From positions 1-30,125 of the IMG/VR virus record IMGVR_UViG_3300024518_003049: 30,125 nucleotides of DNA; one strand, 5' to 3'. The stretch is from a virus. The notes under the pieces were generated by a model, which saw only the letters and a program-made list of their open reading frames with translations, had not been told where the DNA came from and did not search any database. Made by a program: the position numbers and the translations under genes. This document shows, piece by piece, positions 1 to 30,125 of this stretch (the first letter of the stretch is position 1; each line of letters begins with the position of its first letter).

Positions 1-5
1 TGGCC

Positions 6-233
6 TTGGCGAAGCTGGGGAGGGTGAAGGAATGGAGAGAAGGGTGGACCAAACCAGTTGCGGTTAAAGGAAAGCTATGTGAACTCGACTCCATCCTCAC
101 CGACACCGCCAAGCCGATTGCGGTTGTGGAGGCCAACTCTTATCAAGCGATGATCTCAGCGTGCCAGCGAGCAATAACGGCTGAAACTAAGTGGCCCGTC
201 ACCGTCATCGTCATGGGGGTGGAGCATGAGTGA
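6..233 (+). CDS. Hypothetical protein, possibly 5'-truncated
   Basis: This 75-aa reading frame is open to the left edge of the window, so the TTG used as its start may be an internal codon of a longer gene. I recognise no family. The product is mixed alpha/beta-like with no cysteine pair or membrane segment. Its stop overlaps the ATG of the next gene, the first of a chain of translationally coupled small genes leading to the methyltransferase. That coupling is the main support for it being real. Confidence 0.5.
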   Translation: MAKLGRVKEWREGWTKPVAVKGKLCELDSILTDTAKPIAVVEANSYQAMISACQRAITAETKWPVTVIVMGVEHE

Positions 234-414
234 GATACTGTGCGCTGTTGGTTATGTCTTTTTCGGCGGAGTGTCACTCGGTGTGTATCGCGAGTTTTTA
301 GTCGAAGAGTACAGCGGCCCAGACATCATCTTTATACCGTTGTTTTGGCCGATAATTCTTCCAGCATTCGTTGGTTACTTTGCTATAGGCTTAATATTCG
401 GGAGAAAATCATGA
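226..414 (+). CDS. Small membrane protein (62 aa)
   Basis: The 62-aa product has two hydrophobic stretches, around residues 4-20 and 35-58 (the second rich in I, L, F and P), so it is probably a two-pass inner-membrane protein. The ATG follows a purine-rich GGGGGTGGAG and overlaps the end of the preceding gene. It ends inside the start of the next gene. I recognise no family. It sits far from the lysis cluster near 17 kb, so a holin role is not favoured. Confidence 0.6.
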   Translation: MSEILCAVGYVFFGGVSLGVYREFLVEEYSGPDIIFIPLFWPIILPAFVGYFAIGLIFGRKS

Positions 415-710
415 CCGACCAGAAAAAGATCGCAATGCTGGAGGGGAAGTTGGCCATGGCCCTAAATAGATTTGATCTGCTTAATTCCCAGAGTACAGAC
501 CCAAACGACAAAGACGAAATATGGTGTGATCTTGGCCGCTTATTGTCGTCTGACATCTCACAAATAACCCCAATCCAAGCCGAAACCTTCCACGCTGCCG
601 TGGACCACGACTTCTACCCGACAGACCCCATCACCATCTACGTCCGTAAGGAAGACCTGGAACGGCTCAAGGGCAGGGTCCAGGTGCATTTTGAAGGCGG
701 GGTGGGGTGA
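411..710 (+). CDS. Hypothetical protein (99 aa)
   Basis: I start this gene at the ATG at 411, which overlaps the stop of the preceding membrane-protein gene, although the frame is open further upstream. The product begins MTDQKKIAMLEGKLAMALN, which could form a short coiled coil, and is soluble and acidic. The stop and the next ATG share one base (TGATG), indicating coupled translation. I recognise no family. Confidence 0.6.
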   Translation: MTDQKKIAMLEGKLAMALNRFDLLNSQSTDPNDKDEIWCDLGRLLSSDISQITPIQAETFHAAVDHDFYPTDPITIYVRKEDLERLKGRVQVHFEGGVG

Positions 711-979
711 TGAAAGAAACAGCAGAACGAATCAGGCGGCTATTGAGATCAAACTTCATCACAAATAGGCGATGCTCTGTCCGGTGCAAAAGCAACTGGG
801 TGATTGAGATCAGGACCAAGGACGAAACCTGCAAGAAAGCAGTCAGGAAGATTGCCGAGCACGTTTACCAGCAGGAGAGCCACCATTGGCTTGTGTTGGA
901 CATTGACGGGTATTTTCCCGAGATACCTGGAGAGAAGGCCCCTGATGCCAAACAAACCAATGAAAGCGGGGCGGGGTGA
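710..979 (+). CDS. Hypothetical basic protein (89 aa)
   Basis: The ATG at 710 shares its first base with the upstream stop codon, and an in-frame GTG lies directly before it. The first half is basic (RIRRLLRSN, NRRCSVRCKSNW) and may bind nucleic acid. The C-terminal segment EKAPDAKQ is encoded by a 16-bp sequence that recurs at the end of the next gene. The stop is again joined to the following ATG as TGATG. I recognise no family. Confidence 0.55.
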   Translation: MKETAERIRRLLRSNFITNRRCSVRCKSNWVIEIRTKDETCKKAVRKIAEHVYQQESHHWLVLDIDGYFPEIPGEKAPDAKQTNESGAG

Positions 980-1209
980 TGGGAAAGAGGCCATACGAAT
1001 ATTGGATCAACACCCCGTGGCCAGATTGCAGCAAGCTCATGCACTATGCAGTAAGGTCCAAGAATCCTGATAGATGGTGGAGACGGGACCATGCAACCAA
1101 ACCAGCTTGCGGCAATGGAGATCCACAGAGGACCACGCTCAAGGTGATTGTGACCTGCTCGCACTGCCGCAGAATTATGAACAAGGAGGCCCCTGATGCC
1201 AAAGCCTAA
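979..1209 (+). CDS. Small possible zinc-binding protein (76 aa)
   Basis: The 76-aa product has cysteine and histidine residues spaced along it, ending in a CSHCRR pair near residue 60 that looks like half of a zinc ribbon, with an aromatic/basic patch (DRWWRRDH) in the middle. The ATG at 979 is coupled to the preceding stop. Its 3' end overlaps the start of the next gene, whose ribosome-binding site AAGGAGG lies inside this coding region. The function is unknown. Confidence 0.55.
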   Translation: MGKRPYEYWINTPWPDCSKLMHYAVRSKNPDRWWRRDHATKPACGNGDPQRTTLKVIVTCSHCRRIMNKEAPDAKA

Positions 1210-1390
1210 GATTGAGTGGAGGATTGATGACGGGAACGAGGTTTATCTAATGCTCCCTACTGGTGACCACCCATCTCTTTTCAATGATGCTTACATCGGC
1301 GGCTTCATGGACCTCCAGCACCTAATGACCGAACTGCACGATAGGATTCTGCCGGAGGTTGAGGCGGAGATTGATAGGAGGGAGAAATGA
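1196..1390 (+). CDS. Hypothetical acidic protein (64 aa)
   Basis: The start follows a strong AAGGAGG Shine-Dalgarno about six bases upstream. The 64-aa product is acidic, with a helical C-terminal half (MTELHDRILPEVEAEIDRR). Its stop overlaps the ATG of the DNA methyltransferase, so the two are probably translated together. I recognise no family. Its position directly before the methyltransferase is the only functional hint. Confidence 0.6.
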   Translation: MPKPKIEWRIDDGNEVYLMLPTGDHPSLFNDAYIGGFMDLQHLMTELHDRILPEVEAEIDRREK

Positions 1391-2400
1391 TCTACGGCAG
1401 TCTGTTCTCTGGAATAGGTGGCATCGATCTTGGCCTAGATCGTGCCGGCATGTCGTGCGCTTGGCAGGTTGAGATTGACCCGTATTGCCGCAAGGTATTG
1501 GAGAAGCATTGGCCCGGCGTTGACCGATTCAACGATATCAAAAAGTGCGGGGCGCATAATTTGAAACAAGTTGATTTGATTGCCGGCGGGTTTCCTTGCC
1601 AAGACATTTCTTTAGCCGGAAAGGGAGCAGGAATTGAAGGAGAAAAAAGCGGATTGTGGTCCGAATATAAGCGGATCATTTGCGAGCTACGACCGAGAAT
1701 CGTCGTCGTGGAAAACGTTTCAGCACTCCTTGTTCGGGGGCTTGAGCGTGTACTCGGGGATTTGGCCGAGAGCGGGTATAATGCTGAGTGGGATTGTATA
1801 CCTGCGGCCGCCGTTGGCGCCCCTCACCGACGTGACAGGGTGTTCATTGTTGCCTGCTCCAGAAGCCAGCAACACCAAGGCCGTCGCCAAACGAAGCGGC
1901 GGGAGGCCTCCGAGGTCGTTTCTGTGGCCAACACCCAACACGGTAGGATTTCGCAGCGACGGCGAGCTAAGGATCTTGGCACGATCTTGCCAGACAAACG
2001 AGGAATACGCAGCCATGTCACACAGGGCGGCGAGCAAGAAACGGGAGGCCCATTGGCCGACGCCGACAGCATGCGAATGGAAGGGGCGGGGGCCGAACAG
2101 CAAACAGCAGGGACTTGCGGAGAAGGTGAAGGCAATACACCGGGGGGCGCGGGCGGTTCCAACCCCAGACGCAAATTGTTGGAAGGGCGGGAATCACCGT
2201 GGGCAACTTACCGATCCCTCCTGCGGAGTAACGCCGAATGGTGGGCAACTGAACCCGACGTGGGTCGAGTGGCTAATGGGGTTCCCCGCAGAGTGGACCG
2301 CCTTAAAGGATTAGGAAACGCCGTAGTCCCGCAAGTGGCTGAGTTTATCGGCAGGATGATCATGGACTATAACAAGGAGAGCAAAAATGAAAGCGAATAA
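1387..2400 (+). CDS. C5-cytosine DNA methyltransferase
   Basis: This 337-aa protein is an S-adenosylmethionine-dependent DNA cytosine-C5 methyltransferase. The ordered motifs are visible: SAM-binding motif I (FSGIGGIDLGL, residues 7-17), catalytic motif IV (GGFPCQDIS with C71), motif VI (VVENVSAL, E109), motif VIII (APHRRDRVFIVA, about 145-156) and motif X (GLGNAVVPQVAEF, about 308-320). Residues 157-285, where the target-recognition domain should lie, are rich in R, Q, G and E and look loosely folded. A second reading frame with its own conserved-looking motifs covers this part. In a phage the enzyme probably methylates phage DNA to evade host restriction. No partner endonuclease is recognisable beside it, and the recognition site cannot be read from the sequence. 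Confidence 0.95.
   Translation: MIYGSLFSGIGGIDLGLDRAGMSCAWQVEIDPYCRKVLEKHWPGVDRFNDIKKCGAHNLKQVDLIAGGFPCQDISLAGKGAGIEGEKSGLWSEYKRIICELRPRIVVVENVSALLVRGLERVLGDLAESGYNAEWDCIPAAAVGAPHRRDRVFIVACSRSQQHQGRRQTKRREASEVVSVANTQHGRISQRRRAKDLGTILPDKRGIRSHVTQGGEQETGGPLADADSMRMEGAGAEQQTAGTCGEGEGNTPGGAGGSNPRRKLLEGRESPWATYRSLLRSNAEWWATEPDVGRVANGVPRRVDRLKGLGNAVVPQVAEFIGRMIMDYNKESKNESE
1634..2314 (+). CDS. Candidate overprinted protein in the +1 frame of the methyltransferase gene
   Basis: A 226-codon frame, with a TTG as the first possible start, lies wholly inside the methyltransferase gene in the +1 frame. Its product has motifs I recall from a common family of phage proteins: SSSWKTFQHSLFGGL, then IWPRAGIMLSG, then YLRPPLAPL, two WPTPT/WPTPN repeats, and a C-terminal LNPTWVEWLMGFPAEWT. 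The same DNA encodes the standard methyltransferase motifs in the other frame (for example GAPHRRDR and PDVGRVANGVPRRVDRLKGL). Both frames therefore look constrained. Alternatives are an unexpressed mirror of the methyltransferase codons or a product reached by frameshifting. The start codon is weak (TTG, with AAGGGAGCAGG upstream). Confidence 0.4.
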   Translation: MKEKKADCGPNISGSFASYDRESSSWKTFQHSLFGGLSVYSGIWPRAGIMLSGIVYLRPPLAPLTDVTGCSLLPAPEASNTKAVAKRSGGRPPRSFLWPTPNTVGFRSDGELRILARSCQTNEEYAAMSHRAASKKREAHWPTPTACEWKGRGPNSKQQGLAEKVKAIHRGARAVPTPDANCWKGGNHRGQLTDPSCGVTPNGGQLNPTWVEWLMGFPAEWTALKD

Positions 2401-2443
2401 GATTCTCGGGATTCTCGCGCTGGTCATGATGATGGCGGGGTAA
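2387..2443 (+). CDS. 18-aa hydrophobic micropeptide or truncated signal peptide
   Basis: A very short frame encodes MKANKILGILALVMMMAG. It has a good Shine-Dalgarno (AAGGAG at 2374-2379, seven bases before the ATG) and overlaps the 3' end of the methyltransferase gene. The peptide has the shape of a lipoprotein signal sequence that stops where the lipobox cysteine would be. It could be a decayed lipoprotein gene, a membrane-active peptide, or a coupling cistron for the sigma factor gene that starts four bases after its stop. Confidence 0.4.
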   Translation: MKANKILGILALVMMMAG

Positions 2444-2446
2444 AAA

Positions 2447-3580
2447 ATGAGCAAGCAAAACACCAGATACACCGAAGAGTCGGCGCTAGACCCCTACGCA
2501 AAATATGCACTGAAACACAAGATCCTAACGAGGGCGCAGGAGGCCGAGATTGGGGCGAGGATACTTGAGGGCGACAAGGCCGCCGTTGACGAACTTGTGG
2601 TGGCAAATCTCCGGTTCGTCGCAAGCATAGCAAGTAGGATACTGTGGACCGGCCTGACCCTACAGCAGCGGGTTTCGTCGGGAAACCGGGGGCTGATAAC
2701 GGCCGCCGAAAAGTTTGACCACACCAAGGGCTTCAAGTTTGTTTCTTACGCTGTGTGGTGGATCAAGCAGGCGATCACAAGGGACGCGATAGTTGGCATA
2801 CACCCGGTAAACCTGCGCGGCAATACATCAAGGGACTACTTCGTATCAAGGAAGATACTCGACCGCCACTTTCAGAAAAAACACAGGGAGATGGACGCCG
2901 AGGAGCTTGCGCCATACCTGGACGGGAGCATGGCGAGGGCAACCGCCGTGATGGTTATGATAGGAGGACACAAGTCACTGGACGAGCAAATAATTGCCGG
3001 CGGTAAGTCAATGACCAGGAAGGAAACCCTGGTATCCAGGGAGGACCGAACTGACTTTGCAGCGGAACAGAGCAGCACAGTCAAGGCTCTGGACAAGGCA
3101 CTGGTAGCGCTTCCGGCGCGGACTCAGGACATGATCCGGATGCGCTACGGAGTTCAGCCATACGACAGGGAGCACATCCTGGGGGAGTGCGGGGTGAAGT
3201 ATGGGGTCACTAAAGAGCGGGCCAGGCAGATCATCGACGAAGGGATGGAGAACGCCGGCAGGCCCGGCAGGAACTTCGACTTCCTAAAAGCAAACAAGGG
3301 CGTCGTGAAAGAGGCCAAGAGGGCGGGGATAATAATACTAACAAAGGAGGAGAGAAAGAACGAAAAAACGAGGCAGTGCAAAGGCGCGTGTGGAGAGACA
3401 AAACCAGTAAGGCTTTTTGCAAGAAACAGGAACGGAGGGTTCGGCCATATCTGCAAGGAGTGTGACCCGCCAGAGAGCAACGAGGAAAACCTCAGAAAAA
3501 AGCTGATCAGCAGAGAAGGGGCCGCAAAGAAAAGGGCCGTAATTAGGGAACAGAAAATCAAACAAGGGATGGTTTCATGA
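2447..3580 (+). CDS. Sigma-70 family RNA polymerase sigma factor with C-terminal zinc ribbon
   Basis: This 377-aa protein has the layout of a primary-type sigma factor. Region 1.2/2.1 is at about 15-65 (ILTRAQEAEIGARILEGDK, then ANLRFVASIA). Region 2.2-2.4 is at about 70-115 (GNRGLITAAEKFD, then FVSYAVWWIKQAITR, the promoter -10 recognition and melting segment). Region 3 follows, and region 4 with a helix-turn-helix is at about 215-270 (ALPARTQDMIRMRYGV, then YGVTKERARQIIDEG). After region 4 comes an unusual extension of about 100 residues with a C-x3-C and C-x2-C zinc ribbon (C311, C315, C336, C339) and a basic tail. It should bind host core RNA polymerase and direct transcription of phage genes. 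Sequence after YAVWW and around region 4.2 differs from housekeeping sigma, suggesting different promoters. Confidence 0.9.
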   Translation: MSKQNTRYTEESALDPYAKYALKHKILTRAQEAEIGARILEGDKAAVDELVVANLRFVASIASRILWTGLTLQQRVSSGNRGLITAAEKFDHTKGFKFVSYAVWWIKQAITRDAIVGIHPVNLRGNTSRDYFVSRKILDRHFQKKHREMDAEELAPYLDGSMARATAVMVMIGGHKSLDEQIIAGGKSMTRKETLVSREDRTDFAAEQSSTVKALDKALVALPARTQDMIRMRYGVQPYDREHILGECGVKYGVTKERARQIIDEGMENAGRPGRNFDFLKANKGVVKEAKRAGIIILTKEERKNEKTRQCKGACGETKPVRLFARNRNGGFGHICKECDPPESNEENLRKKLISREGAAKKRAVIREQKIKQGMVS

Positions 3581-3798
3581 TGGGCGCAAAAGGGTACAAA
3601 GACATATACAACGCAAAGTGTGTCGAACTGGAAGAAGCGAAGGCTGAACTGAGGGTTGAACGCATGTTTGGCGAGAAGTTGATGGAGAAATACATGGAGT
3701 TAAAAATGGAGCGCCAGACCACTGTCACGGTCAATGGTGCATCGCTCCTGAACTCCGTGCAGGACCAGCTTGGCCTTGCACTGAAAGGGGAGGGTTAG
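3577..3798 (+). CDS. Coiled-coil hypothetical protein (73 aa)
   Basis: The ATG overlaps the sigma factor stop as ATGA, with a second in-frame ATG immediately after it. Residues 8-48 are rich in E, K, L and M and look helical (LEEAKAELRVERMFGEKLME), probably a coiled coil, followed by a short hydrophobic C-terminus (GASLLNSVQDQLGLAL). I recognise no family. Coupling to the sigma gene might hint at an accessory role, but nothing in the sequence proves it. Confidence 0.6.
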   Translation: MMGAKGYKDIYNAKCVELEEAKAELRVERMFGEKLMEKYMELKMERQTTVTVNGASLLNSVQDQLGLALKGEG

Positions 3799-3800
3799 CG

Positions 3801-4136
3801 ATGGAAACAGCAAGACAAATCGTACCCGTGATTGTGATATTCGCACTGTTCCTGGTGGCCTTGACGGCCACAGTGGCGATGGCAGAAAAACCAGCAGCAA
3901 TCGAAACGAGTGAAGGCCGTTTCGTGAAGTGGAACTCGGTGATGCCGCCAGAGGTTGAGCAAGCAGAGAACAAGGTGGTTGTGGCCTGGACGCTGGTCCC
4001 AATCAACGTGGGGATCGGCGGTGTGCGATACATGCACGTCCCTGTTGCCTACGAAATGCCAGACAACCTGTGGGACACCCTTGGTGGCCTCTGTGACGGA
4101 ATGCTGTGGTGGTGGATTACGGACGGTCGGCTATGA
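3801..4136 (+). CDS. Exported or membrane-anchored hypothetical protein (111 aa)
   Basis: The product begins with a clear hydrophobic segment (residues 7-27, VPVIVIFALFLVALTATVA) followed by MAEKP. This fits a Sec signal peptide or an N-terminal membrane anchor with the rest outside the cytoplasm. GGGAGG precedes the start. The rest is mixed, with a tryptophan-rich end (MLWWWITDGRL). Its stop overlaps the next ATG as ATGA. I recognise no family. Confidence 0.6.
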   Translation: METARQIVPVIVIFALFLVALTATVAMAEKPAAIETSEGRFVKWNSVMPPEVEQAENKVVVAWTLVPINVGIGGVRYMHVPVAYEMPDNLWDTLGGLCDGMLWWWITDGRL

Positions 4137-4447
4137 AAGAAAACAGAATAGTCGTACAAAAGGACATGGTCTTCGGGATTTTTGATGTCTACATCAAGAG
4201 CGGCAACGGGTGGGTTGTCCAGATGGAGGTGGAAACTATCCCGGAGGGCGAGTGTTACCCAACACCGGTTACACCACTGAAGATGGACAACACCGCCGCA
4301 CAAGCCCTGATGGACAACCTATGGGACTGTGGCGTAAGGCCATCCAATGGCACCGGCTCTGCCGGCTCTCTGGCGGCAACCGAGCGCCACCTCAAGGACA
4401 TGCAGGCGATTGTTTTTGATAACTTCCTGAAGGGCGAAAAGAAATGA
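4133..4447 (+). CDS. Hypothetical protein (104 aa)
   Basis: I choose the ATG at 4133 because it overlaps the upstream stop (ATGA); an earlier start at 4106 would overlap that gene more. The product is mixed beta then alpha and ends ERHLKDMQAIVFDNFLKGE. A near copy of this tail (KRLKDMQKIVFDHTFKED) is encoded about 250 bp downstream, so a related gene was probably once duplicated here. The stop is coupled to the next gene as ATGA. The function is unknown. Confidence 0.6.
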   Translation: MKENRIVVQKDMVFGIFDVYIKSGNGWVVQMEVETIPEGECYPTPVTPLKMDNTAAQALMDNLWDCGVRPSNGTGSAGSLAATERHLKDMQAIVFDNFLKGEKK

Positions 4448-4638
4448 GCGGGGAATACAAAAAACCAGAAAAGATGGAGTGTTACCTATGCGGAAGGGAC
4501 CACCACCCAGACTTTTGTGGCCTTGCTCCACTGAAAAACCTGAAAAAGATAAGAGTCGCACTTGGCGAAATATCGTTTTTCGCTCTTCTTATTTTCCTGG
4601 CCCTGTGCGTCAACAACTGCGGGGGGTGTACCTCATGA
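4444..4638 (+). CDS. Small zinc-finger membrane protein (64 aa)
   Basis: The N-terminal part carries CYLCGRDHHPDFCG (about residues 13-26), a compact Cys/His cluster that could hold zinc. It is followed by a hydrophobic segment (ISFFALLIFLALCV, about 43-57) and a cysteine-rich end (NNCGGCTS). The arrangement suggests a membrane-tethered zinc-binding protein with its N-terminus in the cytoplasm. It is coupled to its upstream neighbour by ATGA. I recognise no family. Confidence 0.55.
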   Translation: MSGEYKKPEKMECYLCGRDHHPDFCGLAPLKNLKKIRVALGEISFFALLIFLALCVNNCGGCTS

Positions 4639-4645
4639 AAAAAGA

Positions 4646-4708
4646 CTAAAGGATATGCAGAAGATTGTCTTTGATCACACATTCAAGGAGGACAAGAGCG
4701 GTGGATAA
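4646..4708 (+). pseudogene. Remnant of a gene ending LKDMQKIVFD
   Basis: In frame 2, codons from 4646 read LKDMQKIVFDHTFKEDKSGG and then stop, closely matching the C-terminus of the gene at 4133-4447. Going upstream, the frame is open only to stop codons near 4547, so no full second copy exists. It may be the tail of a deleted paralogue, or a short peptide from an internal ATG at 4655. Its stop overlaps the GTG start of the next gene, so translation may still run through it. Confidence 0.5.
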
Positions 4709-4991
4709 ATACTCAACGTGCGTCGAGTGTAAGGCCAGGCTTCCTTTTGAGCATCTGTCGAAAAACAGCATGTGCCGGGACTGTCTCTTGCTCAACAGTG
4801 AGGGGAGGTCGCACAGGATTGTGAGCAAGCACAAATGGAACGACATGATGCGTGACATTCTTCACGGTGAATGGCCGACACTAAAACCAAGGAATGCCGA
4901 GGAGAACAAAGAGATTCTGGAACAGGCGAGTAAAATCAAGCTCGGGAGCCTACACACAGGAATACGAGCCCGGAGAATTTACGATGGGTAA
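4701..4991 (+). CDS. Small zinc-finger protein (96 aa)
   Basis: I choose the GTG at 4701 because AAGGAGG lies at 4685-4691 with a suitable gap; a TTG at 4665 is a weaker option. The product starts VDKYSTCVECKARLPF and contains a second pair, CRDC, about 20 residues on. The CxxC-CxxC pattern resembles short phage zinc ribbons. The remainder is basic and helical. It overlaps the start of the HNH gene by eight bases. A role in nucleic-acid binding is likely but unproven. Confidence 0.6.
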   Translation: MDKYSTCVECKARLPFEHLSKNSMCRDCLLLNSEGRSHRIVSKHKWNDMMRDILHGEWPTLKPRNAEENKEILEQASKIKLGSLHTGIRARRIYDG

Positions 4992-5286
4992 AAAGAAGCC
5001 CAACACCCCAAGGAGCCAGATCAAGAACGGTATGCGCCAAATGTGGCTGCGGTCCAGAGAGAGGGCCGCAGCACTCAAGCGCACCGGCTACTGCTGTGAT
5101 GAGTGCGACGTCAAGCAATCAACAGCCAAGGGGAGGGAGGTCAAGATCCAGGTCCACCACATGGACGGGATAGACTGGGACGGCATTGTGGACCTGTTCA
5201 TTGAAAGGGTCCTGCAAACACCAGACAGGCTCCAGCCGTTGTGCAAGCCCTGCCACGACAAAGAACACGGCAAGGCCAAAAAGTAG
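4984..5286 (+). CDS. HNH endonuclease
   Basis: This 100-aa protein has the HNH nuclease layout: a first zinc pair (C38, C41 in CCDEC), the central HHMDG at residues 58-62 (catalytic histidine pair), and the C-terminal LQPLCKPCHDKEH at 83-95 with C87, C90 and H91. I use the ATG at 4984, which overlaps the previous gene; an upstream ATG would add 30 residues read out of that gene's coding region. HNH proteins in phages act in packaging, as homing enzymes, or in host DNA degradation. The packaging genes lie 13 kb away, so the role here is open. It is the last gene before the convergent terminator. Confidence 0.85.
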   Translation: MGKKKPNTPRSQIKNGMRQMWLRSRERAAALKRTGYCCDECDVKQSTAKGREVKIQVHHMDGIDWDGIVDLFIERVLQTPDRLQPLCKPCHDKEHGKAKK

Positions 5287-5292
5287 TTGCCC

Positions 5293-5387
5293 ACTGTTTC
5301 AGAGTGTGCCATACTGTTTCACACAAGCCGGCTGACCGAGCCGCCCGAGCGGAGAGAGTGTGTGGTCGGAGAAGAAACACTGTTTCT
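5293..5387. repeat. Three ACTGTTTC repeats, one in a palindrome
   Basis: ACTGTTTC occurs at 5293-5300, 5313-5320 and 5379-5386. The first two are exactly 20 bp apart, two helical turns. The third lies inside a perfect 15-bp palindrome, AGAAACACTGTTTCT (5373-5387). The spacing and symmetry resemble protein-binding sites, but no regulator or promoter is identified here. Confidence 0.45.
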
Positions 5388-5431
5388 GTGCGGGGCTGAC
5401 GGCTCGGAGGCCGGCGGGATTTTTGGCGGTG

Positions 5432-5453
5432 GGTGCTTCCCCTAAAAAGCACC
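5432..5453. other. Hairpin GGTGCTT...AAGCACC
   Basis: A 7-bp perfect stem (5432-5438 with 5447-5453) and an 8-base loop lie just upstream of the main terminator hairpin. No T-run follows on either strand, so it is probably an auxiliary structure rather than an independent terminator. Confidence 0.4.
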
Positions 5454-5457
5454 AAAA

Positions 5458-5502
5458 AGCGGGCCCGGTGGTACACCCTTCCCACCTGGGCCCGCTGCTT
5501 TT
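5458..5502. terminator. Strong, probably bidirectional intrinsic terminator
   Basis: AGCGGGCCC (5458-5466) pairs with GGGCCCGCT (5488-5496). The stem continues as GGTGG with CCACC, with one unpaired T. GCTTTT follows on the + strand, and an A-run (CCAAAAAGC) precedes the stem, giving a T-run on the other strand. It sits between the rightward operon ending at 5286 and the leftward operon ending at 5572, so it can stop transcripts from both sides. Confidence 0.8.
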
Positions 5503-5571
5503 ACCGTCCGTTTTTCCCTTCCCTGTAAATCCCGGTAATGATTAACAGGATCAAAAGAATCCCAATTTCCA

Positions 5572-6165
5572 CTACTTCAAGACCTCGATAATCACCCGGG
5601 GCCCGCTCTTGTCGTAACAGATGCGACAATCAGCGCAATTTTTCCGGTCACAATTCGACTCAGCAACAGACGGATCAGAGATAACACAAAACACCTTGTC
5701 AAAACCCGCAGGGGGCCCGGTGTGGAGCTTGTTTGTTTCCTCCTCGCTGAACACCAGGGAAAGGTTGGCGGGGCATACAAGGCCCCGCACAAGGTCGGCC
5801 CGCTTTGTCCACAATGCGAAGCCAAGGTCAAGGCGCATCCGAGCCATTGAAAACAAGTTTTTTGCGTGGTCCCTGTTGATTAATTCACCGTGGCCATTGA
5901 ATCGAACTAAGCCCGAAGCGGGTCGCAATCCTCCTGCCCAGTATTGCAGATAATCACGGCCCAGGGGGCGCGACAACAACGCCCCGTTGGCCTTCCATGC
6001 CGGGCGGCATTTCTGGCGGCAAGCTTCCAGCATCTTGACACTAAAACAAGACGCACAGACGGTGCCTTTTTTCTTCCTCTGTTTTTTGCAAAAATCATTA
6101 TCCAGGGGGCTAGTGTTGATCGCAACAACCCCGGACAGCTTCCCCGTCATGTGTGAAATCTTCAA
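5572..6165 (-). CDS. GP88-like phage protein of unknown function
   Basis: The product resembles the phage GP88 family as I recall it. It starts LKISHMTGKLSG followed by AINTSPLDN, has a cysteine-rich segment (FCKK, CASCF), then VRFNGHGELIN, FALWTKRADLV and a C-terminal cluster (CDRKNCADCRICYD). The several Cys pairs suggest metal binding, possibly an iron-sulfur cluster. I favour the TTG at 6165, which overlaps the upstream stop as TTGA and has GGGGAGG eight bases before it; the ATG at 6150 is an alternative. It is the last gene of the leftward operon. No biochemical role is established to my knowledge. Confidence 0.6.
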   Translation of the reverse strand: MKISHMTGKLSGVVAINTSPLDNDFCKKQRKKKGTVCASCFSVKMLEACRQKCRPAWKANGALLSRPLGRDYLQYWAGGLRPASGLVRFNGHGELINRDHAKNLFSMARMRLDLGFALWTKRADLVRGLVCPANLSLVFSEEETNKLHTGPPAGFDKVFCVISDPSVAESNCDRKNCADCRICYDKSGPRVIIEVLK

Positions 6166-6512
6166 GAGTCCAACCTCCCCGCCCGGATTCCGTCCAGCGC
6201 AAGGTGGATCTGATAACAAGTCAGAGAATCACACGGCCACCAGTCGGGCCGGGTTTCGATCACATCGGCAAGCTGGCCAGGGGTGATAAATTGACGGTCA
6301 AGCTCCTCCTCAACCGCCTGCTCGATTTGGATTTTTTCGTCAACTGACAATTGGCCATCGTACAGCAGGGCTGACCAGACAGAGCAGAACCGGCCACCCT
6401 CTGCCCAATCCGGATCTTTGCCCAACTCCAGACGGACATTATCAAGGGCATCGTCAAGAGCATTCTCCAGGGCGTTAATCCTGTCGGCCATGGCTTCAAG
6501 TTTTGTTTTCAT
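6162..6512 (-). CDS. Hypothetical protein with N-terminal coiled coil (116 aa)
   Basis: The ATG at 6512 follows GAGGGG and overlaps the preceding stop. Residues 1-32 (KLEAMADRINALENALDDAL) have a heptad-like pattern that suggests a coiled coil. The rest is acidic with scattered tryptophans. I recognise no family. It is coupled on both sides within the leftward operon. Confidence 0.6.
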   Translation of the reverse strand: MKTKLEAMADRINALENALDDALDNVRLELGKDPDWAEGGRFCSVWSALLYDGQLSVDEKIQIEQAVEEELDRQFITPGQLADVIETRPDWWPCDSLTCYQIHLALDGIRAGRLDS

Positions 6513-6721
6513 TTTGGAACCCCTCTTTTTTTGGTTTTATTGGCGACTTCGGCCACGGTGGTGGGTGGATGCTCCCAGGGGTCGTCTTTGTCCGGTGGTG
6601 TTTGGGTGTTTGAGATAAGGTCCCCGCATTGGTCACAACAGGCCCCAAGAGCATCGGCTGCGGCTGGGGTGAAATAGCAATGGCACATAATGCAGGCCCA
6701 ATATTTCGTTCGGTGCGGCAT
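6509..6721 (-). CDS. Small zinc-ribbon protein (70 aa)
   Basis: The 70-aa product has two CxxC knuckles, CIMCHCYF near residue 10 and CCDQCGDL near residue 29. This is the pattern of a compact zinc ribbon, followed by a proline- and charge-rich tail ending KKRGVPK. Such proteins in phages usually bind nucleic acid or host proteins. Its stop overlaps the next gene as ATGA. Confidence 0.65.
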   Translation of the reverse strand: MPHRTKYWACIMCHCYFTPAAADALGACCDQCGDLISNTQTPPDKDDPWEHPPTTVAEVANKTKKRGVPK

Positions 6722-6723
6722 AG

Positions 6724-7092
6724 CTAGTACCCCATACTTTCAGCGGTGTGGTCGCGTTGGCTGCTGCCCATGTCTTCCCAGGTTTTTTCCACATCATCCC
6801 AGACAAATTCCCGGAAGGAATCCAGACGGCCGTCACAGTCCATTGCCTTAGTGGATGAATTGCTGTAAACCTTGCCACCATCGGCCCAAAAAGCCTCCTC
6901 GGTGTAGCTGTATCCCTCCTCGTGGGGTCCGCCCCAGTTAAAGGTCATTGGCTCGCTTTCTGTGTGGCCTTCCCGTATGGGGATGAATAGAGGGCTCTCT
7001 GCCTCGTTGCTGTAGTAGGACACGACAGCGACAACGACCGAGCCCGGTTCGTTCAATTCCAAGACCTTGATTGTGTGGTTTTTGGTTGGCAT
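6724..7092 (-). CDS. Hypothetical protein (122 aa)
   Basis: I choose the ATG at 7092 (MPTKNHTIKVLELN), which is preceded by AAGGAAAGGG at a good distance; an in-frame ATG at 7131 has weaker context. The N-terminus is beta-rich (HTIKVLELN, SVVVAVVSYYSN). The rest is acidic, with several aromatic residues and a repeated acidic W-D pattern (FVWDDVEKTWEDM). I recognise no family. Confidence 0.6.
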   Translation of the reverse strand: MPTKNHTIKVLELNEPGSVVVAVVSYYSNEAESPLFIPIREGHTESEPMTFNWGGPHEEGYSYTEEAFWADGGKVYSNSSTKAMDCDGRLDSFREFVWDDVEKTWEDMGSSQRDHTAESMGY

Positions 7093-7139
7093 GATATTAC
7101 CCTTTCCTTGTGAGTTTGTGCGACAGTTCATTGATGGGG

Positions 7140-7601
7140 CTATGGCAGGTATTTAACACACTCCCTTTTTACTTCATCAATTAGCTTGGCAGAGATAGAA
7201 AAACTTATAATCACTCGTTCGAGGTCTTGCCTGATGCTGGCCCTTGTTGCATATTCTTTAGCTAAAAAAACAATCAGTTCGGCGCGGTTGTCTGCGTGTT
7301 GTTTCCTTATCTCTTTAATTGCACAAGGCCAACAAACAGCGGCACCCATTATTTCGGTTCCATCGGTTATGTGAGGGGGGTCTGTCCACCCTGCCGCCGT
7401 CTGGGTTCGTTTTTGCCTCCTTAACATAGTCCCGCAATGAACACACATAAAAGGACGGAGGCTTTTTGTTATGAATTCCTTTAGTCCCTCTATTTCCTTC
7501 CGCTGTTTCTCTATTTCATGGGCCAGAAAATCAATATTTTCGTCGCTCCCGCCCGGCAACTCATGACCGGATATTTCTGGGATCTGATAACTTTCTTCCA
7601 T
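7140..7601 (-). CDS. Hypothetical zinc-binding coiled-coil protein (153 aa)
   Basis: The protein has an acidic N-terminus, a helical stretch at about 25-48 (HEIEKQRKEIEGLKEFITK), then CVHCGTML and, about 37 residues later, CWPCAIKEI. These two CxxC pairs could form a zinc site. A helical C-terminal half follows. I recognise no family. It lies inside the leftward operon, and the 47-bp gap after it contains the Shine-Dalgarno of the next gene. Confidence 0.6.
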   Translation of the reverse strand: MEESYQIPEISGHELPGGSDENIDFLAHEIEKQRKEIEGLKEFITKSLRPFMCVHCGTMLRRQKRTQTAAGWTDPPHITDGTEIMGAAVCWPCAIKEIRKQHADNRAELIVFLAKEYATRASIRQDLERVIISFSISAKLIDEVKRECVKYLP

Positions 7602-7604
7602 TAT

Positions 7605-7781
7605 CTAGCCTCTTTTCGTGAGCTTGAGCCACCAGCGGCGGCAACGGTTGGCGACCCAGGCATTGGCCCGGACCTGGAACGGCTCGATGTAATCAAAAGA
7701 AATAATGATCAACCGAGTCAGGAACAGAGCAAAGGCGGCCACCGTGAGCAGGCGGAACACCTCCCAAATTAAAGCATACAT
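7605..7781 (-). CDS. Small membrane protein (58 aa)
   Basis: I use the ATG at 7781, which shares a base with the upstream stop (TGATG). One hydrophobic helix covers about residues 4-28 (WEVFRLLTVAAFALFLTRLI), followed by a basic tail (NRCRRWWLKLTKRG), predicting a single-pass protein with a positively charged cytoplasmic end. The function is unknown. Confidence 0.55.
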   Translation of the reverse strand: MYALIWEVFRLLTVAAFALFLTRLIIISFDYIEPFQVRANAWVANRCRRWWLKLTKRG

Positions 7782-8002
7782 CAGACCACCCCCCGGGCCA
7801 GGGCCAGCGCCCCGCACTTGTGACCGCCAGCAAGGGCGGAGGTGGTAAGCGATGCCCCTAGCGTCTGGCAGGCGGCCGGGAATTGGATATAATCGGCGGA
7901 GAATATAACAGCATCCCCGAAGTCTATCCCCTCCTCACCCAGGCATACCCCAATATTAAAAATGACAGATAATGCCGTGTGTCTTTTTTCGCGCTTGTCC
8001 AT
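7781..8002 (-). CDS. Hypothetical protein (73 aa)
   Basis: I use the ATG at 8002 (MDKREKRHTALSVIF), just after the upstream stop; an earlier ATG would overlap the RadC-like gene. The product is moderately hydrophobic and glycine-rich with three cysteines and no clear motif. It is coupled downstream through TGATG. I recognise no family. Confidence 0.5.
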   Translation of the reverse strand: MDKREKRHTALSVIFNIGVCLGEEGIDFGDAVIFSADYIQFPAACQTLGASLTTSALAGGHKCGALALARGVV

Positions 8003-8003
8003 T

Positions 8004-8429
8004 TTAAAACCCCATCCCTTCTTCACACAATGACAGGTGGCTATCTTCGCCGGTTATGATGTGATCCAGGAGAGAGATTCCAAGCAATTCCCCGCACTTG
8101 TCCAGGCGTTCGGTTAATGCTATATCGTCGGCCGATGGCCTAGGGCACCCTGACGGGTGATTGTGTGAGACAATGATAGCGGCTGCACCGTGTTTGATGG
8201 CCTCGCGGAAGACCTCCCTGGGATGCACCAGAGAAGCGTTGAGCGTACCAATGGAAACAATCCAGGGCGCGACAATCAACCGGTGCCGAGTATCCAAAAA
8301 TGCCACCTGGAAAGCCTCCCTACCTTCTGGCACATTGGGCAGGAAGTGAGGCACCGCATCCTCTGGCTGACAAATGACCGGGCGGGAATCAATCTTAAAC
8401 TTGCGGGCGGTTTCTCTTACTTTATACAT
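8004..8429 (-). CDS. RadC-like JAB-domain protein
   Basis: This 141-aa protein is essentially the JAB/MPN+ metallopeptidase-like domain of RadC. It has E38, the signature HNHPSG at 89-94 and PSADD to D102, together the zinc-binding JAMM motif of HNHPSGxxxPSxxD form, followed by LDHIITGEDSHLSL typical of RadC. The N-terminal helix-hairpin-helix of bacterial RadC is missing. I choose the ATG at 8429, which overlaps the upstream stop by eight bases. An upstream extension to 8582 would read a proline/cysteine-rich stretch antisense to nothing conserved and inside the neighbouring gene. RadC has no settled function; deubiquitinase-like or counter-defence roles for phage JAB proteins are possible but speculative. 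Confidence 0.85.
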   Translation of the reverse strand: MYKVRETARKFKIDSRPVICQPEDAVPHFLPNVPEGREAFQVAFLDTRHRLIVAPWIVSIGTLNASLVHPREVFREAIKHGAAAIIVSHNHPSGCPRPSADDIALTERLDKCGELLGISLLDHIITGEDSHLSLCEEGMGF

Positions 8430-8649
8430 CTTTGCTCGCTTTCGAAATAGCCGCAGCACGGGCGGACTCGGTGGGGCGGGTGTCAAGATCAAGACCGGAC
8501 AGGGCCCGCTTAATCGTGTAACCAGTGTATCCCATGTGATCGGACAGCATAAACCGGACACGGGGCAAGGGGTGACCGGCACGGAGAAAAAACAGAGTAT
8601 CCTCCTGGCACTCCTGGATAATGTCGGCGGTTGGTTTTTGGTCGGCCAT
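8422..8649 (-). CDS. Hypothetical protein (75 aa)
   Basis: The ATG at 8649 (MADQKPTADIIQECQ) has GGGAGG seven bases upstream. The middle, VRFMLSDHMGYTGYTIKRALSG, could be a small winged-helix or helix-turn-helix-like segment (YTGYTIKRALSGL), so DNA binding is possible. Its stop overlaps the RadC-like gene. I recognise no family. Confidence 0.55.
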   Translation of the reverse strand: MADQKPTADIIQECQEDTLFFLRAGHPLPRVRFMLSDHMGYTGYTIKRALSGLDLDTRPTESARAAAISKASKDV

Positions 8650-8651
8650 GA

Positions 8652-9032
8652 TCAACCCTCCCATTGTTGATTGTGAGCAGATAGAACGGATTCAAGCAAG
8701 GCGCTGCCGGTCGTCCAGTCGGCCACCAGTTCCCCGGGGCCATTGCCCAGGACCAGGAACAGGCACAAGCAAAAGCCAGCAGCCAGCGGGGACGTGACCC
8801 GCAACCATGACGAATCCACGGAGAGGATAGTCTCAAGGGCTTCACCTATGGTATCCTTGCCCATGTGGGCAGTATCGCAGGCGATCCGTTCCATGCCATC
8901 ATGGACAGAGTCCAGACGGAACCCGGCAGCGGTCAGGCGATTCAGCAGGGAAAGAACCTCGGCGCGGTAGGGGTGAGACTTTGGGAAAGCTGGCTCCTTG
9001 GGCCCCAGGCGGAAGTCGATAGGGATATTCAT
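8652..9032 (-). CDS. Hypothetical protein with hydrophobic segment (126 aa)
   Basis: I use the ATG at 9032 (MNIPIDFRLGPKEPAF), which overlaps the stop of the small membrane-protein gene as ATGA. The N-terminal 80 residues are soluble and alpha-rich (YRAEVLSLLNRLTAAGF). A hydrophobic stretch near residue 90 (AAGFCLCLFLVLGNG) may be a membrane segment or core strand. I recognise no family. Confidence 0.55.
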   Translation of the reverse strand: MNIPIDFRLGPKEPAFPKSHPYRAEVLSLLNRLTAAGFRLDSVHDGMERIACDTAHMGKDTIGEALETILSVDSSWLRVTSPLAAGFCLCLFLVLGNGPGELVADWTTGSALLESVLSAHNQQWEG

Positions 9033-9145
9033 GATGCAACCCCCCAGGAGGATAAAACACACGGAACAACGAACCCAGCGCAGACCAGCGCCAGACCCAG
9101 CAGAATCAGGAAAAAAGGAACGGTCATTTCTCGACGGGTAGACAT
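9029..9145 (-). CDS. Small membrane protein (38 aa), first gene of the leftward operon
   Basis: This short frame begins MSTRREMTVPFFLILLG and continues with a long hydrophobic helix (FFLILLGLALVCAGFVVP), ending SSWGVAS. GAAGGGTG lies about eight bases before the ATG, and the stop overlaps the following ATG as ATGA. The charged N-terminus and single helix suggest a one-pass inner-membrane protein. It is the most upstream leftward gene found. Confidence 0.55.
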   Translation of the reverse strand: MSTRREMTVPFFLILLGLALVCAGFVVPCVLSSWGVAS

Positions 9146-9538
9146 TTCAAACACCCTTCAGTTAAAGAACTTAACACAACCCCAGACCGGGGCCCAAAAA
9201 GAGACCAGAACACCTTACCACATACCCTCGGCACAACTCAACGAAAACTTTAATTATTTTCACCCCCAGAAATACCCTTGACCAAGGAAGCCAAACAGCA
9301 AACCCTCTCAACACATGACAGCAACCCCGGACCAGAGGGAGGCCAAAGGCCGACCGATGGGACGGAAGGCGCAAAGCGCCGCATCAGATCAGAATCCTGA
9401 TCATTCTCTTAACTCCTTAAAACACAATAAGATAAAGACTGTCCAGACAGGACCAGGACAGCAGGAGCCAGAAAAGAGCCGGATTCGTTCGGAATCATGC
9501 TCAACCTGAAACCGAGATCATAGGTAAAGGGGGCGACC
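9146..9538. other. Divergent control region without a convincing gene
   Basis: This interval separates the leftward operon from the rightward late genes. It contains two small hairpins, GGCGC-AAA-GCGCC (9368-9380) and GATCAG-AATC-CTGATC (9387-9402), A/T-rich stretches near 9240-9260 and 9405-9440, and repeated CAGGACCAGGACAG-type sequence near its right end. Promoters for both directions must lie here or be missing. I see no strong consensus pair on the + strand. A 64-codon frame at 9315 lacks a ribosome-binding site and looks like chance. Confidence 0.5.
9212..9241 (-). promoter_or_regulatory. Weak candidate promoter for the leftward operon
   Basis: On the minus strand, TTGAGT (9241-9236) and TAAGGT (9217-9212) are separated by 18 bases, a fair sigma-70 -35/-10 pair about 70 bases upstream of the first leftward gene. 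Another possible -35 (TTGGTC) lies further upstream. The match is modest, and the phage sigma factor may use a different consensus. Confidence 0.25.
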
Positions 9539-10090
9539 GTGGCCGGCAGCAGCAAAAACAAACCCGCACCCCATGCCGGCGACCCTGCCGGCGCCCTGGC
9601 CCCGGAGCCCCGGAAAGCTGGCCGCCCGGTTGGCTCCAAGTCCAGGACCAGGACAGACGTCGAGAAGCGCGACCTGGAAGCAAAGAACAAGGCCACCATC
9701 GTAGACCGGCAGCGCCAGGACTGCGCCAAGCTGGCGACCCAGATCAAACGGACCCGGGACCAGGGCGACCACGGCCCGGGCGACATCGGCAAGCTGGTCA
9801 AGGCAACGGAAACCCTTCACGCCATGGAGCGAGAGGCGCACGACTTCGGAAGCAAGGGACAGGACACCAACGCCGTGTTGGTTATCCCCCTGCCCGCCTC
9901 GACGATGGCACAATGGGCAGTGCTGGCCGGTCAGGTGCTACCGGCGACCCTGGCACCGCCAGCCCCGGATGGCATCGTATCAGGAGGGAATGTGGCCTTT
10001 GAAGACGAGATCAGGGGCGAGCCTGAAGCAGGTCACGGGCTCCCAGGGCCAGGAAACCACCAGGAACCAGGGCCAGAGGAGGGCGGATAA
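9539..10090 (+). CDS. Possible terminase small subunit
   Basis: This 183-aa protein starts at a GTG with AAAGGGGG upstream. It has an N-terminal basic linker typical of DNA-recognition proteins (RKAGRPVGSKSRTRTDVE), a helical region at about 40-100 (ATIVDRQRQDCAKLATQIKR, then KLVKATETLHAMEREAHDFG), and a flexible Pro/Gly-rich tail. The GRPxGSK opening and the ETLHxMERE helix resemble small terminases, which bind the packaging site. Against this, the large subunit lies 8 kb downstream. The gene is GC-rich and carries many CCAGGAC-like repeats, unlike the T-rich island after it. Confidence 0.4.
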   Translation: MAGSSKNKPAPHAGDPAGALAPEPRKAGRPVGSKSRTRTDVEKRDLEAKNKATIVDRQRQDCAKLATQIKRTRDQGDHGPGDIGKLVKATETLHAMEREAHDFGSKGQDTNAVLVIPLPASTMAQWAVLAGQVLPATLAPPAPDGIVSGGNVAFEDEIRGEPEAGHGLPGPGNHQEPGPEEGG

Positions 10091-10230
10091 TGACCCAATC
10101 CAGGCCCCCAGGAAAAAGAGGTGGTGGGGGGTCCCGGAAAAAGCGGTCATTGAATATCATGCCCTCCCGCCAATTTTTTTCCAGGTTTAGTCTCTTGATG
10201 TTTAGGAAGGTGCAGTACAATGGATCATAA
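10090..10230 (+). CDS. Small basic protein (46 aa)
   Basis: A short frame starts at an ATG fused to the preceding stop (TAATG) with a strong AGGAGGG at 10077-10083. It encodes MTQSRPPGKRGGGGSRKKRS and then a mixed aromatic/basic stretch (RQFFSRFSLLMFRK). It is very basic and may bind nucleic acid. Its 3' end overlaps the start of the Acb2-like gene by 11 bases, so it may couple translation of that gene. Confidence 0.5.
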   Translation: MTQSRPPGKRGGGGSRKKRSLNIMPSRQFFSRFSLLMFRKVQYNGS

Positions 10231-10441
10231 AGCTAGGATACGGACGATTTTCATGTATCAGAAGCCGACGGAGGAGCAGATCAATCGGATGGAGTATTTG
10301 CGTCGTCTTTGTTATGATCTTGCTCTTGCGATTGACGATCATTGTCCCCCTTGCGCCGAGCGTCAGTCAGCGATAGAGCATTTGAGTTTGGTTTCGATGC
10401 AGGCGAATGCGTCGATTGTTCGTCATGAGGGTGGTAAATGA
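10220..10441 (+). CDS. Acb2-like anti-CBASS cyclic-nucleotide sponge
   Basis: The 73-aa product matches the Acb2/Tad1 hairpin domain pattern as I know it: a short lead (FMYQKPTEEQINRMEYLR), a long helix (YDLALAIDDHCP), a conserved CP-x-x-x-E turn, then a second helix ending MQANASIVRHE, where family members usually read MWANAxIxRxE. Acb2 proteins are small helical oligomers that bind the cyclic di- and trinucleotides made by CBASS (and related) defence systems and so block abortive infection. The start has AGGAAGG at 10204-10210. Without a search, other DUF7681-type relatives of unknown activity remain possible. It opens the T-rich accessory island. Confidence 0.75.
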   Translation: MDHKARIRTIFMYQKPTEEQINRMEYLRRLCYDLALAIDDHCPPCAERQSAIEHLSLVSMQANASIVRHEGGK

Positions 10442-10662
10442 TGGGTTGGGCGCGTGGATCTGAGTTGGCTTCCGGTGTTTTTAATGCTTTTTTGCGTAAT
10501 TCCGATGGCGCTCTCCTGTCGGACGACCGTGTTGGCGAGTTTGCTTTGGAGTTGTGTGAGTTATTTGAGGGGGCCGATTGCGACACGATGGACGAGTGTA
10601 AATTCGTGCATGACCACCTTGAGTGGGATGAGGCGGCCGAGAAGTGGGTTATTTTGTCATGA
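10438..10662 (+). CDS. Acidic hypothetical protein (74 aa)
   Basis: The start overlaps the Acb2-like stop (ATGATG, with an alternative ATG three bases on). I count 17 D/E residues against five K/R, so the protein is strongly acidic, concentrated in ELCELFEGADCDTMDE and HLEWDEAAEKW. It may be helical. I recognise no family. The charge and position beside the Acb2-like gene allow, but do not show, an anti-defence or DNA-mimic role. The other long frame here (10454-10669) lacks a start context. Confidence 0.55.
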   Translation: MMGWARGSELASGVFNAFLRNSDGALLSDDRVGEFALELCELFEGADCDTMDECKFVHDHLEWDEAAEKWVILS

Positions 10663-10742
10663 GGCATAAGCTGTCGGTTTTGTTTTGGTGTTTGCTTGGT
10701 GGAGCGTTTTTCTACATTTGCTTGGTGTTGGTGTTCGGTTGA
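10659..10742 (+). CDS. Very small membrane protein (27 aa)
   Basis: An ATG overlapping the previous stop as ATGA opens a 27-codon frame: MRHKLSVLFWCLLGGAFFYI followed by CLVLVFG. It is almost entirely one hydrophobic helix with a basic N-terminus, so a single-pass inner-membrane peptide. The coupling supports expression, and the length makes it uncertain. Confidence 0.45.
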   Translation: MRHKLSVLFWCLLGGAFFYICLVLVFG

Positions 10743-10783
10743 TTCTGTTGGAGTGTGATTGTTTTTTAGCCTGGAGGATTGAG

Positions 10784-11317
10784 ATGAAGCGCCTAGTGGG
10801 TTTTATGTGTTATGGCTTGGTTTTCTTGCTAGTTGGCTTGGTTGCCATGACGAGCGATTACAGTGGCATGGGTCCGCATCATCGTGCTGCGTTGGCGGGC
10901 CCTCCTGTTCACGACATTTTTTCTGATTGCATGTCCCTGGAGTACATTCCGACGAATTTGGCCACTGCTGACACGTTCTGGTTTAATGCAGGGCGCACGG
11001 TGACTTGGCCCGCCCAGGCTGCTGATTATTTTGGTCCATCTTCTACTACTACCGGGATCAACCCATCGAACGGGACGAAGATTGTCGGGATGCGGCCCGT
11101 TAAGAAGGCATTATTGTATTCGATATCTCCTTTTTCGGTCCAGGTTTGGAGTGGTGGTAATTCGTCTGCTGAGAACAACTATTCTCTTGTTGATACGCTG
11201 GCCGTTACTTTGCCGAGGGCCGGTGACAAATATCCGTGCTGGACGATTGCGATGTATCCGGATTCGTTGTTTTTCAAGACTGCCGGGGATTCAGTGTCGA
11301 TGATTTTGGGGTACTGA
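10784..11317 (+). CDS. Secreted or membrane-anchored virion-like protein (177 aa)
   Basis: I choose the ATG at 10784 because GGAGG lies seven bases upstream and the product then begins with a signal-like segment (MKRLVGFMCYGLVFLLVGLV, continuing VAMTSDY). The mature part is beta-rich, threonine- and serine-rich, and ends YPDSLFFKTAGDSVSMILGY, a pattern seen in small phage head or decoration-like proteins. Codon third positions are T-rich, unlike the downstream head genes. It resembles the secreted protein at 12828-13241 in design (signal peptide plus small beta domain). The function is unknown. Confidence 0.6.
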   Translation: MKRLVGFMCYGLVFLLVGLVAMTSDYSGMGPHHRAALAGPPVHDIFSDCMSLEYIPTNLATADTFWFNAGRTVTWPAQAADYFGPSSTTTGINPSNGTKIVGMRPVKKALLYSISPFSVQVWSGGNSSAENNYSLVDTLAVTLPRAGDKYPCWTIAMYPDSLFFKTAGDSVSMILGY

Positions 11318-11339
11318 CCCCATGTTGAGAGGAGCTTCA

Positions 11340-11612
11340 GTGTTGTGTAGCTGTCGGGAACCTTTGCTGCGCGAGGGGGGCTGTGCTGTGCATGGTCCCT
11401 GGGTTCCGTCTGCGTTTGAGCGCCTGATTGCTTGCGATTGGCCTGGGTTGCCCTGGGTTGACACTGTGATGGCTGACGGCAGCCATGTTTTCCGTACCTA
11501 CGGCCTTCTGGACCGGTCTGACCTTGGTCTTGAAGAGCCTCTTGTATTCCGCCGTTACGAGCATCTTCCGATGTCTACCGGTGTAGTTCAAACTCCAGTG
11601 GAGGGTGTCTGA
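11340..11612 (+). CDS. Hypothetical protein (90 aa)
   Basis: The GTG at 11340 has GAGAGGAG about six bases upstream; an ATG at 11322 would add six residues but lacks a clear ribosome site. The N-terminus holds a small Cys/His group (CSCREP, then GGCAVHG) that may bind metal, followed by a W/P-rich segment (ACDWPGLPWVDTV). It ends with TGATG coupling to the next gene. I recognise no family. The T-rich codon use matches its neighbours. Confidence 0.5.
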   Translation: MLCSCREPLLREGGCAVHGPWVPSAFERLIACDWPGLPWVDTVMADGSHVFRTYGLLDRSDLGLEEPLVFRRYEHLPMSTGVVQTPVEGV

Positions 11613-12022
11613 TGTCCAAAGTAGCCGGTGAATTTTTGAGGTTTGTTCCGGACAGTGTTTGTGGTCTGGTTGTTTGCCGGACCCAGGCCCAGGTTGTGTA
11701 CGAGATGCGCGGTGCTTGTGAATTTTTCGAATCCAAGGGCCTGGAGCCGCGTGTTTTTCATTCTCGGCGGTCATTGGCTGTTGGCGGGTCAGAGCTACGG
11801 TTTTGCACGATTGGTCACGAACAGGACTGCTACAGGTACGCCGGGTGTCAGTTCTCAATGATTTACGATCTAATTGGCCTTGAGAGGTTCCAGTTTGAGT
11901 ATATGCGCCGCCTCTTGCGGTCCTGTAGAGGCAGCAAGGAAACCACCTGGGTCTACGGGCAATTTGATGACGTTGGTGCCAGGCGGAGATATATGGAAGC
12001 CCACGATGAAGGGAGTGTCTGA
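11612..12022 (+). CDS. Terminase-ATPase-like fragment lacking Walker A (136 aa)
   Basis: The protein aligns by eye with the middle of the large terminase ATPase encoded at 17997-19442. VVCRTQAQVVYEMRGACEFF corresponds to the region after Walker A, GSELRFCTIGHEQDCYRYAG to GATLRFRALEKDKDVLKYQG, and CQFSMIYDLIGLERF to QDYSWIGFDELTQW (Walker B). The Walker B DE is replaced by D-L, and no Walker A P-loop exists here or upstream, so ATP hydrolysis is unlikely. It may be a decayed second terminase or a small protein recycled for another role. Start and end are coupled (TGATG on both sides, with GGAGGG before the start). Confidence 0.5.
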   Translation: MSKVAGEFLRFVPDSVCGLVVCRTQAQVVYEMRGACEFFESKGLEPRVFHSRRSLAVGGSELRFCTIGHEQDCYRYAGCQFSMIYDLIGLERFQFEYMRRLLRSCRGSKETTWVYGQFDDVGARRRYMEAHDEGSV

Positions 12023-12267
12023 TGGGTAAGATCAAAGAATGGATTTTCAAGGGTGGGGCGAAGTTGCGGTTCACTGAGCCGACCGGTGATCCTGCGGACG
12101 AGTTGGTTGGTTCCGATTTCTACCTGCCGCATCCGGGGGCGCAGGCTGACATGGTGAATGCCTCTGCGCCGGCTTCCGCCCGCGTGTTCTTTGGTGGCAT
12201 GGACTGGGGTTACAAGAGTGATCCTCTGGTGTTCGTCCCGTTCAAGGGGGATAAAGATGGATCGTAG
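12022..12267 (+). CDS. Terminase-nuclease-like fragment (81 aa)
   Basis: The C-terminal half contains GGMDWGYKSDPLVFVPFKGD, which matches the start of the terminase nuclease domain (RSMDWGFKTP in the gene at 17997-19442), with the metal-binding aspartate in MDWG. The later nuclease aspartates are absent. With the preceding gene it forms a colinear but interrupted copy of terminase segments. It has AAGGGAG before its ATG and is coupled to both neighbours. The N-terminal part (KIKEWIFKGGAKLRF) is not obviously terminase. Activity is unlikely. Confidence 0.5.
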   Translation: MGKIKEWIFKGGAKLRFTEPTGDPADELVGSDFYLPHPGAQADMVNASAPASARVFFGGMDWGYKSDPLVFVPFKGDKDGS

Positions 12268-12556
12268 AGCGTTCCTGAAGCGTTTTGGCTTGGTTGCCGG
12301 CGCTGCTGCTGTTGTCGATCCTGCTGCCATGTTGGCTGCTCCCGAGCCTCCACTTACGGCCACCAGGGTTGCGTACCAGGAATCACTGAAAACTGCCTAC
12401 GCGCCGGTCACGCGTTGGGCGGAGTCCGACCACGCCTGGGATGCCCAGCGGTACAACGACGAGTTTCTTTCCCGGTTCACAAAAGAGATGGCTGAGGCGA
12501 TGGCCAAAGAGGCCGATAGTGTTTGTTTCGCAGCCCTAAGAGGAGAAGTGCTATGA
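12257..12556 (+). CDS. Tat-signal-peptide protein (99 aa)
   Basis: The ATG at 12257 follows AAGGGGG. The N-terminus MDRRAFLKRFGLVAGAAAVV is a textbook twin-arginine signal (RRxFLK, a weakly hydrophobic alanine core, then ALA-type cleavage near PAAMLAAPEP). Tat signals export folded proteins to the periplasm. The remaining 70 residues are helical and charged (ESLKTAYAPVTRWAESDHAW, then FLSRFTKEMAEAMAKEAD) with no recognised family. Its stop overlaps the next gene as ATGA. The export prediction is good; the function is unknown. Confidence 0.6.
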   Translation: MDRRAFLKRFGLVAGAAAVVDPAAMLAAPEPPLTATRVAYQESLKTAYAPVTRWAESDHAWDAQRYNDEFLSRFTKEMAEAMAKEADSVCFAALRGEVL

Positions 12557-12831
12557 AATGTGACGTATGTGGCCGTCGTATGCGGTCAGGAGCGAGTTAT
12601 TTCGAATGTGACGGCTGCGGCAACACCGCGAAGTTTGTGCCGCTGTCAGAGTCTATGGCGACCCTCCGCAAGGAGAAAGAGGCCGAGCGCAACCAGGCGA
12701 TCCTGGACCAGATCGTGGAGCCCCTGGAGTCCCTGCCGTCCACCGAGCCGATGAAGCCGAAGAAGCCCAAGGCCAAGTCAAAGGCGAAGCCCAAGTCCAA
12801 GAAGAAATCCAAGAAAGGTGCGAAGAAATGA
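12553..12831 (+). CDS. Zinc-ribbon protein with lysine-rich histone-like tail (92 aa)
   Basis: The N-terminus is a four-cysteine zinc ribbon (CDVCGRRM, then FECDGCGN). A helical linker (ATLRKEKEAERNQAILDQI) follows, and the last 25 residues are almost all K, P, S and A (KPKKPKAKSKAKPKSKKKSK). The tail resembles histone H1-type or other DNA-binding tails. This could be a DNA-binding or virion-associated protein. I start at the ATG at 12553, which overlaps the preceding stop. I recognise no family. Confidence 0.6.
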   Translation: MKCDVCGRRMRSGASYFECDGCGNTAKFVPLSESMATLRKEKEAERNQAILDQIVEPLESLPSTEPMKPKKPKAKSKAKPKSKKKSKKGAKK

Positions 12832-13241
12832 GACTCGCAATAACGCTTATTTTGCTGGTTTTTCTGTGTGGCCCAGCACTTGGCCAAAACCTGGTCAAGG
12901 AGGCGTCAGGTAGTAGCTACCCGAAGTTTGAACACGCACTCTCTGATTTGGGGTTCTTTGCCCTGTATACCGACTCCACCAGTAGCACAGCCAATCAAAT
13001 CAGCAGGCTAGAGATTACGGCCGTTACTGACTGTTCTTTCAATATTTTGGGATACAGTCACACCAATGAAACCGACACAACCCCAACTTCGTGGTCCAGG
13101 ATTTCCCCTGCGTTTCTTCTCGCGGCCCCAGACACGGTGTTGACGATTCCAGCCGGCAAGTCTGCGTGGTACTACTTCGACAGGCAGCGACCGAAGGCAA
13201 TCGTTCTGGTAAGCGGATCTATAACGATCAAGGGCGAGTAA
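12828..13241 (+). CDS. Secreted beta-rich protein (137 aa)
   Basis: The N-terminus MRLAITLILLVFLCGPALGQ is a clear Sec signal peptide with cleavage after ALG. The mature part is beta-rich, with S/T/D-rich loops, ending WYYFDRQRPKAIVLVSGSIT, similar in style to small phage decoration or tail-attached beta-sandwich proteins. It is coupled on both sides (ATGA upstream, TAATG to the giant secreted gene). I recognise no family. Confidence 0.65.
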   Translation: MRLAITLILLVFLCGPALGQNLVKEASGSSYPKFEHALSDLGFFALYTDSTSSTANQISRLEITAVTDCSFNILGYSHTNETDTTPTSWSRISPAFLLAAPDTVLTIPAGKSAWYYFDRQRPKAIVLVSGSITIKGE

Positions 13242-16200
13242 TGAAGCGGTTCGCGGTGTTGGCCGCCTTCCTGCTTGCGGTGTCTGCTGCGCTTGCTGAC
13301 GGCTACTTGAACGGTGGGTATAGCGGTGGATACCAGGACAAACTGTCCGGCTACGACAACAGCATCGGCGGCCAAGAGTCGATCCTTATCGCCTTCACGG
13401 AGAACACTCGGTATGCCGCCCCAGAAAGCCTCAAGGTGAACGGCGGCAGGTTTGACTTTGTTTATGGCCTGACCGGCGGGCCGTATTGTGCCGTTGGTAG
13501 ATTTGTTGACGGAGATACTACGGCCAATAATCCAGCAAACATGAGATCATATCCAGCAAGATCGAGATTGGCGGGAACAGGTGTTGATTGGGAACTTACC
13601 GGCGGTGCCGCCGGTAGTCTTACGTATATGGATATTGACCAGATAGACGATTTCGATGGTGCGGAAATTATCTCTGCTGCTTACCGTGAAGTTGTTGTTA
13701 ATTTTGCCGATACTCCCTATGTGCCGAGTATGGGTGATACGCTGTGCGTTGTACCCGTTACGCGTCAAGACTTGCAGGGATGGGGGGATGGGTGGATATC
13801 AAACAATATAAATGATGCCGTAATGAAAAGGTCGCCCACCGTAGTTGAGTGGCCGCCGTCACACAAGGACAGCTCAACACTGATGTCTGAATTTGGGCGT
13901 TGGCACGATTACCAAGACCTAGATGACATCGTGCCGCCGGGGATGTACACGGGCACTGGGTATGCGCTGAATGATACGATTGCATTCGATGTCACAGACT
14001 ATGTAACCTGGCTATCAGAAAATCCCTCATACGACTGGAATATTGTTATTAAGCAGGTGACGACATCACCGACTTTCCAACAATTCGGCGGTCCGTGCGT
14101 CACAAATACAGAACAACGCAGCGCAATTATTATTGAGATGATCCCCAACATAACCACAAGCAGCCTGAAAAAAACAGGAGGAGTGCCGAGTGGTGGCCGC
14201 CTTGAGGGTGGAGCAATAGCACACAAGGAAAACATCTATGCTATCGGCGGCGATGTTTCAGGCACATTTACATCCACCGATTCAGGCGAGTCGTGGGAGT
14301 TGCACAACAATGGCCTGATAAATCACGACGAAATACCAAACTATTACGTCGATGATATTGTGCCTGTGAAGAACAGTTATTTTGAAGGGTTTATCGCTGC
14401 GACTCGCGGTGGGATTTACAAGGCGTCAACATCGACCGGCGGAGTCGGGAGATGGGTCACGATGACCCCTGCCGACAATGCCGACTCACTCTATGTGTCG
14501 TGGATTGATCGTCCGTGGAGCCCTGCTGGTGGCAGGTTCTCTCCGACAGGATTCTCTTCACTATCTTTCGCATCGGAAGACGTTGTGGTGGCCTCTGCCG
14601 GTGAGTACAGGTGGGAGAGCGGGAACGATGACGATGAAACTTTATACCGCTACCCAGGCGGGGTCGTGCGCTGTTCACACGCAGATTCAGTCATCACCTC
14701 TCTATGGGTGTACGACTTTTCTGATGCTACTCCACTGTGGGAGCAGCTTGCAGATTACGACGAAGACCAAGGCAGGGTTGTTGATGTTTCAGCGGCATAC
14801 ATTTCGGGCACGCTCTACTCCCTGTGCGCCACCACCAAACTCGGTCCACAACTGTTCTCCGGTGGAGTGTACATTGACTTGTCTGACAATAGATGGCTCG
14901 GGCCAGCCGGTGAGATTTTTATAACTTGGTCCGACGAACTACTATCCAGCGGGGACTATCAGGCGATTGATAGTTGCTACCTAACTGACGATGGCAGAGC
15001 TTTCGTTGCACTGAGAAATCAGGAGCAGGCATCGGACGTAACATCAGGCATGTATATGTATGATGATGTTACTTCGGATGCCGGTTCGTGGTACTGGATT
15101 GGTGACGATTCTACCCTGCTCGCGTACTCTGGAAAAACAATCGAAGACACAGGTATCGGGACCGGGAATATTCATCCAGATGCCGAGTTCACTTATATCC
15201 AAATGGCCGAGGGATCAAGTCCAACTGAGCCTGATACTCTCTTCGCATCGTCAAGAGATGGCGCGTCTGGTGCCGGCCTGATACGGTGCCTGATACCCGC
15301 TGTGGTCACTCCTGCCGATGTTGTGTGGACAAGCCTACTGTGGAACGAACCCGGCGAAAACCTCATGCCAATGGACAACTGGTTCGACTCCAACATCGCA
15401 GGCACATTCAATGCCCACACGATCTTTGAGGTGGCTCTCGATCCAGACGATTCACAGCACATGGTTTTGCACACAAATATAAGATTGTTTGGTACTACCG
15501 ATGGTGGTGTGTCGTGGGATCGGCTTGATGGTGTTGACTACGGAAATGAAGAAAAGTTCCGCAGTACCGGCCTAGACGAAACCTGTATAAGTGGTGTGGG
15601 TGTTGGCTCGGATGGGACTCTCTATTACTCGACAGCAGACAGAGGCTTGATTACGACTGATGGTGACGACTGGGATTGGTTGATACTCAGCAACCCCGGC
15701 ACAGACACTGATGCGTGCCCTGGCTCATGGTCTGCTGATTGGTGGAACGACACTGAGTTTCCCAACAACGAATCAGGCGATGTGATTGTCTTTGAAAATT
15801 TCGACGGAACAGGCTTTGACAATGTTGTTATCGTCGGCGGGGAGCAGGTTGCAGCAGGTCAGTTCAATAAAATATTTGGACTGACAAATGGTGCCTGGAC
15901 TCACATGACAGCGAGTGTGGATAGCCTCGACACTTACCAGTTCAGTGGAAGCACTATATGCGGCAACGCCGACGGCACAGAGGTCTATGTCGCCTACCGC
16001 AAATGGGAGGATAGCCTGTGCTTTTCTCCGGGTTCTCTGCTTCGCGCAGGCGTAATAAAGTTTACTTATAGCTCCGGGTGGACACACAGCTTCATTAGCG
16101 CAGATAACGACTGGCCGACATCGTACAACGCCACTTCAATGGCTCTAGTCGGCAACGATTTGTTCGTTTCTTTTCCGGCGTATAGCGGCTCCACTACTGG

Positions 16201-16777
16201 TGGCGTTATGTACCATGACACGAAAAGCGGGCCTGGGTGGACAACCTGCTTTGGCACACCGGAGAACGATACATATAATGCCAACGGCAACAACACCGGT
16301 CTTGCGACTGACGGGACTATCCTTTACACGATAACAAGGGGCGTTAATGCTGGATTATTTGTCTGCCCTGATCCAGCAGCGGCCCCTGCAACGTGGACAC
16401 AGCTAATAAATGCTGTTGCGGGTACTCCGTTGCTGCCGAGCATAACAAGTGTTGGGCCGGTACTTACAGAGCGGTATCCCACTCTCACCACCCAGCAAAT
16501 TGCCATCGCATTATTTAACGCGGCACAGCTTATGGTAGATCCCGACGACTCTGATATTGTCTACTTCACTGTGTCTGGCTACGAGAACAAAATGGCTGAC
16601 TTTAGCGGACTCTACAAATACGACGATGGAAGCGGAACCCTTGAACACCTGTTCCCGAATGATCCGTCGTCAAGTGTCGGCGGTGTGCGTGGCCGGATGA
16701 CTTACTCGGACTACTTCACGCCCCCTAGGATAGTCTACGGAACATCATGCTCTGGTCCACGATGGTTTAATAAATAA
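13241..16777 (+). CDS. Very large secreted protein with Asp-box (BNR-like) repeats (1178 aa)
   Basis: I choose the ATG at 13241, fused to the previous stop (TAATG); it begins MKRFAVLAAFLLAVSAALAD, a Sec signal peptide. Residues about 25-310 form a beta-rich domain ending VTDYVTWLSENPSYDWNIVI, resembling DNRLRE-like carbohydrate-associated domains. After that come Asp-box motifs (S/T-x-D-x-G-x-S/T-W): STDSGESWE near residue 345 and TTDGGVSWD near 751, plus TTDGDDWDW near 804. These are found in sialidase and other beta-propellers. It may be a receptor- or glycan-binding exoprotein or a virion appendage. No sialidase catalytic set is obvious. It sits directly before the lysis cluster. Confidence 0.65.
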   Translation: MKRFAVLAAFLLAVSAALADGYLNGGYSGGYQDKLSGYDNSIGGQESILIAFTENTRYAAPESLKVNGGRFDFVYGLTGGPYCAVGRFVDGDTTANNPANMRSYPARSRLAGTGVDWELTGGAAGSLTYMDIDQIDDFDGAEIISAAYREVVVNFADTPYVPSMGDTLCVVPVTRQDLQGWGDGWISNNINDAVMKRSPTVVEWPPSHKDSSTLMSEFGRWHDYQDLDDIVPPGMYTGTGYALNDTIAFDVTDYVTWLSENPSYDWNIVIKQVTTSPTFQQFGGPCVTNTEQRSAIIIEMIPNITTSSLKKTGGVPSGGRLEGGAIAHKENIYAIGGDVSGTFTSTDSGESWELHNNGLINHDEIPNYYVDDIVPVKNSYFEGFIAATRGGIYKASTSTGGVGRWVTMTPADNADSLYVSWIDRPWSPAGGRFSPTGFSSLSFASEDVVVASAGEYRWESGNDDDETLYRYPGGVVRCSHADSVITSLWVYDFSDATPLWEQLADYDEDQGRVVDVSAAYISGTLYSLCATTKLGPQLFSGGVYIDLSDNRWLGPAGEIFITWSDELLSSGDYQAIDSCYLTDDGRAFVALRNQEQASDVTSGMYMYDDVTSDAGSWYWIGDDSTLLAYSGKTIEDTGIGTGNIHPDAEFTYIQMAEGSSPTEPDTLFASSRDGASGAGLIRCLIPAVVTPADVVWTSLLWNEPGENLMPMDNWFDSNIAGTFNAHTIFEVALDPDDSQHMVLHTNIRLFGTTDGGVSWDRLDGVDYGNEEKFRSTGLDETCISGVGVGSDGTLYYSTADRGLITTDGDDWDWLILSNPGTDTDACPGSWSADWWNDTEFPNNESGDVIVFENFDGTGFDNVVIVGGEQVAAGQFNKIFGLTNGAWTHMTASVDSLDTYQFSGSTICGNADGTEVYVAYRKWEDSLCFSPGSLLRAGVIKFTYSSGWTHSFISADNDWPTSYNATSMALVGNDLFVSFPAYSGSTTGGVMYHDTKSGPGWTTCFGTPENDTYNANGNNTGLATDGTILYTITRGVNAGLFVCPDPAAAPATWTQLINAVAGTPLLPSITSVGPVLTERYPTLTTQQIAIALFNAAQLMVDPDDSDIVYFTVSGYENKMADFSGLYKYDDGSGTLEHLFPNDPSSSVGGVRGRMTYSDYFTPPRIVYGTSCSGPRWFNK

Positions 16778-16813
16778 TGCGACAGCGGAAAACTGCACCA
16801 CCAGGAGAGCAAA

Positions 16814-17056
16814 ATGTCAGAGAAGTTCGAGCGAGAAGTTTTGCAACGACTGACAGCAATAGAGACAAAAATTCAGCTTAGTTCGGTTGACCCGGAGCGA
16901 TGTGCAAGGCACGAAGAAAAACTAAAGGTGGCAAACAAAAGGATCGAGCGGATTGAGCGGTCTGTTGGAAGGCAAAACATTGTGGCAATGACAATGGGCG
17001 CTGTCGGTTCTGGTTTTGCGCTATTGGCAAAATACCTGTTCACGAAAGGACCATGA
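16814..17056 (+). CDS. XhlA/holin-associated-like membrane protein (80 aa)
   Basis: Residues 1-53 are charged and helical (FEREVLQRLTAIETKIQ, then HEEKLKVANKRIERIERSV), a probable coiled coil. Residues 57-77 are hydrophobic (VAMTMGAVGSGFALLAKYLF). A cytoplasmic coiled coil with one C-terminal membrane helix is the design of XhlA-type proteins that work with holins. AGGAGA precedes the start. It opens a cluster of membrane genes that is probably the lysis module; no endolysin gene is visible next to it. Confidence 0.55.
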   Translation: MSEKFEREVLQRLTAIETKIQLSSVDPERCARHEEKLKVANKRIERIERSVGRQNIVAMTMGAVGSGFALLAKYLFTKGP

Positions 17057-17057
17057 C

Positions 17058-17255
17058 ATGGGGATCACAGGAAAACGAAGGCTGTTATTTGGCCTATTCA
17101 GTGTTGCAATGGTCGGGGTGATTGAACTTGCAGTTGCCGGCGGCATGAGTGTAAACGGTCAGGTCACAATGGGCGTCATCAATGCCTTGTTCTATGGCAA
17201 CAGCGCCGTGGATAAGTTCAAGAACGGGCAGAACGACGGGAAGCCAGTTGTTTAA
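17058..17255 (+). CDS. Holin-like membrane protein (65 aa)
   Basis: I start at the ATG at 17058 (MGITGKRRLLFGLFS), with AAAGGA upstream. There are two hydrophobic helices at about 8-24 and 31-46 (GLFSVAMVGVIELAVAG, then VTMGVINALFYGN), and the tail is charged (AVDKFKNGQNDGKPVV). The size, two helices and charged tail fit a class II-type holin or a related membrane protein. Its end overlaps the next gene. Confidence 0.5.
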   Translation: MGITGKRRLLFGLFSVAMVGVIELAVAGGMSVNGQVTMGVINALFYGNSAVDKFKNGQNDGKPVV

Positions 17256-17499
17256 GAGGGCGTGGCATTGGCTGGTGGCGGCATTCGCCGTCCTTGGCTT
17301 CGTTCTGATGCAGATATTCGCAGGGAAAAAAGATGAGAAAGTTGTGGCCTCGTTCAGGGACGAACTAAAGGCCCGCAACAAGGAAAAGAAAAAGGACGCC
17401 CTTCAGGATGCGAAAAAGAAGCACGATAATGTTATTGCTACTGATGTTGACGACTGGCTCGACGACCAGCTTGGCCCAGGAGACGATGGGGCTGCGTGA
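17248..17499 (+). CDS. Spanin-like inner-membrane protein (83 aa)
   Basis: The TTG at 17248 overlaps the previous stop and begins LFKRAWHWLVAAFAVLGFVL, an N-terminal membrane helix. A long charged helical region follows (FRDELKARNKEKKKDALQDA), ending acidic (DVDDWLDDQLGPGDDG). One N-terminal helix plus a periplasmic coiled coil resembles an i-spanin (Rz). An out-of-frame gene starts inside it, as Rz1 does in Rz. The TTG has only a weak GGGAAG, so the start is uncertain. Confidence 0.45.
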   Translation: MFKRAWHWLVAAFAVLGFVLMQIFAGKKDEKVVASFRDELKARNKEKKKDALQDAKKKHDNVIATDVDDWLDDQLGPGDDGAA

Positions 17500-17779
17500 G
17501 CTTGCCAAGGCGAAGACAGTAGACGGATCAAACTGGCTTTATCCACAGGTCAGAATTGACCTGAAGGCATTGAAGGACAAGCAGGCTGGAGAACTGTTCC
17601 ACGTGGAACAAAAGGTTGCGTATGCAGAGGCGGAAAGCGACTCACTGAAACTTGATCTACTGGTGGCCAAAGCGACTCAAAACACCAAGTGGTACAAGTC
17701 TTCAGAGGTCAGCTTCTTTGCTGGTGCGGCCGTAGCAATTCTCTCTGGGTGGGCCCTCGGACAGGCGGCAGGTAGATGA
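17408..17779 (+). CDS. Secreted or membrane protein overlapping the spanin-like gene (123 aa)
   Basis: This gene starts inside the preceding gene in another frame and begins MRKRSTIMLLLLMLTTGSTT followed by SLAQ, a signal peptide. The middle (about 40-95) is helical, and residues 100-123 form a hydrophobic C-terminus (SFFAGAAVAILSGWALGQAA). A signal peptide plus a C-terminal membrane helix recalls a u-spanin, but there is no cysteine for lipidation in the leader. Its end is coupled to the next gene by ATGA. Alternative starts are the ATG at 17429 or translation from a later in-frame codon. Confidence 0.5.
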   Translation: MRKRSTIMLLLLMLTTGSTTSLAQETMGLRELAKAKTVDGSNWLYPQVRIDLKALKDKQAGELFHVEQKVAYAEAESDSLKLDLLVAKATQNTKWYKSSEVSFFAGAAVAILSGWALGQAAGR

Positions 17780-18000
17780 AAGTCCAGAACATAATCGGCA
17801 GGGCGAAAACCTCTGCACTGATGAAGAAGATGGCCGGCGGCCCACAGGCCATCCTGAAGAACAGCCCAATGAGGGGTTCAGGGATCAAGGGCAGCAAAGG
17901 ACTCAGCCCGAAGAAGATGAAAGGGTTTGTGGTCAGTAAACAAAACCCAGCCTTTACGCCCCGCACTGGTGGGCTTGTAAGACCCAGGAGAATGCGTTGA
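17776..18000 (+). CDS. Small basic protein (74 aa)
   Basis: The product is strongly basic, with many K, R, G and P (GIKGSKGLSPKKMKGF, then TPRTGGLVRPRRMR), so it probably binds DNA or RNA. It lies between the lysis cluster and the large terminase and is coupled on both sides (ATGA upstream, TTGA downstream). A small-terminase role would fit its position but not its length or fold. I recognise no family. Confidence 0.5.
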   Translation: MKVQNIIGRAKTSALMKKMAGGPQAILKNSPMRGSGIKGSKGLSPKKMKGFVVSKQNPAFTPRTGGLVRPRRMR

Positions 18001-19442
18001 ACGAGAACGACCTTCTTAACACCACAGTAGCCTGGAAGCCACAGCCGGGACCGCAGACGCTTGCGATACAGTGTCCTGCTACCGAACTGATGATAGGCGG
18101 GGCCGTTGGTGGCGGGAAGACCGACTTTCTCCTTGGTGACTTTGGGCGGGACATACCCATCGGACCAGGCTGGCAGGGGATCTACTTCCGCAGGTACTTC
18201 CCGGACATGGATCGTGTCATCCAACGGTCAAAAGAGATTTTCGCCCCGATCTACGGGATCAAGTGTTACTCAGAATCCAAATACAAATGGAACTTCCCCA
18301 ACGGCGCGACATTGCGCTTCAGGGCGCTTGAGAAGGACAAAGACGTCCTGAAGTATCAGGGCCAGGATTATTCCTGGATCGGCTTTGACGAGCTAACACA
18401 GTGGGCCTCAGAGTACGCTTATTCCTACCTGTTCTCCTTCCGACTTCGCTCGGCCAAGACATCAAACCTAACCGGCGAGCCCATCAAGGTACGGATGCGC
18501 TGTTCCAGTAACCCCGGCGGGCCTGGTATGTCCTGGGTTAAGGCCAGGTTCCTGGACCCAATGCCGCACGGAACCGGCCTGCACGTCAAGACCCAGAAAA
18601 CCTCATACTGGCGGGTGTTTATTCCATCGAAGCTTGAAGACAACAAAATCCTGATGGAGAACAACCCTGAATACGCCGACAGGATCATGGAGTTTACGGA
18701 CCAAACCCTGGCCAAGGCCATGCGCCACGGCGACTGGGACTCGATACCAAACGCAGCATTCTCCGAATTTGACAAGCTCGTCCACGTTGTTGACCCGGCA
18801 CCAATCCCAACTGATCGACCAACCTGGCGATCCATGGACTGGGGATTCAAAACCCCATACTGCAACCTACATATTTTCTCGTCGAATGATGGGGATATTA
18901 TCGTCGGGAATGAGATTTACGGCTGGTCAGGAAAGCCCAATGTTGGGACAGAAGAATTTGCCGACGAGGTGTATTCTAAAATCAATCGCTACGAGAAGGC
19001 GAACAACCTCTATGTGCCAATGGGGTATTTGGATACCCAGTGCTGGGAAGATAAGGGCAAGCGCGGCGGCTCGATCTACGATGACTTGTGCGGACCTCCT
19101 GGTGATCGCCTTGTTTGGAGGCCATGGAAAAAGGGCCCAAACAGTCGGGTGCTACAGGCCCAGGGACTTCATGACCTGATGAAGGTCACGAATGGTCGGT
19201 CACGCCTGAAGATCATGAGGAATTGCACTCACTTGATCCGGACTCTGCCGTTGCTGCCGGTTTCCAAGCTGAATATTGAGGACGTTGATACAGACGCCGA
19301 GGATCACGCATACGACGCACTGAGGGGCGGGCTGGCTAAAAGGATGCCAACAAGACAACAGATTCAACAACGACACATAAACAGGCAAATTCGGGAGATG
19401 GAGTATATGTCACCGAGTGAACTTCAGTACGGGGGATCATAA
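17997..19442 (+). CDS. Terminase large subunit
   Basis: This 481-aa protein has the terminase ATPase and nuclease motifs. Walker A is at residues 34-42 (GGAVGGGKT), Walker B near 128-132 (IGFDE), and the coupling motif SSNPGGPG near 170-177. The nuclease part begins MDWG (D281), with YLDTQCW (D346) and EDHAYDALRGG (about 436-444) carrying the other likely metal-binding acids. It cuts and pumps DNA into the prohead. The start is TTG, overlapping the previous stop as TTGA, with AGGAG six bases upstream. It is fused by a one-base overlap to the portal gene. Length and motifs are complete. Confidence 0.95.
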   Translation: MNENDLLNTTVAWKPQPGPQTLAIQCPATELMIGGAVGGGKTDFLLGDFGRDIPIGPGWQGIYFRRYFPDMDRVIQRSKEIFAPIYGIKCYSESKYKWNFPNGATLRFRALEKDKDVLKYQGQDYSWIGFDELTQWASEYAYSYLFSFRLRSAKTSNLTGEPIKVRMRCSSNPGGPGMSWVKARFLDPMPHGTGLHVKTQKTSYWRVFIPSKLEDNKILMENNPEYADRIMEFTDQTLAKAMRHGDWDSIPNAAFSEFDKLVHVVDPAPIPTDRPTWRSMDWGFKTPYCNLHIFSSNDGDIIVGNEIYGWSGKPNVGTEEFADEVYSKINRYEKANNLYVPMGYLDTQCWEDKGKRGGSIYDDLCGPPGDRLVWRPWKKGPNSRVLQAQGLHDLMKVTNGRSRLKIMRNCTHLIRTLPLLPVSKLNIEDVDTDAEDHAYDALRGGLAKRMPTRQQIQQRHINRQIREMEYMSPSELQYGGS

Positions 19443-21412
19443 TGGCTATTATCCTAAAGTCAGATGATTCCAGAGTTGAGCTTGCACAGTTTGTCCTCAA
19501 TAGCTGGACGGAGATGAGAACCGAGCGCCGTGTGCTTGAGGAAAAATGGAAACGGTGCATGATGGCCGTGCTTGGCGAACACGACGCTAAGTGGGTCAAG
19601 TGGGCAAAACAAGCGAATAGGTCCAGGCGATTTGTTGAGTTGTCCGGTGATGCCGTGGACACCATCGCCCCCCAGGTTTACGATGCTGCATTTGGGCCGC
19701 TTGAGTGGATGAAGATGCAGCCCCTACGCACGGGCTACAAGCCAGACGACGACAAGCAGGCCGAGGCCATGAAGTACCTGCTGAAGTTCCAGATGGGACG
19801 TACAGCGTATGCCCAGACGGCCAAGATAGCCATCAAACAACTGATCACCTTGGGGAACTGCCCTTGGGGCATGGACTGGTACACCAGGAAGGCCGTCAAT
19901 AACGAGTCCAACAATGAAGAGATGGCGCGGTGGCTTGAAGAGTCGGCGGCTTGGCACCAAGAGTTTGACCAGATAAAAGAGGAACACGAAAAGGTTTCAC
20001 AGGCCATCAGGCTCAGTGGTGGCGAACCGCCGCCGATGCCTGAATTTGAAGAACCGCCGATGCCGCCCAGGAACATGGACATTGTTTACGAGGGCCCAAG
20101 GCTCTGGATTGCCAGCATATTCAACTACGTCCAGGAGCAGCATCCGAACGACGGATCCAAGGCTCTCCGCATTCTCCGGTCATGGAGGACGAAAGAGTAC
20201 CTGAAAGAGGCAGCAAAACCAAAGACCGACGGATACAGGCTGTACTCTAATCTTGAGAACATTGGCGACATCAGTTCAGAGGCGACAACCGGCGATAATG
20301 AGGCAGAGGCTTTGATCAAGATGGCCCTGGGTATGCAAATGCCATTCGGGAAAAGCAAGGTCGAGATCAAACAGATGCACGGCGATTTTGAAATACTCAA
20401 GGGTGGAGAAAAGGGAGTCTATAAGGACTACATCGTCACGGTGGCGAATAAAACCCTGATTGGCTGTGAACCGTCGAAGCTCTACTCTGGCGCAATGATG
20501 GTCCGGAACGCCAAACTGGGCCTCATTGAGGGGGCCGTCTACGGGCGCGGGCCTATCGAAAAGGGCCTGAACGAGCAGGACTCCACCAACGCGCTCCACA
20601 ATCAGGTGATTGATGCGGCGAATACAGTCATCGCCCCAGAGAATGAGGTCGTCGAAGAGGGCCTTGTTCATGGCGTCAAGAAACCATCCGGTCCTGGCGT
20701 TGACCACCGCGTCTATGAAAAAGGGACGATCACGCCGATTGCAAAGAATTTCCAAGGGCTCCCAATGGGCGCACAGGTTGTTGATTCCTCTATCGCGCGG
20801 CATGAGCGGTTTGTCGGGGCTATCAATACCTCCACTGGAAGTTCAGAAACGGCAACCAGAACCTCTCGCAACAGCAGCGTGATCGCCACCAAACTTGGTT
20901 CTCACGTTATGGACTTCGAAGAGGACTTCGTGACCCCAAGCCTGGACATGATGCTTGAGATGAACGCCCAATACATCGACGAGGAGCAGATCGTAAACAT
21001 CACCCAGGACGATACGGTGGTTGGCTCGATCAAGGTTCCGGCGTCTTGGATAAGGCGCGGTTGGACGGCCAAGGCCGGCGGGTCGAAGTACCTGGCCGAG
21101 CAGCAGGAGCGCATTCAAAATCTGATGATGGCCGCACAGATCACCGAGCAACAGGAGGCCACCGGTCAGGTGTCCCCTATCCGTAAGGTGAAGCTGTACC
21201 GACTTCTCTTCAAAGAGGTTCTTGGCGAGGCAGACGATCTTGTAATGAGCGAGGAAGCATTCCAGGCCGAAAAACTGGCAAAGATGAAATATGACGAGCA
21301 GCAGCAGGTAAAACAGGTTCGAATGGAAGCGGCAGCAAAAGGAGGGCAAAGTGGCAACCAGCAAGCAGGAGCGAATAACACTAACGGCGGCGAAAAATCA
21401 GGGTCATCTTGA
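19442..21412 (+). CDS. Portal protein
   Basis: This 656-aa protein directly after the terminase has the composition and size of podovirus portal (head-tail connector) proteins. It has a helical N-terminus (FVLNSWTEMRTERRVLEEKW), RSRRFVELSGDAVDTIAPQV, a long central part, and a C-terminal Q/E/K-rich helix (EEAFQAEKLAKMKYDEQQQV) ending in a low-complexity tail. The portal forms the dodecameric entry through which DNA is packaged. Its 3' end carries the start of the next gene in another frame. The call relies on gene order and general resemblance. Confidence 0.85.
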   Translation: MAIILKSDDSRVELAQFVLNSWTEMRTERRVLEEKWKRCMMAVLGEHDAKWVKWAKQANRSRRFVELSGDAVDTIAPQVYDAAFGPLEWMKMQPLRTGYKPDDDKQAEAMKYLLKFQMGRTAYAQTAKIAIKQLITLGNCPWGMDWYTRKAVNNESNNEEMARWLEESAAWHQEFDQIKEEHEKVSQAIRLSGGEPPPMPEFEEPPMPPRNMDIVYEGPRLWIASIFNYVQEQHPNDGSKALRILRSWRTKEYLKEAAKPKTDGYRLYSNLENIGDISSEATTGDNEAEALIKMALGMQMPFGKSKVEIKQMHGDFEILKGGEKGVYKDYIVTVANKTLIGCEPSKLYSGAMMVRNAKLGLIEGAVYGRGPIEKGLNEQDSTNALHNQVIDAANTVIAPENEVVEEGLVHGVKKPSGPGVDHRVYEKGTITPIAKNFQGLPMGAQVVDSSIARHERFVGAINTSTGSSETATRTSRNSSVIATKLGSHVMDFEEDFVTPSLDMMLEMNAQYIDEEQIVNITQDDTVVGSIKVPASWIRRGWTAKAGGSKYLAEQQERIQNLMMAAQITEQQEATGQVSPIRKVKLYRLLFKEVLGEADDLVMSEEAFQAEKLAKMKYDEQQQVKQVRMEAAAKGGQSGNQQAGANNTNGGEKSGSS

Positions 21413-21599
21413 TCCTATTTTAGACTATCTGGCACGGAAGATCGCAGAGCGGTCAAAGCCTATGCCAGTAGAAGGACCGGAGTGGCCGCTCAAAAGAGCG
21501 GAAGCTGACGGTGGATTGAAGGATCTGAGAAACACACTGACTTGGATTCTGGACAGGACTAACTTCACGCCCGACGGGGCGGAAAACACGGAGGAATAA
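21351..21599 (+). CDS. Small protein overlapping the portal gene end (82 aa)
   Basis: A GTG start preceded by a very strong AAAAGGAGGG opens this frame inside the last 62 bases of the portal gene. The 82-aa product is helical and basic to mixed (HLDPILDYLARKIAERSK, then LKDLRNTLTWILDRT). Its last codons (FTPDGAENTEE) are encoded by the hairpin-plus-ribosome-site leader of the scaffold gene. I recognise no family. The context suggests a head-assembly accessory protein. Confidence 0.65.
   Translation: MATSKQERITLTAAKNQGHLDPILDYLARKIAERSKPMPVEGPEWPLKRAEADGGLKDLRNTLTWILDRTNFTPDGAENTEE
21568..21595 (+). repeat. Leader element copy 1: hairpin plus Shine-Dalgarno before the scaffold gene
   Basis: CGCCCGACGGGGCG forms a small hairpin, followed by an A-rich stretch and ACGGAGGA, the ribosome-binding site of the scaffold gene. 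A copy with 26 of 28 identical bases precedes the gene at 24083. This copy is also translated as the end of the 82-aa gene. Confidence 0.7.
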
Positions 21600-21600
21600 C

Positions 21601-22482
21601 ATGGGACCGTTCGACGAATTTGCACAAGCAGCGAAAGACATGGAAGAACTTGGGGACAACCCACCTGAGATCACTCAAGAGAGCGAACCACAAGAACAGG
21701 CGCCCGTTGCCCCTGGGGACACCCAGGTCGTTGACGAGAACCTTTCTGGTGGACTTGGCGAAAGAACTGTCGAGGTCGAGGACGCACCGTTGAGCGTGGA
21801 GGACATTCTTGGGATTAGCACACCAAGCACACCTCCCGACGGAACAGTGCAAGCAGAAGAGGAAAAACCTGCTGAGTCCAAGGAGCCCAAGACAGGAACC
21901 GACGCCCGCTTAAGCGAGATGTCCGAACAACTGAGGCACTACCGGGAGCAGAACGAAAAGCTCACCAATAAGTTGCTTACAGAGCCAGGGCATTCAGGTG
22001 AACCAAGCGACGAGCAGCCCGTCGAACTTGATCAGGACGTTGTGGATTACATGGCTCCGTACATCGAGGCCGGGATTGGGAAGCGAATGAGCGTGATTGA
22101 AGATAGCATCGCTCCCATGGCCAAGACAGCGGAGAACCAGGCAATCGCAGACCAGATCGCACTCGATGTTGAAGGCTTTACAGTAGAGGATCTGCCAAAA
22201 TTGGTGGATGCCTTTGAGGCCGTTCCGCAAGACCAAAGAGCCCGTTACGAGGGAAGCATTGCCGGCGCTGCCCTCCTGGCCAAGAAATTGGCAGACGGCG
22301 GAATGTTCGGCAAAAAAAGGAAGACAGGATCGTCAAACCCTCTGGCCCAACGACATCAAACCGAAGGAGGGTCTGGCGTGTCCAGGCAGCAATCCGACGA
22401 TATGTCCGAGGACGAGAAGGTTAGGCGAATCAATGAAATACCCGGCGATACCGTTTTGGATATGCTTGAACGCATGAGGTAG
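21601..22482 (+). CDS. Scaffolding protein
   Basis: The 293-aa product is very acidic in its first 120 residues (E, D, P, S and Q rich). It has a helical middle (LSEMSEQLRHYREQNEKL) and a mixed C-terminus ending PGDTVLDMLERMR, and lies directly before the major capsid gene. This acidic, poorly structured and helical make-up is typical of scaffolding proteins that guide prohead assembly and then leave. ACGGAGGA precedes the ATG. The call rests on composition and position. Confidence 0.75.
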   Translation: MGPFDEFAQAAKDMEELGDNPPEITQESEPQEQAPVAPGDTQVVDENLSGGLGERTVEVEDAPLSVEDILGISTPSTPPDGTVQAEEEKPAESKEPKTGTDARLSEMSEQLRHYREQNEKLTNKLLTEPGHSGEPSDEQPVELDQDVVDYMAPYIEAGIGKRMSVIEDSIAPMAKTAENQAIADQIALDVEGFTVEDLPKLVDAFEAVPQDQRARYEGSIAGAALLAKKLADGGMFGKKRKTGSSNPLAQRHQTEGGSGVSRQQSDDMSEDEKVRRINEIPGDTVLDMLERMR

Positions 22483-22510
22483 CGTCAAGACACCGATGGA
22501 GGTGTAGAAA

Positions 22511-23608
22511 ATGGCTACTACTACATTAGCAGGACTCCGGTTGAGTTCTGAGGTCGATGCAGCAATCTCTGGTGGAACAGAGATGCCCAAGGCCACCCGA
22601 GCGTGGTACAACAAGGTCTTTTTGAGCGTGGCCCGTGGCCTGCTTATTCATGACCAGTTTGGAATGCCAACCACCCTGCCGAAGAACACAGGTGAACAGG
22701 TCATCTGGCGGCGTTGGTTGGATCTTGCAACCGCCACCGTCCCCCTGGGCGAAGGCGTCAACCCGACCGGAAGCACCTTGGCGTATGAAAACGTCCTGGC
22801 CACCGTCAAGTGGTATGGTGACTGGGTTGGAATCACCGATGTTGTGGACTTCCACCATGTGGACAACGTGCTGTCGATTGCAACTGAAAAGTTGGCTCGT
22901 CAGGCCGCTGAAACCATGGACGAAATCACCCGCGACATCATCAATGCCGGAACGTCCTTCCTGCGCGTTGTGACTGACGGATCAAACCCGACAAACGGTG
23001 TTGGCCTGCGGACTACCGTGAACGGCGTTTGCACCAAGGCGGCCCTTGATACGGCCATCACAACCCTTGAGTCGGAGAATGCGGAGAAGTTCCGCCCGAT
23101 GCAGGGTGCTTCGAAGAAGGTTGCAACGCAGCCTCTTGCACCGACCTATGTTGGGTTGATTCACCCTCACGTTGCTAACGGCTTCGTGAAGGCATTGGCT
23201 GGCTTTGCGACGGACGACTGGATTCCTTTCCAGAAATACGCCAGCGGCGGGATCGCCTACGAGGGCGAGATCGGGACTTACCGGAACGTCAGGATGATCC
23301 AAAGCACCAAGGCCAAATACTGGCCTAACACTGGCGGCGGAACAGACCTGAGTACCACCCCCACGGTTGCCGGCGTGTATCGCTCCACCTCTGGATCACT
23401 TGCCGATGTTTATTCGGTGCTGATCCTGGCCAAGGAAGCCTTTGGCGTCGTGAAACTCGCGGGTGCTTACAACACCTACTACAACAAGGCCGGCGGAAAC
23501 TCCGATCCCTTGCACCGTTTGGCGACTGCTGCCTGGAAAGCCGTCAAAACTGCCGCCATTTTGGATGACTCCAAGATGATCCGGATCGAATGCGCCGCCA
23601 CCTGGTAG
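22511..23608 (+). CDS. Major capsid protein, N4-gp56 family
   Basis: The 365-aa protein shows the N4-gp56 capsid pattern: AWYNKVFLSVARGLLIHDQF, then PKNTGEQVIWRRWLDLATAT, PLGEGVNPTGSTLAYENV, VKWYGDWVGITDVVDFHHVD and AAETMDEITRDIINAGT. This is the HK97-fold major head protein of N4-like and many other podoviruses. GATGGAGGTG precedes the ATG. Its length is normal for the family. It is followed by a decoration-type protein and a hairpin terminator. Confidence 0.95.
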   Translation: MATTTLAGLRLSSEVDAAISGGTEMPKATRAWYNKVFLSVARGLLIHDQFGMPTTLPKNTGEQVIWRRWLDLATATVPLGEGVNPTGSTLAYENVLATVKWYGDWVGITDVVDFHHVDNVLSIATEKLARQAAETMDEITRDIINAGTSFLRVVTDGSNPTNGVGLRTTVNGVCTKAALDTAITTLESENAEKFRPMQGASKKVATQPLAPTYVGLIHPHVANGFVKALAGFATDDWIPFQKYASGGIAYEGEIGTYRNVRMIQSTKAKYWPNTGGGTDLSTTPTVAGVYRSTSGSLADVYSVLILAKEAFGVVKLAGAYNTYYNKAGGNSDPLHRLATAAWKAVKTAAILDDSKMIRIECAATW

Positions 23609-23636
23609 GCGATAACTGAAAGAAAGAGGTGAAATC

Positions 23637-24005
23637 ATGGCTGCTGGAGATGTGACATATACGAACCCCGCCGCTAACTTGGCGATTGGTTCTTTCGCAA
23701 GCGGGTCTTTGACCTGTGACGCCGACACGGCGATCAATGTCCTGTGTGGGTTCCAGCCCGCACGGATCAAGCTGTTCTACAAGGACAGTGGAGCCACCAC
23801 TGTTGACAAAGTGATTGACTGGTTTGCCGGCATTACTGCGGCGAATTACTTCAACACGCTGATGTCAACTGGTGTCATCACGCTTGTTACAAGCGGTGGT
23901 CCGATTGTGTTTGCCGGTGATGATGATGAAACCGAGGGTTTCACCATTCCTGCCGCACTCATGGACAACGACGCTGACACAATCTACTGGATCGCATATC
24001 GGTAG
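23637..24005 (+). CDS. Head decoration or stabilisation-like protein (122 aa)
   Basis: The 122-aa beta-rich product starts MAAGDVTYTNPAANLAIGSF, has FQPARIKLFYKDSGATTV, then TLVTSGGPIVF and ends GFTIPAALMDNDADTIYWIA followed by YR. The FTIPA-x-DADTIYW ending is common in small phage proteins encoded next to the major capsid gene, probably capsid decoration proteins. AAAGAGGTG precedes the start. Confidence 0.6.
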   Translation: MAAGDVTYTNPAANLAIGSFASGSLTCDADTAINVLCGFQPARIKLFYKDSGATTVDKVIDWFAGITAANYFNTLMSTGVITLVTSGGPIVFAGDDDETEGFTIPAALMDNDADTIYWIAYR

Positions 24006-24013
24006 ACCAATAA

Positions 24014-24031
24014 GGGGGGCTTCGGCCCCCC
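24014..24031 (+). terminator. UUCG-loop hairpin after the capsid genes
   Basis: GGGGGGC (24014-24020), loop TTCG, and GCCCCCC (24025-24031) form a very stable hairpin nine bases after the decoration gene stop. There is no following T-run, so it may be a partial terminator, or may stabilise the 3' end of the abundant capsid mRNA. Confidence 0.6.
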
Positions 24032-24047
24032 TGCCATAAATTAACTG

Positions 24048-24075
24048 CGCCCGACGGGGCGAGAAACACGGAGGA
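24048..24075 (+). repeat. Leader element copy 2: hairpin plus Shine-Dalgarno
   Basis: This copy of the scaffold-gene leader (see 21568-21595) differs at two bases: CGCCCGACGGGGCG followed by AGAAACACGGAGGA. Here it is non-coding and lies between the capsid-module hairpin and the next gene. It supplies that gene's ribosome-binding site. Confidence 0.7.
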
Positions 24076-24082
24076 GCCAGGA

Positions 24083-24547
24083 ATGTCAAATACGAAACTA
24101 AGCCCGGAGCAGGCCGCGCTGAAAAAGATGGGGAAGGGCCCAAAGGAACCAGTGGACCAGGAGGAGGAAGTGGTGGAGGAGATCAATATCCAGGCGGGCT
24201 TCGCGCTTCCGGATGACTTCGAAAACCCACCATGCGGAGAGATGGGGCACTATTGCATCAACTCACGGGGCGTCTACGACCCAGAGTGGATTCAGCTTGT
24301 GATTCAGAGCGCATACGAGGGGCAGGCGAACCCGCAGAAATTTCCCCTGGGTGGCGTGACGTACATCGTGCCGCTCGACGAGTGGCTGGACGCCCCGCCG
24401 TGCGTGAAAGTATCCTTGGATGATGCGGTTGAGACTCACCACGTCAAGGCCCCGCCAAACGCAGGCGACATCATGCTCGGCAAGAAGACCAAGCACAAAA
24501 AGATCACCAGGAAACGCTTCGTCTATCAGACGATGCCAAGTTCTTAA
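24083..24547 (+). CDS. Head-module hypothetical protein (154 aa)
   Basis: The N-terminal third is acidic and charged (EPVDQEEEVVEEINIQAGF). The middle is mixed, with PPCGEMGHYCIN, and the C-terminus is basic (LGKKTKHKKITRKRFVYQTM). I recognise no family. It has the duplicated hairpin and GGAGGA leader shared with the scaffold gene, so its translation may be controlled like that of the scaffold. It lies between the capsid and tailspike genes. Confidence 0.65.
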   Translation: MSNTKLSPEQAALKKMGKGPKEPVDQEEEVVEEINIQAGFALPDDFENPPCGEMGHYCINSRGVYDPEWIQLVIQSAYEGQANPQKFPLGGVTYIVPLDEWLDAPPCVKVSLDDAVETHHVKAPPNAGDIMLGKKTKHKKITRKRFVYQTMPSS

Positions 24548-24558
24548 GGAGCGATGAA

Positions 24559-27087
24559 ATGAAGAAGAATCTGCTGTTTGTGTTCTTGGTGATTGCGCTG
24601 TTTGCGTCATCGGCTTTTGGTGCGACCACATACCGCTACGGTGATTCTGTGTCCACCATTCGTGGTGACGTTATTGGTGGCGCAACCATCACGGTTTACA
24701 CGGCCAACACCACAACGAAACCAACGCTGTATCGCTACAACACGGACTCAATCGAGTTGACCAATCCTACCTACACGGACACCTATGGCAGGTTCTTCTT
24801 CTACGTTGCTCCGGGGCTTTACGACGTTGTTGTATCCGGTACCGGGCTGACTTCTTACACCATCGAGGATATTAGGGTCTGGTCTGACTCTCCCTCAAGC
24901 GGCAAATACAATGTAATAGATTACGGGGCTATACCTGACGACGGATTAGATGATTCAGTTGGCATACAGGCGGCAATTGATGCTTGTGAGGGCGCTTTTG
25001 GTGGAACTGTTTATTTCCCAACCGGCACCTACCTTTATGACAATGTAACGGTAGATGGTGACAATGTTAGTATCGAGTGTTCTGGTGCGGTTTTTATGTA
25101 CCCATCTGTTGCGGGAACCTCTGGAACGCCAGCCTACATGCTGCACATAACCGGCGACAATTTCAAGATTACAGGCGCTCAATTCATTATGACTGCTCAG
25201 TCTGGTACTTATGACTATGCGGTGTATGCCAATGGGTCGAGCGGTGTGAAAATCCTTGACTGTTACTGCACTGGTGGCGGATACGCTTTTGCCACCAGGG
25301 CGTCAAGCCAAGTGGTGATGGATAATTGTGAGGCCACCGGGTTCAGGGAATATGGTTTCTTGTGTTGGGGCGATTCTGAAGATATTTCAATAACAAATTG
25401 TAGCGCACACGACACAATTGGATCGGTTACTGCCAACGGCATAAAGATCGCAGGAACAACCACCGGAACCGCAACACAAATCGACGGGGTGGTTATATCA
25501 GACAACCGTACCTGGAATTGCATACACGGCATTGATGTCGCCATTAACAGCGGAAGCAACTACACAATATCGGATAATGTAATTTGGGATTGTACTGGAT
25601 ATGCTCTTGTGTTCAAATTCAACACGTTCACATATCTTGGAGGCGAATCAGGCATAAGTGGTGCTGTAATATCTGGCAACTCTATTTTCTCGGAAGCTCT
25701 CGGGATGGACATTCAGAGAGAAGGCGGACAGCCGACAATGTCAGGCGTCACTGTAACGGGAAACACAATTCTATGGAGCAGCGTTAGGTCAAGCGGATCA
25801 CATCAGGGATTGCGTGTGTACGGTGTGGATGATTCGCTGTTTTCTGGTAACTTAATTTCCGGCTGGAGGCGAGGGGTCCTTCTGGCTGATTCAAACCGAA
25901 ACATTGTTTCAGATAATACAGTAATAGAGTGCTACAAGCCAATAGAAGTATCTACACAAATCGACTCACTATCGTGTTCTGGGAATATCATTAAGGGAAA
26001 CACAGTAAAGGCCGCCACTTCCGATGATTTTTCACAGGACTCTAGCGCGATAAACATTGTTGATGCCGCCGCAGATGGCGGACCAATTGGAACAGTGCTT
26101 ATGAGAAATGTGCTTTCTGTAGAGGGAAGCGACCCGCTTGTATCAGACGCCGGATCTGGAACAATTGAAATGGTGCATCGTGGGACATCTGGGATTTATG
26201 AGGGGTCCGGATCACCAGAGGGGGCGGTGTCGGCTACTAATGGATCTGCATATCACAGGTCGGATGGTGGCTCTGGTTCTTCTTTTTATATCAAGGAGTC
26301 AAGCGCCGAGCCGGACAGCGGTTGGTCCGCCGTAAAAACTTCCTCCGAGGTCCACACATCGCCCTGGACAATGCCGTCTGCTGGTGCCGGCTCTGTGGCT
26401 CTTGGCGTAGGCACATATTATGTTGCCGGGTTTTATGAGTTTGGGGCAACCCCGGCCAATTTCAGCGGGGCTCCTGTAAACTTTGGGAACGTAAACGAAT
26501 CCAAGGCAGCACACTTTATGATGGTTGCCGCTGACGCTGCCAGCGACACCACAACAGAGATCACAATTATTGGAACAACAATAAACGATTCCGGCGTAAG
26601 ACAGGCCCCCGACACATCTGTTGTTAGGCTCAATAACGCAGCCATTGACACCTATTACGAAACACCTGAAAAATGGCTCGGCCAGGTTTCCGTAGAAAAG
26701 ACGGCGGGCACCGACCGCCTTGTTAATTATGGCTGGTGTAAATATTGGGACAACTCAAACCAGGACTTTATTATTCACGGAGGAGAGGCAAATTGGTTTG
26801 CCGAGGCATCTGGTGCCTTCGATGCTCAATTGATACACCACAAGTCAACCGGATGGTCATATAACGCAGTTGGTGAGCCATCTTATCCAACACCAGTGTT
26901 TTCTTTGGACACGATCCACGTCACAGAGGTGAACACCGTGGCAGGGGATTACGGCGCGGTGAAAATAGTTGGTGGTGACATTCCCGTTGATGGAAGTGGA
27001 AGCGAAGGGGTTATTGGCGTTGTGATATTTAATGTCGCAAACCAAATAAATTACGGACAGATGATTCTCATGTATTCCTCTGACTGA
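24559..27087 (+). CDS. Tailspike or tail fibre with pectate-lyase beta-helix and signal peptide (842 aa)
   Basis: The N-terminus MKKNLLFVFLVIALFASSAF is a Sec signal peptide cleaved near AFG-A. Residues about 25-110 form a small beta domain (RYGDSVSTIRGDVIGGATIT, then YGRFFFYVAPGLYDVVV), probably for virion attachment. From about 115 the pectate-lyase-3 signature appears (NVIDYGAIPDDGLDDS, IQAAIDACEG, GGTVYFPTGTY), opening a right-handed beta-helix of repeated GNxI/DNxxW turns to about 480. The last third is beta-rich with SPEGAVSATNGSAYHRSDG. AAGGAG precedes the ATG. It would bind or cut a host surface polysaccharide. A cleavable leader on a tailspike is unusual. Confidence 0.8.
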   Translation: MKKNLLFVFLVIALFASSAFGATTYRYGDSVSTIRGDVIGGATITVYTANTTTKPTLYRYNTDSIELTNPTYTDTYGRFFFYVAPGLYDVVVSGTGLTSYTIEDIRVWSDSPSSGKYNVIDYGAIPDDGLDDSVGIQAAIDACEGAFGGTVYFPTGTYLYDNVTVDGDNVSIECSGAVFMYPSVAGTSGTPAYMLHITGDNFKITGAQFIMTAQSGTYDYAVYANGSSGVKILDCYCTGGGYAFATRASSQVVMDNCEATGFREYGFLCWGDSEDISITNCSAHDTIGSVTANGIKIAGTTTGTATQIDGVVISDNRTWNCIHGIDVAINSGSNYTISDNVIWDCTGYALVFKFNTFTYLGGESGISGAVISGNSIFSEALGMDIQREGGQPTMSGVTVTGNTILWSSVRSSGSHQGLRVYGVDDSLFSGNLISGWRRGVLLADSNRNIVSDNTVIECYKPIEVSTQIDSLSCSGNIIKGNTVKAATSDDFSQDSSAINIVDAAADGGPIGTVLMRNVLSVEGSDPLVSDAGSGTIEMVHRGTSGIYEGSGSPEGAVSATNGSAYHRSDGGSGSSFYIKESSAEPDSGWSAVKTSSEVHTSPWTMPSAGAGSVALGVGTYYVAGFYEFGATPANFSGAPVNFGNVNESKAAHFMMVAADAASDTTTEITIIGTTINDSGVRQAPDTSVVRLNNAAIDTYYETPEKWLGQVSVEKTAGTDRLVNYGWCKYWDNSNQDFIIHGGEANWFAEASGAFDAQLIHHKSTGWSYNAVGEPSYPTPVFSLDTIHVTEVNTVAGDYGAVKIVGGDIPVDGSGSEGVIGVVIFNVANQINYGQMILMYSSD

Positions 27088-27101
27088 GAAAAGGAAAGAA
27101 C

Positions 27102-27854
27102 ATGGTTACAATAGTTGGAGCAGGGGTTGAGCGTACATTTCTTCAGTCTGTCAATAAGGCGCTCAACAAGATTGGCGAAAGCAATGTAGCGTCACTCGTC
27201 AACCCGACGAAGCGCATACGGCAGGCCATGGACGCCGTTGAGGAGGCGCGGGACCATGTGTACTACGAAACTATGTGGGAGTTTCGCAGAAAGTACCACC
27301 GGATAGAATTAGCCAAAGGTCAAATGTGGTACGAGAATGCCGCCGATTATCAAAAGATGGCCACCGGGGTTTCAATGAATCGCAGCAATGAGCCATCTCT
27401 TGAAAAGTACAGCTACGAAAAACTTCTGGAAACATGGCCCGACTTGCGGGCGTTTCCTCCTGGCTCTGGTGTTGTTGATCTTAATACCATCACGCAGCTT
27501 GCGCAGCAGAGTCTTACTTTCGGAAAGCCCGTTGTCTATTGCGTGGTCGATGGATACGTTGGCCTGATGCCAATACCAGACGAAGAGTTTGTGACAACCG
27601 AGGGCCAGCTTTACATGAGCTACTGGTCACACGCCCCGTTGCTTCAGTCTGACAATGACCCACTTGGTCTGCCGCAAAACCTGTGGCTTGCTGCTGACGG
27701 AATCGGAGCAGGCGGGTTGCAAAAGATCCTTGAATACCCAGACTGGGCTGCTGATCACGGCAAGGGCCTGCGGTCACTCAAGCGCGAGACATCGGGCGGA
27801 AGAGTCGGTCCAGAGGATTTGATAACTGGCGAAAATTACAATTACAACGAGTAG
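27102..27854 (+). CDS. Tail adaptor protein, T7 gp11-like
   Basis: The 250-aa product begins in the pattern of tail tubular protein A/adaptors: SVNKALNKIGESNVASL, then AMDAVEEARDHVYYETMWEF. In T7-like phages this protein links the portal to the nozzle. It lies directly before the nozzle-like gene, as in T7 (11, 12). AAAGGAAAG precedes the ATG. The family call is by motif and order. Confidence 0.65.
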   Translation: MVTIVGAGVERTFLQSVNKALNKIGESNVASLVNPTKRIRQAMDAVEEARDHVYYETMWEFRRKYHRIELAKGQMWYENAADYQKMATGVSMNRSNEPSLEKYSYEKLLETWPDLRAFPPGSGVVDLNTITQLAQQSLTFGKPVVYCVVDGYVGLMPIPDEEFVTTEGQLYMSYWSHAPLLQSDNDPLGLPQNLWLAADGIGAGGLQKILEYPDWAADHGKGLRSLKRETSGGRVGPEDLITGENYNYNE

Positions 27855-27860
27855 GTTGAT

Positions 27861-29585
27861 ATGGGATACGAGCAGCGTTCACCACAGCCTGAAGTAAGAC
27901 AATTCGGTGGGTTAAACACCCGGGACTCGGAGATTGCTCTACCCGGGAACGACAGCCCATCCATGCTGAATGTTTCCCTCCATCCAGCCGGCTCTGTTCA
28001 GTCCAGGGAGGGGATGCGGGCACTGACCAGCCCGACTGGTGAGTTCAAGATTGACGCGATAATGAGCCTCCAGAATCCAGAAGAGGGCAGGATCTTTTTG
28101 TACTGCATCGCTGACGGCACGATCTACCGGACGACTGACCCCGGGGTGTGGTCCTGGCTTGAGGCAAAGATCGACGGGGCGCCGGCCGAGAGCGTTGTAA
28201 TGCCCGCGGTCGATCACCACTACGGCAGAGAGAACACCAGATATTACGACCTTGACAGCACCACTGAATATCCGGCCTGCCTTTACATTTGCAGGACAGA
28301 CGGCGCACCCATTGTGGCGGTCGGTGCCGTTGACCCCGACGCAGACCTATTTGAGATACCAGTTGGTGTTGCTGGTATTCCAGGAACGCCAGGCACCCCT
28401 GGAACCCCTGGGTACAACCCCGACTGGGATGGGGACATGGGGTTCCCCAAGTTTATCAGACTGATTGGACTTGGCGCTGGTGAACGGCTTCATGCCTGGG
28501 GATTTGAGGGGAACAAGAGCATTTCCTATTATTCAGCACTAGACGAGCCATACAACTTCATCAGGGCAAAAATGGACTATAACCTTGACGCAAACCCAGA
28601 GGTTGACGGCGGGTTCTATGGCGTGCGCCTTGGCGATGGCGACGAGATTGTCACAATCGTTGACATGGTTTCGTACACTGTGATTTTCAAAAAGAACAAC
28701 ACTTTCCTTTACACCGGAGATCCTGGGTCAACGGACTGGGCCCTCAAGAAGACGATCCCGGTTGGTTGCGTATCGGACAGGGCATGGGTCAAAGTAGGAG
28801 ATGACATCTTGTTCTGGGCCAAGGACGGCCCCCGTGCCCTGTCTGCTGTTTTTGAGTACGGCGACCTCGCCCACGCGAATGTTGCGCTGAAGATCCTGGA
28901 CGAGGTTGTCGGGGTTATCCCGGACGACTTCGATAAAATCTGCTGCTACCACGACCCAACGAACATGCGGGTTATTTGGTATGTGCCGATGCTTGGAAAC
29001 TCCTACAATAACGCAGCATTCGTGTTCTACTACGACCGGGGAATTTTCACACGATGGTCCGGTGGCGCCACAAATATCATGGACGTTGAGCGGGTCATAA
29101 CTGACGGGTCACAAACAGAACGGATTATTGCCGGTGGATACGACACCGGTGTTGTTCAACTTCAGTATGGCGATGCCGACGTTGAGAACATTGATGATGT
29201 CATCACGTTGGACGATATTGAAAAAACCTACATCACCGGCTGGATCCAAACTGGGTCCGTGGCAGACGCAACGCGGTCGCTCTGGGTTGACTTCTTCTTT
29301 GGAGATGGTGGCGGTGGAGTTGATATTGAGTTCCAGACAGACCTAAACGAAACCTGGGAGCCAATAGATCGGATCACAAGCTCCATGGGTGGCTCTGGAT
29401 CAATCTGGGGATCGTTCAAGTGGGGCGACGGCACAAAGTGGGGGCAGACCGGACGTTCATTCGTGAGGTACGAGATGGACGCCCTGTTCCGCCTGATTCG
29501 ATTCAGGTTCAGCAAGACTGGACAACTCGGTTTCGAAACAATGGGCTTCAGGATTGAAATGCGAGAAAGGGGATCGAGAGCATGA
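27861..29585 (+). CDS. Tail nozzle-like virion protein (574 aa)
   Basis: The N-terminus FGGLNTRDSEIALPGNDSPS (then MLNVSLHPAGSVQSREGM) is typical of podovirus nozzle or structural proteins with repeated beta blades. A short collagen-like run (GIPGTPGTPGTPG) lies near residue 170. The rest is beta-rich with YSALDEPYNFIRAK and DMVSYTVIFKKNNTFLY. Its position matches T7 gp12. It ends overlapping the next gene by four bases. The exact homology needs a search. Confidence 0.6.
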   Translation: MGYEQRSPQPEVRQFGGLNTRDSEIALPGNDSPSMLNVSLHPAGSVQSREGMRALTSPTGEFKIDAIMSLQNPEEGRIFLYCIADGTIYRTTDPGVWSWLEAKIDGAPAESVVMPAVDHHYGRENTRYYDLDSTTEYPACLYICRTDGAPIVAVGAVDPDADLFEIPVGVAGIPGTPGTPGTPGYNPDWDGDMGFPKFIRLIGLGAGERLHAWGFEGNKSISYYSALDEPYNFIRAKMDYNLDANPEVDGGFYGVRLGDGDEIVTIVDMVSYTVIFKKNNTFLYTGDPGSTDWALKKTIPVGCVSDRAWVKVGDDILFWAKDGPRALSAVFEYGDLAHANVALKILDEVVGVIPDDFDKICCYHDPTNMRVIWYVPMLGNSYNNAAFVFYYDRGIFTRWSGGATNIMDVERVITDGSQTERIIAGGYDTGVVQLQYGDADVENIDDVITLDDIEKTYITGWIQTGSVADATRSLWVDFFFGDGGGGVDIEFQTDLNETWEPIDRITSSMGGSGSIWGSFKWGDGTKWGQTGRSFVRYEMDALFRLIRFRFSKTGQLGFETMGFRIEMRERGSRA

Positions 29586-30082
29586 CATGGATTCCAGTAC
29601 CCGTAAACCCCAAGGATGTTACGGCTGACTTTCTGTTCAACATAGCCAAGAAGCACCGGCTTATTCGGGCAAGCACTGTTGACGACATTGTGCACTTCAA
29701 GGAGATCTGCTCCAGGTGTGCGGTAATCCTGATAGAGGATGACGAAACCAAGGAAGAGATCGGCCACGTTATTTTCTCTAATATCCAGGACGGGGAATCA
29801 GCGGATCTTGACCTGATCCCCAACCCGAAGTATTTCAGTCCGGCTCACCCTGAGTTCAGGGAAGAAATCAAAGTGGCCTTGGTCCCTGTTCTCGAAAGCC
29901 TGATGGAAGGAAGAAGCCTGCGGCGGGTAAATGCGTCCGTCCCGGAATCACGAAACAGAACCAAGAAGGCGTTAATGGCCTGTGGGTTTGAAAAAGAGGG
30001 CGTCACAAGAAAAGGGATAAAGTTCGCCGGCAAGGAAGCCGAGAACATCATCAATATGGGCCTGCTTTCGGGTAAGGAGTAG
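29582..30082 (+). CDS. GNAT-like, T7 gp13-type protein (166 aa)
   Basis: The 166-aa product has a GNAT-like C-terminus (RRVNASVPESRNRTKKALMA, then CGFEKEGVTRKG), the acetyl-CoA-binding-style ending seen in T7 gp13-type proteins, which many phages encode between nozzle and internal virion genes. The N-terminal half (KHRLIRASTVDDIVHFKEI) and the strand CAVILIEDDETKEEIGHVIF also fit the fold. It starts on the preceding stop (ATGA-type overlap). Catalytic activity is doubtful, since gp13 acts in virion assembly. Confidence 0.6.
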   Translation: MTWIPVPVNPKDVTADFLFNIAKKHRLIRASTVDDIVHFKEICSRCAVILIEDDETKEEIGHVIFSNIQDGESADLDLIPNPKYFSPAHPEFREEIKVALVPVLESLMEGRSLRRVNASVPESRNRTKKALMACGFEKEGVTRKGIKFAGKEAENIINMGLLSGKE

Positions 30083-30085
30083 ATC

Positions 30086-30125
30086 ATGGGTTTCTGGAAA
30101 GGCGTAGGCGGGGCAGTAACCGGGG
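30086..30125 (+). CDS. Start of the next virion gene (truncated by the window end)
   Basis: AAGGAG precedes the ATG at 30086, and the readable start is MGFWKGVGGAVTG. The glycine-rich hydrophobic opening resembles phage internal virion (gp14-like) proteins, but only 13 codons are visible. Confidence 0.55.
   Translation, partial: MGFWKGVGGAVTG

Follow-up and report, generated by a model that had tools for sequence, protein, structure and literature searches.

A conserved reading frame nested in a phage C5-methyltransferase gene and its probable role as a second enzyme subunit

The methyltransferase gene and its nested reading frame

The DNA analysed here (the window, 30,125 nucleotides, positions 1 to 30,125 of IMG/VR record IMGVR_UViG_3300024518_003049) is a phage record in which terminase-, portal- and coat-like genes, as read from the ORFs, lie downstream of a C5-methyltransferase gene (Table 1). 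Profile searches matched frame 1 of this gene to PF00145 (E = 6.3e-48) and phrog_363 (E = 2.3e-85), and the C5-methyltransferase motifs I, IV (PCQ), VI (ENV), VIII (GAPHRRDR) and X (GNAVVPQ) follow one another in this order, confirming the normal motif content that an earlier, sequence-only reading had assigned to frame 1. The +1 frame is open over 1616-2311, while the third frame of this stretch is full of stops. The nested +1 ORF matched the phrog_1008 profile (E = 5.3e-29), and IWPRAGIMLSG, YLRPPLAPL, two WPTP repeats and LNPTWVEWLMGFPAEWT were all found where that reading had placed them. A scan with the +1 protein returned at least 592 relatives in IMG/VR. A PDB sequence search with the +1 protein and a fold search with its model gave no match, and profile and fold searches found no known fold or family for its N-terminal domain beyond the phrog_1008 group.

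Table 1. Features of the methyltransferase locus in the window
Feature	Position	Strand	Description
C5-methyltransferase frame (frame 1)	1387-2400	+	337 aa; proposed alpha subunit with motifs I-VIII and X
Motif IV, GGFPCQDIS	1585-1611	+	Frame 1; placed by alignment
Candidate internal start	1620-1636	+	AAAGGGAG followed by TTG at 1634
Nested +1 ORF	1634-2314	+	226 codons; proposed beta subunit with N-terminal domain, PTP repeats and motif IX
Two-frame region	1709-1854	+	Frame 1: motifs VI (ENV) to VIII (GAPHRRDRVFIVA); +1: WKT..IWPRAGIMLSG..YLRPPLAPL
Variable region	1882-2184	+	Frame 1: disordered linker; +1: WPTP repeats at 1925-1936 and 2054-2065
Motif IX	2249-2299	+	+1 reads LNPTWVEWLMGFPAEWT; frame 1 reads EPDVGRVANGVPRRV from the same bases
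Motif X, GNAVVPQ	2314-2334	+	Frame 1 only; stop of the +1 ORF at 2314, just upstream

At the candidate internal start, AAAGGGAG pairs with the anti-Shine-Dalgarno sequence with a duplex energy of -7.6 kcal/mol, and the TTG is the sole usual start codon of the window's nested ORF upstream of the conserved core. Among the relatives, ATG codons with strong Shine-Dalgarno sites were present in 46%, compared to 23% in shuffles (z 8.9, computed without breaking at stops), an excess that lends support to translation from an internal start.

AlphaFold2 models, for which the input alignments comprised the window and IMG/VR loci, showed motifs I-VIII and X of frame 1 with confidence, and 213 of the 327 M.HhaI residues could be aligned to the frame-1 model (Z 23.5, rmsd 2.8). 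The linker at residues 166-266 had a pLDDT of about 35-40, below 50 throughout, in agreement with the disorder suspected earlier in the recognition part, and most of residues 285-299 (the motif IX stretch) were also below 50. Modelled alone, the +1 protein gave low confidence (mean pLDDT 61.5, pTM 0.28), which would be expected of a partner-dependent subunit, yet proves nothing.

Other ORFs of the window were noted in passing. The ORF adjoining the methyltransferase (2447-3580, + strand, 377 aa) is sigma-70-like with a C-terminal Cys-rich tail, which is unusual for a phage of this size; a small ORF at 4894-5286 (+) shows the HNH-endonuclease-like pattern CDECD..HHMDG..CKPCHDKEHG, and an ORF on the opposite strand (8004-8582, -) contains the RadC/JAB-like motif SHNHPSGCPRPSADD.

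Coding and selection in the two frames

The +1 relative lay inside the methyltransferase ORF, in the same +1 relation, in 80 of the 80 kept loci, and this relation was identical in all 92 loci of the first set. Since that set had been picked through the +1 frame, the test was repeated on loci fetched by the methyltransferase frame only, with a search profile derived largely from the first set, which leaves the two sets not wholly independent. Among the 76 loci fetched in this way with an intact methyltransferase core, 72 had no +1 stop over approximately 163 codons, whereas 4.1 would be expected from synonymous codon shuffles within the core. None of the 76 was open in +2 and at most 8% were open in any antisense frame, while in other genes of the same loci the +1 frame was open in 2% of 641 cases. 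The arrangement is thus as widespread in phage methyltransferases as the sequence-only reading had supposed, and the stops in relatives that it had named as evidence against a second protein do not break the frame.

Conservation of the +1 product was evaluated with profiles trained on half of the loci and used to score the other half, which gave a mean of 288 bits against 108 bits for synonymous shuffles, the real score being higher than all 40 shuffles in 85 of 85 cases. In the set chosen by the methyltransferase frame, the distal +1 part (PTP repeats and motif IX) exceeded all 50 shuffles in 76/76 loci, and the N-terminal part, overlapping motifs VI-VIII, did so in 55/76. This conservation goes beyond what the methyltransferase frame and its codon usage force, which speaks against the +1 motifs being mere annotation artefacts, and on these comparisons the +1 ORF is a real coding sequence.

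Substitutions were analysed in 54 independent pairs, with each difference scored in both frames and bootstrapping over pairs, on a frame-blind nucleotide alignment that replaced a codon alignment guided by the methyltransferase protein, which had blurred the variable region. Upstream of the overlap, the baseline +1 ratios were 1.02 (NN/NS) and 0.68 (SN/SS). Over motifs VI-VIII, omega_ALT showed a moderate drop from this baseline, to 0.68 (NN/NS) and 0.34 (SN/SS), and omega_MT was 0.31 and 0.16, so that both frames were constrained with frame 1 dominant. Between motifs VIII and IX, omega_ALT was 0.20 and 0.09 and the frame-1 linker was near neutral (omega_MT 1.19 and 0.58), values that rest on fewer data than elsewhere, as only 12 pairs were alignable in the variable region. 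The motif IX stretch was the most constrained part of the +1 frame (omega_ALT 0.14 and 0.04), with partial constraint in frame 1 (omega_MT 0.77 and 0.24), and at motif X the constraint was back in frame 1 (omega_MT 0.14-0.24). Constraint was therefore not confined to frame 1, and by the measure of these substitutions both frames are coding and under selection. Of the two origins suggested earlier for the second product, overprinting is supported by this dual-frame constraint, and a product of frameshifting is less favoured.

Motif IX and the proposed division of the enzyme

The most conserved +1 segment is GGxLNPTWVEWLMGFPxGWTDL, within which motif IX (LNPxWVEWLMGFP) is near-invariant in 49 relatives, and the +1 product of the window ends in LNPTWVEWLMGFP. 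The assignment of motif IX was made through a single-frame relative on a Megaera plasmid (L101), in which the methyltransferase frame itself has LNPDWVEWLMGYPISW immediately ahead of motif X. This segment was aligned by phmmer to residues 270-314 of M.HhaI (motifs IX-X), as a weak second domain continuing a strong first one. By this alignment, the motif IX of the enzyme itself lies on the +1 protein, which is therefore probably a second subunit and not an unrelated phage protein, and the selection described above suggests that a polypeptide carrying this motif is made.

In C5 enzymes such as M.HhaI, the catalytic domain is built from motifs I-VIII and X, and the small domain from the recognition domain and motif IX. 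The two frames of the locus divide along this border, which favours a heterodimer with a nested small subunit, and we consider that the locus probably encodes a split, two-polypeptide C5-methyltransferase, one of its genes lying inside the other. Frame 1 would encode the large catalytic subunit, with motifs I-VIII, a disordered linker and motif X, and the +1 frame the small subunit, comprising the N-terminal domain, the PTP-repeat region and motif IX. The PTP-repeat region would take the position of the target-recognition domain of other C5 enzymes, and the frame-1 sequence overlapped by the +1 recognition and motif IX part would act as an open linker reaching motif X. The small subunit, translated from the putative internal start, would assemble with the large one as a heterodimer into a single enzyme, active only when both are present, and its purpose may be the protection of phage DNA. 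Each frame looks part ancestral and part novel, the catalytic motifs being those of frame 1 and the recognition region and motif IX those of +1. In the frame-1 alignment, VGRVAxGVPxRVDRL (VGRVANGVP) is conserved at the motif IX position and, given its partial constraint (the omega_MT of 0.24 is the NS/SS ratio), frame 1 may hold its own working substitute for motif IX.

Natural variants were found among the relatives. By pattern, 138 of 170 loci share the window's layout, with motif IX in +1 and motif X in frame 1. A different split is seen in Streptomyces phages phiBT1, RemusLoopin and Samy, Mycobacterium phage Eagle and contig L230: their frame 1 goes no further than motif VIII, and the recognition region and motifs IX and X come from the +1 ORF, which several of the phage records list as a second DNA methylase. 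At these loci, +1 is thus the sole source of the parts in question. Motif X is on +1 only in relatives such as L095, L230 and L267, the window having it in frame 1. L230 (2950-4012), where stops close frame 1 beyond motif VIII while an intact +1 ORF bears motif X, captures the split as it passes from one frame to the other. In the actinophages CheeseTouch, ReT1v, Fancypants, Neville and Sanjuju, motif IX is in the methyltransferase frame and the N-terminal part of +1 is still kept, so that the nested protein would do more than supply motif IX.

Rhodococcus phage ReT1v was considered as a standalone copy of the +1 gene and rejected, since its methyltransferase frame is intact and merely unannotated, and thus no free-standing +1 copy has been shown. 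The annotations of Rhodococcus phage ReT1v-2 and Vibrio phage 1.236.O (L102:1300-2470; L103:1263-1994) list the +1 ORF as a hypothetical protein and miss the methyltransferase, which is intact in the other frame.

The persistence of the N-terminal part in actinophages that have motifs IX and X in the methyltransferase frame would also fit a +1 protein that is real but independent, for example an overprinted inhibitor or regulator whose likeness to motif IX is a relic of the copied frame, and an N-terminal domain that resembles no known fold or family except the phrog_1008 group is in keeping with this. We regard such a protein as rather unlikely, as motif IX is the most constrained +1 part (omega 0.04-0.14) and as +1 supplies exactly motifs IX and X where frame 1 is without them. 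Programmed +1 frameshifting, which would fuse the catalytic half from frame 1 with the recognition half from +1 in a single chain and leave no separate nested protein, appears less probable still. It would yield a one-chain enzyme in phages such as phiBT1 and Eagle, and the identical +1 relation throughout the first loci agrees with it; against this, the +1 sequence preceding any late shift site (YDPxTSSWRT..WPRSGMM) is conserved beyond shuffles, start codons with Shine-Dalgarno sites are enriched, and the commonest layout would need a second shift back to reach motif X. An open +1 frame arising as a by-product of methyltransferase codon usage and amino-acid make-up, with no protein behind it, is scarcely tenable: shuffled genes do retain an appreciable +1 profile score, but every real score lay above its shuffles, the open frames far outnumber the expectation, and omega_ALT is 0.04-0.20 between motifs VIII and X.

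The preferred reading, a split enzyme with a nested small subunit, could extend beyond this locus. We see the case as evenly poised that phage C5-methyltransferases of this large family are for the most part obligate two-subunit enzymes, with the DNA-reading subunit inside the catalytic gene, each frame half ancestral and half newly invented, and the split point sliding among phages. If the split enzyme is real, a very common phage gene annotated as one protein makes two, codon-optimised cloning of the visible ORF would destroy half of the enzyme, and methylases recorded as possibly inactive, as in the phiBT1 record, could be explained. Among long same-strand overlaps in phages, this one would be unusually widespread, and the relatives of the locus would offer a series of naturally occurring split points from which split methyltransferases could be built.

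Comparison with known systems

Earlier records touch on the nested frame in several ways. The family phrog_1008, labelled DNA methyltransferase, matches the nested ORF as well as the genes for second methylases in Streptomyces and Arthrobacter phages, but its label is silent on encoding inside another methyltransferase gene. The same nested +1 gene is drawn inside the cytosine methyltransferase of Paenibacillus phages Shelly (internal gene g55) and Diva (internal gene g49), whose records give no function or selection evidence for it. In the open-licence literature, the only overlapping gene found in phage methyltransferases was that of ShiLan, whose methylase gene, like that of the window, conceals a protein in a second frame. 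That element is a different one, a mobile insertion with HNH motifs, whereas the nested ORF of the window is no insertion, runs across the conserved core of the methyltransferase and had no HNH family match in profile searches.

Among C5 enzymes made of two polypeptides, M.EcoHK31I keeps motifs I-VIII and X on its large polypeptide and has motif IX alone on the smaller, second one; in M.AquI, part of the variable region and motifs IX and X are on the second polypeptide, and complementation between fragments of M.SssI is best when the C-terminal fragment starts between motif VIII and the recognition domain (PMC3404938). The window resembles M.AquI (CYCGRG) in that its proposed second subunit takes in motif IX and the distal variable region, but motif X, which M.AquI has on its second subunit, is on the first in the window, and the genes are nested. 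The layouts of phiBT1, Eagle, Samy and L230 resemble M.AquI. Frame 1 of the window has motifs I-VIII and X, as does the large polypeptide of M.EcoHK31I (YGGCCR), and LNPTWVEWLMGFP, aligned through the Megaera plasmid relative to motif IX of M.HhaI, gives the second ORF the motif carried by the smaller polypeptide of that enzyme. M.EcoHK31I is a bacterial restriction-modification enzyme, likened here by description, whereas the present pair is phage-borne, fully nested and very widespread. What is new here, as far as comparison of sequences goes, is the near-universal nesting in phages together with dual selection. The second gene of M.EcoHK31I overlaps the first in another frame, and the present locus would thus be the same trick on a far wider scale in phages.
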